Shown one piece after another: positions 1 through 64,000 of a stretch of DNA of 64,000 nucleotides. The stretch is from Salisaeta longa DSM 21114 (lineage in GTDB: Bacteria > Bacteroidota > Rhodothermia > Rhodothermales > Salinibacteraceae). The notes beneath the pieces are model-generated. The model saw only the letters and a program-made list of their open reading frames with translations. It had not been told where the DNA came from and did no database searches. Position numbers and translations under genes: made by a program. The stretch is from positions 1,820,005 to 1,884,004 of the forward strand of contig NZ_ATTH01000001.1 of the NCBI RefSeq assembly GCF_000419585.1. The letters are read 5' to 3'. The first letter of the stretch is position 1; the number at the start of each line of letters is the position of its first letter.

Positions 1-3000
1 CATACGGCCCGCCCCGGCGGTAATGCTTCAATGGACCGATAGGCCCGGTACGATTCTGCTTCTGGATCCCATGCCAGCACGCGCCACGTCTCGGGGTCGG
101 CCGTGCCGTAGTCGTCTTCAAATATGCCTTGAATGCTTGAGTCGCGCGGGGCGACGGGCACCGAGACCATCGCGTACGTCTCCGGACGGAACGGACCGGG
201 GGCTTGCAACGGGGCTTCGAACTGCGTGGGCAGCACGGCCGGATTGTCCCGCGATGCGGCAACGCCCCCACGAGGCCAGGCGAGCGTATCCTGGGCCGTG
301 CGGAGCACCACGTATGCCTCCACGCCGCGTATGGTCACCGCGCTATCCGGCAACGGTGCGGTCCAGCGCCCTTCCCCCGCTCCCGTGAGCGGCTGGCGCG
401 TGAAGGCCGACGCGCCCACGGGCCGATACAACAGTGCCTGTTCGCTTGGCACGAATCCACCGGCAACGGTCACCGCCAAAGTCCCGCCCTGCCCCGCCAC
501 CAAAGGAGTGGTGGGCGCCACGTCGATGCCGGCCACCTGAGCCGTAAGCGGTACCTGCGCCGTATCGATCGGTGTAGCGATTGTAAGCAGCTCGCTGTAC
601 GTGCCAGGCGCTGATGCTTCGAACGCCAGACGAACGTCGCGCGTCGCGTTGGCCGACAGGGTTTGCTCGCCCGTGTCCTCCACGATCGCAAACGCGCTCC
701 CCGTAAGTTGCACGTCGTCGATGGAAAGCGTGCCGGTCCCGCTGTTAGCAATGGTGATAGTTGACACCGGGGCCTGTGCGTCGACGATGAAGGCCCCCAA
801 CCCGACCGAGTCGGGCGAAACCGCAAGTATCGGATTGGGCGTCGTAAAGGCGGTTGGGGCACTCGACACGGAGCCCGCCGCATTATCGGCCCGGACACGC
901 ACCTCGTACGCTACGCCCGGCACTAAATTCGCAGCCGTAGCGCTGACATCCACCGGCGCAGTGCCCGAAATGGGACTCTGATCCGCCGGTATCTCGGTGG
1001 TCGTTCCACCGCCGTCTACCACGAACGTTATCGTCGTGGTCTCCTCGTTCGGATTGACCGAGGCGCTGAACTGCGCGCCCGTGCGCTCCACGTTCGAGAC
1101 CACCGGCGGATCGGTGATCGTTGCTGCATCCGGTACGCTCGTTACCTCCAGCTGCATCGTAGACGAGGCCGTCTTGCTGCCGTCGCTCACCTCAACCGTA
1201 ATCTGCGTGGACCCAAACTCATCAGGAGCCGGGGTGACGGTGATCGTGCGGTCGGTTCCACTGCCCCCAAAGGTGATGCTGCTGGGCGGGGCGAGATTCG
1301 TGTCTTCACTGGTAGCCGTCACCGTCAGGTCGCCCGCGGGCGTCTCCGCGTCGCCAATGGTAAACGCAATGGGTCCCGTTGTCCCGTCTTCCGGAATTGT
1401 CTTATCGGGAATCGCAGAAATCGTCGGCGCGTCATTCGTGCCCGTTACCGTCACGGTCACGGTTGCTTCGCCAGACACCGCTCCGCTTTTGTCTGCGACC
1501 GTGTACGTGAAGGTATCGGTACCGCTGAATTCGGAAGCCGGGGTGTACGTGACCGTTCCGGTCTGGCTATCAACAGTGGTTGTGCCATTCGACGGCCCGC
1601 TCTGTACCGCCACCGTAGATGTATCAATAATGCCGGCAAGGCCGCTCCCCGCTTCGCTGTCGTTCGCCAGCACGTCGATGGCGATCGGCGTCTCTTCTGG
1701 CGTCGTTGCGTTATCGTCAGCTACAGTGGGCGGAATGTTAGGGGTATCGAACGTTAAAGCAGTACTTGTCGTCGCCCGCGCACCGTCGTCTGCCGTTAGG
1801 GTGACCTCGTAGGTGGTGCTTGGCGTGAGGCCCGTAACATCAGCGCTTACCGCCACCGAATCGGTACCGGCGAGCGGCGATTGGGCGGCCGTGACGGTCT
1901 GGGTGCTTCCGCCCGTCGCAGGCCCATAAGCAAACGTAGCCGACACATTACTGGCGTACGGCACCACCGCGCCGTTAAGGGTCGCGCCCGTGCCCGTCAC
2001 CGATGTAGGGGCGTCAAGTGCTACGCTGGGCGAGGCCGCTCCTTCATATGCGCCGGCATCCACGGCGCCCGCCTGCACACGCGCCTGGTCGCGGATGTCC
2101 TGCGGCAGCGGCTCGGTCGTCTGTCCATCGCCGTCAAGGTCTGCGACATCCAGCGGGAGAAGCGACGCACCGCCCGCGTTGAGCGCAGCCGATGCCCCCA
2201 ACACCCGCACGTCGTCATCTGCCGTACCCCACTGATTGTCGGCCCCGTTGCCATCAACAAACTGCGGATCTTTCGCTTGAACGCCGCTGCCTACGCCGCT
2301 CCAGCCGCCTGCCACAAGGCTGCTGTCGATGCGCACCGTTCCGGCTTTTTGCTCGGCCGGGGCCGCCGCGTTGTTATCCCATAGGATCGCGTTTCCGATA
2401 CGCACTTCAAATGCCGAGGCATCGACGCCGTCGGCTTGCACCACACTGCCCAATGCGGCGCCGCTCAATCCCTCATTACCCGCAACGGTGACGTTGGTGA
2501 ACGCGGGCCGCACATAGCCGTCAAGAGTTCCTGTCACGCCCCGGTTGCGCACCACCACGGCCGCGCTATCGGCCATCGCCCGGTTGCCCGTCAGCACGGT
2601 GTTGGCAATGGCGGGCGCGAGCCGTGCGCCTTCGGCAATAGCAAGCGCAGCTATTGCCGCGCCCTGGTGTGCTTCGTTCCCCCACACCCGCGCATTGGAT
2701 ATGAAGGGACGCGTGAAACCGTCGCCGGCAATTAGAATACCGCCCGCTGTGTTAGATATGGGGGCTGATGTGCCGCTTGCTACGTTTTGAGACACTTCAA
2801 CATTGACAAACTGCGCATTGACTTCAGCTGTCGGCCCGAATGTTGCGGCCACAATGCCGGCTCCACCCTCAGCGAAGTTTTTAATGACTCGCAGATTCCT
2901 AAACACAGCGCTCACACGTCCGGTGTTTGATGCGGCCACGGCGAGCCCTCCGCCGAATATGCCGGGCACCACCGATGGGGGGCCGGGTTGTGGACTTTCG

Positions 3001-6000
3001 GCCGTCGCGTGCGCATTGCCTGCCGTGATGGTAAACCCATCGAGGAGGGTCTGAGCACTCAGCGGAAAATCTCCGGCGAAGGACACCGCTGTCACAACGT
3101 GGTAGCTGTTATCGGTGGTGTCGGGCTGCGCGCCAAGGTCGCCGCTCAAGACCGTGTTGTTGGTGGCCGGGTCGGGGTTGCGGCTTGCAAGCGTGCCGCC
3201 CGGCTGGAAGCCCCCGTAGACCTTAACGTTATCTACGAGCTGAAAACTAAGTGCTTGACTGTCGGCCACAAGCCCCGGGCCGTCATCCGGATAGTAGGTT
3301 CCTTCGGCCACATAGATTGCACCCACCGGGTTGCCTGTAGAGGAGCGGTTGCGTGCAGCAGATAGAGCCGCTTGCAACGTACGGTACGGATCGCTCCACG
3401 ACCCGCCGCCAGCATCATCAGCGGTTGCGGCGGAGACGTAAAGGGTTGCACTGGTTGGGGCAGTTCCGCCCTCAAACGCGCCAATATCTACGCGCATGCC
3501 GCTAAGGCGCGGCTGGCCGGCTGCATCGATCGGTAACCGCTCAAAGGTGTCACCGTCGTAGTCAACATCGGAAACATCGGAAGGCACAAACGCACCGGCG
3601 TTGATAACCGGTGACGCCCAGTTAACGTGCAGGCTGTCATCGGGCGTTCCAAACGTGTCATCGGCGCCATTGGCATCGCGAAACAGCGGATTGCCCGTAA
3701 GAATGGGGGGCGACTGTGCCCCAACGCCTTCCGATCCGCCGCCATCGACAACCCCCCCGCCCCCGCTGATGTCAGCTGCACCATTGGCCAGAAGCACCTG
3801 AGAGACCTCAAGCGGCTGCGAGCTGCTGTTGTAGACGGGCGTCCCATTGGCGGCCGTGTTGCTGCGGAAGATCGTGTTCTCAATCTGGAGGGTGTAGTCG
3901 CCACGGTTGTCGATGGCCGCGCCACTCACGCTTCCACTCGTGGCTGTGTTGCCTACCACCGTACTGTTGAGGAGGCGCGGCTTCGGACCAAAGGACGAGA
4001 AGATGTATGAGCCGCTCTGCACGCCAAGGGCGCCGCCTCGCGCGGCCGTATTGCCCGCAAACACGTTGTTCACGAGGCGGGGGGCCGTAGGACCGTCAGC
4101 ATCCAGATAGAGCGCACCGCCACCCTGCCCGGCTTCGTTTTGCCGCCACGTCACATTGGTAAAGGCGGGCTCGCCACCCGTAGCAAAAAAGGCGCCGCCG
4201 CCGTTTGCCGACGCGTAGTTGTCCCGAATGATGACGCGCGCAAATGCAGGACTCACGCCTGCGTCGGTACCGCCTAACAGTAAAAGCCCACCTCCTACGT
4301 TCTCCGGGTACCCGTCCTCGTCAATGTCCGTCCCATCGTTCGCGTATCCGTTGGCAATGGTCACGCCATCTAGGCCCGTGCCCAAATCGGTTATCGGGCT
4401 AAAGGTTTGACGCGCCGTTACTACATGATAACTGTTGTTGGTCGCATCGCCGTCCTGCTGAATCTCTCCACTCAAGATGGTGGCGTTGGCTTGCAGGTCG
4501 CGATTGCGGAGCGTTTGCCCCCAGGTGGCCGCGCTGAACGTCTCGGTTCCGGCAAAGCCGCCGTACACGGTTACGCCCGGCGTGAGGTTGAAACTAGCCA
4601 GGCGGTCATCGGGCGATTGCGCAGTGCCCTCATCCGGATAGTAGGTGCCGGCGGCTACGACGATGCTGTCGTTGGATGTGGCCTGCGCCAACGCATCTTG
4701 GAGGTTTGTGAAGGCATCGCTCCACGACGTGCCGTCGCCGGCGCCCGTCGCGCTATCATCCACGTAGAACAATTTGGGGAAGTCTAGCGCGCCTTCGTAG
4801 GGCCCAAGGTCGGGCGCTGCCTCCTGGTTGCGAGGCGTACTGCGGATGTCCTGCGCCCAAAACTCGTTGGTTATACCATCACCGTCCAGATCCAACGCGT
4901 CAGCGATGATTGAAAAGTCATTATCGAAGCCTACCAGGTCAGAAGTCGCGCCAGCATCCAGCATTGCCGAGGCTCTTCGCAGGCGCAGCCCATCATCAAA
5001 CGTAAGCCATTGCCCATCGGGCCCGCGGGGCGTGGTGATATTCGACACATCGGCCGACTGCTGCGTTAGCATCCCTCCGTCATTCGTAAAGCCAGCGGGA
5101 AACGGCTCATCGAGAAGCGTATGAGCCATCCGTGCGGTGGTTGGCGCATTTGTCACGACATCGGCTCCCGCCGCGCTGCTTGCAAACCAGCTGTTTTGGA
5201 CGCGCACGTCGGCATTGGCTCCGGCGTACAGGGCGTTGGCGCTCCCCGAGGCGTTGTTTTGCGCAGCACCCACATGAATCAGTTTCAACGTCCCCCCATC
5301 CCCGGCCCACAGGGCACCGCCGTCGGTTGCGCTGTTCGCATGGAGCACGGTGTTAACCAGTTTCGCCTCTGTGTCCCCTCCTCCGTTTGCAGCGTAGAAG
5401 CCGCCGCCTGTGTTTCCTGCGTTGGACGCGAAAACCACGCGATGGGCGGTTACATTGGCACTACCCGAGTTTGGGCGCACGTACATGCCCCCACCAGCCC
5501 CTTTGGCTTCGTTGCCTATCATCTGTACATTGAAGACCCCCACAAACACGCTGGCTCCAGCTGCAACCGACGGCCGCGTGTATATGCCACCGCCATTGGC
5601 CGCCTCACCGCTTCCATTGGCATGCCCGCCCGTAATGGTGAGGCCGCGCACCTCTATCGGGGCTCCGTTTGTGCTTGCAGGCACGATCTCTAGCACGTGG
5701 TGCGCGTTGCTTCCTGTACGGTCGCCAGGGGCTTGCACAATGTTGTCGCCATCAACAGCGTCATTTTGCTCAATGTCGCCGCTGAGCACCGTGCGGTACT
5801 GCTGCGGATCGCGAATGCCGCCGCCCGCCGGGTAGCCGCCCTTTAGCACGATGCCACTGCGCGTGATAGTAAACGATGCCGTGCGGTCTCCGTCTGTCTC
5901 CCCCTGTCCCTCATCGGGATAGTACGCGCCCTCGGCAATGTTGATGATGTATGTATCGGCACTCCCCGCATTGGCCTCTGCCAAAGCATCTTGCAGCGAG

Positions 6001-6185
6001 GTGTACGCGTTGGCGAACGATTCCCCTGTCTCAGAGCCCGTGGCGGAGGCATCGACGTACAGATTCGTGGTGGTTTGGGCGTGCCCCATTGCGCCGCACG
6101 CCATCAGCCATGCCATGGCTATGACAAGCCCACGCCCGAGGGCCGTCCAGCGCTGGTTGGTCGGTACCCATTGATGGTTGGACAT
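1..6185 (-). CDS. Giant secreted protein with three beta-helix modules plus FN3/Ig-like repeats (C-terminus outside window)
   Basis: The frame opens at the ATG at 6185 and stays open to the left edge, giving about 2,060 residues without the C-terminus. An N-terminal signal peptide (hydrophobic stretch near residues 18-36, ending ...GHAQ) targets it for export. Three homologous beta-helix modules of the 'choice-of-anchor Q' type follow, each opening with a YVD/YVS motif (about residues 44, 474 and 916) and containing YYPD, GGY/GGF and G-rich turns. After about residue 1385 come an FN3-like domain, two cadherin/Ig-like domains (first with an EETPIAIDVLAND motif and a VTVTVTG end), a second FN3-like domain and an ASPM/HYDIN-type 'choice-of-anchor D' domain. 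The role is inferred to be a surface adhesin or matrix protein. The start lies 56 bp after the CsgG-family lipoprotein gene, so co-transcription is possible. Confidence 0.85.
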   Translation of the reverse strand, partial: MSNHQWVPTNQRWTALGRGLVIAMAWLMACGAMGHAQTTTNLYVDASATGSETGESFANAYTSLQDALAEANAGSADTYIINIAEGAYYPDEGQGETDGDRTASFTITRSGIVLKGGYPAGGGIRDPQQYRTVLSGDIEQNDAVDGDNIVQAPGDRTGSNAHHVLEIVPASTNGAPIEVRGLTITGGHANGSGEAANGGGIYTRPSVAAGASVFVGVFNVQMIGNEAKGAGGGMYVRPNSGSANVTAHRVVFASNAGNTGGGFYAANGGGDTEAKLVNTVLHANSATDGGALWAGDGGTLKLIHVGAAQNNASGSANALYAGANADVRVQNSWFASSAAGADVVTNAPTTARMAHTLLDEPFPAGFTNDGGMLTQQSADVSNITTPRGPDGQWLTFDDGLRLRRASAMLDAGATSDLVGFDNDFSIIADALDLDGDGITNEFWAQDIRSTPRNQEAAPDLGPYEGALDFPKLFYVDDSATGAGDGTSWSDAFTNLQDALAQATSNDSIVVAAGTYYPDEGTAQSPDDRLASFNLTPGVTVYGGFAGTETFSAATWGQTLRNRDLQANATILSGEIQQDGDATNNSYHVVTARQTFSPITDLGTGLDGVTIANGYANDGTDIDEDGYPENVGGGLLLLGGTDAGVSPAFARVIIRDNYASANGGGAFFATGGEPAFTNVTWRQNEAGQGGGALYLDADGPTAPRLVNNVFAGNTAARGGALGVQSGSYIFSSFGPKPRLLNSTVVGNTATSGSVSGAAIDNRGDYTLQIENTIFRSNTAANGTPVYNSSSQPLEVSQVLLANGAADISGGGGVVDGGGSEGVGAQSPPILTGNPLFRDANGADDTFGTPDDSLHVNWASPVINAGAFVPSDVSDVDYDGDTFERLPIDAAGQPRLSGMRVDIGAFEGGTAPTSATLYVSAATADDAGGGSWSDPYRTLQAALSAARNRSSTGNPVGAIYVAEGTYYPDDGPGLVADSQALSFQLVDNVKVYGGFQPGGTLASRNPDPATNNTVLSGDLGAQPDTTDNSYHVVTAVSFAGDFPLSAQTLLDGFTITAGNAHATAESPQPGPPSVVPGIFGGGLAVAASNTGRVSAVFRNLRVIKNFAEGGAGIVAATFGPTAEVNAQFVNVEVSQNVASGTSAPISNTAGGILIAGDGFTRPFISNARVWGNEAHQGAAIAALAIAEGARLAPAIANTVLTGNRAMADSAAVVVRNRGVTGTLDGYVRPAFTNVTVAGNEGLSGAALGSVVQADGVDASAFEVRIGNAILWDNNAAAPAEQKAGTVRIDSSLVAGGWSGVGSGVQAKDPQFVDGNGADNQWGTADDDVRVLGASAALNAGGASLLPLDVADLDGDGQTTEPLPQDIRDQARVQAGAVDAGAYEGAASPSVALDAPTSVTGTGATLNGAVVPYASNVSATFAYGPATGGSTQTVTAAQSPLAGTDSVAVSADVTGLTPSTTYEVTLTADDGARATTSTALTFDTPNIPPTVADDNATTPEETPIAIDVLANDSEAGSGLAGIIDTSTVAVQSGPSNGTTTVDSQTGTVTYTPASEFSGTDTFTYTVADKSGAVSGEATVTVTVTGTNDAPTISAIPDKTIPEDGTTGPIAFTIGDAETPAGDLTVTATSEDTNLAPPSSITFGGSGTDRTITVTPAPDEFGSTQITVEVSDGSKTASSTMQLEVTSVPDAATITDPPVVSNVERTGAQFSASVNPNEETTTITFVVDGGGTTTEIPADQSPISGTAPVDVSATAANLVPGVAYEVRVRADNAAGSVSSAPTAFTTPNPILAVSPDSVGLGAFIVDAQAPVSTITIANSGTGTLSIDDVQLTGSAFAIVEDTGEQTLSANATRDVRLAFEASAPGTYSELLTIATPIDTAQVPLTAQVAGIDVAPTTPLVAGQGGTLAVTVAGGFVPSEQALLYRPVGASAFTRQPLTGAGEGRWTAPLPDSAVTIRGVEAYVVLRTAQDTLAWPRGGVAASRDNPAVLPTQFEAPLQAPGPFRPETYAMVSVPVAPRDSSIQGIFEDDYGTADPETWRVLAWDPEAESYRAYRSIEALPPGRAV

Positions 6186-6241
6186 AAGCCTACGAAGATG
6201 CATGAAGGGTAGCATTCAGTACAAGCGAAATCCGGCCGATA

Positions 6242-7540
6242 CTACGGACGCGGTGGGGCCGGCGGTAGGGGAAGGTCGCCCGACATGGTTCCGCCGATGG
6301 TTCCCGTGGGCGAATTCGTAGGGAGAGCCAATCCGCTGTTTGCAAGCCGCTGCAGCCGACGACTGACGGCGTCCGTGCTGCTTAGTTCAAGGCCGTCCTG
6401 GGCGCCTGCAAACGCCTGGCCGATCGACCCGCTGGTAGCGCTTAAGCCCATAGCGCGCTGCTTAGCCCGTGCAGCGGCCTGAAACGAGGGATCGAGTCGC
6501 GCGGCCTGCCCAAACTGCTGGGCGGCGGCGCGGTAGCGCCCTTCGTCTTCGAGGCGAAGGCCGCGGCTGTACAGCAGAAACGCCTGCAGGTTACGCGTGG
6601 GCACCCGCTCGATGGCCTGCTCCTCTTGCGGCGTCAGCTCGACGTTTAGACCCTCGACGACGCGGTACACCAGCGTGTTTTGCACCTCAAAGAGCCGATC
6701 AAGGTCGGCGGTGAGCGTGCTGCGGTCGGGCAAGCTGACCCCGGTGGCCACGCCCGTAAACGACAGCCCAAACGTTATGGACGCGTCCTCCACGCTGTAG
6801 GAACCACTCACGAGCCGACCGGCGCCCAACAGACGCCCCACCCGCGGCGCTGTCTGCGGATCGACGTACTGGCTTTGCGCCAGCTTCAGCTCATCGAGCA
6901 GTGCCTGCAGCCGCACGCGCTCCACCACCCGAAGCCGGTCGATGTTGGCCAGGTCAGTGGCAATCGTCTCGCTCAGCCCGCGCTTGAGCACCGCGTAGCG
7001 CTCGTCGCCGGCCAGGTAGGTAAACGGCAGCACGGCCACCACCCGCGGCGATACGGGCTGCCCCATCGAGCGCTCGCGGCTCAGCGCCTTCCGGACTTGC
7101 GCCCGCGCTTCTTTGCGTTCGAGCCAGGCCAACCGGCCCTGCAACAGCGCTCGGTACTTTGAATCGGCCGGCACCTGCGTATAGCTGGCATACAGCTCGC
7201 GCGCGGTGCCCACTTTGCCCACACTTTCGGAGGCCAGCCCCAGGTAGAACAATGTCTTGGGGTCATCCGGCTCCTGTGCGTATGCCCGCTTGAGCGTATC
7301 GTACGCTTTTGTGGGACGCCCGGTGCGCATGTAGATGATGCCCAGCCGCTGCAGGGCCACTAGGTCGGCCGGCGATTGCGCAAGACGCGCCTGCAGGCGC
7401 TTCACCTCGGCGGCATACGCACTCGGGTCCTCGTTAAGGGCAACCCCGGAGCTCCCGCAGGCCACCAGCATACTCGCGAGTCCCATGAGCACGGCCACGC
7501 GCAGCACCGCGCGTTGTATCTGCTGTACAGAGCTTACCAT
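6242..7540 (-). CDS. CsgG/FlgO-family lipoprotein with TPR repeats
   Basis: The predicted product has 432 residues. The chosen start (7540) gives a compact lipoprotein signal with the lipobox Cys at residue 28 (LVAC). A longer reading from 7582, directly abutting the stop of the upstream gene (TAGATG), is possible but gives an unusually long n-region. Residues about 35-140 look like TPR helices (ALQRLGIIYMRTGRPTKAYDTL). The middle has CsgG-family signatures: VVAVLPF, LRVVERVRLQALLDELKL and GRLLGAGRLVSGSY. A further TPR-like segment precedes a Pro-rich tail. It is probably a periplasm-facing outer-membrane lipoprotein. It pairs with the next upstream paralogue and precedes the beta-helix protein gene. 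Secretion-pore function is only inferred from the CsgG family. Confidence 0.8.
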   Translation of the reverse strand: MVSSVQQIQRAVLRVAVLMGLASMLVACGSSGVALNEDPSAYAAEVKRLQARLAQSPADLVALQRLGIIYMRTGRPTKAYDTLKRAYAQEPDDPKTLFYLGLASESVGKVGTARELYASYTQVPADSKYRALLQGRLAWLERKEARAQVRKALSRERSMGQPVSPRVVAVLPFTYLAGDERYAVLKRGLSETIATDLANIDRLRVVERVRLQALLDELKLAQSQYVDPQTAPRVGRLLGAGRLVSGSYSVEDASITFGLSFTGVATGVSLPDRSTLTADLDRLFEVQNTLVYRVVEGLNVELTPQEEQAIERVPTRNLQAFLLYSRGLRLEDEGRYRAAAQQFGQAARLDPSFQAAARAKQRAMGLSATSGSIGQAFAGAQDGLELSSTDAVSRRLQRLANSGLALPTNSPTGTIGGTMSGDLPLPPAPPRP

Positions 7541-7582
7541 GGCTTCGTCTCTCGTCGATCCATCAAACGGTTGCGAACGCAT

Positions 7583-8668
7583 CTACCGGTTCATGTTCGA
7601 CGACGGAACCGTGCCTTTGTCCTGCACCTCGGCCTGCGCCACGAGCAGGGGCCGCAAGCTCTTGGCCTTAATCTTCGCGCGCTTGAAGCTCTTGTCGTAT
7701 TCAGCGGCCTGCAGAAATTTCTCGTAAGCCGCCCGGTACTTCCCGTCCTCTAACAGATTTAATCCGTCGGAGTAGGCCATCATCGCATCGAGCGACTTCG
7801 TGTCGCTGCCGCCCATCTTCTGCTCCTTCACGGCGACGTTCAGCGACCGCGTGATCTCCATACTCAGATCTTCGATGAGCGTGTAGAACTCATCGGGCTT
7901 ACCCATAACCTGCTCGCCCAGCAAAATCTCGCCGGTCTCTACCTTCACCACGCGGGCCTGAATCATCATGCGATCCTCAAACACCGTGTAGCTGCCAAAC
8001 ACCACCGCGTTGGCGCCCAGCAACTTACCGGTACGCACGGCGGTGGACTGGTCGACGATGCCTTCTTTCTGCTGGAGCTTAAGCTCGTTGAGGAGCCACT
8101 CGATACGCTCGCGCTCAATGACCTTCAGGTCGGTGCCCTGGTTCAGGTAGTTGATCATCATGGCCGGGAGCCCCTTGCTCAGCCCCTGAAACCGCTCGCG
8201 CTGGTCGATGGAGTTGTTGGAGAAGTCCATGACGGCTAGCGTCTGCATCCCAGGGCGCTGCTTTTGCACCTTGTAGCCGTTCATCTCCTTGCGCACCTCG
8301 TAGTAGAGGTTCATCACCGGCGGCGGCTCCATGTTAGGGTTCAGCTCAACAAGTGGCGGCTCGGTCTTGATGAGCCGGCGGATGGCCTCGCGGGCCTCGC
8401 CTTTTTTGTTGCGCGCAATGTACGCACGCCCCAAGTAGCGCAGCGCCTGCTTCTTCCGCTCGGCACTTACCGAGGTACTGTTGGCAACCTGCGTAAACAG
8501 GTCGATGGCCTTCTCATACTCTGCAAACTGATACGCCGTCTGGGCCTTCTCAAACGTTGAAGACTGCCCGTGCACCGGCGGCACAAAAAGCAAGCACCCC
8601 ACAAGGAGCAACAGCACGCCCCCCAGGCGCTGATGTCGCGTTGAACGAGTATAGATGGACGTTATCAT
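7583..8668 (-). CDS. CsgG-family secreted protein with TPR ends
   Basis: The product is about 361 residues from the ATG at 8668. That start places a clean signal peptide (GVLLLLVGCLLFVPPVHGQ) at the N-terminus; an ATG six codons earlier adds nothing. TPR-like helices occupy about residues 40-100. A CsgG-type domain follows, with LAVMDFSNNS, LKVIERERIEWLLNELKL and TGKLLGANAVVFGSYTV. A C-terminal TPR follows (YSDGLNLLEDGKYRAAYEKF). The stop is followed at once by the first possible ATG of the lipoprotein paralogue, so translation may be coupled. Lies downstream of the Ser/Thr kinase gene across about 130 bp. Family membership is clear; the transported substrate, if any, is unknown. Confidence 0.8.
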   Translation of the reverse strand: MITSIYTRSTRHQRLGGVLLLLVGCLLFVPPVHGQSSTFEKAQTAYQFAEYEKAIDLFTQVANSTSVSAERKKQALRYLGRAYIARNKKGEAREAIRRLIKTEPPLVELNPNMEPPPVMNLYYEVRKEMNGYKVQKQRPGMQTLAVMDFSNNSIDQRERFQGLSKGLPAMMINYLNQGTDLKVIERERIEWLLNELKLQQKEGIVDQSTAVRTGKLLGANAVVFGSYTVFEDRMMIQARVVKVETGEILLGEQVMGKPDEFYTLIEDLSMEITRSLNVAVKEQKMGGSDTKSLDAMMAYSDGLNLLEDGKYRAAYEKFLQAAEYDKSFKRAKIKAKSLRPLLVAQAEVQDKGTVPSSNMNR

Positions 8669-8800
8669 AGCGATAGCCTCTGGCATGATACAATTGTTGG
8701 TAAGTGTACAGCACGGATTCGTACAGGCACAAACGGCCCACGCAAGACAACCCTGCCGATGATTCCCCGCATGTCTCCTCCCAGAAGCATGCGAGATGGG

Positions 8801-11164
8801 CTAAGGCTGCTGAACCGTGAAAGATACAGCATATTGTTTCGGCACAAACGACGGGCGGACCCGAATCGGAACGGATGCGCCAGTAAACGACTGGGTGACG
8901 GCTTCGCTTCCCACACGAGACCGTATAACTCCCCCCACAACGCGCATGGCATCGCTTCGCGCAATGCGCAACTCAATGCGATGTGTTCCTGGTCCTATTT
9001 GTAACGGTGTGCTTAACGGAGTACTTTTGCCCGTGTTCGTTCCGTCGATCCATACATTTCCCCACGGCCCTGTAGTAGTGACGTTGACCGGGTACTGAAA
9101 GTAACAGGTCAATTGTGCCCGTCGGCCGGACGTGACCGTTACGGTCGTGTCGATGGTTCCATATTCCGGGTGACGACACGCGACCCGCTGGGGACCTGGC
9201 GTGAGCCGATATGCGCCGGGCGCGCGCGCCTCTGATCCATTGACGACAACCTGAGCGGTAGGAACGGCTTGCACCTGAAGAAGCGCGGGTGCAGGGGCCT
9301 GGGGCGTTGGGGTAGGATCCGCTGCCTGGTCCGCCGATGCGGGAGCGTCGGACGGCTGATCGGTCGGTCGTACGGTTTCTGTCTTGTCGGACGCCTGCGT
9401 GGCGGACGGCGGGTTGCCCGCGGCATCGCGCGCCCCGTCACCCGGCGGCGACGCGTTGGCCGCAAGCGCGCCGGGGGCTGGCGCGTCGGGGCGGGCCGCT
9501 GCACCGGAAGGGGCATCGGCTTGCGCCGTGGCGGGGCCCGACGAACGGGACGAAAGGGCGATGCCGCGCACGGCATACGATGCGCCGGCACGCAGCGTGA
9601 GTGTCGTGTCGAACGGTGCGTATCCTTCTTTTGAGATCCGAACGGTTGCGCGCCCCGGGGCTACGGCGAGCTGTTGTGCGGGCGTGGTGCCTACCGTGTC
9701 GCCGTTCACTTGCACAGTGGCGCCCTCCGGGGTGCTGGCAACGGCCAGCACGGCAACGGCTGATGCGCTCCCTCCGCCGCCTTGCATAAACTGGTAGCCG
9801 CCATACAGCCCGGCCAGCAGCACGAGAAGGGCAAGACTGCCCCACAGCACCGACCGGCCCCCGCGGTCTTCTTCCGACGCCTCAACCGGCGCCCGCGTAG
9901 TAGCAGACGGCGTTGCGCGCTCCGGCGGCGCTTCGGGATCCGAAGGAGCCGCTTTTGTTGCCTCCGAGGGCTCCGGTGCGCGCGCAGATGCAGCAGCGGG
10001 TGGTGCGTCGGCAGACGAAGGATCGTCCTGGGGCGCAGCCGGCTGCTTGGAGGTACCGGGGTCGGCAGGAGGCGGCGCCTCGGGCGCGGTCTCATCGAGG
10101 ACCGTTTCATCGAGCATGGTCTCGTCAAGTGCCCCCTCATCCATTACGGTTTCGTCGAGGGCCGTCTCGTCCATCGTCGTTTCGTCGAGGACGGTCTCGT
10201 CAAGCGCCGGAGGATCGGCCAGGGCCGTCTCGTCGACCGTCGTTTCGCCCGGCTCCGAGCCGTCATCGTCCGGCGGGTCGGGGAGGTGCCCCACGATCGT
10301 TGCAGCATCCTCGGCCGGCGTGCTCTCCAGTGCATCCTCCACCGCCGCCAACGCTTCAATCATCGCCTTGGCGTTCGGATAGCGCTCGTCCTGCGCTTGC
10401 GCGGTGGCCCTTTCGATGATGCCCACCAGCGCCGGCGGCAGGTCGTCGCGGTATTCATCGGGCGATGGCACGTCGCCCTCAACGACCCGGCGCATAATGT
10501 CGAAGTCGGTGGCCGCCTGCTCAAACGGCAAGGTGCCGGTGAGCATCTGAAAGGCCATCATGCCCACCGCGTACAGGTCGCTACGGCCGTCTACGGCGTT
10601 GATATCGGAAATTTGCTCGGGCGCCATGTACTTGAGCGTGCCGCCTTGCCCGCCTTGGGTGACGGTTTGGCCCGAGTCGGGGCTACGCATCTTGGCGATG
10701 CCGAAGTCCGTCACTTTCACGCGGCCGTCGCGCGTGAGCATGATGTTGGCTGGCTTGATGTCGCGGTGGATCACACCGGCATCGTGCGCGGCCTGGCAGG
10801 CCTGCAGGGTTTGCTTGAGGATACGCACACTGACGCTCGTGTCGATCGCGCCGTCCTCCAGCAGATCCTCCACAGTTCCGCCGTCTACGTACTCCATCAC
10901 AATGAGGAGGCCCACCTCGGTATCGCGCAGCGCGTAGATGCTTACGATGTACGGACTGTCGACGCGGGCAAGCGCGCGGGCCTCGGACCGAAAGCGATGC
11001 AAGAACATCTCGCGGTGCGACTGCGACGGGTTCACCCGCTTGATGGCCACTTTGCGCGAGAGCGCAATGTCTTCACCGGCGTACACCGTGCCCATGCCGC
11101 CCCGGCCGAGCACGCGCTCAATGTGGTAGCCATCAATTTCTTTGCCGATCGGCTCGTCTTGCAT
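8801..11164 (-). CDS. Transmembrane Ser/Thr protein kinase with PEGA domains
   Basis: The product has 787 residues. The N-terminal Hanks-type kinase is complete: glycine loop at 20-25, catalytic Lys42 (VAIK), HRDIKPAN at 133-140, DFG at 153-155 and APE at 181-183. Residues 308-362 form an acidic linker dominated by tandem DETxx pentapeptides, followed by a Pro/Ala-rich stretch. One transmembrane helix lies at about 439-459. The extracytoplasmic part has a PEGA domain (about 472-525: STPEGATVQVNG, APGRATVRISKEGY), low-complexity linkers and one or two more PEGA-like domains. The gene follows the FHA-protein gene by 43 bp, which suggests the FHA protein is its partner or substrate. The kinase should act in the cytoplasm with its sensor part in the periplasm. 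Confidence 0.93.
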   Translation of the reverse strand: MQDEPIGKEIDGYHIERVLGRGGMGTVYAGEDIALSRKVAIKRVNPSQSHREMFLHRFRSEARALARVDSPYIVSIYALRDTEVGLLIVMEYVDGGTVEDLLEDGAIDTSVSVRILKQTLQACQAAHDAGVIHRDIKPANIMLTRDGRVKVTDFGIAKMRSPDSGQTVTQGGQGGTLKYMAPEQISDINAVDGRSDLYAVGMMAFQMLTGTLPFEQAATDFDIMRRVVEGDVPSPDEYRDDLPPALVGIIERATAQAQDERYPNAKAMIEALAAVEDALESTPAEDAATIVGHLPDPPDDDGSEPGETTVDETALADPPALDETVLDETTMDETALDETVMDEGALDETMLDETVLDETAPEAPPPADPGTSKQPAAPQDDPSSADAPPAAASARAPEPSEATKAAPSDPEAPPERATPSATTRAPVEASEEDRGGRSVLWGSLALLVLLAGLYGGYQFMQGGGGSASAVAVLAVASTPEGATVQVNGDTVGTTPAQQLAVAPGRATVRISKEGYAPFDTTLTLRAGASYAVRGIALSSRSSGPATAQADAPSGAAARPDAPAPGALAANASPPGDGARDAAGNPPSATQASDKTETVRPTDQPSDAPASADQAADPTPTPQAPAPALLQVQAVPTAQVVVNGSEARAPGAYRLTPGPQRVACRHPEYGTIDTTVTVTSGRRAQLTCYFQYPVNVTTTGPWGNVWIDGTNTGKSTPLSTPLQIGPGTHRIELRIARSDAMRVVGGVIRSRVGSEAVTQSFTGASVPIRVRPSFVPKQYAVSFTVQQP
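10079..10201 (-). repeat. 15-bp tandem repeat encoding a DETxx pentapeptide array in the kinase linker
   Basis: Eight 15-bp units encode kinase residues 322-362: DETVL, DETTM, DETAL, DETVM, DEGAL, DETML, DETVL and DETAP, ending in Glu. Six of the Thr are followed two residues later by Asp (TxxD), a consensus read by several FHA domains when the Thr is phosphorylated. Two imperfect units lie just before it (residues 308-317). One unit has lost its Thr (DEGAL). The period and near-identity suggest expansion by replication slippage, so unit number may vary between strains. Confidence 0.9.
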
Positions 11165-11207
11165 GATCCGTTCTGCTTACTTAACGGGGTGCGAGAAAAA
11201 ACGCAGG

Positions 11208-12338
11208 TCAATCGTCAGGCAGGGCGTCCGGGTCTTCCACCAGTTCTTCTTTCGAGATATTCCACGCATCGGCCATCCGATCGAGGTAGGCGCTCATGAA
11301 TGCGGGGCGAAACCACTTTTTCTCGATGGCGCTCCAGTCGCCGTTGTATAGCTTCTTCCAACGGTTGGCACTGGCTGCTGTCTGCTTGTCGTTATCCTCT
11401 GCAAACCACTTGCCAAACACGCCGTCGCTTGTGCGGTCGGTTGGCTGCACCTGCTCAAGCACCTTTTTGCCACCAGATTCCACGCTCTGCTTGTACCCAC
11501 TGAGCATAGCAATTTGGTGCGCCACGAGCGTGTTCACCGAAGCGCGGAGATCATCGAGCCGCTCGGTCTGCTCCTCATCCGATAGCTTAGGATCGAGCAG
11601 GTGCATCTGCAAGCTTTCGAGGTCGGCTTTCCGCAGGAAGGCCATCTCGGGCGGTTGCATGACGGTGTGTCCGCTAAATTCGCGCCAGAAGTGCGGCGGG
11701 ATGCTGATCATGCGGGCCACGGCTTCGAGCAGGGTGTTGAGCACCGGGCGCACCCGCGCCGGAACCGAGGCACTGTCGCCGTCCGCTTTTGGGGTGCTTG
11801 GCTGGAGCGCATCGGCCACCTGATGGGCCACCCGGGATGCCGCCGGAGCGCCCTGCAGTGCCTGTTGCAGCGCCTGCTCCAGCTGCGCGTCGCGCTCCTG
11901 CTCGGTCATGTACTGATACGCATCGGCCATTTCTTCCAGCGCTGTGGCCAGGCGGGCGGCGGGCTTGGAGAAGGCATTCCCGCCCATGCTGTCGCTTCCC
12001 GCCAGGGCCGTTTGCTCCGATGACGGCATGAACAGCGGCACAAATTCGACCCGAAACTCGCCAAGGCTAAAGACATCCCCGCTTTGCAGCGTCACCGGCG
12101 CGTGGGGTTGTAAGCGCTCGCCGTGCAGGTACGTGTGGTTCTTGCTTCCTTGATCGGAGAGCTTGTACTCGCCGCCCGTCTGTTCGATTTGGGCGTGGCG
12201 CTTGCTAATCTTTTGGTCCGGCAGCGTAAGGTCGTTGCCACTGCCGCGCCCAATGGTGATGCGGTCTTGCTCAAACAGATAGTCGGCCGCCTCGCTGGCG
12301 TCCTCCCCTTCGCGGGTTACCTGAAGCTTGATGGGCAT
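11208..12338 (-). CDS. FHA-domain protein with a type VI secretion TagH-like C-terminal region
   Basis: The product has 376 residues and no signal peptide. The FHA domain spans about residues 20-100 with the expected phosphothreonine-binding motifs (ITIGRGSGNDLTL, KISKRHAQI, SKNHTYLHGERL). After a helical linker, about residues 195-360 resemble the C-terminal domain of type VI secretion FHA proteins (TagH/Fha): LLEAVARM, DLRASVNTLVAHQIAMLSGY, then WKKLYNGDWSAIE and FRPAFMSAYLDRMAD. In known systems such proteins are phosphorylated or bound under control of a PpkA-type kinase. The kinase gene follows by 43 bp. No type VI structural gene is visible nearby, so a different output is likely. The C-terminal assignment is by eye and less certain than the FHA domain. 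Confidence 0.85.
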   Translation of the reverse strand: MPIKLQVTREGEDASEAADYLFEQDRITIGRGSGNDLTLPDQKISKRHAQIEQTGGEYKLSDQGSKNHTYLHGERLQPHAPVTLQSGDVFSLGEFRVEFVPLFMPSSEQTALAGSDSMGGNAFSKPAARLATALEEMADAYQYMTEQERDAQLEQALQQALQGAPAASRVAHQVADALQPSTPKADGDSASVPARVRPVLNTLLEAVARMISIPPHFWREFSGHTVMQPPEMAFLRKADLESLQMHLLDPKLSDEEQTERLDDLRASVNTLVAHQIAMLSGYKQSVESGGKKVLEQVQPTDRTSDGVFGKWFAEDNDKQTAASANRWKKLYNGDWSAIEKKWFRPAFMSAYLDRMADAWNISKEELVEDPDALPDD

Positions 12339-12469
12339 GATGACTGCGGGATTGAGTCTTAAGATGACAACGGCACGGGGGCGCCCCGTAAAGGCGCGTG
12401 GGCCGAAGGCGCATTATGTTCTTAACGTAACAGTTGGGCAACTGATTTGAAAGACGCCGTTCGGGGTTT

Positions 12470-13840
12470 TCACGTTCTGGTAGCAGCCGCCGGCAGCCGG
12501 TGCACCTGTTGGCGGAAGCGCGCGATGAGCGCAACGGCAGCGGCGGCGAGTCCTACCACCAGCCCCCACCACAGGCCATACACGCCGTAGCCCCACTGAA
12601 GGCCGGCCACGTATCCGCTGCTGAGGCCGATGCCCCAGTACGTGCACAGCGCAATGAGCATGGGCACGCGCGTATCTTTGAGGCCCTGCAGTGCGCCGTG
12701 GGCGGCCACCTGCAGCCCGTCGACGACTTGAAAGAAGGCCGCGATGCCCAGCAGGTGGGCGGCCGCTTGTGCAACCGCCGCCGTGTGAGTGCCTTCGGCG
12801 GCAAGATAGACCCGCACGATCGCCGCGGGCCATGTCCAGAACACCACGGCACTGATCCCCATGGCACTGCCGGCTAGGGCCATGGCCAGCCAGCCCGCGC
12901 GCCGCACGCCGGCCGCATCGCCCCGCCCGGCGGCCTGCCCCACACGCACCGATCCGGCAATTGACAGGCCGACCGGCACCATAAACACGAAGGCTACGGT
13001 TTGCAGCGCAATTTGATGGGCGGCGAGGGCCGTCGTTCCGAGCGTGCCGGCCATGAGGGCCGTAAGCGTAAAGAGCCCGGCCTCGATGCCGCGGGATACG
13101 CCCATCGGGCCGCCCACGTACACCAGCGCGCGCAGCATGCGAAGGTCGGGCGTGCGCAGGCGATGCCACAGCGGATACATCCGGAAGGGCCGCCCGGCGT
13201 ACGTGAGCCCTGCCAGGAGCGCAAACATGAACCAGAACACGAGGGTTGTGGCCCACCCGGTGCCCACAAGTCCCAGCGCGGGCAGCGGGCCGGCGCCAAA
13301 CATGAGCGCGTAGTTGGCGGCAATGTTGAGCGCGACGCCGCCGTACGTTATCACGGTGACGGGCACCGGGCGTGCAAGGCCCTCGGCAAAGCTGCGCAGG
13401 GCCTGATAGCCCAGTGCGGCGGGCAGCCCCCACACGATGGCGTGCAGGTAGCCCGTAGCCTGCGCCACAGCCGCCGGAGCTTGCCCCATCCCATGCAGCG
13501 CCGGCTCGGCAAACCATAACAGCGCTACGGCGGGCACGCCAAGTCCCACCGCGAGCCAGAGCCCCTGGCGCACGCTGCGCGTTACGGCGGCATGGTCGCG
13601 CCGCCCCACGGCCTGCGACACCATGGGGTTGACGCCCTGGATGACGCCGGTGGTTACGATGAGCACAAAGAAGAACAGCGTGTTGCCCAGCGCGACGCCC
13701 GCGAGCGCCGTGGGGCCCAGCTGCCCCACCATCACCGTATCGATAAACCCCATCGACACCTGGCCCACTTGCGCGGCCGTTACCGGTGCCGCCAGCCGTC
13801 CCATCGCCGCCAGTTCGGCACGCAGCGCGTCTCGATTCAT
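12470..13840 (-). CDS. MATE-family multidrug/Na+ efflux transporter
   Basis: The product has 456 residues, a normal length for MATE antiporters, with about twelve hydrophobic segments. N-terminal family features include VGQVSMGFIDTVMVGQLGPTAL, and the second half repeats the pattern (AHQIALQTVAFVFMVPVGLS, VGQAAGRGD). Such proteins export organic cations in exchange for Na+ or H+. The ATG overlaps the stop of the upstream peptidase gene (ATGA), which indicates translational coupling. Specificity cannot be read from the sequence. Confidence 0.93.
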   Translation of the reverse strand: MNRDALRAELAAMGRLAAPVTAAQVGQVSMGFIDTVMVGQLGPTALAGVALGNTLFFFVLIVTTGVIQGVNPMVSQAVGRRDHAAVTRSVRQGLWLAVGLGVPAVALLWFAEPALHGMGQAPAAVAQATGYLHAIVWGLPAALGYQALRSFAEGLARPVPVTVITYGGVALNIAANYALMFGAGPLPALGLVGTGWATTLVFWFMFALLAGLTYAGRPFRMYPLWHRLRTPDLRMLRALVYVGGPMGVSRGIEAGLFTLTALMAGTLGTTALAAHQIALQTVAFVFMVPVGLSIAGSVRVGQAAGRGDAAGVRRAGWLAMALAGSAMGISAVVFWTWPAAIVRVYLAAEGTHTAAVAQAAAHLLGIAAFFQVVDGLQVAAHGALQGLKDTRVPMLIALCTYWGIGLSSGYVAGLQWGYGVYGLWWGLVVGLAAAAVALIARFRQQVHRLPAAATRT

Positions 13841-15498
13841 TCGCGGCCTCCGGCCGGGCGTACGCCTCCTTCCATGAGCAACCGCACGTTGGGATCAAGC
13901 ACCACGCGCGTCGGCCGCTCGCGAGCCGCGAGCCGCACCGTCTCGGTCGCCGCATCCACCATGGCCGTTGTTGTCGTTCCTGTACTGCCGGCATACATCG
14001 CTACATCCAATGGAAAAGCGAACGGCGCGCCCGCTTGCGTTTGCCGGAGGGTAAGCACCACCTCCTGCGCCTCGGCATCGTAGCGCCACGTGCCCGTGAT
14101 CACCGGGTGACCGGCGCGGCGCGTCCACTGCGCGAAAAACCGCTGCAGGTTGGCCCCGGTGGCGTCCTCCATGGCCCGCCGGAAGTCGGCCGTCGTGGCG
14201 TTGCCTTCTTCGAACCGCTGATAATACAAGCGCAGGCCGTCCCAAAAACCGGACAGGCCCACGCGGTGCCGCAGCATGTGCAGCACCCAGGCGCCCTTCT
14301 GGTAAGGGTTGAGCGTGAGCAGTTCGTTCGGGTCGCTGTAGGTGGTGTCCACCAGCGGCGTGTTGGGATTGCGTCGCTGAAAGACGATCACGCGCTCGCG
14401 GGCTTGCCGCATGCCGGTTTCAAGGCGCGCCGGGCCATAGGCGTGCTCCATGTACAGCTGCGTCAGGTAGGTGGCAAACCCTTCGCTCAGCCACAGGTGC
14501 GGCCAGTCGGCTTCCGTTACGGTGTTGCCAAACCACTGATGCGCCACCTCGTGTGCTACGAGCGCTTCGTCGTTTTGCGTATCGCCCACGGCGGCCTCGC
14601 TGTAGAAAATGGCGGCGGCGTTTTCCATGCCGCCATACCGCGTCGTGGATTGGACGTTGGCGAGCTTCGGGTAGGGGTACGGCGCAATCTGCTGGGCAAA
14701 GAATTGCACGATGGGAAGGGCCTGCCCCAGATCTTGAAATCCGGCAGTGGAATCGGGCGGATACACCCAGCTCGTCACCGGCCGCCCGCGATACGTCCCC
14801 ACGGTGTCGACGGCAAAATCGGCGACGCCAATGACGGCCACCTTGGTTGGCAAGGGTTCTTTGGTGCTCCACGTCACCGTGCGACGCGCGCCGGTCACGC
14901 GGCGCCCTACGTCGTCGCCATTCGATACGATGTCGTAGTGCGCGGGCGCCGTCACATGAAAGGTGAATGCAGCCTTATCGGCCGGATGGTCGACCACGGG
15001 CAACCAGTGGCGCGCGCGGTTCGGCCAGTTGTCGCCAAAGAACGTGCGGGCCCCGTGCTGATTGGTGCCAATGATGAGGCCATCGGCCGGAATGCCGTGA
15101 TACTGCACGGTGAGCGCGTAGGTGCGCCCGGCCTGCAGCCCCCGCCCGACGCGCGCGACCACCTCGTGGCGGCGCTGCACAAACGGAACGGCCGCGCCGT
15201 TTACGGCCACGTCGGTCGCCGTCATACCGGTCCGGCTGCCATCTTCCGGATGCACCAGGTCGAGCCGAAGCCGGGTGAGCGTATCGGCGGTGACCACCAC
15301 CGACGCGGTGGCTGTGCCCGCTATCCGATCGGTGCTATCCGACAGCACCAGCGACAGGTCGTAGTGCTGCACGTCCATTCCGGGATGCGGACGCGCCGGC
15401 GGCAAGGGGGCCGGCTGGGCCTGGCACGACAGCGAAAACGCGCTTCCCCCCACCAGGAGGAGAAGCGCGCTCCAACAAGACAACACACAACGGATCAT
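13837..15498 (-). CDS. M1-family zinc aminopeptidase (exported)
   Basis: The product is about 553 residues from the ATG at 15498. That start begins a signal peptide (CVLSCWSALLLLVGGSAFS) and leaves 10 bp to the upstream stop, whereas a farther ATG would overlap that gene. M1 signatures are complete: substrate-binding YGGMEN, zinc motif HEVAH (His316, Glu317, His320) and the third ligand Glu339 in WLSEGFATY. The family removes N-terminal residues from peptides. This is a compact form without the long C-terminal HEAT domain of PepN. It lies in an operon with a lipoprotein upstream and a MATE exporter downstream. Confidence 0.93.
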   Translation of the reverse strand: MIRCVLSCWSALLLLVGGSAFSLSCQAQPAPLPPARPHPGMDVQHYDLSLVLSDSTDRIAGTATASVVVTADTLTRLRLDLVHPEDGSRTGMTATDVAVNGAAVPFVQRRHEVVARVGRGLQAGRTYALTVQYHGIPADGLIIGTNQHGARTFFGDNWPNRARHWLPVVDHPADKAAFTFHVTAPAHYDIVSNGDDVGRRVTGARRTVTWSTKEPLPTKVAVIGVADFAVDTVGTYRGRPVTSWVYPPDSTAGFQDLGQALPIVQFFAQQIAPYPYPKLANVQSTTRYGGMENAAAIFYSEAAVGDTQNDEALVAHEVAHQWFGNTVTEADWPHLWLSEGFATYLTQLYMEHAYGPARLETGMRQARERVIVFQRRNPNTPLVDTTYSDPNELLTLNPYQKGAWVLHMLRHRVGLSGFWDGLRLYYQRFEEGNATTADFRRAMEDATGANLQRFFAQWTRRAGHPVITGTWRYDAEAQEVVLTLRQTQAGAPFAFPLDVAMYAGSTGTTTTAMVDAATETVRLAARERPTRVVLDPNVRLLMEGGVRPAGGRE

Positions 15499-15508
15499 AG
15501 GGACGGTG

Positions 15509-16357
15509 TTACATGGAAGAAGAAGGTGCTTCGACCACAATCTCACGCTCAGTATCGTTGAAGGGTCCAGGCACGACGTTGCCTTCGGCATCCAGCAGCT
15601 GCAGATGCACCACGTACGTTCCGCTGGAGAGGCCCGTCACAAACGACGGCACCCACTCGGTCAACGTCTGCGACGCCAGCGGCTCGGTGCTGCCCTTCTT
15701 ACGAATGGTGTACTTGGCGCTGTAGCCATCGGCGCTGAGCTCTACGTTGTGGAGGTAGAAGTCCAGCATGATTTTCTCGGCAGCCGCGCCGCTGTACGTG
15801 CCCTTCGGCCGGCTGTAGATGATGGTGGGCGCGCCTTTTTCGATCATGGGCGTGCCGGTTTCCTCCGCCACGTAAAAGGTCACGACGTCGTGCGCCCCCG
15901 GGTTCTTCACGCTTTCGTGGTACGAGCGGCTCGGAAAGACCACGAGCGTATGCGCGCCCGGCGACAGCTCGCCGATCGGAAACGGCTGGCCCGTGTTGTA
16001 ATTGGCCATGTAGGGGCCATTGTCGAGGATGATGTGCACGTGCTGGCCGTTGGCCGAGTTGGCGATGTTCTGCGCGCGCGGCGTCTGCGTCTGGATGCCG
16101 GTTTCGAACGAGTCCACGGTCACGGTCACGTCGACGCTCGCGCTGTCGACCACCGCGCTGTCGATGGGCGCGGTAAACTGCGCCGAGGCCCCGGCAATGG
16201 CGGGCGACCGTTCGCCCGGCGTGATGGTGACAGCCGTCGCGTTGGCCGTGCTGCTTTGGGCATCGGCAGCATCGGAAGAATCAGACGACCCGCCGCAGGC
16301 CGTGAGGGCGCCGGCGAGTAGCAAAAACGTGGACAGGCGGAGCGTGCGAACAAACAT
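15509..16357 (-). CDS. Lipoprotein of unknown function
   Basis: The product has 282 residues with a lipobox at the start (AGALTACGG, Cys21) followed by a Ser/Asp/Ala-rich tether. The body looks all-beta with two parts. The first has an HVHIILDNGPY motif and a GAHTLVVFPSRSYHESVKN segment. The second (YSRPKGTY... VELSADGYSAKYTIRKKG) resembles an Ig-like fold. The HVHIILDN/SPGAH pattern recalls DUF4399-like secreted proteins, but I do not assign a function. It is first in an apparent operon with the M1 aminopeptidase and MATE transporter (10 bp gap, then ATGA overlap). Confidence 0.75.
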   Translation of the reverse strand: MFVRTLRLSTFLLLAGALTACGGSSDSSDAADAQSSTANATAVTITPGERSPAIAGASAQFTAPIDSAVVDSASVDVTVTVDSFETGIQTQTPRAQNIANSANGQHVHIILDNGPYMANYNTGQPFPIGELSPGAHTLVVFPSRSYHESVKNPGAHDVVTFYVAEETGTPMIEKGAPTIIYSRPKGTYSGAAAEKIMLDFYLHNVELSADGYSAKYTIRKKGSTEPLASQTLTEWVPSFVTGLSSGTYVVHLQLLDAEGNVVPGPFNDTEREIVVEAPSSSM

Positions 16358-16651
16358 GACAAACGGGCGATGGGTGTGGGAACATGAGCATCGGCAACCT
16401 ACGGTGCGCGGCCGGAGGCTGTCAAGCGAGTAACGGAACCGTCATGTGACGACGCCCCAACCGCTCTACGTCTATCAATGCTGGGGTTTCCTCTTGCCTG
16501 TTGCTGTTACGCGGAGGCGCTCCCCTCCGCCTGCAGCAGTTGCCCGCAAAAGTCGACCGTGTGCCGGGCCATGGCCAGCGTCAGGGTGGCCCCGAATACG
16601 CGGGGTGTAGACCGCTGTGTGAACCCGCCGCTGCTCACCTGGTAAGAATAT

Positions 16652-16730
16652 GTGCTGGGGGTGCCTGCACCAACGGGCTGAGAACACACCCTTTGAACCT
16701 GATTCGGTTTGTACCGACGAAGGAAACGTT
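16652..16730 (+). promoter_or_regulatory. TPP (THI-element) riboswitch
   Basis: The leader contains the THI-box core in order: GGGGGTGCC, GGGCTGAGA, ACACCC followed by TTTGAACCTGAT, then CGGTTTGTACCGACG and AAGGAAACG. This is a near-consensus thiamine pyrophosphate aptamer. It lies about 70 bp upstream of the NMT1/THI5-type gene, so that gene should be turned down when TPP is plentiful. The expression platform is not obvious; the spacer to the ATG could hide a ribosome-binding site. Confidence 0.93.
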
Positions 16731-16797
16731 GCGCGCCCGTCAACGAGCGCGCTTGCCAGGTCCCGCGGCGTCTCTTGTTTCTGGACTAACGACCTGC

Positions 16798-17727
16798 ATG
16801 ACGATGACCTCCCTTCGCCTCGGACTCGAATGGTTCCTGAATCCTGACCATACCCCGCTCCTCGTGGCTCAAGCGCACGGCTGGTTTGAAGCCGCAGGCA
16901 TCGACCTCACCCTCATCGAACCGGAGGAGCACCTCGACGCCGTCGACGCCATTGCGGAGGGCGCCATGGACCTTGCCATCACGGAGCCCCTGCACCTCGC
17001 CGAGGATTGCGCTGACGGGCATTCGGCCGTTGGGATCACGCGGTTTTTGCACACCAACGGTGGCGTCATGTATCGAACCGACACCGGGATCTCGCGTCCG
17101 CGCGACATGGCGGGCACGCGCATCCAGTACCCTGGCGCCCCAGGACCGGGCGGGCCGGCTATCGTGGGCACTATGATCGAGGCCGACGGCGGCCCCTACG
17201 ACCCAGACGCCTTCACGCGCGTCAACCGTGGCTTTTATCACACCGATGCCCTCGCCGATGATGCGGCGGATGTCGCGACCCTCGCATTCTACAATTTCGA
17301 GATGGTCGAAGCCCGTCACCGTAGCCTCGATGTTGGCTTTTTTGCGCTGAAGGATTGGGGGATTCCGGACTTCTGCCAGCTCATTTTGATTACGACGCCC
17401 GAGCGCTTAGATGCGCAGCAAGAGACGTTTGCGCGGTTTCTGCGCGTGCTGCGGCGTGGGATCGATGTGGTACACCAGCGCCCAGAGGAGGCCCGCCAGA
17501 TCTACTTCACGCGTACCGACACCGATCCAGACGACACGCTGATGCGTGCAATTTTTGAGGCTACAGTGCCGTGCTTTACGCACGACTTCAGCATGACAAC
17601 GCGCTACTACGAACAACTCGAAGCCTGGCTGGTCCGCCGCGGACTCATCGACGCTCCCCAGCAGCCGCTGACCTACTGGACGAACGTGCTCGCCCTTCCC
17701 GACCCGGCCCGCGCGATGGCTCACTGA
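16798..17727 (+). CDS. NMT1/THI5-type pyrimidine-precursor binding protein (ThiY-like), no signal peptide
   Basis: The product has 309 residues; the start follows the TPP riboswitch, and an ATG two codons later (16804) is equally possible. The N-terminus LRLGLEWFLNPDHTPLLVAQ matches the NMT1/THI5 family, followed by GWFEAAGIDLTLIEP and MDLAITEPLHLAED. In bacteria most members bind formyl-amino-pyrimidines for an ABC importer (ThiXYZ); in fungi Thi5 makes HMP-P. Here there is no signal peptide or lipobox and no permease or ATPase gene next to it. His at the LHL position aligns with the fungal active-site His, but the CCCFC motif is absent (only DFCQL). A role in the thiamine pyrimidine branch is well supported by the riboswitch; transport versus synthesis is open. 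Confidence 0.82.
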   Translation: MTMTSLRLGLEWFLNPDHTPLLVAQAHGWFEAAGIDLTLIEPEEHLDAVDAIAEGAMDLAITEPLHLAEDCADGHSAVGITRFLHTNGGVMYRTDTGISRPRDMAGTRIQYPGAPGPGGPAIVGTMIEADGGPYDPDAFTRVNRGFYHTDALADDAADVATLAFYNFEMVEARHRSLDVGFFALKDWGIPDFCQLILITTPERLDAQQETFARFLRVLRRGIDVVHQRPEEARQIYFTRTDTDPDDTLMRAIFEATVPCFTHDFSMTTRYYEQLEAWLVRRGLIDAPQQPLTYWTNVLALPDPARAMAH

Positions 17728-17784
17728 CCACAGCCCAGGCCCTGGAAAAACAAGGCCTGACGCAGGGTGACCTCCGGTTGCCTG

Positions 17785-18897
17785 TCACTGCTCCCCATCA
17801 TAAACATTGATTATTCGTTGTAATGCGTCCGCGTGGTTATAAATATCATCCAGCGAATCAATGGGAACGCGCTCTTCGTCCTTGTTCTCGTCAAAAAGTC
17901 CGATGTAGTTCTGTGATCGGTTAAAGTGCAAACGACAAATCGGTTGACGGTTATTGTCATCGAGGAGAACGCCAAAATATGTTTTCACATCACGAGGAGT
18001 CACGCGGTCAACATCAACGACCTCTCGCATGATGGCACGAACAATGCGAAAGCCCTCCATTTCTTCCTCAGTCGTCACGACATCATCATTGATCTCTACG
18101 ACACCTTCAGGAAGCGTATCTCTCCCTTCCACCTCGGACGGGCTCCTTTCAGTAGGCTGAAGGTTTACCGCGACGCTTGCCTCCTCTTCTTCCAGAGCAG
18201 ACTTCAGGCGGCCACTGACCTTATCGTGTACAAGTTGATGAAGCGACTTCTGCACGATACCTTGGAATTGTTCGCGTACGGCTTGCGTCACCCGCCCATC
18301 GTATACCTGCTTTGCCATGAAGTGAACAAAATCATCTTCAGGACGCCTCCACTGTTGGTCGAGGTAGTTACGAAGGGCCTTTCGATACTTCAAGTCGTGC
18401 GCCGCCTCAAGCATTTCCCGAAGGTCGAATGTAGACTTTCGCAATCGCTTTAGCTCTTCAACGTGCTGCTCAGTGTATTTTCCAAGGCTAAGCTCAAGGA
18501 AAGGACGTTGGTCCATCTTATTCTCCTCTTCCAGGTCAGAGAAGAATTTGTAATTGACACCATTTGTCAGCACCCCGATCCGCGCTTTTGTCATGTGGAA
18601 ATAGCGGAAGAGTTGTCCGGCATGATCGGTAGAAAGCTCAGCACCCGCCTTCTTGCACTCAAATAGCATAACCAACGCATCGTCGCGACGGATCGCATAA
18701 TCCACTTTCTCGCCCTTCTTGTTGGCAAAGTCAGCCGTAAACTCCGGGACAACCTCCCGCGGATTGAAAACGTCATACCCGAGCGCTCGAATGAAGGGCA
18801 TGACAAGAGCGTTCTTTGTCGCCTCCTCGGTATTTAGATGGTCACGTTGCTCGTGAACACGTGCCGATAGCGCTTCGATTTGCTCGATGAAGTCCAT
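17785..18897 (-). CDS. Orphan type I restriction HsdR N-terminal-like nuclease protein
   Basis: The product has 370 residues. The N-terminal half carries a PD-(D/E)xK nuclease core typical of HsdR N-domains: Asp66 (KVDYAI), then Glu80-Cys-Lys82 (LFECKK), with TDHAGQLFRYF after it. The helicase/translocase part of HsdR is missing, as in many stand-alone proteins of this group. The C-terminal part is acidic and may bind partners or DNA (YFGVLLDDNNRQPICRLHFN). Base composition is lower in GC than in the neighbours, suggesting acquisition. No HsdM or HsdS lies nearby. The role (defence or DNA repair) is unknown. Confidence 0.75.
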   Translation of the reverse strand: MDFIEQIEALSARVHEQRDHLNTEEATKNALVMPFIRALGYDVFNPREVVPEFTADFANKKGEKVDYAIRRDDALVMLFECKKAGAELSTDHAGQLFRYFHMTKARIGVLTNGVNYKFFSDLEEENKMDQRPFLELSLGKYTEQHVEELKRLRKSTFDLREMLEAAHDLKYRKALRNYLDQQWRRPEDDFVHFMAKQVYDGRVTQAVREQFQGIVQKSLHQLVHDKVSGRLKSALEEEEASVAVNLQPTERSPSEVEGRDTLPEGVVEINDDVVTTEEEMEGFRIVRAIMREVVDVDRVTPRDVKTYFGVLLDDNNRQPICRLHFNRSQNYIGLFDENKDEERVPIDSLDDIYNHADALQRIINVYDGEQ

Positions 18898-19140
18898 AGA
18901 TCTGTAGGTATTTCTTCAGTTGTTCGCTCTTTTTTGTTGCTGCTACTTAAAGACACCCTACAATACGGAATTGTAACGCTGCTCTCTTTATTTTTTCTAC
19001 GTATTTACAGTGCTCCGATGATTACGATTTTGCTTATCCGTCAATGCCCCGCAGCACTATAGAAGCATCGTCCAATTCCTCGAAAATGAGAGACCGCGTA
19101 CGAAGACAGATCAAGAACTGGCGCATCCTGTAAGCCTAAA
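18898..19140. other. AT-rich spacer, no gene seen
   Basis: This stretch is markedly AT-rich compared with the rest of the window, with T runs, and has no credible open frame. It separates the start of the HsdR-like gene from the structured RNA candidate and may hold promoters for both, but I see no clear promoter match. Confidence 0.5.
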
Positions 19141-19277
19141 CGTTCCAGCGACGAGGGTGAATCTCCCGGCCGCAGCCGTCCAACCGCCCGCCGGTTGGAA
19201 AAGTAGCGCTATGTGGGGGAACGGGGAGTCCCCACCTGGAACGAAGCTCCGGCCTACGCCGGGGCTTTTTGTTTTTG
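19141..19277 (+). ncRNA. Candidate structured RNA (multibranch) with intrinsic terminator
   Basis: An 8-bp perfect closing stem pairs CGTTCCAG (19141-19148) with CTGGAACG (19236-19243). Inside it are a 4-bp hairpin CGGC/GCCG (19167-19178), a 7-bp hairpin CCAACCG/CGGTTGG (19180-19198) and a 6-bp hairpin GTGGGG/CCCCAC (19213-19235), plus a weak fourth at 19155-19167. An intrinsic terminator follows directly. It does not carry signature motifs of tmRNA, bacterial SRP RNA or the riboswitch classes I know. It may be a free small RNA or a cis-acting leader that ends before the sensor-kinase gene. Confidence 0.5.
19245..19276 (+). terminator. Intrinsic terminator of the structured RNA candidate
   Basis: A 9-bp stem AGCTCCGGC/GCCGGGGCT (one G-U pair) with a CTAC loop is followed by TTTTTGTTTTT. 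This is a strong Rho-independent terminator on the plus strand. No coding gene precedes it on this strand for over a kilobase, which supports a separate RNA transcript. Confidence 0.8.
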
Positions 19278-19498
19278 GACCTTGGGCGTGGCCCCTGCAC
19301 CGTCAATTCTGGATACGTCATTTGATCCACCGGCGCGCCCGCGTGCTGCCCACCCGTGCACCGGCTACGCACGCCCTCGCCCCCTATCATTTATCTAAAG
19401 TCTACCATATCTTTTGTGCATATGCTGTAAACATGCGGCGGCTTTGTAGTGCCCCGGTGCCCGCCTGTATTCACCCGTTGAACAGCTCGCCCGGACCC

Positions 19499-21259
19499 AT
19501 GAGATGGCTCTGCTCCCTGCTCGTAACGCGTCGTTGCTCCGTCGGTGTGGCCCTGGCTCTCGGCCTCGCGGCGCTGTGCGTGCCGCGCGCCGGTGCCCGC
19601 GCCATCCCCCGCAGCGTTGCCGCTACCGACACGCTTGTCGACCTCACGGCCCGCGAGCGAGCCTGGATCGCGCGCCACCCGGTCATCCGCTACGCGCCCA
19701 TCCCAGACTACGCGCCGATCGAGTCCTACGGCCCGTCCGGCCAGCCGGTGGGGCTCGCGCCCGATTATTTGGCCGTCGCCATTAAGCGCCTCGGCATGCG
19801 GCTCCACATCGTGCGGGCACCCACCTGGCGCGCGGTGCTCGACAGCCTACGGAACGGCCGTGCCGATTTGAGCGCGGCCATCCAAAAGACAACCGCCCGT
19901 AGCCGGTACCTTCGGTTTACCGAACCCTACCTCACCGTGCCCACCGTGCTCCTCGTGCGGGCGCAGGCCGAAGCGCCCCTCAGCCTCGAACGGCTCGACG
20001 GTCATACCGTGGCGGTGGTCGATCGATACGCCGTGGCATCGTATCTCGAAAATCGCTACCCCAAGGTGCACTACCGCAAGGTGCCCGACATCCAGACGGG
20101 TCTTGAGAAGGCCGCGTTTGGTCTTGTGGATGGCATGGTGCTGTCCCTTCCCGTGGCTGGCGCGGCCATCGAGGCGGCCCAGCTGCCCAACCTTCGCGTG
20201 GCCAGCCGCACCGGCTACCGCTATGCCCTCCGCTTTGGCGTGCCGCGCGATCAGGCCATGTTGCAGCACGTGCTGAACAAAGCGCTGGCGAGCATCACGG
20301 CTCAAACGCACGCTAGGATCTACCAACGCTGGATGGCGCTCGATGCTGAAGCCCTCTCCCCGTCGCCCGCGCCCCCCACGCGGCTCCTGCTCCTCGTGGT
20401 GGTCGGCTTGCTGGTGCTGCTGGGCGCCGGTGCAGCGTGGACCTGGACGCTACGCCGCGAGGTGACCCGGCGCACGCATGATCTCCGGCAGGCCAAAGAA
20501 GAAGCCGAAGACATGAACCGCTTAAAGTCGGCCGTGCTCGCCAACATGAGCCATGAGTTTCGCACGCCGCTTACGTCCATCATCGGGTTTTCGGAAGCCC
20601 TCCGCGACGAGTCGCCCGATGCCACCACCGACCGGTTTTTGCGGCACATCAACGAAAACGGCCGCCGCCTGCTTCATACGCTCGAGTCGCTGCTTCATCT
20701 GTCACAACTGGAAGCGGGCGCCGTGGCGCTGCGGCCCCAGCGCGTGGCCCTTGCCGACGCGCTCCACGAGGCCGCCGATCCGTTTCGCGAACAGGCCCGC
20801 GATGCGAACCTCACGCTGCGCATCGAGCCGCCCCCCGCGCCCGTGCAGGCCTATGCCGATCCCGCCGCCTTGCACCTGGTGCTTACCCATCTGCTGAGCA
20901 ATGCGCTCAAGTTTACGGAGCCCGGCGGCCGCATCACCGCCCGCACGACCCCCGATCCGCCGGATGCGCTGCTCACCATTGCCGACACCGGCGTGGGCAT
21001 CGACGAAGCCTTCATCCCCAAGCTCTACGACGCCTTCCGGCAGGAATCGTCGGGCGACAGCCGATCGTTTGAAGGGACTGGTCTTGGCCTTGCCGTAACC
21101 CGCAAGCTCGTCAACATGATGGACGGCTCCATCGCTGTGGCGAGTCGCAAGGGCGAGGGCACGCAGGTCTCGGTGCGCCTGCCGCTGTATGCGGTAGACC
21201 ACCCGCCGGCCATGACGCCCGGGACCCGCGAGGAAGCGTCGAACGGCGTAAATGCCTGA
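19499..21259 (+). CDS. Sensor histidine kinase with periplasmic SBP_bac_3 domain
   Basis: The product is about 586 residues from 19499; an in-frame ATG at 19433 would extend it by 22. The signal/hydrophobic segment VALALGLAALCV is followed by a periplasmic solute-binding domain of family 3 (IRYAPIPDYAPIESYG... FTEPYLTVPTVLLV). A transmembrane helix comes next (LLLLVVVGLLVLLGAGAAW), then a HisKA box with the phosphoacceptor near His352 (NMSHEFRTPLTS). The ATPase domain has NALKFTEPGG, DTGVGI and GTGLGLA. It probably senses a small periplasmic ligand such as an amino acid. There is no receiver domain and no response-regulator gene beside it. Confidence 0.92.
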   Translation: MRWLCSLLVTRRCSVGVALALGLAALCVPRAGARAIPRSVAATDTLVDLTARERAWIARHPVIRYAPIPDYAPIESYGPSGQPVGLAPDYLAVAIKRLGMRLHIVRAPTWRAVLDSLRNGRADLSAAIQKTTARSRYLRFTEPYLTVPTVLLVRAQAEAPLSLERLDGHTVAVVDRYAVASYLENRYPKVHYRKVPDIQTGLEKAAFGLVDGMVLSLPVAGAAIEAAQLPNLRVASRTGYRYALRFGVPRDQAMLQHVLNKALASITAQTHARIYQRWMALDAEALSPSPAPPTRLLLLVVVGLLVLLGAGAAWTWTLRREVTRRTHDLRQAKEEAEDMNRLKSAVLANMSHEFRTPLTSIIGFSEALRDESPDATTDRFLRHINENGRRLLHTLESLLHLSQLEAGAVALRPQRVALADALHEAADPFREQARDANLTLRIEPPPAPVQAYADPAALHLVLTHLLSNALKFTEPGGRITARTTPDPPDALLTIADTGVGIDEAFIPKLYDAFRQESSGDSRSFEGTGLGLAVTRKLVNMMDGSIAVASRKGEGTQVSVRLPLYAVDHPPAMTPGTREEASNGVNA

Positions 21260-21292
21260 TAGGCTACGTACGCCCTGTCTGAAAACCCTTTA

Positions 21293-21325
21293 GGAACGGC
21301 ACCCGGCGGCTTCCGTCCCTTTTTT
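21293..21325 (+). terminator. Probable intrinsic terminator after the sensor kinase
   Basis: GGAACGG (21293-21299) can pair with CCGTCCC (21313-21319), with one A-C mismatch, across a GC-rich loop. The right arm runs into a T tract (CCCTTTTTTC). It lies about 35 bp after the kinase stop and isolates that gene from the following riboswitch transcript. Confidence 0.6.
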
Positions 21326-21429
21326 CTCGTCGCCGGCACCCCAGGCATTGACACTGTCGGCCGCCGGTCCTACCTTGGGGCTACATTCGAGTCAAGCTAC
21401 GCATTCGCAGAGGCTGTGCTGTCAGGGCA

Positions 21430-21525
21430 CGGCGGCTGGGGCGCTCGTACCGCACCAGCACTCGGGGGAAGTTCGGTGAAAGTCCGGCACTGTCGCGCAA
21501 CGGTTACAGTCCGATTGCCCGCTCA
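21430..21525 (+). promoter_or_regulatory. Cobalamin riboswitch
   Basis: The core GGGGGAA, CGGTGAAAGTCCGGCACTG, CGCGCAACGGT and a B12-box-like CAGTCCGATTGCCCGC occur in the canonical order. Such elements shut down gene expression when coenzyme B12 is bound. It lies in a leader of about 270 bp ahead of class I ribonucleotide reductase genes. B12 control of B12-independent reductases is known in other bacteria that also own a B12-dependent class II enzyme. Confidence 0.8.
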
Positions 21526-21795
21526 GCGAACGCGGCCCACGGCGCTCCGTGCGAGCGTCCCCTACGCGTCCTAGGGTTGTGGTCCTGCACGGTATGCTTT
21601 GTCGGCTCATCGGCGCGTCGCATCGCGACGTCGCCCGCACGGCCGCCGTCGCCTGCCCTACGGTCCATCTCTTTGGCGCGTCGGCCCTCCCACGGATGTC
21701 AGCTTGCGCGGATGCCACGCCCGCGAGGCAACTCGGCCCTGTACCGGGCCCGTCCTCACGGCCTGTTCTGTTTTGCTGGACGACTCCGTACCCTC

Positions 21796-22770
21796 ATGAG
21801 CCTCTTCGACGCCCGCGTCAACCTCAAGCCCTACGAATACCCCCACCTGCTGCGCTACAAAACGGCCATCCGGCAGTCGTACTGGGTGCACGACGAATTC
21901 AACGTCACCGGCGACATCCAAGATTTTCGCGTGGCCTGCTCCGACACGGAGCGCAGCGTCATTCGCAAAACCATGCTGGCCATCGCGCAGGTAGAGGTGG
22001 CCGTCAAAACGTTTTGGGGCGATCTCTACAAGCGCCTGCCCAAGCCCGAAATTGGCGCTGTGGGCCTCACCTTTGCCGAGAGCGAGGTGCGGCATATGGA
22101 TGCCTACGCCCACTTGCTGGAGCGGCTGGGCCTCAACGACGCCTTTGCCGCGCTCGATACCATCCCGGCGCTCAACGACCGGGTGGCCTACCTAAACGAC
22201 GCCCTTCGCGGGGCCGCTGCGGCCGAGGACGCCGACTTCGTGCATGCGATTGTGCTGTTCTCGATTTTCATCGAGCACGTGAGCCTCTTCAGCCAGTTTC
22301 TCATCATGCTGTCATTCGACAAGCACGAGAAGCGGTTCAAGGGCGTTGCCAACATCGTGGAGGCTACGTCGAAAGAGGAGCAAATTCACGGCCTGTTTGG
22401 GCTGGCCCTCATCGAGGAACTGCGGGCGGAGCACCCCGCGTGGTTCGGTCCTGCGTTTGACGCCCGGGTGCGCGCGGCCTGCGAGCGGGCCTACCGGGCC
22501 GAGGCGCGCGTGCTGGACTGGATCTTTGCAGCGGGCACGCTCGACTTCCTCCCGCGCCCGGTCGTTGATGCCTTCGTGCGCGACCGCTTCAACCGGTCGC
22601 TGCGTAACGTTTCGGTGGAGCCCCTCTTTGACGTCGATCCGGCGGCGCTCGACGCCAGCCGCTGGTTCTACGAAGAGATTCTGCTCACCAAGGGCAACGA
22701 CTTCTTCTCGAAGCGCAGCACGGCCTACTCCAAGATGACCCAGAGCGTGACCAGCGACGATCTGTTCTAG
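21796..22770 (+). CDS. nrdB: Class I ribonucleotide reductase, beta (radical) subunit
   Basis: The product has 324 residues; the start is set at the ATG before SLFDARVNLKPYEYP, since upstream codons lie in the riboswitch leader. The diiron ligands are visible: Glu in QVEVAV, Glu and His in ESEVRH, Glu in FIEHVS, and Glu/His in KEEQIH. The radical Tyr follows four residues after the first His (RHMDAY). The subunit generates the tyrosyl radical for ribonucleotide reduction. nrdA follows after 65 bp, and a cobalamin riboswitch precedes it. Confidence 0.93.
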   Translation: MSLFDARVNLKPYEYPHLLRYKTAIRQSYWVHDEFNVTGDIQDFRVACSDTERSVIRKTMLAIAQVEVAVKTFWGDLYKRLPKPEIGAVGLTFAESEVRHMDAYAHLLERLGLNDAFAALDTIPALNDRVAYLNDALRGAAAAEDADFVHAIVLFSIFIEHVSLFSQFLIMLSFDKHEKRFKGVANIVEATSKEEQIHGLFGLALIEELRAEHPAWFGPAFDARVRAACERAYRAEARVLDWIFAAGTLDFLPRPVVDAFVRDRFNRSLRNVSVEPLFDVDPAALDASRWFYEEILLTKGNDFFSKRSTAYSKMTQSVTSDDLF

Positions 22771-22835
22771 CACGTCTTTGCAGCGCGCCTTACACGTTTT
22801 GTCCCGTCCGTTTCGCTTAGACTTAAGACTTTCGC

Positions 22836-24485
22836 ATGGCTGCTTTCTCCTGGCTGAATGACGACGCCCGCACCTTTCTTCGCCGCGGCTACCTGCTGCC
22901 CGGCGTCTCGCCCGAACAGCGCATCCGGCAGATTGCCGACCGGGCCGAAGCGGTGTTGGGCATGGACGGCTTCGCCGACCGCTTCTACGACTACATGGGC
23001 CGCGGGTACTACTCGCTCGCCTCGCCCGTGTGGGCGAACTTTGGACTCGACCGCGGGCTGCCCATCAGCTGCTACGGGTCGTACATCGGCGACTCGATGG
23101 CGTCCATCCTCGACGCCCACGCCGAAGTGGGTATGATGACCAAAGTGGGCGGCGGCACCAGCGGCTACTTTGGCGCCATTCGCCCCCGCGGCGTGCCCAT
23201 CACCAACAACGGCGCTTCCAACGGCACCTATCCGTTTGCACAACTCTTCGACACCATCATCAACGTCGTAAGCCAGGGCGAAACGCGCCGGGGCCACTTT
23301 GCCGGATACATCGACATCGAGCACGACGATGTGGAGGAATGGCTCAACATCCAAACCGAGGGCGACGCCATCCAGACGATGCACTACGGCGTGGTGGTGG
23401 GCGATGCCTGGATGAAGGCAATGATTGACGGCGACACGGCGAAGCGCGACCTGTGGGCAAAGGTCCTGCAAGCCCGCATGCACACCGGCATTCCGTACAT
23501 TCTCTTTCGCGACAACGTACAGCGCGGACGCCCGCAGGTGTACAAAGACCAGGGCTACAACGTGCACGCAAGTAATCTCTGCTCGGAGATCGCGCTTCCT
23601 TCAACCGCAGACGAAAGCTTTGTGTGTTGCCTCTCGTCGATGAATGCGCTCCACTTTGACGAGTGGAAGGGCACGGACGCGGTTGAGATGCTGACCTACT
23701 TCCTGGATGCGGTGATGCAGGAGTTCATTGACAAGGCCGCAGACATCCCGCACATGGGCCGCGCGGTGCGGTTTGCACGGCGCCACCGGGCCATTGGGAT
23801 CGGCATTTTGGGCTGGCACTCGTACCTGCAGTCGCACATGATTCCGTTCGCGTCGGTGGAGGCCAACGCCCGCAGCACGACCCTCACCCAAACCATCAAG
23901 GAGCGGTCGTACGCCGCCTCGGCCCGGCTGGCCGAGCGCTTTGGCGAGCCGGCTGTTCTGGACGGCTACGGGCGGCGCAATGCCACGACGATGGCCATTG
24001 CCCCCACCAAGTCGAGCAGCTTCATCCTCGGCCAGGTGAGCCCGTCCATCGAGCCGCTCAAAAGCAACTACTACGTGCAGGATCGCGCCAAAATAAAAAC
24101 CACGTACAAGAATCCATACCTCATGGAAGTGCTGGAGGCCAAGGGGCACAACACCGAAGCCGTGTGGGAGCAGATTGCCCTGCAGGATGGCTCCGTGCAG
24201 CACCTGGATATCCTTTCGGACGAGGAGAAGGCGGTATTCAAAACGTTTAGCGAGATCAGTCAGGCGGCTATTATCCGGCAGGCCGCGCTGCGACAGGAGC
24301 ACATCGACCAGTCGCAATCCCTCAACTTGGCCATCGACCCGAAGCGCACACCGGTAAAAGCCATCAACCAGCTATACATCGACGCCTGGAAGATGGGCAT
24401 CAAGTCGCTCTACTACCAGAACAGCGTAAACGCCGCCCAACAGCTCTCGCGAGAACTGCTGGCCTGCCGGGCCTGCGAGGCCTAA
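22836..24485 (+). CDS. nrdA: Class I ribonucleotide reductase, alpha (catalytic) subunit lacking an ATP-cone
   Basis: The product has 549 residues, short for the family because the N-terminal ATP-cone is absent. Catalytic features are present: the first redox Cys in PISCYG, the active-site block NLCSEIALPS and the second redox Cys in FVCCLSSMN. The substrate loops GGGTSGYFGAIRPRG and the C-terminal shuttle CRAC are also seen. It reduces ribonucleotides to deoxyribonucleotides with NrdB. Without the cone, the usual dATP switch on overall activity should be missing unless carried elsewhere. Confidence 0.93.
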   Translation: MAAFSWLNDDARTFLRRGYLLPGVSPEQRIRQIADRAEAVLGMDGFADRFYDYMGRGYYSLASPVWANFGLDRGLPISCYGSYIGDSMASILDAHAEVGMMTKVGGGTSGYFGAIRPRGVPITNNGASNGTYPFAQLFDTIINVVSQGETRRGHFAGYIDIEHDDVEEWLNIQTEGDAIQTMHYGVVVGDAWMKAMIDGDTAKRDLWAKVLQARMHTGIPYILFRDNVQRGRPQVYKDQGYNVHASNLCSEIALPSTADESFVCCLSSMNALHFDEWKGTDAVEMLTYFLDAVMQEFIDKAADIPHMGRAVRFARRHRAIGIGILGWHSYLQSHMIPFASVEANARSTTLTQTIKERSYAASARLAERFGEPAVLDGYGRRNATTMAIAPTKSSSFILGQVSPSIEPLKSNYYVQDRAKIKTTYKNPYLMEVLEAKGHNTEAVWEQIALQDGSVQHLDILSDEEKAVFKTFSEISQAAIIRQAALRQEHIDQSQSLNLAIDPKRTPVKAINQLYIDAWKMGIKSLYYQNSVNAAQQLSRELLACRACEA

Positions 24486-24528
24486 TCGTTCTGCCCTCAC
24501 CGCTTCGTTCATTTATCGGATGTGCCCT

Positions 24529-24957
24529 ATGTCCACCTCCGCTCCTGCTGCCACGTCTTCACCCGCCAACGCGCCGGCCGCCGACGCCGCCGAAACGAAA
24601 ATGGTCTTTCCCGTTTTCCCCGGCGACACCAATCACTACCACACCCTTTTCGGCGGCACGGCCATGTCGTGGATGGATCAGGCGGCGTTCATCTGCGGCA
24701 CGCGCTGGTGCCGCACCAAGGTCGTCACCGTTCACAGCAGCGAGATCGACTTCAAGCAGCCCGTGCCGGAAGGCACCATCGTGGAGCTCGTGGCCCGCGT
24801 AGTTTCGACCGGCGACACCTCTCTCACGGTGCAGGTCGACATGTACACCGAGCCGATGGACCGCCACGCGCGGGTGCAGGCCTGCAGCGGCTCGTTCGTG
24901 CTCGTAGCGCTCGATGCCAACGACCGGCCCACACAGCTTCCGCCGCTTCCCTCTTGA
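24529..24957 (+). CDS. Hotdog-fold acyl-CoA thioesterase
   Basis: The product has about 142 residues. Motifs of the YciA/BFIT-type hotdog thioesterases are present: VFPGDTNHYHTLFGGTAMSWMDQAA (the helix with the catalytic Asp), VTVHSSEIDFKQPVPEGTIVEL and GDTSLTVQVDM. It hydrolyses acyl-CoA to free acid and CoA in the cytoplasm. The N-terminal 25 residues are a low-complexity Ala/Pro/Ser stretch. The start at 24529 is preferred to 24520, but either is possible. Confidence 0.9.
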   Translation: MSTSAPAATSSPANAPAADAAETKMVFPVFPGDTNHYHTLFGGTAMSWMDQAAFICGTRWCRTKVVTVHSSEIDFKQPVPEGTIVELVARVVSTGDTSLTVQVDMYTEPMDRHARVQACSGSFVLVALDANDRPTQLPPLPS

Positions 24958-25065
24958 AGCAAAGGCAATCCCGACGGAACGATGCCACACACGAACAATA
25001 CTCAGTGAAGAGCGGTTCCCTGATGGTTACGCAGCTATTCTTATTGTGAATAAAGCTACGATAAA

Positions 25066-25434
25066 ATGCGAAAGAAAACGTTCATTGCTACGTACACCAT
25101 CTTTCTTGTATTTTCTGGAGTCGGGATTATTTATCTCGGACTCACATTTGATGGTATAAGAGCATTCTCAAATATAAGCGGGGCGCAAGATTTCACTCTC
25201 GTGTTGAAGTTCATCGGAGCTATTTTTAGCGCAGCTGGCTTTGGAGGACTCATCTGGGCTCTTACGCTGAACAATAATACGAAGCTTCCAGGGTACGCAG
25301 GACTGAACTTCAGAGGAATTGTCACCTTTACGCTGCTGTTTTTCATTGCTGGTCCGTTTTGGCTCCTGATCGCCTGGGTGCTTTGGTTCATCCCTGGATA
25401 CCGCTCTCGCAATGCCGCTGCGCAAAGCTTTTAG
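25066..25434 (+). CDS. Small membrane protein of unknown function
   Basis: The product has 122 residues with about three hydrophobic segments: IFLVFSGVGIIYLGL, FIGAIFSAAGFGGLIWAL and FTLLFFIAGPFWLLIAWVLWFI. I recognise no family. The gene and its leader are clearly AT-richer than the neighbours, which fits a recent import. It lies between the thioesterase gene and a convergent patatin-like gene. Confidence 0.65.
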   Translation: MRKKTFIATYTIFLVFSGVGIIYLGLTFDGIRAFSNISGAQDFTLVLKFIGAIFSAAGFGGLIWALTLNNNTKLPGYAGLNFRGIVTFTLLFFIAGPFWLLIAWVLWFIPGYRSRNAAAQSF

Positions 25435-25474
25435 AACGATCGAGCGGCAAGCCAACATGCGGTCCAGCAATTCC

Positions 25475-26707
25475 TTAAGCGGCGGTTCGCTCAATGCGAT
25501 CCAGCACCCGATCGAGGCGCTCTAACACCTGATCGGTTTCGTGCATCACGCGGTGCCGCCGCTGCCCAAGGGCTTGGCGCGCCGGGTACAGCGTGCGCGA
25601 CGGATCGTCGAGCACAGACGGCCGCAGGTACAACCCGTGGCGGCGCAGCTTGGCATCAATCGTGTCGGCATGCGCACGCAGGTAGGCCCGCGTGGCCTGG
25701 TAGGCATGCTCGCACACGTCGTGGCGGTTGCTGAAGCTAAAGATGTTCGAAAAGAAAAGGCTGCTGTCCTCGCAATCCGGCTCAATGAGCACCAGGTCGG
25801 CATCGGGATGGGTGTGCGCGTACCGCTTGAAGCCCGTCGTTTTGCGCGAATCGACGATGGCCCGAAAGGTCTGCGAGAGCACCGCCGGCAGCCCATGATC
25901 CACAATGCGGTGCTGCTCAAACAGGCGCTTGGCGTGCTGCTCCAGCTGCAGGTTCACCGGCACGATGGGGTTGATGCAAAACAGCAGGTCGACATCGTTG
26001 TCGAGCGCCACGCTGGCGTGTACCGTGCGACGCGCCACGCCGTCGATGTAGTGCTCCCCATCAATTTCCACCGGACAATACAGGCCCGGCAGGGCAGTGC
26101 TTGCTTGCACGGCCTTCGAGATGGGTACGTGATCGTAGCCCGGCGCGCCAAACACAGCCACTTCCGCCGAGTCGAGGTGCATCGCCACCACGCGCAGATC
26201 GGCCGCGAGCCGCCGGAAGTCGTTGGTGCGCCCCGCCTGCCGAAACGTGCGCGCCAAAAAGCGCGCCAGGGCCTTGTTGTGAAAGAAGCCCGTGGGCACC
26301 ATCGAGCCGAACGTGGACAGCACGCCCAGCAGGGACAAGTCGCCGGGATGCAGCGCGTAATGCCCCACGGCGCGAGCCAATGTGGTGGGAAGGCGCCCGA
26401 GGCGGCCGGCGTATTCCCGAAACGCTGGCGCAAACAGCGACGACGGATCGAGGTTGAGCGTCGGGTCGTCGGCCTCCGACACCACGGCGCGGCTCATGGT
26501 GCGCGGCGAAACGCCATTGGCCAGCAGGCTGCCCAAAAGCGCCCCCGAGCTCACGCCTACGTAGGTGTCCAGCGCATGCAGGTCTTCGCCCGCAATGGAC
26601 TCATCGAGCGCGCACAGCGCACCCACTTCATAAATGGCCCCTTCCACCACGCCGCCGGCACAGGCGAGTCCGATACGGCTGGTGCGCGGAGCATTGGAAA
26701 GCCTCAT
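25475..26707 (-). CDS. Patatin-like phospholipase
   Basis: The product has 410 residues. The oxyanion region GLACAGGVVEGAIYEVGAL and nucleophile elbow GVSSG (Ser53) lie at the N-terminus. The dyad Asp is in YIDGVARRT, followed by NDVDLLFCINPIVPVN. Members are lipid acyl hydrolases. There is no signal peptide, so a cytoplasmic or membrane-surface role is likely. It is convergent with the small membrane protein gene and divergent from the epimerase gene. Confidence 0.9.
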   Translation of the reverse strand: MRLSNAPRTSRIGLACAGGVVEGAIYEVGALCALDESIAGEDLHALDTYVGVSSGALLGSLLANGVSPRTMSRAVVSEADDPTLNLDPSSLFAPAFREYAGRLGRLPTTLARAVGHYALHPGDLSLLGVLSTFGSMVPTGFFHNKALARFLARTFRQAGRTNDFRRLAADLRVVAMHLDSAEVAVFGAPGYDHVPISKAVQASTALPGLYCPVEIDGEHYIDGVARRTVHASVALDNDVDLLFCINPIVPVNLQLEQHAKRLFEQHRIVDHGLPAVLSQTFRAIVDSRKTTGFKRYAHTHPDADLVLIEPDCEDSSLFFSNIFSFSNRHDVCEHAYQATRAYLRAHADTIDAKLRRHGLYLRPSVLDDPSRTLYPARQALGQRRHRVMHETDQVLERLDRVLDRIERTAA

Positions 26708-26888
26708 GGTACCGCAATAGTTGATCGGGGGAATACACCGTCGATGCCGTATGAAGATTCAGCGGAAGCGGTTCCGCACGAGCATTGGTTAGAATGCAAC
26801 GTTACCGCGCCGGATCAACGACACGGGCAAATTGATCACAAAAAGCGTTCCATTGGTTTGCTTTTTCCTTCCTGATCGCCCGCCGTTC

Positions 26889-27905
26889 ATGCCTACGCCG
26901 CCTGCTGCACCCGTTGCCTTTGTTACCGGAGGCACCGGCTTCGTTGGGAGCCACCTTGTAGAAGCGCTCCTCGATCGCGGATTTACGGTGCGGGCGCTGG
27001 TACGCTCGCGGCGCAAATGGCTCGCGGGGCTCAATGTGGACGTGGTGCGCGGCGACCTCTCGGATGTAGAGGCCCTGTGGGAAGGCGTGCAGGGCGCCGA
27101 CTACGTGTTTCACCTGGCCGGGCGCACGCAGGCGCCCACCTACGCCGATTTTCACGCGGCCAACGTGACCGGCACCCTGAACCTCTTGGGCACCATTCGG
27201 CAGGCCGCGCCCGACGTGCAGCGCGTGCTGATTACAAGCAGCCTGGCCGCCGTGGGCCGCGGCACCAACGGCGTGGCGACCGAGGACACGCCCCTGGAGC
27301 CCGTAAGCCGCTACGGGCGCAGCAAAGCAGCCATGGAAGAGGCGCTACGCGATTCGCACGACCTGACGGCCTCGTACGCCGAGGCCCTCCCGCTCACCGT
27401 GGTGCGGCCGCCCGCCGTGTACGGCCCGCGCGACCGCGACATCCTGACGTTTTTCCAGGCCGTGCAAAAGGGCGTGTGCCCCGTCGTGGGCCGCGGCAGC
27501 ACACCCGCGCTCAGTCTGGTGTACGTCGACGACCTGGTGGACGGCATCATCCGGGCCACGCTGTCGGACGCGGCGGTAGACAACACCTACTTTCTGGGCA
27601 GCCCGGCCATCTACAGCTGGAACGACGTGAAGGAAGCCGCTACTGCGGCCCTCGACCGCTCCGCGCTCACCGTCCCCGTTCCGCCGCTGCTTGTGGGCGC
27701 CGTGGGGTGGCTGGCCGAGGGCTGGAGCCGCCTGACCGGCCAGTCGCTCGCCCTCGACCGCGAGAAGGCCCGCGAGATCCGCTACGCCTGCAAGCAGTGC
27801 TCCTCGGAAAAGGCCAAGCGCGCATTCAATTACGCCCCGGCGGTCGATATTGGTGAAGGCGTGCGCCGCACCATCGCCTGGTACACGGCCGAAGGCTGGC
27901 TGTAG
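26889..27905 (+). CDS. NAD(P)-dependent epimerase/dehydratase (extended SDR)
   Basis: The product has 338 residues from 26889; an earlier in-frame ATG would add a hydrophobic stretch not typical of the family. The cofactor motif is TGGTGFVGSH. RGDLSD and a Ser block (ITSSLAAVG) are present, and the catalytic YGRSK motif follows. The second half has VVRPPAVYGPRD and SLVYVDDLVDGI, as in nucleotide-sugar epimerases and related reductases. The substrate cannot be read from the sequence. Confidence 0.9.
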   Translation: MPTPPAAPVAFVTGGTGFVGSHLVEALLDRGFTVRALVRSRRKWLAGLNVDVVRGDLSDVEALWEGVQGADYVFHLAGRTQAPTYADFHAANVTGTLNLLGTIRQAAPDVQRVLITSSLAAVGRGTNGVATEDTPLEPVSRYGRSKAAMEEALRDSHDLTASYAEALPLTVVRPPAVYGPRDRDILTFFQAVQKGVCPVVGRGSTPALSLVYVDDLVDGIIRATLSDAAVDNTYFLGSPAIYSWNDVKEAATAALDRSALTVPVPPLLVGAVGWLAEGWSRLTGQSLALDREKAREIRYACKQCSSEKAKRAFNYAPAVDIGEGVRRTIAWYTAEGWL

Positions 27906-28014
27906 CCGATTCGGCGCCCGTCATGCAAGCAGCTCGCCTCCCCCGCGGATCTTAATCGACGGTCGGTCTTATGGTACCATGTCTTTGGTGATACCGCGCA
28001 ACGCCCCGCCGCCC

Positions 28015-28560
28015 ATGCCTTTCGATTCGTCCACCCGCCGCCTTGCACGATTTGCCCTGAAGGGCCTGGCCGTCTATGCGCTGTGGTACGTTGTGTACGA
28101 TTTGTGGCTGCTGCCCGACGGGCGGCTCGACCGCTGGCTCTCTACCACGGTGGCCAGCCTGAGCGGCACGCTGCTTCAGCTTGTGGGCTTCGAGGCGATG
28201 GTGAGCGGGCGCACCCTCACGCTGCCCGGCGTGGTGGGCGTGCGCATCGTGAACGGCTGCAACGGGCTCACCACCATCGGACTGTTTATGGGCTTCGTGG
28301 TGGCGTATCCTGGCCGCTGGCGGCACCGGCTGTAGTTCATTCCGGCGGGCATCGGGCTCATCTTTGCGACCAACGTGGTGCGCGTGATGGTGATGCTGCT
28401 TGCGCAGCGCTACTGGCCGGCCGCCTTCGACCCGCTGCACGGCTTTGGCCTCACCACCATCTTTTACGTGGTGGTGTTTGCGCTGTGGGTGGCGTGGGTG
28501 CAGCTCTCCGATCGCGCCCCGCAACAGGCCCCGCAACGCACAGCCGTTCAGCCTGTATGA
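28015..28560 (+). pseudogene. Exosortase/archaeosortase-family gene interrupted by an in-frame amber codon
   Basis: Read through a single TAG at 28333-28335, this frame gives about 181 residues of an exosortase-family membrane protein (start at 28015, or 27979). The catalytic Cys lies in IVNGCNGLTTIG. The stop is in PGRWRHRL-stop-FIPAGIGLIFATNVVRVM, where relatives would be expected to have a Trp, so a TGG-to-TAG change is likely. The conserved Asn/Arg of the next helix (NVVRV) and a further helix follow intact. There is no frameshift. Exosortases process sorting-signal proteins at the inner membrane. It may be a fresh pseudogene, a sequencing error or a suppressed stop. Confidence 0.8.
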
Positions 28561-28641
28561 ATCGTTCGTGGAACGCCGGCCTGGAGCACGGGTTGGCTTG
28601 ACATCGCGCGGCCCGCGCCCTACTGTGGGCAATGCTACAGC

Positions 28642-28714
<73 letters not shown>

Positions 28715-28719
28715 CCGCC

Positions 28720-28751
28720 GCCCGTTCCCTCTGCGGGGACGGGCTTTTTTT
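28720..28751 (+). terminator. Intrinsic terminator after tRNA-Ala
   Basis: A 10-bp stem GCCCGTTCCC/GGGGACGGGC (one G-U pair) with loop TCTGC is followed by seven T residues. It terminates the tRNA transcript. Confidence 0.92.
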
Positions 28752-28914
28752 GTCGCCCGGCGTGCGATTGGACGCCTGCGAAGCCGCGCCCGCCGGGTTG
28801 TGACGATGGCGTTCTTCTGTGGTCGCGCGCTGCTCGGTGCCTGCGTTTCTGCGGGCCACCGGCTATGCTGTACGTCCCTCCGCTACTGCTCCTGCTGCTG
28901 ACTGCCTCGCTTCG

Positions 28915-29985
28915 ATGACCACGCGCACGACGGTTCACTTCGCAGATGCCCGGTCGATGACCGACGTGGCAGATGAGTCGGTGGCGCTGGTCGTGACCTC
29001 GCCGCCCTATCCCATGATTGAGATGTGGGACCCGGCGTTTTGCGTGCTGAGCGATGTGGTGGGCGCGGCCTTCGAGGCGGAGGCCTACGACACGGCCTTC
29101 GATGCTATGCACGAGGTGCTGCGCACGGTGTGGGCCGAATGCTACCGGGCCCTCATGCCCGGCGGCGTGTTGTGCATCAACATTGGCGACGCCACCCGCT
29201 CCTTTAACGGGTCGTTCCGGCGCTTTCCCAACCACACCCGCACCACCGAGCAATGCCGCACGCTCGGCTTTCGGGTGCTGCCAAGCATCTTGTGGCACAA
29301 GCCCACCAACAAGCCCACCAAGTTTATGGGCGCGGGCATGCTGGGATTGAACGCGTACGTGACCCTAGAGCACGAGCACATTCTCATCTTTCAGAAGGGC
29401 TCGCCGCGCGCCTTGCACGAACGCCGCCCGCGCCGCGAGAGCGCATACTTCTGGGAAGAACGCAACCGGTGGTTCTCGGATCTGTGGACGGACCTGAAGG
29501 GCACCGAGCAAACGTTGCCCCGTCGCTACCGGGCCCTGCGCGCCCGCTCGGGGGCCTTCCCGATGGCGCTGCCCTACCGCCTCATCGAGATGTTTTCGGT
29601 GTACGACGACCTCGTCCTCGATCCGTTCATTGGCACCGGCACCACCGCCCTCGCCGCGGCCGCCACGCGCCGCCACTGCATCGGCTACGAGATTCAATCG
29701 GCTTTCCGGCCCGTCGTCCGCGAGACCGTGCAGCGGGCCTGCCTGGAGAGCCTCCGCCGCAACCGCGCCCGCCTCGCCCGGCATCAGGCGTTCGTGGAGC
29801 AGCGCTGGGCCGCCGGCAAGCACCTCAAGCACCGTAACGCGCACTACGACCTTCCGGTGGTGGCCCGCGACGAGCAGTACATCCGCCGGTACGATGTGAC
29901 CGCGGTTGATGAAGACCTGGATGCCGACACGTACACCTTTCACTACCGCCCGCACCGCCTCGCCCAAAGCGCCGATGCGGCGTAG
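28915..29985 (+). CDS. Solitary beta-class DNA methyltransferase (SPPY-type)
   Basis: The product has 356 residues from 28915. The catalytic TSPPYP motif (motif IV) comes first and the AdoMet-binding DPFIGTGTT motif lies in the second half, the order of beta-class N4-cytosine or N6-adenine enzymes. The SPPY form favours N4-cytosine. There is no restriction endonuclease gene on either side; the HsdR-N-like orphan is about 10 kb away and not evidently linked. It may be an orphan methyltransferase with an epigenetic role. Confidence 0.87.
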   Translation: MTTRTTVHFADARSMTDVADESVALVVTSPPYPMIEMWDPAFCVLSDVVGAAFEAEAYDTAFDAMHEVLRTVWAECYRALMPGGVLCINIGDATRSFNGSFRRFPNHTRTTEQCRTLGFRVLPSILWHKPTNKPTKFMGAGMLGLNAYVTLEHEHILIFQKGSPRALHERRPRRESAYFWEERNRWFSDLWTDLKGTEQTLPRRYRALRARSGAFPMALPYRLIEMFSVYDDLVLDPFIGTGTTALAAAATRRHCIGYEIQSAFRPVVRETVQRACLESLRRNRARLARHQAFVEQRWAAGKHLKHRNAHYDLPVVARDEQYIRRYDVTAVDEDLDADTYTFHYRPHRLAQSADAA

Positions 29986-30452
29986 GGCTCTGTGCTCGCA
30001 CGCAACGCAACCAGGCGGCGACGGCCTATAAAAAAGTAGCCGCTTCAATCTTCCACATTGTGTAAACGTGCCACACAATTGTTTAGCGGCCCCCTCGGCT
30101 CTGGTGTACATTTTTTCCTGGATGAAAAAGATGTACGAAAAAAATCACGGCGGCGAAGCGAACAGCTGACGACCTCCGGGTCTCGCTACAATCATCGAAC
30201 TTGCACCCTATCTGTAGACCGTAGACTGCGCGGACGCACCACATTGTGCGTCCATCACGCGGGGACGTCTCTAACGTTGCGCCGGGGGCTCAAACAGCGA
30301 TGATTGTGGCCGCGAGGCCCTCCGGTACGTCCGAGGCGCCGTTCGCTTCGCGGCCGATCAACCGAGCGTTACACCGGAAGGTCTCTGGAGCGCATCAATG
30401 AGTACCCCTCGGCCCGGTGCAGTTTGCAAACTGTTTTCCAGGCAGCGCTTGG
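29986..30452. other. Convergent intergenic region with a palindromic hairpin
   Basis: No credible gene is visible. The region lies between the 3' ends of the methyltransferase and tsaB genes. It holds an AT-rich stretch around 30025-30145 with a long hairpin at 30106-30136: GTACATTTTTTC pairs with GAAAAAGATGTAC around loop CTGGAT. The hairpin is flanked by an A-run rather than a T-run on the plus strand, so it is not a standard terminator. A second short inverted repeat (AGCCGCT...AGCGGC) lies at about 30032-30090. Confidence 0.6.
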
Positions 30453-31145
30453 CTAGCTGTCGAGGCGCGCGAGGGGCGAGGGCGCCGGGGTGCCGTGAAA
30501 GGCCTTGAGGTAGAACGGCTCGAACGCGGTGCGCGCAACCGGCGTAGCGCCTGCGCCGAGGTGATGGGCCGCCCGGCGTGCCACCCACGACGCCGCGGGG
30601 AGCACCTCCGTCACGCCATGCGCCGAAGCCGCCGCACACTTCGCGGCCCCCGGGCCGATCATCCACGTTGGGGAGGCCTCGTCGATCCATTCGGCCACCG
30701 CAGCCGCTGCACACGCCGTCGGCTCGCGCTGGAGCGTCAGCGCCGTGCCGTCCCAGGCATACGCGGCGGCATACACGTCGTCGCGGCGGGCGTCGAGCGC
30801 GCCCACGAGGCGCGCGCCGGGCGGAACGTACGGCGTGGCCGACGCCGCCAGCGCTTCGAGCGTTGACACGCCCAGCACCGGCACATCCAGCGCCTCGGCC
30901 CAGCCAAGGGCCGTGCTCACGCCAATCCGCAAGCCGGTGTACGACCCCGGACCTTCGGACACGGCCACGACATCCACCGCACGACGCGCACATCCGGCCT
31001 GTTCGAGCACCGCTTCCACCAGCGGCGTGAGGCGTTGCGCATGCACGCGCGGCTGGTGCACGTGCGCCTCGGCCTGCACGCGGCCCTCGTGCCACAGGGC
31101 CACGCCACAGGTTGCAGTGGCCGTTTCCAGCGCAAGAATCGTCAT
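30453..31145 (-). CDS. tsaB: tRNA threonylcarbamoyladenosine biosynthesis protein TsaB
   Basis: The product has 230 residues of the ASKHA fold. ILALETATATCGVAL at the N-terminus, HAQRLTPLVEAVL and SEGPGSYTGLRIGVSTALG are the standard TsaB motifs. With TsaD and TsaE it places the t6A modification at position 37 of ANN-reading tRNAs. The C-terminus with FEPFYLK matches family length. Adjacent on the same strand is a LolA-like secreted protein gene 42 bp upstream. Confidence 0.94.
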   Translation of the reverse strand: MTILALETATATCGVALWHEGRVQAEAHVHQPRVHAQRLTPLVEAVLEQAGCARRAVDVVAVSEGPGSYTGLRIGVSTALGWAEALDVPVLGVSTLEALAASATPYVPPGARLVGALDARRDDVYAAAYAWDGTALTLQREPTACAAAAVAEWIDEASPTWMIGPGAAKCAAASAHGVTEVLPAASWVARRAAHHLGAGATPVARTAFEPFYLKAFHGTPAPSPLARLDS

Positions 31146-31187
31146 AGCAAGGGTAAGCGTCCAGAAAGCATGCGCGGCAGGCGCCCG

Positions 31188-31991
31188 TTACGAACGGCCA
31201 TTGCCAAACACCGAGGCGTCGATGGGCTCGTTGACCGACACGCGCTGCACCGTAATCACGATGGGCTCGTCGTTGAGCATCTTCTGCATCATCTCAAAGC
31301 GATCGCCCATCATCTGTTGCATTTGCTTGCGCTGCTCGTCCGGCATGTTTTTCATCCGCTCCATCATCTGCTGCATTTGCTGCTTCTGCTCGGGCGTCAT
31401 ATTCTGGCCCAGATTCATATCGAACGTCATGCGATGCGGCACGGTAAGGCCCTCGGTGGTTTGGTACTCGCTGAACGTGATGTCCATCGTGCCGGGCGCG
31501 GAGCCCTGGCCCGCGTTTGAGGTGATGGTCATGCGCACGGGGACGTTCATCGCGGCGTCGACGTAGTACGTCATCGCCTCCACCTGTGGCGGCATATCGG
31601 GCGTGACGGCCTGCGGGTTGTCTACGTCGATCACGTGGGCGGTGCGGCCGTCCACCGTCTCGGTACCGCGATAGGTGCCGTGCTCGCCAATCTTCCGGAA
31701 CATGTCGAGCTGCGCAAAGGACGACGGCGCCTGCATGCCATTCCCCAGCGCCGGCTGCCCCTTGAGTACGGTTTTGGTTTCGTACGTCGGCGCTCCGTCC
31801 TTCATCACCTTCCGGTTGTAGGACGTGTACATGTCGGTTTCGATGACATAGGTTTCGACGGTGACCAGCTGCTCCTCGTAACGCGCGATGACGTCCTGCA
31901 TGACCGACCCAGCGGTTTGTGCAGCCGCGGGCGGCGCGATGAGGAGGAGGCCAAGCGCAACGAGCGGAAGTATCCAGCGGGAACGTGTCAT
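31188..31991 (-). CDS. Secreted LolA-like outer-membrane lipoprotein-sorting-type protein
   Basis: The product has 267 residues from the ATG at 31991, which opens a signal peptide (ILPLVALGLLLIAPPAAAQ). The body shows the LolA/LppX half-barrel pattern: MYTSYNRKVMKDG, TVDGRTAHVIDVDN, MTYYVDAAMNVPVRMTI and TMDITFSEYQTTEGLTVPHRM. A Met/Gln/Glu-rich segment near residues 195-235 (QQMQQMMERMK) is probably a coiled coil. It may handle lipids or lipoproteins in the periplasm, but no function is proven. Confidence 0.75.
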   Translation of the reverse strand: MTRSRWILPLVALGLLLIAPPAAAQTAGSVMQDVIARYEEQLVTVETYVIETDMYTSYNRKVMKDGAPTYETKTVLKGQPALGNGMQAPSSFAQLDMFRKIGEHGTYRGTETVDGRTAHVIDVDNPQAVTPDMPPQVEAMTYYVDAAMNVPVRMTITSNAGQGSAPGTMDITFSEYQTTEGLTVPHRMTFDMNLGQNMTPEQKQQMQQMMERMKNMPDEQRKQMQQMMGDRFEMMQKMLNDEPIVITVQRVSVNEPIDASVFGNGRS

Positions 31992-32097
31992 GGCTGTATC
32001 AGCGTTTGGGATAGCAATGCAGGGCCCCGGGCGTGCGGGCGTTGATGCGCATCCGTACGTTGGTGGGCCCATGAGGGTTCATTATGCTATGCGAAAT

Positions 32098-32874
32098 ATG
32101 CCAACGGAAGAGGCCACGCCGCGCCATCAGATGAACCGGTTGCTGCGCCGCGCCGGGTTGCCCCATGCGCCCGATACGGGCCAGCTGCCCGTGGGCGACC
32201 GGCTCCTCTCGCCACGCACCGTCATCGAGACGCTGCGTCCGTTTATGCGCGCCCGGCGGATGGAGCGGCTCGCCTCCGTCGTACGGCAGCGCACCCGCAC
32301 CGTCATCCCCGTCATTGAGGGCCTTGTAAACACCGGCAACGTAAGCGCGGTGATGCGCTCGGCCGAGGGGCTGGGCTACCAGGAGCTGCATGTGGTGGAA
32401 GGCAACCACGAGCGCTACAAGCATTCGCAACGCACGGCGCAGGGGGCCGGGCAGTGGCTCGACGTGCACCGGTGGGAGACGCCCGCCGCCTGTGCCGATG
32501 CGCTACACGCCCGCGGCTATCAGATCCTTACGCTCTACCTAAGCGACGCAGCCCGCCCGCTAACGGACGTGGATTGCACCCAGCCGACGGCGCTTGTGGT
32601 GGGCAACGAAAAAAACGGCGTCACCGATGCCATGCGCGCGGCCGCCGATGGCGACGTCGTCATCCCCATGCACGGCTTCACCGAGAGCTTCAACGTATCG
32701 GTCGCCGCAGCGCTCGCGCTGTATCAGGCCCAGCAAGACCGCCTGCAGCGCCAAGGCTACCATGCCGACCTCTCGGAAGCTGCGCAAGAGCACTTGCTGG
32801 CGCGCTTTTGCCTGCAGAGCGTGCGCCACGCCGCGCGCATCATCGACCGCGAACTGCCGGCGACCTCGTCATGA
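32098..32874 (+). CDS. trmH: TrmH-family tRNA (guanosine-2'-O-)-methyltransferase
   Basis: The product has about 258 residues; in-frame ATGs at 32071 and 32089 would add 9 or 3 residues. SPOUT motifs are clear: GLVNTGNVSAVMRSAEGLG (motif 1 with catalytic Arg), LVVGNEKNGV (motif 2) and IPMHGFTESFNVSVAAAL (motif 3). A helical C-terminal tail follows, as in TrmH for Gm18 of tRNAs. The stop overlaps the start of the next gene (ATGA). Confidence 0.9.
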   Translation: MPTEEATPRHQMNRLLRRAGLPHAPDTGQLPVGDRLLSPRTVIETLRPFMRARRMERLASVVRQRTRTVIPVIEGLVNTGNVSAVMRSAEGLGYQELHVVEGNHERYKHSQRTAQGAGQWLDVHRWETPAACADALHARGYQILTLYLSDAARPLTDVDCTQPTALVVGNEKNGVTDAMRAAADGDVVIPMHGFTESFNVSVAAALALYQAQQDRLQRQGYHADLSEAAQEHLLARFCLQSVRHAARIIDRELPATSS

Positions 32875-33731
32875 TTGTGCTGCTGGCGTTGCTGCTGTGG
32901 ATGCCGCCCGATACCGCCGTGGTGGCTCGGTTTGACGCGGCCACCGCGCTGGCCACCGATCCCGCCGGACGCGTGTACGTCACCGATGCCGCCACCGACG
33001 CCGTGCACGTGTTCACGCCCGCCGGGGCCCGCCTTACCACCTTTGGCGGACAGGGGCGCAGCGCCTCGGCCCTCAGCGACCCGCACGATGTGGATCCGAC
33101 CAACGGGCTGGAGATTCTGGTGGCCGATGCGGGCCATGGGCGCATCCAGCGCTACGGGCGCGACGGCAGCTACCTGGGCGCCCTCCCCGTAGGCCGCACC
33201 GACCCGAACCAAGCGGCCTTCGCGCAGCAGCCGGTCTTTGACCTCGGAGACGCCGCCGCAGGCCCGCGCCTTCGCGGCCGCCCCATCGCCGTCGCCGCCG
33301 CGCCCCATGGCGCCACCTACGCCATCGATGCCGAGGCGGGCGTCGTCGTGCAGTGGGATGCCCAGCGCCAGCCGACCCGCCTCATTGGCACGCCCAGCAG
33401 CGCCCATCCCCTGCAAACCCCCGTCGCGCTTGCCGCCGATCGCCTGCACCTGTACGTGGCCGATGCCGGGGCCCAGCGCGTGGCCGTCTTCGATCGCTAC
33501 GGCACCTTTGTGCGCATCGTGCCCGCCGCCCCGCTGCGCGGCCTTCGCACGGTGGCCGTGCACAACAACCGCCTATGGATCATCACCCGCCGGCGTGTGC
33601 TTCGCGTCGACGACGACAACCAACCGGTGCTCCGCTACCGCAGCCCGCGCCCCCTCATCGACGCTGCCCCCAGCCCGCGCGGCTACTGGCTGCTCACCGC
33701 ACGCCAACTGCTACACGTTCGTCACCCTTAA
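32871..33731 (+). CDS. NHL-repeat beta-propeller protein
   Basis: The product has 286 residues with a short hydrophobic N-terminus (IVLLALLLWMPP) that may act as a signal. NHL-type repeats are visible: ATDPAGRVYVTDAATDAVHVF, DPTNGLEILVADAGHGRIQRY and LHLYVADAGAQRVAVFDRYGTFV. It forms a propeller used for binding. The ATG overlaps the trmH stop (ATGA), so expression is coupled to trmH although no functional link is obvious. Confidence 0.8.
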   Translation: MIVLLALLLWMPPDTAVVARFDAATALATDPAGRVYVTDAATDAVHVFTPAGARLTTFGGQGRSASALSDPHDVDPTNGLEILVADAGHGRIQRYGRDGSYLGALPVGRTDPNQAAFAQQPVFDLGDAAAGPRLRGRPIAVAAAPHGATYAIDAEAGVVVQWDAQRQPTRLIGTPSSAHPLQTPVALAADRLHLYVADAGAQRVAVFDRYGTFVRIVPAAPLRGLRTVAVHNNRLWIITRRRVLRVDDDNQPVLRYRSPRPLIDAAPSPRGYWLLTARQLLHVRHP

Positions 33732-33840
33732 CGCGCAGATCACGTGCAGCCGGAACGTCCGCGCCGCACCGGGCGTGCCTAACGCGCTGCGCCTTCCGAT
33801 CTGCGTGGCTTCGGGCTCCTTTGCACCTGCTGTTCTGTCT

Positions 33841-36429
33841 ATGAAGCGACTTGTCGTCGTTGAATCGCCTACCAAGGCCAAAACGATTCGTAATTTTCTG
33901 CCGCGCCGCGGGTACAAGATTGAGGCCAGCATGGGCCACATCCGCGACCTGCCGGCCTCGGCCAAAGAGATCCCCAAAGCGTACAAAGACAAAGACTGGG
34001 CGCGCCTTGGCGTAAAAGTTGACAACGGGTTCGAGCCGCTGTACGTCGTTTCGGGGCGCAGCAAAAAGGTGGTACAGAAGCTTCGGAAGGAGCTGAAGGA
34101 CGCCGACGAGCTGTACATCGCCACCGATGAAGACCGCGAGGGCGAGTCGATTGGCTGGCACCTTATGGAGGTCCTCAACCCGTCCATTCCGGTGCGGCGG
34201 ATGGTCTTTCACGAGATCACCGAGGAGGCCATCCAGCGGGCGCTGGAAGAGACGCGCGACATCGATCAGCACCTGGTGGAAGCGCAGGAGACGCGGCGCA
34301 TCCTCGATCGGCTGGTGGGCTACACCATCTCGCCGCTGCTGTGGCGCAAAATCAAGCCACGGCTGTCCGCGGGCCGCGTGCAGAGCGTGGCGGTGCGCAT
34401 CTTGGTGCTGCGCGAGCGCGAGCGCATCACCTTTGTGCCGGCGACCTACTGGGACCTGAAGGCCCAGCTCGCGAAGGACGACCTGGCCTTCGAAGCCGAC
34501 ATGACCCACATCGGCGGGGTGCGCCTCGCGGCAGGCAAGGACTTCGACCGCGACACCGGCCGCCTCAAGGACGACATAAAGGAAGGCACCGACGTGCTGC
34601 TGCTCAGCGACGCCGACGCCCGCGCCTGGGCCGAGCGCCTGCAGCATGAGCCGTGGCGCGTGGCCGACCGCCAGGAACGCACCCGCACCAAGTCGCCCGC
34701 GGCCCCGTTCATCACCTCTACGCTGCAGCAAGAAGCCAACCGCAAGCTGGGCTGGTCGTCGCGGCGCACCATGAGCGTCGCGCAGAAGCTCTACGAAAAC
34801 GGCTACATCACGTACATGCGCACCGACGCCACCAACCTCTCGGAGGAGGCGGTGCAGGGCGCGCGCACGGCCGTGGCCAAACGGTACGGCGACGACTACC
34901 TGAGCGACAGCGTGCGTACGTACCAATCTGCAGACAGCGCGCAGGAAGCCCACGAAGCCATTCGGCCGGCCGGCGGCGCAATGAAAACAAAGGAGGAGCT
35001 GGACCTGCGCGGCGGCGAGGCCGTGCTGTACGACCTCATCTGGAAGCGCACCGTGGCCACGCAGATGGCCGACGCCCAGATCCGCTACATCAACGTTTAT
35101 TTTGACGCGGGCGCCGGTGAGGACACCGCCCGCTTCCGGGCCTCCGGCAAGTCCATCGACTTTCCCGGCTTCTTGCGGGCCTACGTGGAAGGCAGCGACG
35201 ACCCCGAAGCCGACCTCGCCGATCGCGAGCGGGCGCTGCCCGACCTCTCGGTGGGCGACACCGCCCAGACCGGCGGCGACGGCGCCGCCCCCGCCTTCCG
35301 CATCAACGACATTGAGCCGCTGGGCCACGAGACGCAACCGCCCGCGCGCTACACCGAAGCCTCGCTTGTGAAAACGCTAGAGGAAGAAGGCATCGGGCGC
35401 CCGTCCACGTATGCCTCTATCATTGACACCATTCAGCGCCGCGGCTACGTCCAGAAGGCCGGCAAGGCCCTCGCCCCCACCTTTACGGCGTTTGCCACCA
35501 ACAACTTGATGGAGCGGCAATTTGAGCAGCTCGTGGACGTCCACTTTACCGCCGAGATGGAGGACGTGCTCGACCAGATTGCGCGGGGGGCCCAAGCGCC
35601 CACGCCGTTCCTGCGTCGCTTCTACCAGGGCGAAGACGGCGTTGAGCCGCGCGTGGAAGAAGGCCTCGACAGCATCGACGGCAAGGAAATATCCGAGATC
35701 CAGTTTCCGAAGCAATGGGGCGACTATGTCGTGCGCGTGGGCAAGTACGGCCCGTACGTCGAGGGGCCGCTGGAAACCGGCGAAACCGCCACGGCCTCCC
35801 TCCCCGACGACCTGCTGCCCGGAGACACCACCCAGGAGACGCTGCAAGAGATTCTGGAGGAGGCCAACAAGGGCGATCAGGTGCTGGGCATTCATCCGGA
35901 GCACGACCAGCCCGTCATCCTCAAAAGCGGTCCGTATGGACCCTACGTGCAACTGGGCGACGACGAGCAAAGCGGCAAGCCCAAGCGTGTGTCGCTGCCG
36001 CCCAACGTAGAGCCCAACGAGGTGACGTTTGAGGTGGGCCTGCAAATCATTGACCTGCCGCGCGAGCTGGGCACGCACCCGGAAAGCGGCGACCCGATCG
36101 ACGCCTCCATTGGGCGGTACGGCCCGTATGTGCGGCACAAGCGCTCGGGCAAAAAGCCCACGTACGCCTCCCTGAAGGACCACGACAACGTGCTTACGGT
36201 GGAGCTGGAGCGAGCCCTGGAGCTCATCGAGAAAAAGGAGGCCAAAAACCGTCCGCAGCGTGTGCTGGGGTCGCATCCGGAAAGCGGGAAAGACGTGGAG
36301 CTGTGGAACGGACGCTACGGCCCGTATGTGAAGCACAACGGCACCAATGCGTCGCTAAAAGACGGCCAAACCATCGACGAACTGACGATGGATGAGGCCA
36401 TCGAACTCCTGAATGAAAGAAACAGCTAA
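33841..36429 (+). CDS. topA: DNA topoisomerase I
   Basis: The product has 862 residues. The Toprim domain shows VVESPTKAKTI and DEDREGE. The DNA-binding/gate region includes LSAGRVQSVAVRILV and the active-site Tyr block GYITYMRTDATNLS. The C-terminus lacks four-Cys zinc fingers and instead carries four repeats with YGPYV motifs, a C-terminal form seen in several phyla. It relaxes negative supercoils. The start is well defined by MKRLVVVESP. Confidence 0.96.
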   Translation: MKRLVVVESPTKAKTIRNFLPRRGYKIEASMGHIRDLPASAKEIPKAYKDKDWARLGVKVDNGFEPLYVVSGRSKKVVQKLRKELKDADELYIATDEDREGESIGWHLMEVLNPSIPVRRMVFHEITEEAIQRALEETRDIDQHLVEAQETRRILDRLVGYTISPLLWRKIKPRLSAGRVQSVAVRILVLRERERITFVPATYWDLKAQLAKDDLAFEADMTHIGGVRLAAGKDFDRDTGRLKDDIKEGTDVLLLSDADARAWAERLQHEPWRVADRQERTRTKSPAAPFITSTLQQEANRKLGWSSRRTMSVAQKLYENGYITYMRTDATNLSEEAVQGARTAVAKRYGDDYLSDSVRTYQSADSAQEAHEAIRPAGGAMKTKEELDLRGGEAVLYDLIWKRTVATQMADAQIRYINVYFDAGAGEDTARFRASGKSIDFPGFLRAYVEGSDDPEADLADRERALPDLSVGDTAQTGGDGAAPAFRINDIEPLGHETQPPARYTEASLVKTLEEEGIGRPSTYASIIDTIQRRGYVQKAGKALAPTFTAFATNNLMERQFEQLVDVHFTAEMEDVLDQIARGAQAPTPFLRRFYQGEDGVEPRVEEGLDSIDGKEISEIQFPKQWGDYVVRVGKYGPYVEGPLETGETATASLPDDLLPGDTTQETLQEILEEANKGDQVLGIHPEHDQPVILKSGPYGPYVQLGDDEQSGKPKRVSLPPNVEPNEVTFEVGLQIIDLPRELGTHPESGDPIDASIGRYGPYVRHKRSGKKPTYASLKDHDNVLTVELERALELIEKKEAKNRPQRVLGSHPESGKDVELWNGRYGPYVKHNGTNASLKDGQTIDELTMDEAIELLNERNS

Positions 36430-36461
36430 GCGGTGCCCTGCGTGCTGCTTAGCCCTTGGAT

Positions 36462-37487
36462 ATGGCTGCCATCACCACTCTTTTTGCGGAGGCCTTCGGA
36501 CCGGATCGCCTGCGGCAGCAGGTGCCCTTAGCGCCGTACACGACCTTCAAAATTGGCGGACCGGCCGACTATTTCTTCTCGGCGCGCACCGCCGACGAAC
36601 TGGCGACGGCCGTGGCCCTGGTCCGCGCGCACGACCTGAACTACCACCTGCTGGGGCTTGGCGCCAACGTGCTGGTGGGCGACGGCGGCTTTCGCGGCGT
36701 CGTCATTCACAACGGGGCGCAGCATGTGCACGTGGACGCCGATCGCCAGCAACTTTGGGCCGAAAGCGGCGCCATCATGTACCCCGATGTGATTGAGGCG
36801 GCCGTGTCGCACGGCCTTTCGGGGCTAGAGCACTATGTGGGCATCCCGTCGACGGTGGGCGGCGCGCTCTGGCAGAACCTGCACTTCCTCTCGCCGCCGC
36901 CCGCGCGCGAACGAACCATGTTCATCGGGGAAGTGGTGCACGCGGCCGACCTCCTTACGGCCACCGGCGCGCGCCGCACCGTGGACGTTGACTACTTCAA
37001 CTTTGGCTACGACTACTCCATCCTGCACGACACCGACGACCTCGTGCTGGCCGCTACCTTTCAACTGGAAGCGGGCGACGAGGCGCGCATGCGGGAGATC
37101 ATGGCCGCGAATCTGCAGTGGCGCCGCGAGCGGCATCCCCCCCTCGACCACGAGCCGAGCGTAGGGTCGATCTTCAAAAAGATTGAGGGCGTGGGGGCCG
37201 GGCGGCTCATCGACAACTGCGGGCTGAAGGGCACACGCATTGGCGGGGCCGAAGTGACCCACCGGCACGCCAACATCTTTGTGAACCGCGGCGGGGCCCG
37301 CGCGGCCGACGTGCAGGCCCTCATTGCTCACGTGCAGGAGGTTGTGGCCCGCGAAACGGGCTATACCCTCAGCACCGAAATTGACTTTGTAGGCGACTTT
37401 GAAGCGCCCTCTACCGAGGCGCCCATCCGGGTGGACGCCCCGCACGACCTTGTCTCCGCGGAAGAACGCGCGCGGCGGCGTGCGTAG
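36462..37487 (+). CDS. murB: UDP-N-acetylenolpyruvoylglucosamine reductase
   Basis: The product has 341 residues from ATG 36462; a TTG two codons earlier is possible. FAD-binding motifs include TTFKIGGPADYF, LGLGANVLVGDGGF and GIPSTVGGALWQN. The C-terminal lobe has SVGSIFKK, LIDNCGLKGTRIGGAEVTHRHANIFVN, with the active-site Ser and the conserved C-terminal Glu (LSTEIDFVG). It completes UDP-MurNAc synthesis for peptidoglycan. A perfect 7-bp inverted repeat GCTAAGC/GCTTAGC (36425-36453) lies just before the start and overlaps the topA stop; it could mask initiation. Confidence 0.95.
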   Translation: MAAITTLFAEAFGPDRLRQQVPLAPYTTFKIGGPADYFFSARTADELATAVALVRAHDLNYHLLGLGANVLVGDGGFRGVVIHNGAQHVHVDADRQQLWAESGAIMYPDVIEAAVSHGLSGLEHYVGIPSTVGGALWQNLHFLSPPPARERTMFIGEVVHAADLLTATGARRTVDVDYFNFGYDYSILHDTDDLVLAATFQLEAGDEARMREIMAANLQWRRERHPPLDHEPSVGSIFKKIEGVGAGRLIDNCGLKGTRIGGAEVTHRHANIFVNRGGARAADVQALIAHVQEVVARETGYTLSTEIDFVGDFEAPSTEAPIRVDAPHDLVSAEERARRRA

Positions 37488-37505
37488 CGCCGAAATGGTG
37501 GCCTG

Positions 37506-38474
37506 CTAGGCGCGCACCGCGTCCGCAAAAGCGCGCGCTTGCTCTTCCAGCGCGCCTGTGGCCTCCAGCGCTTCCTTCCATTCCTGCGGAAACGCCGCCC
37601 AGCCGTGCAGCACGCCCAGCAGTGCGCCCATCATGGCGCCGGTGGTATCGGCATCGCCGCCCACGTTGATGCCCGAGAGCAACGTATTTTCTAGCAGGTG
37701 CGGCCGCCGCACCACCATGCCTACCGCAAACGGCCACGCCTCGTCGGCCGCCACGCCGGCCCCGTCGCACACGTCACGCAGCTCAAGCGGCACGTCGTTG
37801 AGCACGTCGGTGAGACGCCGCAGCCGCTGTGACACGCGTGCATCGCCGTTGAGCTGCTGCTCCGCCCACACCACATCCTCGATGAGCGGGCGCCAGAACG
37901 AATCGATAGTGGGGGCCCGGGGGTCGTCGAACGCCGCGAGGCGATAGACCGCCGCCGCCTGTCCCCACCCCGCCACGAGCGCCGCCGGATGCCGGTGGGT
38001 GACCGCGAGCACCGGACGGAGCGCCGCCCAGGCGTCGGCACGACGGGCGGCGCGCACGGCCCACCACACGCCCAGCGGTGCCGCACGCATAGCCGCCCCG
38101 TCGGTAGCGCCGTCGGGATCTCCGGCATCGCCGGGCGCAGCACCATCAGCGAGCCGATCAATCGCGGCCGTCGTGGTGGGGCCCCAGCGGCGCGCTTCAT
38201 CGCGCAAGGCCACATACTGCGCGGCCGCCGCGGCAGGCCAATCCGCTGGGTCCTCGGGATGCTGCGTCAGGACGCGTGCCAGCGCAAACGTGAACTGCGT
38301 ATCGTCCGTCCACTGCCCCGCCTCCAGGTCATGCCGCCGCTCGTCGGCCCGCATCTCTTTGATGCCTTTGTAGAAGGTACGGACGTTCTGGTGGCTAAAC
38401 CCTTCGATGGGCATGCCCAGGGCGTCCCCCACGGCAGTCCCCATTAGAGCACCCAGGATGGCATTGGCAGTCAT
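37506..38474 (-). CDS. ADP-ribosylglycohydrolase-family protein
   Basis: The product has 322 residues from 38474. DraG-family Mg-binding motifs are present: ALMGTAVGDALGMPIEG, GQWTDDTQF and, near the C-terminus, INVGGDADTTGAMMGALLG. These enzymes remove ADP-ribose from proteins or small molecules. It is convergent with murB (18 bp between stops). The substrate is unknown. Confidence 0.92.
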   Translation of the reverse strand: MTANAILGALMGTAVGDALGMPIEGFSHQNVRTFYKGIKEMRADERRHDLEAGQWTDDTQFTFALARVLTQHPEDPADWPAAAAAQYVALRDEARRWGPTTTAAIDRLADGAAPGDAGDPDGATDGAAMRAAPLGVWWAVRAARRADAWAALRPVLAVTHRHPAALVAGWGQAAAVYRLAAFDDPRAPTIDSFWRPLIEDVVWAEQQLNGDARVSQRLRRLTDVLNDVPLELRDVCDGAGVAADEAWPFAVGMVVRRPHLLENTLLSGINVGGDADTTGAMMGALLGVLHGWAAFPQEWKEALEATGALEEQARAFADAVRA

Positions 38475-38551
38475 ACGATACAGTATTTTGTGGACAGAGC
38501 TACGGCAGGTGGTATTGGCAACCCCAACCGTAGGTTCGTACCCACATAGCA

Positions 38552-38582
38552 AAGGGCCGAACCAATCGCTGGATCAGCCCTT
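38552..38582 (-). terminator. Terminator-like hairpin after the SusCD-fasciclin operon
   Basis: On the minus strand AAGGGC pairs with GCCCTT, extended inward by imperfect pairing (GATCC/GGTTC), and is followed by a short T/G-rich tail. It lies 60 bp after the fasciclin gene stop. The weak T tract lowers confidence. Confidence 0.45.
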
Positions 38583-38641
38583 CGCAATCATAACATGGAG
38601 CTCGGACGTGCGTCGGAGGACCCACGTCTAGCGTACAGCAA

Positions 38642-39772
38642 TCACGGCACCGCAATGGTTCCGTACTCCAGCACGGCAGCGCCATTTTTGACGTACGGAC
38701 CGTCAGCCATTCCAGCCGACGTGACAAAGTCATACGTCTCGGTTCCGTTGGTATCGCGGTGCGGCATGGCACCGAGAACGGTGCCATCAGACACGTCCTG
38801 GTCCAGCGCAATGGCGATACTCTTATGGAAGCCCGGCTCAAGGTAGTCAGAGGCACCAACAACGCTTGGGATGGCCCCCTGATCGGCCAGGGCTGTGCTA
38901 TCGTGCATGACGACGAATCCACCCTCAGGCAGATACACACCGGCAACCGTCACGCTGTCACCCGCTGTCGACGTCTGGTCCCGGAAGTCAACAGCGGCCG
39001 TTTCCGGAAGCAGGACTTCATCAATCGCATGCAGGTAGCCGCCAAGAACGGGAATATCGGGGCGTACGACAGAGGCCCCTTCCACGGAGATGGCGCCGCC
39101 GCTTCCGACGGTAAAGCCTAACTCGGTGCCAAACACTGTGGGCGCCGTGGCGCCGTCAGTGATTGCGGAAGACGCAACGCTATCGGGCACCACATGGTAG
39201 CTGAGAATGTCAGCTAGAATGCCCGCAGAAGGCAGCTCATCGCTTGAGAGCGCATCATCATCGTTTGCGTCAAGGGCTGCCAAGAACGCAGCATCGCGCG
39301 GAGCAAATACCGTTGCTTCCGCAAGCCCGCTCTCTCCGCCACTCAGCGCAGTAGCCAATCCTGCTGATGTCACAGCATTCACGAGAATGCTGAACCCTTG
39401 GCGCGAGGCCTGAGCGGCCGGATCGGTGAGGATCGCCGCTATATCGACGGTACCCGTGTATTCGCCATCGCTTACCTCAAGCGTGTAGGTCCCCTTTTCA
39501 GTGAAGCCAACATCGACAAACTCACCTTGGCGCCGTACTTGAACGATGGACGTAGGTGCAGGACCGACGGTCCACTCGTAGCTTTTGTTGATCGTGAATG
39601 CACGAACGTAGTAATCCGTAGTATCTGGGACCACTACTTGCGCGGGCCCCGCGATGGAGAGGGAGTTGCCCGGCTCGTATTCGAAGTTTTGCGAACTCTG
39701 ATCGCACGCCGATAGCGAAACCGCCATCAAGAGCGCTAGCAGAGTGTGCCACGTGTAGCGTTGAAAGTTCAT
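38642..39772 (-). CDS. Lipoprotein with fasciclin domain and haloarchaeal-type DUF7282 domain
   Basis: The product has 376 residues with a lipobox (AVSLSACD). After an N-terminal beta region (SIAGPAQVVVPDTTDYYVRAF), a fasciclin domain spans about residues 125-255 (ATVFAPRDAAFLAAL, LSYHVVPDSV, LGGYLHAIDEVLLP). The last 115 residues match the DUF7282 pattern known to me from halophilic archaeal secreted proteins: VYLPEGGFVVMHDS, VVGASDYLEPG, LGAMPHRDTNGTETYDFVTS. The gene follows the susD-like gene by 59 bp, so it is probably a third surface component of that uptake locus. Confidence 0.85.
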   Translation of the reverse strand: MNFQRYTWHTLLALLMAVSLSACDQSSQNFEYEPGNSLSIAGPAQVVVPDTTDYYVRAFTINKSYEWTVGPAPTSIVQVRRQGEFVDVGFTEKGTYTLEVSDGEYTGTVDIAAILTDPAAQASRQGFSILVNAVTSAGLATALSGGESGLAEATVFAPRDAAFLAALDANDDDALSSDELPSAGILADILSYHVVPDSVASSAITDGATAPTVFGTELGFTVGSGGAISVEGASVVRPDIPVLGGYLHAIDEVLLPETAAVDFRDQTSTAGDSVTVAGVYLPEGGFVVMHDSTALADQGAIPSVVGASDYLEPGFHKSIAIALDQDVSDGTVLGAMPHRDTNGTETYDFVTSAGMADGPYVKNGAAVLEYGTIAVP

Positions 39773-39831
39773 GAGTCGTTGCAATGCTCGTTGAATAGGC
39801 AGTGGTTTAGGCGAAGTGCCACGGATGTACC

Positions 39832-41382
39832 TTAGTTGCACACCGGCGCATTCGTGTCCCACCAGAGCCGAACGCCCTGATTGTCTTCACTTGCACCATC
39901 ACCACCCAGCAGGTTGCTAATGGCGTCTTGCAGGTTTGTTTGGTTCAGGCTAGCCTCGTCTGTGGGGTACGACATACGGATAGCGATGTCGCATTCGAAG
40001 AGGGATTGTCCCGGGTTACCTTTCGGAACTTGGAGCACGCCCGAGAAATCGAGTCGGCGCCACGTTGACCATCCTTGAACGCCCTGCATGTACTGAGCAA
40101 CCCACTTCTGCGTACCCAGCACTTGCTCGTAATTACTGGGCGTAGGCATCGTCAACCCGCTGATGAAGTTGCTGATCGTTGCCTGATCAGTGACGCCCCA
40201 GTACCGAAGCGAAGACGCAATAGCATCGCGGTAGAGCTCCTGAGCCGAGGGAAGCGAAGCCAATCCGGCCCCACCCCATCCGCGCAGCTTAGCCTCGGCC
40301 GCGATAAAGAGTACCTCATCGTAGAGCATGAAGATCGCGGGCGCGTCAGCCTGACGAACGCGCAGTCCTGGACGCGAGAAGCTAGCGGACGTAAAGAGCG
40401 CTGAAGCCTCTCCGCCAGGCAGCCCGTACGGGAATCCATTGTAGTCAGGAGCAGGCGTCGAAGGGTCAGCATCCGTGAAGAACGCTGCACGGCGCGGGTC
40501 ATCGGTGCTATTCATAACACCCACCAGGCCTTCGGGGGCTGCCCAGTCATCACGACCGTCAACCTCATAGTTCTCGAAGAACGGATTGCGGTATGGCGGT
40601 GCAGTACTAAATGGCTGTACCGCTTGCACCGGTCCAAGGCTGATGGCGCCTGCTTGAATGGCTTCGTTGATTGCCGTTTCAGCAGCGCCCGGCATTACAT
40701 CGGACATCCGCATCGCAACACGCATCTTCAGCGCGTTTGCAAACCACTTCCATTTGCTCATGTCGCCACCAAACATAAGGTCACCTCCCGCAAGGGCGGT
40801 ACCGCTGGCATCGATCATGTTGCTCGCCTCCGTAAGCATTGCGAGCAGCTCCGTATACACTTCGGGTTGGCTTGTGTATGCCGGCGTGAAGTTGCCCTCC
40901 GTGCGCCCTTGCAGGGCCTGGGTGAAGGGAATTGGCCCCCACATGTCTGTCATGACCTGGTACGTCCAGGCCTGCAGAATCATGGCCATGGCTTTTTGAT
41001 TGTTGTTGGAGCCATAAGCACTTGCAGCCTCGGGGCGTTCGTTGTTAATCCGAATGACTTCTTGCAGGTCATTCAGCGAGAGGTAATAAGCCTCCCAGTT
41101 TCCGTTGTTAGACCCTGAACGACGAGCCGGATATGTATACCGGTCACCGTCCGTGTACTGGTTGGTGGTGAGGTACTGTGCATAGCGCATCCAGAAACCA
41201 GCTGGATAATCCCGCCAATAGGTATTGGCAATGGTGGCCTGCGCATTGGCGAGCAAACGGGGCGGCGCGGCCTCCGTCGGCTGATTAGGGTTTGTGTTCA
41301 TCTCGGTCAGGTCGCACCCGCTGAGTACCAGCACGAGTGCGGCCATTCCCGCGATTGTAAGACGTTGGAAAAAACGTTTCAT
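39832..41382 (-). CDS. SusD/RagB-family nutrient-binding lipoprotein
   Basis: The product has 516 residues with lipobox VLVLSGCD. Family features include NTNPNQPTEAAPPRLLANAQ, FWMRYAQYLTTNQY, AMAMILQAWTYQVMTDMWGPIPFTQAL and a C-terminal YEQVLGTQKWVAQYMQGVQGWSTWRRLD. It forms the lid over the SusC transporter at the outer membrane and binds the nutrient. The susC-like gene lies 57 bp upstream. Substrate (glycan or peptide) is not apparent; no glycosidase or peptidase accompanies it. Confidence 0.94.
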   Translation of the reverse strand: MKRFFQRLTIAGMAALVLVLSGCDLTEMNTNPNQPTEAAPPRLLANAQATIANTYWRDYPAGFWMRYAQYLTTNQYTDGDRYTYPARRSGSNNGNWEAYYLSLNDLQEVIRINNERPEAASAYGSNNNQKAMAMILQAWTYQVMTDMWGPIPFTQALQGRTEGNFTPAYTSQPEVYTELLAMLTEASNMIDASGTALAGGDLMFGGDMSKWKWFANALKMRVAMRMSDVMPGAAETAINEAIQAGAISLGPVQAVQPFSTAPPYRNPFFENYEVDGRDDWAAPEGLVGVMNSTDDPRRAAFFTDADPSTPAPDYNGFPYGLPGGEASALFTSASFSRPGLRVRQADAPAIFMLYDEVLFIAAEAKLRGWGGAGLASLPSAQELYRDAIASSLRYWGVTDQATISNFISGLTMPTPSNYEQVLGTQKWVAQYMQGVQGWSTWRRLDFSGVLQVPKGNPGQSLFECDIAIRMSYPTDEASLNQTNLQDAISNLLGGDGASEDNQGVRLWWDTNAPVCN

Positions 41383-41439
41383 CGTAACTCCTAAGCGTCG
41401 TTAGAAAAGTTGTGCAGAAGCAGCGCAGTCTTTGGTATG

Positions 41440-44400
41440 CTAGAAGCCCAGATTGAAGCGCAAACCAATCGAACGGTTTGGCGGCATCTGTCCGGCTTCA
41501 ATGCCTTGAAGGTTACCGCTGCCACGCACAACCGCCGTTGGGTCAAAGTTGGGCGTGTACTTCAGCAGCGTTGCCACATTGCGTCCTACAGCTGACACGG
41601 ACAAGCGACGAACGGGGGTGTTTTCAAACCACCGTGACGGCATGGTGTAGCTGATAGAAACAGAACGCAGCTTGATGTAGCTGGCGTCGTAAATGAATGC
41701 TTCTTGGTTGCCAAAGAAGCTGACGAAGAATGCATTCGGATCGACGCGGCCCGTCCAGGGATCGCCGGAGGACGTTACGCCCTGCGGAATGACACCTAGC
41801 TGGCGCACATTGTTGGCGACCGTTTCTTGCACAATGCCGCTGTAGAACCCAAAGAGGTTTGACAGCGACCAGATTTTTCCACCTTTCTGCCCATCGAGCA
41901 GAATGTTAGCGGAAAAGCCTTTGTACGACACGGTCGTTGAGAATCCAGCCGTCCAGTCGGGAAGATAAGACCCCAAGATGCGCGGCGCACTCAGGCTGTA
42001 CGCACCGCCGCTGATCACCTTGTTACCGTTCTCATCGTACTGGAACCCACGCCCAAAGAACGAACCGTACGGCTCACCTTCGCGCGCTACGATCTGCGGA
42101 CCAAAGGGCGGTGCGGAAGCAGTGGAGTTGACCGGGAGGCTCTCAACACCTTCCGCCAGCGAAACCACTTCACTTGTGTTTTTCGCCCAGTTAATGCCAA
42201 CATCCCACTGGAAGGACCCTGTGCTTACCGGTGTCGCGTTCAGCGCGACTTCGAAGCCGCGGTTTGCAATCGTTCCGGCGTTTACAACACGTGAGCTGTA
42301 GCCGCTCGCCCGCGAGCCCTCAACACCGAGAATTTGGTTTCTGGTCTCCTCGCTGTAGTACGTCACGTCGAGCGCAATCTTGTTGCTCAAGAACTCAAGC
42401 TGCGTTCCGACCTCCCATCCCGTCTTGATTTCCGGTTTCAGGTTGGTGTTTGGCAGCGAGTTTGGCAGCGTTTGCAGCTGTGTGCTTCCAAAGGGAAGGG
42501 GCTGCAACGGATAGACAAACGACAGCTCGTACGGATTGGTGTCGCGCCCAACGCGTGCCCACGTTGCGCGGATCTTACCAAAGCTTAGGATGTCGCTATC
42601 TTCAAACGTCGGGAGGGCGGTAAACACAAAGCTACCGTTCACCGACGGATACAGGTAAGAATTATTGTCGGCCGGCAGCGTTGAGGACCAATCATTACGA
42701 AGCGTACCTCCGAGGTACAGCATGTCCTGGTACCCAAGGGTTACATCTCCGTACACACCAAAGAGCGCCTGCTCCTGGAAGTAGTCAGCAATTGAGGGGC
42801 GCGACGTCGAGTTTTCCAGCGTGTACACTTCACGAGAGACCAGCCCACCTTCAGTAGCTCCAAGGTTCTCGCTGCGGTCGTTGTAGCGGTAATTTACGCC
42901 ACCCAACGCCTGCAGGCTAATGTCGTCCGTGATGTTGCCGTTATAATCGACCTTACCACCGATGTTGGTCTCTTGCACTTCGTAGACCGACTCCGAGTAG
43001 CTCGACAACTCAACCGAACCAATCGCGACACGCTCTTGCTGACGCAGCGTGTAGTAATCGGTTCGCGCATTGGCAGAAACTGTGAGGTTGTCCATCAGGT
43101 CATAGGCAAGCCGCACCCGACCATAAATGCGCTGCGTATCGTCATTCTGGTAGTTTTTCTCACGAATCCAGAATGGGTTGTTCGCATAGATCAGGTTTCC
43201 GGCTCTCGGATCGCCAACCCAGTTCCAGCCGCGTTGCGTGCCGTCTGGGCGCGTGATGTCACGCATCGGCGCGTCTTCATCCAGCTCAATTTGGCGCTGG
43301 CCGAAGTGGTTAAACTGCAACCACGGACCAACCGCGTTGCTGTATCCACTGCCCGGACGTCCGTAAGCTTCAGAGTTGATGTAATTCGCCGAGACCGACG
43401 AGCTCAGCCGATCGGTGAGATCTAGCGATCCATTGAAGTTGATCGTCTGGCGCTCCATTTCGCTTTCAGGCGAGTTGCCCCGCTGGGTCATGTTCATGAC
43501 CGAGAGGCGATAATTGAAGTTTTCCGCCCCCTGAGAGAATGCAACGTTGGTTTTGGACAAGATGCCCGTGCGGAAGAAGTTTTCCACGTTGTTGGGATGG
43601 GCGACCCATGGCGTCGTCTGTCCTTCCAGACCGTTCACATTGTCGTAGCTGTACCACTGACGCACCTGACGCCCGTCAAGGCGCGGCCCCCACGACTGAT
43701 CTGTCGCAAAGTCTGCAACCAACTGGCCCTGGCCATTCATCGAGAACGGTGCCCAAGCGCCGCCTCCGTACTTGTTTTGATAGTCAGGGAAGTTGTACAT
43801 CTGGTTCATGGTCAGCGTCTGCTGGATGTTCACCCCGATGCCTTCACGCCCGGAGCCATCCTTCGTTACGATCTCAATCACACCGTTCGCGGCGCGCGAC
43901 CCGTACAACGCAGCAGCACTTGGACCCTTCAGAACAGTGACTGACTTCACGTTTGTCGAGTTGATGAGGGCAGCAGCGTTTCCGTAGTCGTACCCTCCAG
44001 ATCCCGTCTCCTGGGAAATGCTATTGAACCCGGAGTTATCAAGCGGAATACCATCGACAACAATCAGCGGCTCATTGTTACCGGAAATGGAGCTGGCTCC
44101 ACGCAGGATGATGCGGGAGGATCCACCCATTTGGCTGGAGGTGCTCACTTGAGCACCCGACACCTGACCGGCCAACGAGCTGATGAAGTTTGTCTCACCC
44201 GCTTGATCAATCTCAGCCGCCTCAACTTCCTGAACGGCGTAACCAATCGCACGCTCTTGGCGCTGCACGCCGAGCGCGGTGACAATCACGTTCTCTAGCC
44301 CAACTGCCGCAGGCGATAGTTGGATACGAATTTCATTTGTGCCCGCGTCTACGTCAAGCGGAATGCGCTTCGTGTCGTAGCCGACGAACGAAGCAACCAG

Positions 44401-44628
44401 TGTTTGCTCACCGGTTGGTACACCCTCAATACGAAATTGGCCCTGCGTGTCTGTTGCTGCGCCCAATTGAAGGCCTTCCACAACAACGTTCACGCCCGGC
44501 AACGGCTGAGAGGTCGTGCTATCGACGACCGTTCCTAAAACAACGGCGTCCTGTGCGTACGCTTTTGGGGCCGTCCCCAAAAGCAGCAGCGCCAGGACGG
44601 CAAGTGTACAACGTAACAGTCTGCGCAT
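41440..44628 (-). CDS. SusC/RagA-family TonB-dependent outer-membrane transporter
   Basis: The product has 1,062 residues from 44628. A signal peptide (LAVLALLLLGTAPKAYAQ) precedes a carboxypeptidase-regulatory-like beta domain (GTVVDSTTSQPLPGVNVVVEG). The plug has LQGQVSGA-type and VVDGIPLDN motifs and LKGPSAAALYGSRAANGVIEIVTK. A 22-strand barrel follows and ends with the terminal Phe of outer-membrane proteins (GLRFNLGF). With the SusD partner it imports oligomers using TonB energy. Confidence 0.96.
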   Translation of the reverse strand: MRRLLRCTLAVLALLLLGTAPKAYAQDAVVLGTVVDSTTSQPLPGVNVVVEGLQLGAATDTQGQFRIEGVPTGEQTLVASFVGYDTKRIPLDVDAGTNEIRIQLSPAAVGLENVIVTALGVQRQERAIGYAVQEVEAAEIDQAGETNFISSLAGQVSGAQVSTSSQMGGSSRIILRGASSISGNNEPLIVVDGIPLDNSGFNSISQETGSGGYDYGNAAALINSTNVKSVTVLKGPSAAALYGSRAANGVIEIVTKDGSGREGIGVNIQQTLTMNQMYNFPDYQNKYGGGAWAPFSMNGQGQLVADFATDQSWGPRLDGRQVRQWYSYDNVNGLEGQTTPWVAHPNNVENFFRTGILSKTNVAFSQGAENFNYRLSVMNMTQRGNSPESEMERQTINFNGSLDLTDRLSSSVSANYINSEAYGRPGSGYSNAVGPWLQFNHFGQRQIELDEDAPMRDITRPDGTQRGWNWVGDPRAGNLIYANNPFWIREKNYQNDDTQRIYGRVRLAYDLMDNLTVSANARTDYYTLRQQERVAIGSVELSSYSESVYEVQETNIGGKVDYNGNITDDISLQALGGVNYRYNDRSENLGATEGGLVSREVYTLENSTSRPSIADYFQEQALFGVYGDVTLGYQDMLYLGGTLRNDWSSTLPADNNSYLYPSVNGSFVFTALPTFEDSDILSFGKIRATWARVGRDTNPYELSFVYPLQPLPFGSTQLQTLPNSLPNTNLKPEIKTGWEVGTQLEFLSNKIALDVTYYSEETRNQILGVEGSRASGYSSRVVNAGTIANRGFEVALNATPVSTGSFQWDVGINWAKNTSEVVSLAEGVESLPVNSTASAPPFGPQIVAREGEPYGSFFGRGFQYDENGNKVISGGAYSLSAPRILGSYLPDWTAGFSTTVSYKGFSANILLDGQKGGKIWSLSNLFGFYSGIVQETVANNVRQLGVIPQGVTSSGDPWTGRVDPNAFFVSFFGNQEAFIYDASYIKLRSVSISYTMPSRWFENTPVRRLSVSAVGRNVATLLKYTPNFDPTAVVRGSGNLQGIEAGQMPPNRSIGLRFNLGF

Positions 44629-45099
44629 GATGCTATCACGATTGGATACATAACAATGCGAATAACTGGGCCGCGCCCAGCAGGCAACGCCAAATGAAGC
44701 TGTGGGAAACCGCTCCACGTGCCCGACGACAGCCTCTTGATTGTACTACAACCTGTACCTGAGCAGGCATGACCGGGCCAAGTAACGTTACCAAATCATT
44801 TACTACCTAAAGGGATCGGTCGCATAATTGCAAAGAAACGAAGGAGCTTGACACTGCCCCAGTGCAGGGAAATGCCCCTTCATTATTAATTAACAGGCGT
44901 TGCGGGCCTTCTTTTTCGATGGTAGCCGCTGATAGAGCCCGATCTCTGCATTCCTCATGAAAGCTACATATACTTAAAAATTTTTTGCAACTGAGCACCT
45001 GTCTCATAAAAAATGACCACAGAGCGAAAAACTCTGTGGCCCTCGATCCGACGCCATCTTTGGGGTCCCTACAGCATGGTCTGTGGAGGCAACGCCTGG
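44629..45099. other. Intergenic leader of the SusCD operon
   Basis: No gene is seen. The segment is AT-richer than its surroundings (for example TTATTAATTAAC near 44885 and AAAAATTTTTTGC near 44980) and should contain the promoter for the susC-like gene. It also carries the terminator of the CBM48 gene at its right end. I see no convincing match to the Bacteroidota -7 consensus. Confidence 0.5.
45008..45039 (-). terminator. Intrinsic terminator of the CBM48-like gene
   Basis: A perfect 8-bp stem CCACAGAG/CTCTGTGG (45017-45039) has a 7-nt loop. On the minus strand it is followed by CA and six T residues. It lies about 60 bp downstream of the small glycogen-binding-like gene and separates it from the SusC operon. 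Confidence 0.85.
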
Positions 45100-45399
45100 C
45101 TACAGGTCGACCACGCTGTTCTTTCCAAAGTATGGATTCGGAACGTACCGATCGGCGTCTGCTTCATTCTGCCATGTGCTGCCATCGACGCGGTACCGGA
45201 ATTCGATGGTCGTCCCCGGCGTAAACGACACGCCCGCCTTCCACACGTCGCGCGACTTGACGTATGTCATGGGCTCGCCCTCTTCGGACCAGTCGTTGAA
45301 CGACCCAACCACGGCTGCTTCTTCTTCTACCGCGTCGCCGGGCAGTTCAAAAAACACGCGGACGACGCGTCCGGTGGGACTCACTCGTTTCTTAATCAT
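45100..45399 (-). CDS. Stand-alone CBM48/isoamylase early-set domain protein
   Basis: The product has 99 residues and is a single AMPK-type glycogen-binding domain: RVFFELPGDAVEEEAAVVGSFNDW, then WKAGVSFTPGTTIEFRYRVDG and an NPYFGKNSVVDL end. It has no signal peptide. Such solitary domains may bind alpha-glucans or act as modules for partner enzymes; the partner is not in the neighbourhood. A good terminator follows it. Confidence 0.85.
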   Translation of the reverse strand: MIKKRVSPTGRVVRVFFELPGDAVEEEAAVVGSFNDWSEEGEPMTYVKSRDVWKAGVSFTPGTTIEFRYRVDGSTWQNEADADRYVPNPYFGKNSVVDL

Positions 45400-45745
45400 A
45401 GATGCTCGTGCCTTATGGTATGATACGTACGTCTTGACGTTAGGCTGTGCTTGAAAACCCCTCGCGGACTGCGCCCGGTTGGGCAGGCGCTGCTGCTACG
45501 TTGTGCTGCATCGCTGTAGGCCCGCTACCCCTGCTTCGAACGCCGTGCAGCTACGGCTTCCACCACGGGCTCGCGCTCACGTTGATTTTTCAAACACAGC
45601 CTAGGGACTTCTCCACGACTATCCTGAACATGACGCGGCGCAGTGTGGGTGTCAACCGCACACCCATGGGAAAGCGCTTGCATGCACGACATCTTAACAT
45701 TTTGACGCGCACATCGCTCTTTCATGACCACATGCGCTCCTGATT
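45400..45745. other. Divergent intergenic region, nothing distinct seen
   Basis: This 346-bp stretch separates the divergent CBM48-like and DUF2520 genes and presumably holds both promoters. I see no gene, strong hairpin or repeat in it. Confidence 0.5.
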
Positions 45746-46648
45746 ATGCCGTTTAATCCGCAGCCTCTTCCCCTTACAATCGTCGGTGCTGGCGCGGTGG
45801 GCACGGCGCTCGCGCAGCAGTGGACCCGCCAGGGGGGATCGATCGCTGGATTGATCAGCCGGCGGCGGGCCTCTGTGGAGGCAGCTGCGCAACGGCTGTC
45901 CCCTCCGCCCGCCCACACCGGCACCACCCTAAACGCCCTACCGGGCGCTACGCGCATCGTGGCCCTCGCGGTGCCCGACGATGCCATCGCATCGGTTGCC
46001 GAGGATCTGGCCGCGGTAGATCACCCATGGCACGAAACGCTTGCGTTCCACCTTTCGGGCCTTCATCCGGCCGCGCGCCTCGCGCCCCTAGCCGCGCGGG
46101 GCGCGGCAACGGTGAGCGTGCACCCCCTGCAGACCATTCCTGCCGGCGCGCCGCCCACGGTGTTTGAGGGCGCGGTTGCAGCTGTGGAGGGGCCTGCGGC
46201 CGCCAAGGGGCATGCCCTTGCGCGCTGGCTTGGCCTCCGCCCGGTGGCCATTGCATCAAGCGAAAAGGCCGCCTACCACGCCGCTGCCGCGCTGGCGGCC
46301 AACGGACTCGTCGCCCTCGCATCTGTTGCGCAGCGCGTCTTAGAGCACGCGGGCGTCGGGCCCGAGGATGCGCGCGCCATGCTGGGGCCGCTGCTTGAAG
46401 CCACAGCGGCAAACGTGCACGCCCAGGGGCCGGCCCGTGCCCTCACCGGCCCCGTCGCCCGCGGCGATGTGCGCACCGTTGCCGCTCACCTGAACGCCCT
46501 TCCCGAGGATGCACGCCGCCTCTACACGCAGCTAGCGCGCGAGATGCTGCGCCTCACGCCCCATGCCTCGCAACAGCCGGCCCTCCAAACGCTCTTAGAT
46601 GACAACATACCTCCACGAATGTCACCAGATCGTGACGAACAGCCTTGA
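45746..46648 (+). CDS. Rossmann-fold and DUF2520 domain-containing oxidoreductase-like protein
   Basis: The product has 300 residues. An NAD(P)-binding Rossmann domain opens the protein (LTIVGAGAVGTALAQQW), followed by VALAVPDDAIASVAEDLA and FHLSGLHPAARL. The C-terminal helical DUF2520 domain has EKAAYHAAAALAANGLVAL and GPVARGDVRTVAAHL. The layout resembles pyrroline-5-carboxylate or ketopantoate reductase relatives. The substrate is unknown. Confidence 0.87.
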   Translation: MPFNPQPLPLTIVGAGAVGTALAQQWTRQGGSIAGLISRRRASVEAAAQRLSPPPAHTGTTLNALPGATRIVALAVPDDAIASVAEDLAAVDHPWHETLAFHLSGLHPAARLAPLAARGAATVSVHPLQTIPAGAPPTVFEGAVAAVEGPAAAKGHALARWLGLRPVAIASSEKAAYHAAAALAANGLVALASVAQRVLEHAGVGPEDARAMLGPLLEATAANVHAQGPARALTGPVARGDVRTVAAHLNALPEDARRLYTQLAREMLRLTPHASQQPALQTLLDDNIPPRMSPDRDEQP

Positions 46649-46653
46649 CAATG

Positions 46654-46716
46654 AAAAAGCCGTTCGCGTACTTGAGCGCTGCATACGCACGATCCCTAAT
46701 GGATCTTCGGCTTTTT
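46654..46716. terminator. Bidirectional terminator-like three-stem element
   Basis: A perfect 9-bp outer stem pairs AAAAAGCCG (46654-46662) with CGGCTTTTT (46708-46716). It encloses two hairpins, GCGTA/TACGC (46666-46688) and GATCC/GGATC (46691-46705). Both strands end in five T residues. It begins 5 bp after the DUF2520 stop and is the likely 3' end of that transcript; its three-way-junction shape is unusual. Confidence 0.65.
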
Positions 46717-46822
46717 GCCTTCGTACGACGGCCCCTTGAGCGAGCATGCGCCGTACGTTACGGCTCGTAAGGGCCGTTTGGCATCCATGCCCCGCGATTT
46801 TTTCCTAATAGCTGCATACTGT

Positions 46823-47419
46823 ATGAGCAACGATGCTCGTAGCGCGTACATCCCCCGTCGCGCGTCCGCAGCACCGGGCCTCTCCCCCAAAGAGCGTCTT
46901 GCTGCCACCCAACCGCTGTCGTCCGGCCACGCTGTGACGGCCGATGACCTGTCCGCTGACATGAAAGTGATTGAACGTTTGGTGGACCGCGTGGCCGACA
47001 GCGGCTCCGCGTTCCAGTCGGTTGTTGTGGCCGCCGTGCAGCTGCTCGAAACGGTTGTGTGCCAGCAACGAGCGGCCGTGCAGGCGGCGCTCTCGCTGGG
47101 CCAGCGCCAAAAGCTGCAGCGCATGACCGATACCACCGTGGCGGCGATCGAAACGCTGCGCAATGCCCTGCGCGATCAGGGCGGGCGTGCCATCTCCCTG
47201 TGCCCGCAACAGGTGGTCGAAACGGCGGCCGATCAGCCGTGGTGGTTTGCGCTGTCTGAAGCCCTCGACACCTTAGAGGAGGGCGTGCAGCGGATGACCG
47301 TGCTTGCCTCGGCGCAGCCGCCCGACAGCGACGCGCGCGCCCTCAGTCAGGCGGTGGCCGATCTCATGCGCATGCATCATGATGCGCTGCTGATCGAAGC
47401 CGAGCAGTGGATCGGGTAA
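46823..47419 (+). CDS. Helical cytoplasmic protein of unknown function
   Basis: The product has 198 residues from 46823; ATGs at 46787 and 46715 would extend it. It has no signal or membrane segment. The composition is strongly helical (MKVIERLVDRVADSG, VVVAAVQLLETVVCQQRAAVQAAL, EALDTLEEGVQRMTVL). I do not recognise the family. It stands alone between two terminators, just before lysS. Confidence 0.6.
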   Translation: MSNDARSAYIPRRASAAPGLSPKERLAATQPLSSGHAVTADDLSADMKVIERLVDRVADSGSAFQSVVVAAVQLLETVVCQQRAAVQAALSLGQRQKLQRMTDTTVAAIETLRNALRDQGGRAISLCPQQVVETAADQPWWFALSEALDTLEEGVQRMTVLASAQPPDSDARALSQAVADLMRMHHDALLIEAEQWIG

Positions 47420-47447
47420 GCCCCGCCCAATTTCGGAAAAGGTTCAA

Positions 47448-47481
47448 CGCACAACGCCATCACCTTGCCGTTGTGCGTTTT
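47448..47481 (+). terminator. Intrinsic terminator before lysS
   Basis: A perfect 9-bp stem CGCACAACG/CGTTGTGCG with a 12-nt loop is followed by TTTT. It ends the transcript of the helical protein gene about 30 bp after its stop and 50 bp before lysS. Confidence 0.85.
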
Positions 47482-47532
47482 ACATTGTAGGTAGCCTCGT
47501 ACGTCTGTTTCCCCTGGTAATTCTCCGCCCCC

Positions 47533-49059
47533 ATGTCGGCTGTAGAGCGCACCGAACAAGAAGAACGCCGCCGCGACGAACGTCAGGCGCTGGAAGCGCG
47601 TGGCATCAACCCGTACCCGTACACCTGGCCGGTAGACCACCGGGCGGCAGATCTGCTTGCGACGTTTGATGACGACACCCACGACCCGGACGAGGGCACG
47701 CCGCTCACGGCATCCATTGCCGGGCGCATCACCGGCATTCGCGTTATGGGCGGCTCGGCTTTCTTCGATCTGCAGGACGAAAGCGGCACCCTCCAGGTGT
47801 ACATCCGCAAAAACGACCTGCCGGAGGACTTCTACGATGAGGTCTTCACCGAACTGCTGGACATCGGCGACATCGTAGGCGTACAGGGGCACCTGTTTCG
47901 CACCCGCATGGGCGAGGTTACCCTGCGCGCCAGCGGCGACTTCCAGCTGCTCTCCAAGGCGCTGCGCCCCTTGCCGGTTGTCAAGGAGAAAGATGGCGAG
48001 ACGTACAACGAAGTTACCGACAAGGACTTCCGCTACCGGCAGCGCTACGTGGACCTCACGGTAAACCCCGAGGTGCGCACGGTCTTTCGGCAACGGGCGG
48101 AAATTATCCGCACCATGCGCCGCGTACTGGACGATGATGGCTTTTTGGAGGTCGAGACGCCGGTCCTGCAGCCCCTTTACGGCGGCGCCACGGCCCGCCC
48201 GTTCACCACGCATCACAACGCGCTGGACATGGAGCTGTACCTCCGCATTGCGGATGAGCTGTACCTGAAGCGCTTGCTGGTGGGCGGCTTCCACGGCGTG
48301 TACGAGATCAGCAAAGACTTCCGGAACGAGGGCCTCAGCCGCTTTCACAATCCGGAGTTTACGATGATGGAGTGCTACGCGGCGTACAAGGACTACCGCT
48401 GGATGATGGATTTCACCGAGCGGATGATTCGCACCGTCGCCACGACGCTCCACGACGAACCGACGATCGCCTTTGAGGGCGAATCCATCGACCTCTCCGG
48501 CCCCTGGCGCCGCGTGCCGTTCTTCGATGCGATTCACGAGGCCACCGGCCACGACCTGTACGGCGCGGCCCGCGACCGCGTGTACGACGTTGCCAAGCAC
48601 GAGCTGTCGCTCGACGTCACGGCTGAGATGTCCCTCGCGAAGCTCCTCGACGAAATCTTTAGCGAAACCGTGGAGCCGTCGCTCGTCGATCCCACGTTTG
48701 TGACCGACTACCCCGTGGAGCTGAGTCCGCTGGCGAAGAAGCACCGCAGCAAAGACGGCTTGGTGGAACGGTTTGAACTCATCATCGCCGGCCGCGAAAT
48801 TGCCAACGCCTTCAGCGAACTGAACGACCCCGACGATCAGCGCGCGCGCTTCGAGGCGCAGGCCGCCCAGCGCGCCGCGGGCGACGACGAGGCATCGCCC
48901 ATCGACGAGGATTACCTGCGCGCCCTGGAGTACGGCATGCCGCCCGCCGCCGGCCTGGGCATCGGCGTGGATCGCCTCACGATGCTCATGACGGGGCAAG
49001 ATTCCATCCGCGACGTCATTCTCTTTCCGCTCCTGCGCCCCGAAGGCGACACCGCATGA
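47533..49059 (+). CDS. lysS: Lysyl-tRNA synthetase (class II)
   Basis: The product has 508 residues. The anticodon-binding OB domain (GRITGIRVMGGSAFFDLQDESG) is followed by the class II core. Motif 1 is near IIRTMRRVLDDDGFLEVETPVLQP, motif 2 is FRNEGLSRFHNPEFTMMECY and motif 3 is GLGIGVDRLTMLMTG. It charges tRNA-Lys. The stop overlaps the start of the next gene (ATGA). Confidence 0.97.
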   Translation: MSAVERTEQEERRRDERQALEARGINPYPYTWPVDHRAADLLATFDDDTHDPDEGTPLTASIAGRITGIRVMGGSAFFDLQDESGTLQVYIRKNDLPEDFYDEVFTELLDIGDIVGVQGHLFRTRMGEVTLRASGDFQLLSKALRPLPVVKEKDGETYNEVTDKDFRYRQRYVDLTVNPEVRTVFRQRAEIIRTMRRVLDDDGFLEVETPVLQPLYGGATARPFTTHHNALDMELYLRIADELYLKRLLVGGFHGVYEISKDFRNEGLSRFHNPEFTMMECYAAYKDYRWMMDFTERMIRTVATTLHDEPTIAFEGESIDLSGPWRRVPFFDAIHEATGHDLYGAARDRVYDVAKHELSLDVTAEMSLAKLLDEIFSETVEPSLVDPTFVTDYPVELSPLAKKHRSKDGLVERFELIIAGREIANAFSELNDPDDQRARFEAQAAQRAAGDDEASPIDEDYLRALEYGMPPAAGLGIGVDRLTMLMTGQDSIRDVILFPLLRPEGDTA

Positions 49060-49619
49060 AACCGTGGACGCTCGTGCGGCGCGTTCGCGAGGGCGCCTTC
49101 CGCATCTTCGACGTGTACCGGCAGTGGATGCAGTCGCCCGCCAGCGGCGCCACGCACGATTTTTACGTGCTCGACGCCCCCGATTGGGTGAACGTCATTC
49201 CGCTTACGCCCAACGACGAGGTCGTGTGCGTTCGGCAGTTTCGGGCGGGCACCGGCGCGGTAACCCTGGAAGTGCCCGGCGGCATGATCGACGCGTCGGA
49301 CGCCAGCCCGGTGGCTGCGGCCCAGCGCGAGCTGCGTGAGGAGACGGGCTACGATGCGGCGTCGTTTGAAAACCTGGGCGCGATTGCTCCCAACCCTGCG
49401 CTGCAGTCCAATCGCTGCTACAGCGTGGTCGCCCGCGGCGCCCACCCGGTGCAGGCGCAGGCCCTCGACGGGGCCGAGGAGATCGACGTGGTGCGCGTGC
49501 CGCTCTGCGACATTCCGCGGCGCATCCAAAGCGGTGCCATCAGCCACGCGCTGGTGGTGGTTGCGTTCTATCTGCTGGAGCATCAGGACGCCGCCATGCC
49601 GCCTGCTGCGGATCGGTAG
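49056..49619 (+). CDS. Nudix hydrolase (ADP-ribose pyrophosphatase-like)
   Basis: The product has 187 residues. The Nudix box is recognisable in LEVPGGMIDASD... AAQRELREETGY; the catalytic REL-x-EE-x-G is intact, while the upstream Glu of the consensus is not at the standard spacing (Asp, one residue off). DEVVCVRQFRAGTG and NPALQSNRCYSVVA match the ADP-sugar pyrophosphatase group. Coupled to lysS by an ATGA overlap. Confidence 0.88.
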   Translation: MKPWTLVRRVREGAFRIFDVYRQWMQSPASGATHDFYVLDAPDWVNVIPLTPNDEVVCVRQFRAGTGAVTLEVPGGMIDASDASPVAAAQRELREETGYDAASFENLGAIAPNPALQSNRCYSVVARGAHPVQAQALDGAEEIDVVRVPLCDIPRRIQSGAISHALVVVAFYLLEHQDAAMPPAADR

Positions 49620-49673
49620 CCCGCGCCCGGCGTGTGAGCGGTGTTGCCGCTCCTCTCCTTAATGCCCGCCCCC

Positions 49674-49979
49674 ATGATTGTCCGCATCGTTCGCCTGACG
49701 TTCCGCCCCGATGCTGTGGACGCGTTCCTGTCGCACTTCGATGCGGCGGCGCCCAAGATTCGCGCCACGGACGGCTGCCAGCACCTCGACCTGTGGCGGG
49801 CGACGCGGTATCCGAACATCTGCACGACCCACAGCCGGTGGGCGAGCCGCGTGGCGCTCGATGCGTATCGCCACAGCGACCTGTTTCGCTCCACCTGGGC
49901 CCAAGTAAAGCCGCTGTTTGCCGCCCCGCCGCAGGCCACCAGCTACACCGTGGCCCGCGCACATCCCACCGACGCCTGA
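49674..49979 (+). CDS. ABM-domain (antibiotic biosynthesis monooxygenase-like) protein
   Basis: The product has 101 residues from 49674, or 105 from 49662. A single ferredoxin-like ABM domain is seen: VRIVRLTFRPDAVDAFLSHFD, GCQHLDLWRATRYPN, THSRWASRVALDAYRHSDLF. Relatives include quinol monooxygenases and heme-degrading enzymes. Function here is unknown. It is convergent with the yhbY-like gene, 3 bp between stops. Confidence 0.83.
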   Translation: MIVRIVRLTFRPDAVDAFLSHFDAAAPKIRATDGCQHLDLWRATRYPNICTTHSRWASRVALDAYRHSDLFRSTWAQVKPLFAAPPQATSYTVARAHPTDA

Positions 49980-49982
49980 CGC

Positions 49983-50312
49983 TCACGCGCCATCGGTGCC
50001 ACGAGCGGGCAACTGAATCTCGGGGTCTTCAGGATCGGGCCGGTACAGCGTGGCCGTCCATCCCATGGTGTGCACCACGTAGCAATCGTCCAAGCGGTCG
50101 GCAATCTCGTGGGCCACGTCTTGCGGCTGCCGGTCGGCGGTGTCGTGAATGCGTATCTTGAGCAATTCGCGCGTGTTGAAGGCCTCGTTGATGGCCGCAA
50201 TCACGGCGTCGGTCAGCCCCTCTTTGCCGATGCGCACGTGCGGATCCGCGCCATGCGCCAACGATCGGAGGTGCGCGCGCTGCCGAGAGGATAGGCGTTC
50301 AGGAAGCTTCAT
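49983..50312 (-). CDS. YhbY/CRS1-family RNA-binding protein
   Basis: The product has 109 residues. The CRM-domain signature is present: LSSRQRAHLRSLAHGADPHVRIGKEGLTDAV, then ELLKIRIHDT and ADRLDDCYVVHTMGWTATLYR. YhbY associates with pre-50S ribosomal subunits. The C-terminal acidic tail PDPEDPEIQL is longer than in E. coli. Confidence 0.92.
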   Translation of the reverse strand: MKLPERLSSRQRAHLRSLAHGADPHVRIGKEGLTDAVIAAINEAFNTRELLKIRIHDTADRQPQDVAHEIADRLDDCYVVHTMGWTATLYRPDPEDPEIQLPARGTDGA

Positions 50313-50498
50313 TACGGATGGTCGATTCGAAGGTAAGAGCAACGGTTGGGGCGCTGGGCTTCGCACAGCAGCGCTGCAGGGCGGTTACGGGCGCGGAACG
50401 TGCTCGCAATGCCCGTGTGCATCTGTGCATGCATCTGTGCAGCAACCGGAGCGCATTAAACGCGCCCCGTCACCCATGTGATCTACGCGAGTGGTCTT

Positions 50499-51002
50499 AT
50501 GCATGATTTTATCACCGGGCGCAAGCCGCCGGGCCCAACGTACGCCCCACGGCGCACGCGATCGTTACCCGCCCTCTTGCTTGTCCTGCTTACGCTTTTC
50601 GGTACAGCGGCATGCGACACAAACAGCTTGGGCGGTCGGCCGCCCAGCGCACCGGACGGCGCCCACGGATTTGTCTTTGCGACCACCGGAGGCGAGCGCA
50701 TGGCGGCCTACACCACCGATCCGGCCCTCATTCGCGCGGCCCGCGCATCACTGCAGCGCCCCCGCGCCGACCGGCGGTTGTTTATCAACGGCCGCATTAC
50801 CCGCGGCACCAAGGGCAACCTGCAGTGGAGCTGGCACTTCGTCCCGGATGCGTGGTCGCTAACCGAAGTCTCTACAGAGGTTTGTGATGGACGCCCGCGT
50901 ATGGTGGAGGCCAACCGTGCCTACTGGATCGATACCGTCGGCCGCTTTTGCCCGTGGGGTGCCCGGGTCGTTGCTGAGTGGCCGCCGGTGGCTGATAGCT
51001 GA
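50499..51002 (+). CDS. BP74-like domain lipoprotein
   Basis: The product has 167 residues. A long basic n-region precedes a lipoprotein signal (LLLVLLTLFGTAAC, lipidated Cys39). The mature part resembles the BP74 N-terminal domain: GFVFATTGGERMAAYTTDPALIRAAR, FINGRITRGTKGNLQWSWHF, STEVCDGRPRMVEAN and FCPWGARVV. Two Cys are probably disulfide-bonded. A GTG seven codons earlier is another possible start. BP74-type proteins are best known from Dictyostelium; the role here is unknown. Confidence 0.72.
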   Translation: MHDFITGRKPPGPTYAPRRTRSLPALLLVLLTLFGTAACDTNSLGGRPPSAPDGAHGFVFATTGGERMAAYTTDPALIRAARASLQRPRADRRLFINGRITRGTKGNLQWSWHFVPDAWSLTEVSTEVCDGRPRMVEANRAYWIDTVGRFCPWGARVVAEWPPVADS

Positions 51003-51006
51003 TCAA

Positions 51007-51306
51007 CTATAACGGCGCGCCATCGCCTTCTGGGCCTTCCACGACCTCCTCAACGACCTCTTCGGCTTCCTCAGGCAGCGGCTCTTCGGCCATCACCGGG
51101 GGATGCTCCGGACGCCCCTCGCCGCGCTGCTCCAGAATGACGAGCGCCGCCCACTGCGGAGCCGATTCGCGCCCCGCGCCGCCCATCGGCGTGGTATCGA
51201 CCACCCGCCACCCGTGCCGCAACGACGCATTCAAGGATTCAAGACCGGCCGTGGTCCCGTCTGCTGCCGTGCGCACAATCAGCGCCTTTTGCCTCGTATC
51301 TGCCAT
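51007..51306 (-). CDS. Small acidic protein of unknown function
   Basis: The product has 99 residues. The N-terminal 65 residues look folded (KALIVRTAADGTTAGLESLNASLRHGWRVVDTTPMGGAG, QWAALVILEQ), as in small conserved hypothetical proteins. The C-terminal third is an extremely acidic tail (PLPEEAEEVVEEVVEGPEGD), in keeping with a salt-adapted proteome. It lies between convergent and divergent neighbours. Confidence 0.7.
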   Translation of the reverse strand: MADTRQKALIVRTAADGTTAGLESLNASLRHGWRVVDTTPMGGAGRESAPQWAALVILEQRGEGRPEHPPVMAEEPLPEEAEEVVEEVVEGPEGDGAPL

Positions 51307-51356
51307 ACCGCTTTCGCCTCATTCATGAACCAGACGCCTTCGTGCAACGCGCCTCG

Positions 51357-52349
51357 ATGGATATTGGACTGATATACGACACGTTTGATGCGTACCCGTG
51401 GTCCGCGGACGACCCGCCGGACGCCGATGCCGAGTTTGAGCCGGAGGCGACCGTCGATGCACTCGCGGCCGCTGTTGAGCACCTGGGACACACGCCCGTT
51501 CGCGTGGGCACGGCCCGCATGCTGCAGCAGAAGCTGTGCGACGGCCTTGCGCTGGATGCCGCCATCAACATCACAGAGAGCGCGGGCAGTCGGAATCGCG
51601 AAGCGTATGCCCCCATTCTCCTGGAGATGGCCGGCATCCCGTGCGTGGGCTCCGATGCGCTCACCCTCTCCCTGACGCTCGACAAGGCCTGGACCAAAAC
51701 CATTGTAGCGGATGCTGGCGTCCCTACGCCGCCGCATGCGGTCGTCAGCGCGCCCGAGGCCCTCGACGCGACACCCCTTCCGCCGTTTCCCCTGTTTGTA
51801 AAGCCGCGCTACGAGGGCTCCTCGAAGGGGATTACGCCCGACAGCGTTGTGCACACGCCCGACGCCCTGCACGCCGCCGTGGCCCGCGTAACCCGCACCT
51901 ATCGCCAGGATGCGCTGGTGGAAGCATTCGTGCCGGGCGGTGAGTTTACCGTCGCCGTGGTGGGGCACGATCCGCCCGAGGCGCTGCCGGTGCTGCAACG
52001 CGCCGTTGAACCCACCACACACATCGGATTGCATGCGCTGGAGCACCGCGGCGCGCCCGAAAAGGATTGGGATTACACGGTGGCCGATGCCCTCACCCCC
52101 GCGCTGGAGGATACGCTGCACCAGCACACGCGCAAGGCCTTCGCGGCTCTCGAATGCCACGACTTTGCCCGCGCCGATTTCCGCCTGGACGAACACGGAC
52201 AGCCGTTCTTTCTGGAGATCAATCCGCTGCCCACGTTTGCCCCCGACGGCACGTTTGCCATCATTGCCGAGCTGATGGGCACCGCGTACCCTGCGCTGCT
52301 TGGCGACGTGTTTGGCCGCGCGCTTCGGCGCCTCGGATGCAGCGCGTAG
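51357..52349 (+). CDS. D-alanine--D-alanine ligase-like ATP-grasp protein
   Basis: The product has 330 residues from 51357. ATP-grasp features resemble Ddl: DAAINITESAGSRNREAYAPILLEMAGIPCVGSDALTLSLTLDKAWTK, then FPLFVKPRYEGSSKGI, DALVEAFVPGGEFTVAVVG and Mg-binding ARADFRLDEHGQPFFLEINPLP. The position where Ddl has a GxxGEDG motif is replaced by ITESAGSRNRE, so it may ligate another substrate. Confidence 0.88.
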   Translation: MDIGLIYDTFDAYPWSADDPPDADAEFEPEATVDALAAAVEHLGHTPVRVGTARMLQQKLCDGLALDAAINITESAGSRNREAYAPILLEMAGIPCVGSDALTLSLTLDKAWTKTIVADAGVPTPPHAVVSAPEALDATPLPPFPLFVKPRYEGSSKGITPDSVVHTPDALHAAVARVTRTYRQDALVEAFVPGGEFTVAVVGHDPPEALPVLQRAVEPTTHIGLHALEHRGAPEKDWDYTVADALTPALEDTLHQHTRKAFAALECHDFARADFRLDEHGQPFFLEINPLPTFAPDGTFAIIAELMGTAYPALLGDVFGRALRRLGCSA

Positions 52350-52372
52350 CCATCCGCGCACCACCCGTGCAT

Positions 52373-52510
52373 GGCAATCACACGAGCAATCGCGAATCTG
52401 CCCTGTGCGATTCAACGGCAGTCCCTGCTCCTAGGGCATGTCGACGTCATTTTCGCAAATCAGTCCTGAACGGCGTTAACACGAATAAGCACGATTGATG
52501 CAACGGCCCT
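52373..52510 (+). repeat. Dispersed intergenic repeat, copy 1 of end-module
   Basis: The block runs from GGCAATCACACG through GCATGTCGACGTCATTTT to GCACGATTGATGCAACGGC. It recurs in reverse complement at 63530-63655 with long identical runs, and in a more diverged direct copy at 53163-53290. It contains no gene. It lies just after the D-Ala-D-Ala ligase-like gene. Confidence 0.85.
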
Positions 52511-52563
52511 GCATATCTTGGAAGGGTGCGTATCCTTCCATACATGGAGATCGCACCACGGGC

Positions 52564-52626
52564 ATGACCTCCGGCCCCATCATAGATATGACCTTCGGCC
52601 CCACCAGTGGTATGACCTTCGGCCCC
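52564..52626 (+). repeat. 24-bp tandem repeat
   Basis: ATGACCTYCGGCCCC recurs at 52564, 52588 and 52612, giving 2.6 units of 24 bp. It is non-coding and lies inside the composite repeat region; the copy number may vary. Confidence 0.85.
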
Positions 52627-52672
52627 CGCGTCGCTCGCATGCGCACCAGTGGCATGACCAAGACCCCTCACT

Positions 52673-52799
52673 CCTCGCGATGACAAGGAGTGTATTGCTT
52701 TTTTTGTGCGTTGCGCGTGCAGTCGGTCAAATCCATTGGAAGAGCCATCTGAACCATCAACGTACCGTTTCTTCATTTTACCCCTTTTGTCATTGCGAG
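52673..52799 (+). repeat. MITE-like repeat unit 1 with terminal inverted repeats
   Basis: The unit begins CCTCGCGATGACAAGG and ends CCTTTTGTCATTGCGAG, so its ends are inverted repeats. Inside are CTTTTTTTGTGCGTTG, GTGCAGTCGGTCAAA and AGCCATCTGAACCAT. Similar units lie at 52882-53009 (direct) and 63291-63419 (inverted). It encodes no protein. Confidence 0.85.
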
Positions 52800-52881
52800 C
52801 GAACGCAGTGAGCGTGGCAATCTCCGCAATGGGGCGCTCCTGCCCATACATGGAGATCGCCACGTCACTCCCTACGGTCGT

Positions 52882-53009
52882 TCCTCGCGATGACAAGGAG
52901 GGTACTGCTTTTTTGTGCGTTGGGCGTGCAGTTGGTCAAACCCGCCGGAACAGCCATCTGAACCATTCACGTATCGTTTCCGCATCTCACTCCTCTTGTC
53001 ATTGCGGGC
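52882..53009 (+). repeat. MITE-like repeat unit 2 with terminal inverted repeats
   Basis: Second direct copy, CCTCGCGATGACAAGG to CTTGTCATTGCGGG, about 210 bp after unit 1. The spacer between the two (CATACATGGAGATCGCCACGT) also recurs in the inverted region at 63430-63460, so the composite unit is larger than one hairpin. Confidence 0.85.
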
Positions 53010-53036
53010 GAACGAAGTGAGCATGGGAACCGAAGA

Positions 53037-53095
53037 TCATGCCTGTGGCGAGGTCGCAAGGTCATGCCTGTGATGGGGCCTTTAGGTCATGCTGG
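53037..53095 (+). repeat. Short tandem repeat of about 25 bp
   Basis: (A/G)GTCATGCCTGTG-type units start near 53037, 53062 and 53086. A related GGCATGCCTGTGGCGTAAC motif occurs on the minus strand near 63480-63500, showing that the inverted region kept part of this array. Confidence 0.7.
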
Positions 53096-53162
53096 AAGGG
53101 TAACCTTCACAAACGAGCAAAAACCTACCGCATAGTGCAATCAGCGAAACGTACTGACGAGC

Positions 53163-53290
53163 CATTGCATGAGTCATCGTGCATCTGCCCTGTGTGCTTC
53201 AAAGGCGGCCCCTGCTTCGGCATGTCGTCATCACTTCGCAAACCTCTCTTGCGCGGCGTCAGCGCGAACCGGCACGATTGATGCGGTTGC
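53163..53290 (+). repeat. Dispersed intergenic repeat, copy 2 of end-module (diverged)
   Basis: It matches 52373-52510 in the same orientation: ATCTGCCCTGTG, CCCCTGCTTCGGCATGTCG, CATCACTTCGCAAA and CACGATTGATGCGGTTGCC. It ends about 85 bp before the acyl-CoA dehydrogenase start. Confidence 0.8.
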
Positions 53291-53373
53291 CTTGGTTGCC
53301 CGGGCCCCGCTTGCGATCATCGCCGCGCGGTTGCTATGTTGTAACGCTTTGTTAACGCCCAATCGCTCTGCTT

Positions 53374-54555
53374 ATGCCTGCTGTCGAAGCGCTTCCGCTA
53401 GATGCCCTCCAAACCTTTCTGCACGATCACGTCGAGCCGCTGGAAGATGCGTTGCGCACGGACGGGTGGCCGGCCGTGGCAGATGACCTGGCGGCGGTGC
53501 AGCGCGCCGTTAAAGCACGCGGCTGGTGGTGCCCCCAACTGCCGGAGGCCGAAGGCGGTATGGGCCTTTCGCTGGAAGACTTTGCGCGTGTCAGCGAAGT
53601 GCTCGGCCGTTCGCCGCTGGGCCATGTGGCCTTCAACTGTCAAGCGCCCGATGCGGGCAACATGGAGCTCCTCGCGGCGCACGCTACCCCCGCGCAACGG
53701 GAGCGATTCCTCGATCCGCTGGTGGGCGGCCGCCTCCGCAGTTGCTTTGCCATGACCGAGCCCGAACACGCGGGCTCGAACCCCAAGCACCTGAGCACCA
53801 CCGCTACGCCCACCGATGACGGCTACCGCCTACGGGGCCACAAGTGGTTTACGACCGGCGCGCACGGAGCCGCCTTTGCCATCGTCATGGCCGTCACGCA
53901 CCCCGATGCCGACGACCCCTACGCGTGGGCCAGCATGCTGCTGGTGCCCATGGACGCCAACGGCGTCGAGCACGTGCAGCGCCTCCCAATTATGGGCGAG
54001 CGCGGGGCGGGCTGGCTGAGCCACTCCGAGCTGCGCTTCCACGACGTCGTCGTGCCGCCTGCTCACGTGCTAGGACCGCCGGGCCGGGGCTTTGCGCTGG
54101 CACAAGAGCGCCTGGGCCCCGGCCGCATCCACCATTGCATGCGGTGGATTGGCATCTGCGAACGCGCTTTTGCGATGATGTGCGAGCGAGCGGCCACGCG
54201 GGTGGTGCGCGACGGCGAAACGCTCAGTCAGCAGCAGAGCTTCCAGCATGCCGTGGCCGAGTGCCGCGCCTCCATCGATGCTGCGCGGCTCTTGGTGCTC
54301 AACGCCGCCCAAACCATCGCGCGCGACGGGGCCCGCGCGGCCCGCACCGATATTTCCACCATCAAGTTTTTTGTGGCCGATGTTTTGCATCGTGTACTCG
54401 ACGAAGCCATTCAGGCGCACGGTGCCTACGGCCTCACCGACGACACCTTGCTGAGCTTTTGGTACCGCCACGAACGCGGCGCCTCCATCTACGACGGCCC
54501 AAGCGAGGTGCACAAGAACGTGGTGGCCCGGCGCATTTTGCGCACATACGAATGA
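53374..54555 (+). CDS. Acyl-CoA dehydrogenase family protein
   Basis: The product has 393 residues. Family landmarks: CFAMTEPEHAGSNP for FAD/acyl binding, WFTTGAHGA, LGPGRIHHCMRWIG and the C-terminal YDGPSEVHKNVVARRIL. At the usual catalytic-base position of the YEGxxxVHR motif there is Asp (YDGPSEVHK), as in ACAD10/11-like enzymes. It oxidises an acyl-CoA to its 2-enoyl form. An alpha/beta hydrolase gene follows by 33 bp, suggesting a shared catabolic role. Confidence 0.9.
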   Translation: MPAVEALPLDALQTFLHDHVEPLEDALRTDGWPAVADDLAAVQRAVKARGWWCPQLPEAEGGMGLSLEDFARVSEVLGRSPLGHVAFNCQAPDAGNMELLAAHATPAQRERFLDPLVGGRLRSCFAMTEPEHAGSNPKHLSTTATPTDDGYRLRGHKWFTTGAHGAAFAIVMAVTHPDADDPYAWASMLLVPMDANGVEHVQRLPIMGERGAGWLSHSELRFHDVVVPPAHVLGPPGRGFALAQERLGPGRIHHCMRWIGICERAFAMMCERAATRVVRDGETLSQQQSFQHAVAECRASIDAARLLVLNAAQTIARDGARAARTDISTIKFFVADVLHRVLDEAIQAHGAYGLTDDTLLSFWYRHERGASIYDGPSEVHKNVVARRILRTYE

Positions 54556-54588
54556 CCTCCACCGATTTCTCATAACTCCCTCTTTGCT

Positions 54589-55416
54589 ATGCCCCACGTT
54601 ACCGTTAACGACTGCGACTACTTTTACACCACAGCGGGCGACGGCCCGGAAACCATCTTTTTCGCCCATGGCTTTTTGATGACGCACCGCATGTGGGCGC
54701 ATCAGATGGAGGCCTTTGCCGACGACTACCGCTGCATCGCCATCGACTGGCGCGGGCAGGGGCAATCGGAAGTGACCGAGGACGGCTACAGCGTGCCGGA
54801 GCTGGCCGATGACACCGTGGCCCTGTTCGATGCGCTCGCCATCGATCGCTGCCACTACGTGGGCCTCTCGATGGGCGGCTTTGTGGGCTTTCACCTGCTC
54901 GTCGATCATGCCGACCGGCTACACAGCGCGGCCCTTCTGGAAACCCAGGCCGGATCGGAAGAAACCATGCGGCGCATTCAGTATCAGGCCATGCTGCGGC
55001 TCGTTAAAACCGTGGGCTATGGCCCTGTCATCGACCGCGTGATGCCGATCTTGTTCGGGGAGACGTTCTGCGCCGAGCAGCCCGAAGCGCTGGAGGAATG
55101 GAAGGACATCGTGCGCGCCAACGACCGGCAAGGGGTCTATCGTGCAGGGCAGGGCATTTTTACCCGGGAGAATTTACTCCCCCGGTTGGACGAGGTCACC
55201 ACGCCTACGCTTATTGTGGTGGGGGAAGAGGACGTGGCCACGCCGCCCGCTAAAGCCGAGCAAGCCCATGCCGCGATTCCAACGAGCGAGCTGGTGCGTC
55301 TGCCGAAGGCCGGACACTCGAGCGCCATTGAGCGCCCCGAAGCCGTCACCGAGACGCTGCGCACATTCATTGGCGCTCACGCGGCGGTGGATGCGTCCGA
55401 CGAGGCGACCGCTTAA
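54589..55416 (+). CDS. Alpha/beta hydrolase
   Basis: The product has 275 residues. The oxyanion loop is FFAHGFLM, the nucleophile elbow GLSMGG, the acid lies in GEEDVATPP and the His in AGHSSAIERPE. This matches the esterase/lactonase-like group (3-oxoadipate enol-lactonase-like). There is no signal peptide. It follows the acyl-CoA dehydrogenase gene closely. Substrate unknown. Confidence 0.9.
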   Translation: MPHVTVNDCDYFYTTAGDGPETIFFAHGFLMTHRMWAHQMEAFADDYRCIAIDWRGQGQSEVTEDGYSVPELADDTVALFDALAIDRCHYVGLSMGGFVGFHLLVDHADRLHSAALLETQAGSEETMRRIQYQAMLRLVKTVGYGPVIDRVMPILFGETFCAEQPEALEEWKDIVRANDRQGVYRAGQGIFTRENLLPRLDEVTTPTLIVVGEEDVATPPAKAEQAHAAIPTSELVRLPKAGHSSAIERPEAVTETLRTFIGAHAAVDASDEATA

Positions 55417-55427
55417 GGCTGACGCCC

Positions 55428-56423
55428 TTAGCCCCGGACCCGAAGCAACTTCGTCACCGAGCCGCCGGTATGGATGGCCCGGATGGCATCGGCAAAGAGC
55501 GGGGCGGCATCGCACACCGTTAGCAGATCGCGGGCCGCGGTGTCCTGCAGGCGAAACGGCGGAATCGTGTTGGTCGTCCAGAGGGCGGCGATGGGTGCGG
55601 CCTGCAACGTCGCCGCCGCGGCGCCCACAAAGAGCCCGTGCGTGATGACCAAAATCACGCGTGCGGCGCCGGCCTCGGCCGCCGATTGAGCCGCCTGCGC
55701 GATCGTCCCGCCCGTGCTAATCAGGTCGTCGAGCACCAGCACCGTCGCCCCCGCCACGTCGCCCACCAGCGTGCCTCCACTGACGCCCTCTTCGCGGCGG
55801 ATTTTTTCCACAAACGCGGTTTGGATGTCACGGCCCAGCGCCGCGCGGAGGCCTTCCGCAAAGCGCGCCGCACGCTTCACGCCCCCCTCGTCGGGCGACA
55901 GCACCACCAGGCGTTCCTCGTCGCTTAACGTGTGGGCGGCGTGCTGCACAAACAGCGGGCGCGCCTCCAGGTGATCGGTGCCCACGCGAAAGGCATTTTG
56001 AAAGGCCGCCAGATTGTGTACGTCCATGGTCACCACACGATCGGCCCCCACGGCTTCCAGCATGGCCGCAATGTAGCGCGTGGATACCGGATCGCGGGGA
56101 CGCGTCTTGCGATCTTTGCGGGCGTAGCACAGGTATGGGATGAGCACGGTGATGCGCCGCGCGTCGGCATCTTCAAGCGCTCCAATAAACAGAAGGAGGC
56201 GCGTTAGCTTCTCGCTGATGCTGTACCGCGGCCCGCCGTGTAGCGACTGCACCACAAAGACGTCGCGGCCGCGCACGTTGACCAGCGACCGCAGCAGGTG
56301 CTCGCCATCGGTAAACGTTTGCTCCTCGTGGTCGTCGAGCGACCGGTTCATGGCCGCCGCGACGCGCGCGCCAAAATCGTGGGTTTCGGAAAGAGCGAAG
56401 AGGCGCAGGTCGGGGGCAGGCAT
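55428..56423 (-). CDS. prs: Ribose-phosphate pyrophosphokinase (PRPP synthetase)
   Basis: The product has 331 residues. Two PRTase-like halves are seen: GRDVFVVQSL, ITVLIPYLCYARKDRKTRPRDPVSTRYIA, VVTMDVHN for ATP/ribose-5-phosphate binding, and the PRPP loop VLVLDDLISTGGTI. The divergent C-terminus suggests a specialised homologue rather than certain main Prs. It is downstream of fabF (54 bp) on the same strand. Confidence 0.87.
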   Translation of the reverse strand: MPAPDLRLFALSETHDFGARVAAAMNRSLDDHEEQTFTDGEHLLRSLVNVRGRDVFVVQSLHGGPRYSISEKLTRLLLFIGALEDADARRITVLIPYLCYARKDRKTRPRDPVSTRYIAAMLEAVGADRVVTMDVHNLAAFQNAFRVGTDHLEARPLFVQHAAHTLSDEERLVVLSPDEGGVKRAARFAEGLRAALGRDIQTAFVEKIRREEGVSGGTLVGDVAGATVLVLDDLISTGGTIAQAAQSAAEAGAARVILVITHGLFVGAAAATLQAAPIAALWTTNTIPPFRLQDTAARDLLTVCDAAPLFADAIRAIHTGGSVTKLLRVRG

Positions 56424-56477
56424 TGCGCAGAATCGGGGCAGGCGGTAATCAGCATCAGACGGCGGGCGAGGCCCGTG

Positions 56478-57737
56478 CTACGGCGCCGGCGTAAACGCCA
56501 GCGTGGTGTTGTGTCCGCCAAAGCCAAAGGCGTTGGCCAGGGCGGCCCGTAGCGGACGCTCCTCGGCCGTGCCCAGCGTGTAGTTGAGCGTGCAGCCCTC
56601 CTCCACCGTCTCGGTGTTGATGGTGGGCGGCACAATGCCGTGATGCAGCGCGAGCACCGTGGCGATCGATTCGACGGCTCCCGCAGCACCCAGCAGATGG
56701 CCCGTCATGCTCTTGGTGGCCGAGCAGCTGATCTCGTGGGCGTGGTCGCCAAAGGCCTGCTCGATCGCCTTCGACTCGATGATGTCGCCCACCGGGGTGG
56801 ATGTGGCGTGCATGTTGATGTGGTCGATGTCGGTGCGCGCGAGGCCCGCGTCGTCCACCGCGCCGTGCATGGCCAGCGTGGCGCCCCGGCCGTCGGGATC
56901 GGGCGCGGCGTAGTGGTGCGCGTCGTTCGACTTCCCAAAGCCCGCAACCTCCGCGTAGATGCGCGCCCCGCGGGCCTCAGCGTGCTCCAGGGTCTCCAAA
57001 ATCAGAGCGCCGGCGCCTTCGGACGGCACGAACCCGTCGCGGTCCACATCGAACGGACGACTCGCCTCGGTGGGTGCGTCGTTGCGCGAGGAGAGCGCGC
57101 GCATCGAGCCAAAGCCGCCCACGCACAGCTCATTGATGGCTGCCTCGGTGCCGCCGGCGATCATAACATCGGCGTGGCCATGGCGCAGCAGCATCAGGCT
57201 ATCGGCGACCGCGTCGTTACCCGTCGCGCACGCCGAGATGACGCAGTGGTTGGGCCCGCGCAGGGTGTGCTCCATGGCAATGAGGCCCGCCGCCATGTTG
57301 CTAATCATCATGGGCACAAAGAAGGGCGAGAGACGCCGCGGGCCGTGTTCGCGAAAGACTTCGGCCTGCTCCTGGAACAGATCGACGCCGCCAATGCCGG
57401 TGCCAAAGATAACGCCGATGCGATCGCGGGCGTCGGGGGAGAGCTCCTTGGGCTGCAACGCCGCATCGGCCAACGCATCGGCCGCCACCGCCAGCGCGTA
57501 CTGACTGAACCGGTCGAGGCGGCGGGCCTGCTTCGCATCCACGTACGCCGTGGGATCGAAGTCGCGGATCTCGCCCGCAATCTGACAACGGAAGTCCGAC
57601 GCGTCGAAGCGGGTGGTGGGCCCAATGCCGCTAGCGCCGGTGGTAAGCCCCTCCCAGAAGGCATCTACAGAATTGCCCAGCGGCGTAAGCGCCCCCAGGC
57701 CGGTGACAACAACACGAGAAGAAGTAGCGGAAGCCAT
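56478..57737 (-). CDS. fabF: Beta-ketoacyl-ACP synthase II
   Basis: The product has 419 residues. The thiolase-fold catalytic triad is complete: Cys170 in ISACATGNDA, His in NMHATSTPVGD and His in KSMTGHLLGAAG. The C-terminal NAFGFGGHN loop is conserved. It elongates acyl-ACP in fatty-acid synthesis. No acpP or fabG lies nearby. Confidence 0.96.
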   Translation of the reverse strand: MASATSSRVVVTGLGALTPLGNSVDAFWEGLTTGASGIGPTTRFDASDFRCQIAGEIRDFDPTAYVDAKQARRLDRFSQYALAVAADALADAALQPKELSPDARDRIGVIFGTGIGGVDLFQEQAEVFREHGPRRLSPFFVPMMISNMAAGLIAMEHTLRGPNHCVISACATGNDAVADSLMLLRHGHADVMIAGGTEAAINELCVGGFGSMRALSSRNDAPTEASRPFDVDRDGFVPSEGAGALILETLEHAEARGARIYAEVAGFGKSNDAHHYAAPDPDGRGATLAMHGAVDDAGLARTDIDHINMHATSTPVGDIIESKAIEQAFGDHAHEISCSATKSMTGHLLGAAGAVESIATVLALHHGIVPPTINTETVEEGCTLNYTLGTAEERPLRAALANAFGFGGHNTTLAFTPAP

Positions 57738-57898
57738 AAAAGCAGGTCAGTTGCAAAGGAGAGCACAAACCGGGCGAGCACTGTTAGTGTAGCCAGCACC
57801 ACCGTCAGGCGCAACCGATGCGACGGGCACGCACGTCAATTTCAAACCGTGCCCTCCGATGCGTTCCCTGCTGTACGTAAGCCATGGGGGCGCCGGCG

Positions 57899-58282
57899 TT
57901 ACACCGGCTGCAGATTCACGGCGATGTGTGGCGGCTGGGCGTAAAGCTTGTTCGACGCCTGCGCCCGAAACCATCGCCACCGGCCGTTGCCCGTGCGCAA
58001 CCGCAAGAACCACGACGCCTTTCGCTTGCGCTGCCGCACCATGTGGGCCATGTCCTGCATCACCTGATGCAAGTTGCGCCCGTGCACATGCGTGAAGAAG
58101 CACGGATTGAGCGCCTCCTCGTCGTCATATTCGAGCAGGCGCTGAGCGGTTGGGGTGGCATGCAGGATCGTGCCTGAGCGGTCGAGGTGTAGTTGCGGCA
58201 CATGCGGCGGGAGATCATTATGAGGCTGGAAGCGCTTCCAGCCGGCCATAGCATCTGATACCGGAGCAGCGTGGTGATTCAT
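57899..58282 (-). CDS. Small single-domain PAS protein
   Basis: The product has 127 residues. A PAS domain covers most of it: LDRSGTILHATPTAQRLLEYDDEEALNPCFFTHVHGRN, then SWFLRLRTGNGRWRWFRAQASN. There is no output domain. It may act as a stand-alone sensor module interacting with a partner. It lies between the fabF gene and a divergent cyclophilin gene. Confidence 0.78.
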   Translation of the reverse strand: MNHHAAPVSDAMAGWKRFQPHNDLPPHVPQLHLDRSGTILHATPTAQRLLEYDDEEALNPCFFTHVHGRNLHQVMQDMAHMVRQRKRKASWFLRLRTGNGRWRWFRAQASNKLYAQPPHIAVNLQPV

Positions 58283-58595
58283 GGGTACCGAAGCTTGTTC
58301 GTTGAACTGAAATGCTAGATTCGCAGCATCCGCTGCGGTGCGTTAATTGTGTCGTGCTGTCAACCAAACGGCGCAGCTGATACCGTCACGCATACAGGGT
58401 ACATACGCCAAGGATCCGCCGCCGAGAACCTGTCGCTTTTCGGCGTGTCGCTTTCTGCAATTGCACCACCGGTACTTCTGACGCATGACGAGCGTCGGTT
58501 GGGGCCGTGCCCCCGATGCGCCCCCTGATGCGGGAAACACTGGGGAAGGGGACCGGTCGGATTGCTCCATCAACTGTTTGAAAATGTGTATCTTT
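58283..58595. other. Divergent intergenic region, nothing distinct seen
   Basis: The 313-bp stretch separates the PAS gene and the cyclophilin gene and should contain both promoters. No gene, clear terminator or repeat is visible. Confidence 0.5.
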
Positions 58596-59084
58596 ATGGC
58601 CGACCATCAACAGTGGAACCAGCCGCCGGAGCAGTCCATCGATCCCGATGCGACGTACACCGCGACCCTTGAGACCGACAAAGGTACCATTACCGCGGAG
58701 CTGTATCCGGAGCACGCGCCGAAGACGGTCAACAATTTCGTATTCCTGGCCAACGAGGATTTTTACGACGGCACCACGTTTCACCGTGTCATCGACGGCT
58801 TTATGATTCAGGGCGGCGATCCTACCGGCACCGGCCGCGGCGGCCCGGGGTATCAGTTCGAAGACGAAGTGGACGACAACCCGCTCACGCACGAAACCGG
58901 CGCCCTCTCGATGGCCAACGCGGGCCCCAACACAAACGGCAGCCAGTTTTTCATCACGCATGCCCCGCAGCCGCACCTGGACGGCAAGCACACCGTATTT
59001 GGGAAAGTGACCGACGGGCAAGACGTGGTGGATGCCATTGAAGCCGACGACATCATCCAACGCGTTTCCATCGATACGGCATGA
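58596..59084 (+). CDS. Cyclophilin-type peptidyl-prolyl cis-trans isomerase
   Basis: The product has 162 residues from the ATG at 58596, chosen because it directly precedes the conserved part; an upstream extension has no family match. Motifs: [39 protein letters not shown] and [11 protein letters not shown]. It is cytoplasmic (no signal) and catalyses proline isomerisation. Confidence 0.94.
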
Positions 59085-59279
59085 CCGCGTGCCACCGGCC
59101 TGTCGTGTTGCCATACGACCGCGACGGCACACACGTCACGTAAAGCGTAGCCTCGTGGCCACGGTGCGGCTCGCTAGGGCGAGCTTCATCGTGGCGCGTG
59201 CGTTATTGGCCACACCGGGCCATCGCGCCTCCGTTGCCTTGTTCTGTTGCGTGCTTCTCCCTTGCCCGAGGCCTTGACC

Positions 59280-59870
59280 ATGCGTCAACTGTTACGCTTT
59301 ACGTTGTGGAGCATCCTGCTCGCTACGACACTCTCTGCCTGCAACATCCCGGCCGACCGGGCACCGGTGCAATCTGCCCCCCCAAGCACTTCCCCCGATA
59401 CCGGGCATGGCGTTTCCGCTGCCCCCTGGCGCCCGCAGCGCGCGCTCCCGCCCACCCAGCAAGCCGTTGCCCAAACGGTGTACGTGCCCGCCTACTCGTA
59501 CATCTACTTCAACCTGACCGACCGCCCGCAGGTCATTGACCTCGCGGTTACGCTGAGCGTGCGCAACACCAGCATCAACCGCCCCATCACCCTCACCTCG
59601 GTGACGTACCACGACTCGGAAGGCACCTGGGTGCGGCAGTACCTCGACGCCCCGCAGACGCTGGCACCCCTGGCCTCCACCGCGTTTGTCGTTGCCAAAG
59701 ACGATCGCACGGGCGGCGCCGGAGCCAACTTCATTGTGGAGTGGGAGGCGGACGCGCCGGTTGCTCCGCCGGTTATTGAATCCGTTATGATTAGCACGCA
59801 GTCGGCGCTTGGCATCTCCTTTACCAGCCCCGGCCGCGTCATCCGAAGCGCGCCTCGCCCCACCCCGTAA
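59280..59870 (+). CDS. DUF3124 lipoprotein
   Basis: The product has 196 residues with lipobox TTLSACN. The DUF3124 body is recognisable: QTVYVPAYSYIYF, LAVTLSVRNTSINRPITLTSVTYHDSEG, YLDAPQTLAPLASTAFVVAKDDRTGGAGANFIVEW. Its stop overlaps the antiporter start by one base, and the pairing hints at a role connected to ion transport or envelope stress. Confidence 0.85.
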   Translation: MRQLLRFTLWSILLATTLSACNIPADRAPVQSAPPSTSPDTGHGVSAAPWRPQRALPPTQQAVAQTVYVPAYSYIYFNLTDRPQVIDLAVTLSVRNTSINRPITLTSVTYHDSEGTWVRQYLDAPQTLAPLASTAFVVAKDDRTGGAGANFIVEWEADAPVAPPVIESVMISTQSALGISFTSPGRVIRSAPRPTP

Positions 59871-61927
59871 TGCCTATGCCTCCCCTTGTTGCCGCCGGCG
59901 TCACGCTTCCGTTCCTCGACGATGTGGTGCTCCTGCTCGTGCTGGGCATTGCCATTGCCTACGTGTGCGTGCGCTTTCACGTGATGCCCATCGTCGGCTT
60001 TCTGCTGACCGGCGTGGTGATTGGTCCAAGCGTGCTTGGCCTCGTAAACGACCCGGCCCTGGTGCAAAACCTGGCCGAGGTGGGCGTCATCCTGCTGCTT
60101 TTTACCATTGGGCTGGAGTTTAGCCTGGAAAAGCTGGCGCGCATCCGGCGGCTGGTGCTGGGCGCCGGGAGCCTGCAGGTGGGCGCAACGCTGCTCATCG
60201 TGGCGGGGGCCTGCCGGTGGTGGGGCGTGGGCTGGCCCGAGGCCCTGTTCACCGGCGGCCTCGTCGCCCTCTCCTCTACAGCCCTCGTCCTGGGCATCCT
60301 CGCGGCCCGCAAAGAGACCGAAACGGCGGCCGGACAGGGCGCGCTGGGCGTGCTCATCTTTCAAGACCTGGCCGTAGTGGCCTTCGTGCTGGTGGTGCCC
60401 CTGCTGGGCGGCGAGGGCGGCCACCCGCTGGACCTGGCGTGGGCGCTGGGCAAGGCCGCCGCACTCATCGCAAGCGTGCTGGTGGCGGCCCGCAGCGTAG
60501 TGCCGTGGCTCCTGGAGCGCGTCGCCCGCACGCGCAGCCACGAGCTGTTTCTGATGACGATCGTTGCGCTCTGCTTTGGCACCGCCTGGCTCAGCAGCCT
60601 GGCCGACGTGAGCCTTGCCCTGGGCGCGTTTTTGGCGGGCCTCGCCGTGAGCGAAAGTCCCTACAGCGCGCAGGCGCTCAGCGAAGTGGTCCCGCTGCAA
60701 ATCCTATTCAACGCTGCGTTCTTCGTCTCCGTGGGCATGCTCATGGACGTGGGGTTCTTCTGGGCCCACCTGTGGATGGTGCTGGGCCTTGCAGCGCTCG
60801 TGGTTGTCCTGAAGGGACTTGTTACAGCGGCCAGCGTGCGCCTAACCGGCTACCCGACGCGCGCGGCCGTGGCCACCGGGTTGCTTCTGGCGCAGGTCGG
60901 TGAGTTTTCGTTTGTGCTCAACACCGCCGGCCGCGCTGTGGGCCTCCACCCGATGGGCCTGGGCACGAGCGGCGAACAGCTGTTCATTGCCACCACCGTC
61001 CTCCTGATGCTGTGCACGCCGCTGCTGGCCCAACGCGCCCCCCGTGCCGGTCAGCAGGTGGAAGATTGGCTGCAGCGCCTCGGCCTCACGCCGGGCGCCG
61101 ATGCCGTGTCGCCGGCGCCGCCCCTGGAGGACCATGCGCTGATTGTGGGCTACGGACCCGCTGGGCGCCGCCTTGCCACCGTGCTACGCAGCACCGGCAT
61201 CCCGCTCATCATCCTGGACCTCAACCCGCAGTCCATTGCCGATGCGACGGCCGATGGGTACACGGCGCTCTACGGCGATGCCAGCCGGGCGCACGTCCTC
61301 GAAGCGGCCCACGTGTCGCACGCCAAGTTGTGCGTCGTTGCCATCAACGACCGGCGGGCCGTCGGGCGCATCGTGGAAGCGGCCCGCGAGGCCAACCCAA
61401 CGCTGCGCGTGATTGCGCGGACGCCGTATCTTGCCGATGTGGAGGCCCTGCACGCCGCCGGCGCCGAGGTTGTTGTGCCGGAAGAGATGGAAAGCACCGT
61501 GCGCCTATTTTCGGAAGTGCTGCGGGCGTATCAGATTCCGGCGCACGAGATTCAGGAGCATGTGCAGGAGGTGCGCGCCCATGATTATGCCCTGATGCGT
61601 GCCGGCGACGAAGCCGCACCTGCTATGCCGCTTCACCTCCACGGCCTGCACGAAGAGAACCTGCACACGCGCGTGGTGTGGGTGCGGCCCGGCAGCCGCG
61701 CCGCGGGCCATTCCCTGGCCGAGCTGTCGCTGCCCACAACCTACGGCCTCACCGTTTTGGCCGTGCGGCGCGACGACACGAACATTCCCACCCCCGACGG
61801 CCACTTTGTCCTCGCCCCCGACGACCGGCTCACGCTGGTTGGCCCCGCCGAAGCGTTCGCGCAGTGCGCCGACGTCTTCCGCGTTGCAGAAGAACGCTGG
61901 GAAAACCCGCGTCAGGACGAAGCCTGA
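59870..61927 (+). CDS. KefB-like cation:proton antiporter (CPA2) with TrkA-N and TrkA-C domains
   Basis: The product has 685 residues. About 12 membrane segments of the CPA2 Na+/K+:H+ exchanger fold include [26 protein letters not shown] and [14 protein letters not shown] TrkA-N nucleotide-binding domain follows ([36 protein letters not shown]), then a TrkA-C domain ([21 protein letters not shown]). Regulated K+ efflux is the likely role, important for osmotic balance. Overlaps folE by 16 bp (convergent). Confidence 0.94.
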
Positions 61928-62577
61928 ACGAGCCGCATAAATTCAGTGCGCGTGCGGTGCTTCTCAAACTCGCCGCTCATGGAGCTCGTTGTCGTGCGTG
62001 AGCTCTGTTTCTCTACGCCGCGCATCATCATGCATAGGTGCTGCGCCTCGATAACCACCGCCGCGCCCAAGGGCTGCAGCACTTCATCAATCGCATCGCG
62101 GATTTGGAGCGTGAGGCGTTCTTGCACCTGCAGGCGACGCGCAAACACTTCCACCGTCCGCGGAATCTTGCTGAGCCCCACGATGTGTCCGTCGGGAATG
62201 TACGCCACGTGCGCCCGCCCAAAGAACGGCAGCATGTGGTGTTCGCACAGGGAGTAAAACTCGATGTCTTTTACCAAGATCATCTCGTCGTACGCCTCGG
62301 CGAAAAGCGCTTGCTGCAGAATGGCTTTCGGATCTTGGGCGTACCCTTGCGTCAGAAATTGGTAGGCTTTGGCCACGCGCTGCGGGGTGTCGAGCAGCCC
62401 CTCGCGCGACGGATCCTCGCCCAGGTCCGTGAGGATGTCGCGCATGCGGGCCGCCACCCGGTCGGTGGTTTCCGCATCGTAATGGTCGCGGCGGTCGTAC
62501 GTCTTGTGGGCGCCGTTGACGGGGGCACCGTCGCCCGAAATGTCGTGCAGGTCCGAAAGGATTTTCTTTTCAGCCAT
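61912..62577 (-). CDS. folE: GTP cyclohydrolase I
   Basis: The product has 221 residues. Signature motifs: [22 protein letters not shown] (zinc Cys and His), [23 protein letters not shown] and [18 protein letters not shown] (second zinc Cys). It makes 7,8-dihydroneopterin triphosphate, the entry to folate, queuosine and biopterin pathways. The pyruvoyl-tetrahydropterin-synthase-type gene lies 47 bp upstream in the same direction. Confidence 0.96.
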
Positions 62578-62624
62578 AAAAAGGCACCTCGCAGGTGCAA
62601 TCGTATAAGAAAAATCGGGGCGCG

Positions 62625-63038
62625 CTAGTCCCCGCGGTATTCAACAAAGTTGCGCTCGGTTTCGTAGAGCCGCACGCAGTGCAAGCGGCCCGCCGGCAGG
62701 TGACCCTCCAGCTGTTCCCAAATCGCTACAGCCACGTTCTCGGTGGAAGGCAAAATGCCGTCCAAAAAGTCGACCTCCAGGTTCAGGTTCTTGTGATCCA
62801 TCCGATCCACCACGCGCTCATGCAGCACCTGCTTCAGCGCGCCCAGGTCCACCACGTAGCCCGTCTCCGGGTCGGGCGTGCCGGCAACCGTCACTTCCAG
62901 CACGTAGTTGTGCCCGTGCCAGTTCGGATTGTTGCACGCGCCGAAGGTTTCTGCATTCCACGCGTCGGACTTTTCTGGGTTGTGCAGCCGGTGTGCGGCG
63001 TTGAAATGGACCTTGCGTGTGACAAAAACGGTGGACAT
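62625..63038 (-). CDS. 6-pyruvoyl-tetrahydropterin synthase-type protein (PTPS/QueD family)
   Basis: The product has 137 residues. Zinc ligands are His16 (FNAAHRL) and His41/His43 (HGHNY); the catalytic Cys35 is in [13 protein letters not shown]. The Cys-to-HGH spacing of five residues and the NNPN insert match the eukaryote-like PTPS group, whereas QueD has Cxxx[17 protein letters not shown] supplies the conserved Glu. With folE directly downstream it may make a tetrahydropterin cofactor rather than, or as well as, a queuosine precursor. Confidence 0.9.
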
Positions 63039-63290
63039 GAAGGAGCCGTGCTTCGTTGGGTAATAAGTGCGAATTCTTAGACCCGCCGTCTCTGGATGAT
63101 GTTCAGCAGCGAACGACCATTTTACGTTGTGCTATGTGGGTTCTACGGCACTGTTACGTGTTCGAACTTCAAGGCTGGCTCGTTTTTCTGGATCGGACGT
63201 GAGCCGTCGATGGTTCTGTACGGCGGGTTATTGCTCGTTTGTCACGGTGGCCCTTTCAGGATGATCTAAACGCCCCCGCGTCGCCTACGG

Positions 63291-63419
63291 CTCCTCGCAA
63301 TGACAACAGCGGTTGACGGTAGACATGCAATGTTGGTGGTTCAGATGGCTGTTCCGACGAGTTCGACCAACTGCACGCCCAACGCACAAAAAAGCAGCAT
63401 TCTCCTTGTCATCGCGAGG
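63291..63419 (-). repeat. MITE-like repeat unit 3 (inverted copy)
   Basis: The reverse complement reads CCTCGCGATGACAAGG, CTTTTTTGTGCGTTGGGCGTGC, GGAACAGCCATCTGAACCA and ends TTGTCATTGCGAGG. This is the same element as at 52673-52799 and 52882-53009 but in opposite orientation. Confidence 0.85.
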
Positions 63420-63529
63420 AGTGCCCCTGGGGAGTGACGTGGCGATCTCCATGTACACGGAAAAACGCTCCGTCGCAGAAGTTACGCCACAGGCATGCCC
63501 CCCTTGTCCAAAATGTCCAGAGCCGTTGC

Positions 63530-63655
63530 ATCAATCGTGCGTATTCGTGCTAACGCTGTTCAGGACTGAATTGCAAAATGACGTCGACATGCCCCAGGAG
63601 CAGCGACTGACTATGAAGCGCCCAGGGCGGGTTCGCGATTACGCGTGTGATTGCC
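63530..63655 (-). repeat. Dispersed intergenic repeat end-module, inverted copy
   Basis: The reverse complement of this block matches 52373-52510, sharing GGGGCATGTCGACGTCATTTT, CAGTCCTGAACAGCGTTA and GCACGATTGATGCAACGGC almost without change. Together with unit 3 it makes 63.24-63.66 kb an inverted partner of 52.37-53.29 kb. The remaining non-coding DNA between 63039 and 63734 shows no gene. Confidence 0.85.
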
Positions 63656-63734
63656 CTGGCCTCGGCGGGCCTTCTTGCACACCACCGTGTTTCCCTGTAC
63701 GTTGAGGCCTGCTGCCGCCACCGAATTCCGCACC

Positions 63735-64000
63735 ATGCGCTCGTTCCTTCCTTCTGCGCCGCCCCACGGATCTGCCGGACGCCTGCAGTTTCTTGACGTC
63801 CTGCGCGCCGTTGCCATCGTGATGATGCTGCAGGGGCACTTCGTAGATACCATGCTGGATGCGTCCTTCCGCACGCCTACGCCCGGCTACACCACGTGGG
63901 TCTTCTTTCGCGGCCTTACGGCTCCGCTCTTTTTCACCATTACGGGCGTGGTGTTCGTGTACATCCTGCTGCGCAACAACGTGCCGCCGCGCAGCAATCC
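63735..64000 (+). CDS. Heparan-alpha-glucosaminide N-acetyltransferase-like membrane protein (partial, runs off window)
   Basis: Only the first 88 residues are visible. RLQFLDVLRAVAIVMMLQGHFVDTM matches the start of the HGSNAT catalytic/DUF1624 acyltransferase family, including the conserved His. A second hydrophobic segment (APLFFTITGVVFVYILL) follows. It is a multi-pass protein that would acylate an envelope or cell-wall sugar. The frame is open to the right edge. Confidence 0.8.
   Translation, partial: MRSFLPSAPPHGSAGRLQFLDVLRAVAIVMMLQGHFVDTMLDASFRTPTPGYTTWVFFRGLTAPLFFTITGVVFVYILLRNNVPPRSN

Follow-up and report, generated by a model that had tools for sequence, protein, structure and literature searches.

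The TagH–kinase–CsgG–CsgG operon of the DNA analysed here, a 64,000-nucleotide stretch that we call the window, is well supported by sequence comparison as an orphan paralogous copy of the PpkA–Fha threonine-phosphorylation module. The linker of its kinase carries a row of threonine motifs. The reading that we prefer, at slightly better than even chances, is that of an orphan T6SS-type module in which the linker threonines would be sites of the kinase that are bound by the FHA domain of the TagH-like protein, with the array acting as a multivalent docking platform.

Organization of the operon

All genes of the operon lie on the minus strand, the FHA gene being followed, after a 43-base gap, by the kinase gene and then by two CsgG-domain genes. 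The parts are as follows.

11208..12338, minus strand: TagH/Fha-like protein, 376 aa
12060..12260, minus strand: FHA domain, residues 27–93, with R31, S45 and N67 (PF00498, 1.3e-19)
12000..12020, minus strand: conserved Thr site after the FHA domain, SEQ-T110-ALA
11274..11744, minus strand: C-terminal helical region, residues about 199–355, aligning with T6SS_FHA_C of relatives
8801..11164, minus strand: transmembrane Ser/Thr kinase, 787 aa, PpkA-like by position and architecture (Pkinase, 3.8e-48; PEGA, 2.2e-21)
10361..11128, minus strand: kinase domain, residues 13–268
9854..10333, minus strand: cytoplasmic linker, residues 278–437, rich in A, P, D, E and T
10082..10201, minus strand: array DET[VTAM][LMP], eight units, one of them DEGAL, residues 322–361
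9782..9853, minus strand: single transmembrane segment, residues 438–461, from hydropathy
9569..9751, minus strand: PEGA domain, periplasmic, residues 472–532
7583..8686, minus strand: CsgG-domain protein 1, with signal peptide
6242..7582, minus strand: CsgG-domain/TPR protein 2, putative lipoprotein (LVAC)

The PpkA-type architecture is present, namely an N-terminal kinase domain, a transmembrane segment and a periplasmic domain, with an FHA gene adjoining. Because the one hydrophobic segment, from residue 438 on, and then PEGA come after the linker, the linker should sit on the kinase (cytoplasmic) side. An earlier note on this DNA had put the array on that side and the FHA gene 43 bp upstream of the kinase gene, and both placements hold. 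The note's pairing of the FHA protein with the kinase finds circumstantial support: the gene pair is conserved in nine genomes of the window's family, a paralogous module recurs in T6SS clusters of the order, and the pThr-binding residues R31, S45 and N67 are intact. Very probably, then, the two adjoining genes encode partners.

A MatE gene (12470–13840) adjoins the TagH gene of the window. The 4.4 kb downstream of the operon (window 1813–6241) gave no ORF of at least 250 aa and no Rfam match.

The FHA protein and its T6SS relatives

TIGR03354 VI_FHA was the best-matched family for all 31 aligned members, and T6SS_FHA_C (PF20232) was matched in 24 of the 31 aligned relatives (best, 1.9e-10). 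VI_FHA was the top family for the window's FHA protein too, which scored 75.2 bits against it, below the curated cut-off of 120.25, and its match to T6SS_FHA_C fell short of E 0.1, with the invariant columns of that region shared. On account of the sub-threshold score and the missed T6SS_FHA_C match we call the protein TagH-like, not TagH; judged from the alignment it is a relative of the TagH/Fha proteins of T6SS. The OdhI model also matched it, at 8.1e-13 and far below cut-off. The predicted full-length structure is confident for the FHA part only, and T110 falls in a low-confidence stretch.

Many of the TagH relatives are encoded ahead of TssJ, TssK, TssL and TssM, and a paralogous FHA–kinase module is found in T6SS clusters of the order. 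At L065–L067 a single cluster holds genes for PP2C, kinase, CsgG, CsgG, OMP, TagH, TssJ, TssK, TssL and TssM, with a similar cluster at L054; at L046 and L048 the kinase–CsgG–CsgG genes are divergent from TagH–TssJKLM. The window's genome (98.5% complete) gave no match to TssC or TssK, the two core proteins searched, and neither was found in G085 (99% complete) or G114 (92%). In the TagH tree nine orphans of family f1, together with two lone copies of very divergent sequence, are separated from the T6SS-linked proteins (100/99), and in the kinase tree the orphan kinases form one clade (support 100/98). Nearest to that clade are the T6SS-cluster kinases L125 and L048 (supports 92/84 and 98/92); L125, which belongs to the T6SS cluster of G177 itself, was entered in the tree as 'other', and it has a long branch and an unsure place. 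Both kinds of TagH are present in G069, G177, G193 and G202. Because relatives carry both copies, a recent T6SS loss with TagH left over was dropped in favor of an older paralog.

A second decoupling was seen in family f11, where locus L057 has the order TagH, FHA, PP2C, kinase, CsgG, CsgG. TssC was not found in G053, G093 or G126 of this group, and G126 has TssK fragments. A PpkA–Fha-type module persists in two lineages, f1 and f11, in genomes with no detectable T6SS.

These relationships place the operon nearer to the PpkA–Fha (TagH) pathway of T6SS than to the mycobacterial FHA proteins with which it had been compared in the earlier note. The PpkA–Fha1/PppA pathway of P. aeruginosa, S. marcescens, A. 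tumefaciens and A. citrulli likewise has a membrane kinase with a periplasmic sensor and a TagH/Fha protein, and relatives of the window operon lie within T6SS clusters with PP2C and TssJKLM. The window differs in that its genome has no detected T6SS marker (TssC, TssK), in having PEGA and CsgG parts in place of TagQRST, in the lack of a PP2C gene in the operon (two are found elsewhere in the genome), and in the repeated threonine motifs of the kinase linker.

Several orphan operons have a very large gene after the CsgG pair (L039, L043, L044), which is absent from the window; its product at L039 (14388–18001) is 1204 aa long and contains HYDIN/ASH-like Ig domains. Very divergent TagH-like proteins are encoded at L047 (6622–7806) and L063 (8611–9774) with no kinase or T6SS gene adjoining; at both loci a MatE gene lies upstream, at a distance of two or three genes.

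The DETxx array and the linker motif

The array at residues 322–361 reads DETVL DETTM DETAL DETVM DEGAL DETML DETVL DETAP. Eight DETxx pentapeptides had been claimed; there are indeed eight in-frame 15-bp units, of which seven are DETxx and one is DEGAL, and an extra DETAL lies outside the array at residue 311. The six TxxD motifs reported for the array are there (T324, 329, 334, 339, 349 and 354), and TTVD at 308 is a further one in the linker. In the DNA the 15-bp period runs for 7.7 copies with only 59% matches (TRF). The DET codons show almost only synonymous differences between units (pS 0.97, pN 0.07), while the two variable xx codons have a pN/pS of 0.69. From the DET codons, therefore, the array is on this measure an old one in which D, E and T have been held by purifying selection, not a fresh product of slippage. 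Among 114 genomes of the order, 18 contained a DNA pattern for DETxxDET, with overlapping matches (five) only in the window's genome; an array of this kind was sought elsewhere among the 114 genomes, and only scattered single matches were seen.

TxxD itself did not prove to be the motif to be recognised, as the earlier note had supposed. The window's linker has seven TxxD versus 2.3 expected after shuffling of the linker (p 0.002). In the linkers of seven orthologous kinases TxxD was at chance (11 seen, 12.0 expected), as was Asp at +3 (11 seen, 11.9 expected), which rules out TxxD as a conserved motif. Conserved instead is a threonine followed by two hydrophobic residues. T[VAI][VLIMF] was seen 17 times in the ortholog linkers, the window excluded, versus 1.6 expected, and 9 times versus 0.9 with one genome per genus, for a motif that was defined after inspection of the linkers and in orthologs that share ancestry. 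Of fourteen residue types tried before the hydrophobic pair, none but Thr was significantly enriched; hydrophobic residues are otherwise scarce in these linkers, and the Thr enrichment is found in all orthologs.

The seven orthologs have one to four copies of the motif per linker, with a single one in L039 and L042. The copies differ from lineage to lineage: the window has DET[VA]L with a spacing of 5 residues, L097 has (R/S)QTVVP with a spacing of 13–15 residues, and L044 has ETVLA. This looks like one short motif multiplied independently in separate lineages. Rows of such motifs are absent from the T6SS-linked and f11 kinases, which have linkers of 15–35 aa, one of 85 aa without Thr, and at most one motif copy. 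As these kinases are paired with TagH all the same, the array is evidently not needed for pairing in general.

The threonine site after the FHA domain

Of the 31 TagH proteins, 29 have, shortly after the FHA domain, a threonine whose surroundings resemble [DE]x[RQEK]T[VA][FLY], for example DYDRTVFD in T6SS-linked TagH and SSEQTALA (T110) in the window. The two exceptions, L060 (8180–9367) and L099 (712–1926), are the T6SS-linked TagH copies of G069 and G202, and in both the pThr pocket is also changed, S45 to R and N67 to E. The joint loss of pocket and site suggests that the FHA domain binds the post-FHA site, either in cis or in trans; L060 and L099 are sister sequences, and the loss counts as one event. 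In the T6SS-linked TagH of L065–L067, S45 is changed to G and the post-FHA Thr is kept. Co-variation by lineage between the T110 site and the linker of the same genome's kinase seemed plausible on inspection (TVLAD in L044, TALA in the window) and was rejected, the likeness being not significant in a permutation test (p 0.26).

A similar arrangement is known from the GarA/OdhI FHA switches of Actinobacteria, in which a conserved Thr site adjoins the FHA domain and the partner is a kinase. There the Thr site precedes the FHA domain, whereas in the window's TagH it follows it, and the latter has an extra C-terminal domain and T6SS ancestry.

Proposed mechanism and alternatives

That the threonines are phosphorylated, that the FHA domain binds them, that the binding is multivalent and that the module has an output are all inferred from these features. 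Envelope input through the PEGA domain and the CsgG proteins would activate the kinase, and the active kinase would autophosphorylate those threonines of its linker that fit [DEQG]T[VA][LMV]. The FHA domain of TagH would bind the phosphorylated threonines, so that TagH is held at the membrane. TagH would then probably be phosphorylated at its own similar site, T110, and pT110 could be bound by the FHA domain of another TagH, giving chaining. In the window's kinase, multiplication of the linker site has given seven DETxx copies, which would make the kinase a multivalent platform gathering TagH. The docking platform of the earlier note is thus retained in so far as linker Thr motifs are far above chance across orthologs, and is given up in its TxxD part. 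A bolder proposal, which we hold to be possible and clearly less probable, is that a control module of T6SS has been co-opted for T6SS-free use, the autophosphorylated linker, with its row of FHA sites, nucleating membrane assemblies of TagH that would be the working structure itself.

Experiments on T6SS provide precedents. In Acidovorax, Fha foci require active PpkA and require neither Fha phosphorylation nor tssJ–clpV, and Fha was bound less by kinase-dead PpkA; how Fha recognises the active kinase was left unexplained (PMC12607579). In Agrobacterium, pThr14 of TssL is bound by the FHA domain of Fha (PMC3953482). Linker threonine motifs that resemble the conserved TagH site would be a concrete, testable answer to how Fha recognises the active kinase.

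The linker threonines might instead be phosphorylated in the service of the kinase, for activity tuning, dimerisation or juxtamembrane charge, with TagH docking elsewhere, e.g., on the activation loop. Bacterial kinases do autophosphorylate many linker sites, and T6SS-linked kinases pair with TagH without linkers of this kind. For PknQ and MupFHA, docking and simulation placed the FHA domain on activation-loop Ser170/Thr174, with linker sites also phosphorylated (PMC4238996). We consider this unlikely, given that by itself it would leave unexplained the like motif T[VA][FLY] after the TagH FHA domain, and also the occurrence of motif rows in just that clade in which the pThr-adjacent loop of TagH is altered. 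Somewhat less likely still, the array would be an acidic spacer, expanded by repeats, that separates the kinase from the membrane and has no specific part in phospho-docking. The low complexity, the A/P/D/E-rich composition and the varied length of the linkers would suit a spacer, and slippage easily yields tandem arrays, yet the units have kept DET at synonymous saturation (pN/pS 0.07), Thr alone is enriched before two hydrophobics, and other kinases of the same genomes have no such enrichment. Least credible is a pTxxD-specific FHA platform of the mycobacterial kind with affinity set by TxxD copy number, for which the TxxD excess of the window's array and linker speaks, as does Lys43, two residues before the pThr-binding Ser and at what we take, as a lead only, to be the place of the Rad53 FHA1 Arg that reads Asp+3, and against which stand the chance levels of TxxD and of Asp at +3 in the seven orthologs, although Lys43 is shared by five of those whose linker is complete.

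The preferred reading, docking of TagH on a row of linker phosphothreonines, has partial parallels. The transporter Rv1747, which forms PknF-driven condensates, combines FHA domains with a phosphorylated disordered linker, and its clustering is raised by the kinase (review, PMC9312465); there the linker is on the FHA protein, while in the window it is on the kinase. The SDT repeats of MDC1, read by the FHA-BRCT region of NBS1, are an acidic repeated phosphothreonine motif like the window's array (PMC8079451), but they are eukaryotic and are doubly phosphorylated (pSDpT) by CK2, not by the docking protein itself. The literature searched yielded no paper that deals with CsgG/PEGA kinases in connection with T6SS, and none on tandem-repeat docking for bacterial FHA proteins.

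A second FHA–kinase pair

The window's genome has a second FHA–kinase pair at L073, 5630–11753 (G000:C1:2830629-2836752), in the order PP2C, one gene, FHA gene, and a kinase with WD40-like repeats. The linker of this kinase has a conserved motif, TQ[VI][FY], which reads KTQVFR in the window's genome; of eight kinases examined from relatives, seven have it.

Follow-up and report, generated by a model that had tools for sequence, protein, structure and literature searches.

An in-frame amber codon in the single exosortase X gene of Salisaeta longa DSM 21114, probably a young nonsense allele

The window, the whole stretch of 64,000 nucleotides analysed here, corresponds to C1:1820005-1884004 of the Salisaeta longa DSM 21114 genome (3.40 Mb, 3 contigs, 98.5% complete). 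It contains an exosortase X gene, xrtX, with one TAG codon inside its reading frame. The gene and its immediate surroundings are arranged as follows.

26832..27905, plus strand: upstream neighbour gene of xrtX, itself ending in TAG; we take it to be NAD-dependent epimerase-like
28015..28560, plus strand: xrtX, exosortase X gene, an interrupted frame of 181 codons and a TGA, matching NF046081 over residues 8-166
28015..28335, plus strand: translated part if TAG stops, 106 residues; Cys82 is kept, whereas Arg123, His142 and the final two hydrophobic segments are lost
28258..28260, plus strand: Cys82 codon (NGCNGL), invariant in 39/39 sampled relatives
28333..28335, plus strand: in-frame TAG, codon 107 of 181, in frame with the ATG at 28015 and the TGA at 28558
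28336..28560, plus strand: part 3' of the stop, 74 codons, codon score 26.6, with 13 of 14 conserved columns kept
28381..28383, plus strand: Arg123 codon (NVVRV), invariant in 39/39 sampled relatives
28438..28440, plus strand: His142 codon (DPLHGFG), invariant in 39/39 sampled relatives
28642..28716, plus strand: tRNA-Ala (GGC), directly downstream of xrtX with no partner gene between

The initial annotation had described a single amber codon within an otherwise intact exosortase-family gene, flanked by a conserved Cys (NGCNGL) and a conserved Arg (NVVRV). This description holds: the frame is whole on both sides of the stop, the genome scan reports one match with '1 TAG', and the two residues lie at 28258-28260 and 28381-28383. 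When the window was scanned for codon usage, with 21 long frames as the training set, the two halves of xrtX each scored as coding (31.5 for 28051-28308 and 26.6 for 28336-28530), and GC3 is alike on either side of the TAG (0.85 before, 0.82 after). The scan found six same-frame neighbour pairs split by one stop in the window, xrtX among them; the other five were judged from length to be separate genes. A chance in-frame pairing of unrelated halves is not a serious explanation for xrtX, as both halves align to one 168-position family. A promoter scan found none.

The read-through product matches the exosortase X model NF046081 (exosort_XrtX) with 196.4 bits over residues 8-166 (cut-off 170, E 3e-58); the genome scan with the same model gave 193.4 bits for the gene. 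Pfam PF09721 (Exosortase_EpsH, E 7.6e-16) and the superfamily signature TIGR04178 (63.2 bits, cut-off 23) also match, and the next-best NCBIfam family, XrtF, reaches 83.8 bits, under its cut-off of 90. The best XrtX relatives share about 58-68% of residues with the product. It was aligned with 39 relatives, a sample of the XrtX matches found in the genome searches, from which duplicates (L062, identical to L008; L076, identical to the window gene; L014-L016, equal to L005, L004 and L007), a fragment (L013) and a distant sequence (L018) had been left out; the genus sample is the window's own genome (n=1). Among 39 positions conserved in at least 90% of these relatives, the window protein departs at one, Tyr117 being replaced by Phe. 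The superfamily Cys, Arg and His are all kept (C82, R123 and H142), the Arg and His after the stop. The frame of the window gene, however, is interrupted by the TAG at 28333-28335. Judged from its sequence, the gene is most likely an XrtX-family allele that is not functional.

XrtX would be a small polytopic membrane enzyme whose expected task is to cut exported proteins with a PID-CTERM signal at the C terminus and to hand them on, with a small membrane protein as its probable partner. A simple hydropathy scan shows about five hydrophobic peaks in XrtX, two of them beyond the TAG. Translation would stop at codon 107, immediately short of the hydrophobic segment in which the catalytic Arg lies, and the His follows still later; with these two residues lost, the 106-residue product could not do the chemistry, and two PID-CTERM proteins would be left unprocessed. 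The view of the initial annotation that sorting, if the TAG is real, is lost unless the codon is read through is supported.

Searches of the strain's own genome with PF09721, with NF046081 and with the protein returned one exosortase match each. The idea that xrtX is made redundant by another intact exosortase is rejected, the window match being the only one in the genome. Across 244 genomes of the class, 93 XrtX matches were found in 89 genomes, weak and partial ones included. In-frame stops occur in two of the 93, the window gene and a weak fragment in G069, a genome of the same class and another family; the window xrtX is the only long match with a stop. A search of viral contigs found no relative. 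G069 carries weak XrtX fragments at C13:46553-46780 and C20:3244-3342; one contains one TGA and two TAA, and there is no PID-CTERM match in that genome. The G069 remnant and the window xrtX are thus both XrtX matches with in-frame stops, but the former consists of two weak fragments without PID-CTERM and gives the impression of an XrtX system lost longer ago, whereas the latter appears to be a young break with its substrates kept.

These putative substrates were sought with NF046080, which we at first assumed to be the model of the XrtX-linked signal and then put to the test. Two PID-CTERM proteins exceed the cut-off of 26 bits in the strain's genome, one of 126 aa (38.6 bits) and one of 117 aa (27.7 bits). 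Both are intact, with the full VPVDGG motif, a hydrophobic stretch and AAYAAR, and their N termini are hydrophobic as judged by eye. Proteins with the cognate sorting signal had been proposed as a check on the initial annotation, and these two are probably cognate. PID-CTERM occurs in 86 of the 244 class genomes (E 0.001): 68 genomes have XrtX and PID-CTERM, 21 XrtX only, 18 PID-CTERM only and 137 neither, an association with a Fisher p of 6e-25 that ignores kinship and includes many incomplete genomes. This co-occurrence suggests that PID-CTERM proteins are the substrates of XrtX. PID-CTERM was absent from the open-licence literature searched, which is not proof of its absence in print.

A membrane protein of ~155 residues is encoded directly 3' of xrtX in seven genomes of the window's own family, and a membrane gene of similar size, belonging to a separate similarity cluster, lies 3' of xrtX at 12 loci in other families of the class. 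One protein of each cluster, compared with NCBIfam, gave no match above cut-off. A model was made of the first of these proteins, the partner; 7 of the 9 proteins that match it had contributed to it, those of the window's genome and G036 not. Searched against 41 genomes, it gave strong matches (E <= 1e-24) in nine, and all nine also have XrtX and PID-CTERM over cut-off. The partner lies within ~310 bases of xrtX in eight of the nine; the exception is the window's genome, in which it is intact but located 869 kb from xrtX, next to a presumably phosphofructokinase-like gene.

C1:2717829-2718272 (L166:1498-1962), minus strand: the strain's own partner gene, whose product is a small membrane protein (154 residues) homologous to that of the gene 3' of relatives' xrtX

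Among the 41 genomes, XrtX is found without a partner in G007 (no PID-CTERM), in G019, where a contig ends at xrtX, and in G014 (a fragment, in a genome 56% complete). On this pattern the small membrane protein could be a third part of the sorting machinery, and it may well work with XrtX. The window xrtX thus differs from its counterparts in eight of the nine partner-bearing genomes in not having the partner adjacent. This missing neighbour was considered as proof of decay and rejected, since an intact partner gene is present at another place in the genome; several relatives in the class are also without it beside xrtX. The four genes flanking the window xrtX gave no match beside relatives' xrtX, and in the stretches of relatives that were examined xrtX does not adjoin the upstream epimerase-like gene. 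Conversely, the neighbours of relatives' xrtX, compared with the window, matched only at xrtX and at 55455-56315. Exosortase genes usually sit beside polysaccharide export genes; at five loci of relatives (L003, L006, L008, L010 and L017) xrtX adjoins genes that by eye resemble Wza/Wzc-type polysaccharide export genes, but the window xrtX has no such neighbours.

The initial annotation expected a Trp at the site of the stop. Position 107 is variable in the family, the 39 relatives having Ser in 15, Leu in 11, Trp in 8, Phe in 2, and Ile, Ala and Tyr in one each, so that Trp cannot be called a family-wide expectation; it is, however, the commonest residue in the nearest rows. A tree of 40 rows places the window xrtX in a clade of 12, in which one gene comes from a different family of the order and the rest from the window's own, and Trp is present in 7 of the 11 companions, encoded by TGG in all seven. 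Support for the fork that links the window xrtX with the rows of its own family is 93/76, and this fork is drawn open. Because of these seven TGG codons, the TAG is most simply explained as a changed Trp codon, though this history is not certain.

TAG behaves as a working stop in this genome, since it terminates 17 of the 47 coding segments in the window and release factor 1 (prfA) is present (494 bits, cut-off 423). A recoding of TAG is ruled out on the same two grounds. A suppressor tRNA, which the initial annotation had suggested looking for, did not turn up: none of the 45 tRNA matches in the genome (ARAGORN) has the anticodon CTA, and TTA and TCA are also missing. Neither tRNA-Ile(GAT) nor tRNA-Ala(TGC), the two tRNAs that ribosomal RNA operons usually contain, is among the 45 matches; the assembly may therefore lack stretches, possibly including a ribosomal RNA operon, and the search for a suppressor may have gaps. 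The same search showed three tRNA-Leu(CAA) on one strand at C1:1532776, 1534108 and 1535694 (L152, L153 and L155), ~1.3-1.6 kb apart. They are near-identical apart from their 3' ends, and the third has a low score (43 bits); the arrangement looks like the outcome of repeated duplication or of multiple use of an attachment site.

The stop in mid-gene, with probable targets and partner intact, makes it look as if sorting had been shut down recently, unless the base was misread. In a neutral-decay simulation with random, unconstrained substitution of xrtX, a gene with no additional stop and no more than one departure remained in 5% of runs when divergence was 5% per site, and in 0.4% at 8%. Since simulated decay rarely leaves the gene so clean, either the break is young relative to the divergence of the relatives or there is no break. 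We infer that the base is real and the enzyme dead, and consider it probable that the genome's single XrtX gene is a young nonsense allele whose enzyme has been lost. Some of the evidence points the other way. A wrong base in the assembly would give the same picture, and the youth of the break and the intact companions are equally expected if readthrough keeps the enzyme working.

The main rival is accordingly a wrong base: the TAG would be a single-base assembly error, or a mutation fixed only in the sequenced culture, and XrtX would work in the organism. The intact PID-CTERM proteins and partner fit this explanation, as does the isolated nature of the substitution, with no second lesion and a single departing position among the 39 conserved ones. 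Against it, the assembly looks clean, with few contigs and high completeness, and a coarse control in the strain's own genome found stops in 0/38 ABC-transporter and 0/32 response-regulator matches (0/70 together). In most assemblies, moreover, a lone wrong base is a less frequent error than an indel, and single-nonsense pseudogenes are common in bacterial genomes. An erroneous or culture-specific base is on balance unlikely, while keeping an appreciable share of the probability.

A clearly smaller share falls to readthrough, in which a near-cognate tRNA reads the TAG often enough to produce a small amount of full-length XrtX, little being needed. The absence of decay beyond the stop, the alike coding statistics of the two halves and the retention of substrates and partner would suit such a mechanism, and since position 107 tolerates seven different residues almost any inserted residue might do. 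However, the genome provides release factor 1 and no tRNA match with a CTA anticodon, TAG is an ordinary stop here, and the T that follows it makes a strong termination context in E. coli. None of the 39 relatives has a stop at position 107, so there is no sign of a conserved readthrough site. We regard readthrough as improbable. Less probable still is its extension to a three-part surface-sorting system of which the literature searched has no description, made up of XrtX, the membrane partner unnamed in NCBIfam and PID-CTERM, with the enzyme level set by a leaky amber codon. The least credible proposal is a split but working gene, whose first 106 residues would assemble with an internally started second piece: in-frame GTG/ATG codons do occur at 121-127, those at 121 and 122 preceding Arg123, but a restart at either of these loses most of the hydrophobic segment 111-130, and a split gene is found in none of the 39 sampled relatives, stops among the other class matches (93 in all) being confined to the decayed G069 fragment.

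The preferred reading, a young nonsense allele, gives the locus its wider use. A lone broken enzyme with its probable targets kept is a natural knockout, and surface differences between this strain and an intact relative would directly reveal the role of XrtX and whether PID-CTERM proteins depend on it. The recurring small membrane gene beside xrtX in turn provides a named candidate for a third component. No title on XrtX was among the matches listed for exosortase X or XrtX in the open-licence literature, which does not prove that none exists, and no test of the role of XrtX or of PID-CTERM dependence turned up in the literature searched.

Related enzymes offer points of comparison. Archaeosortase A of Haloferax volcanii, for which Cys173, Arg214 and Arg253 are described as critical, shares with XrtX the superfamily TIGR04178 and a chemistry of Cys, Arg and a basic residue (PMC9263693). 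The third residue is Arg253 in archaeosortase A and probably His142 in XrtX, and the sorting signals differ. By this correspondence, the counterparts of Arg214 and Arg253 would lie beyond the stop in the window xrtX. XrtF, the second-best family for the window product, likewise pairs an enzyme (Fjoh_1448) with an adjacent system-associated gene (Fjoh_1449), and deletion of either in Flavobacterium johnsoniae is reported to have left 'much less' biofilm and abolished zorbs (PMC10936215). A passage on exosortases in PMC12188702 also concerns XrtF. Because deletions of this related enzyme and its neighbour reduced biofilm, an envelope or attachment defect might be the expected effect of XrtX loss; the window product nevertheless scores under the XrtF cut-off, and the substrates of XrtF are given as not known in PMC10936215. 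The closest match remains exosortase X itself (NF046081), which covers nearly the whole length of the window gene with the catalytic Cys, Arg and His kept and from which that gene differs by one internal stop codon. A nonsense allele of this sort is an ordinary kind of event, here in a little-studied system.
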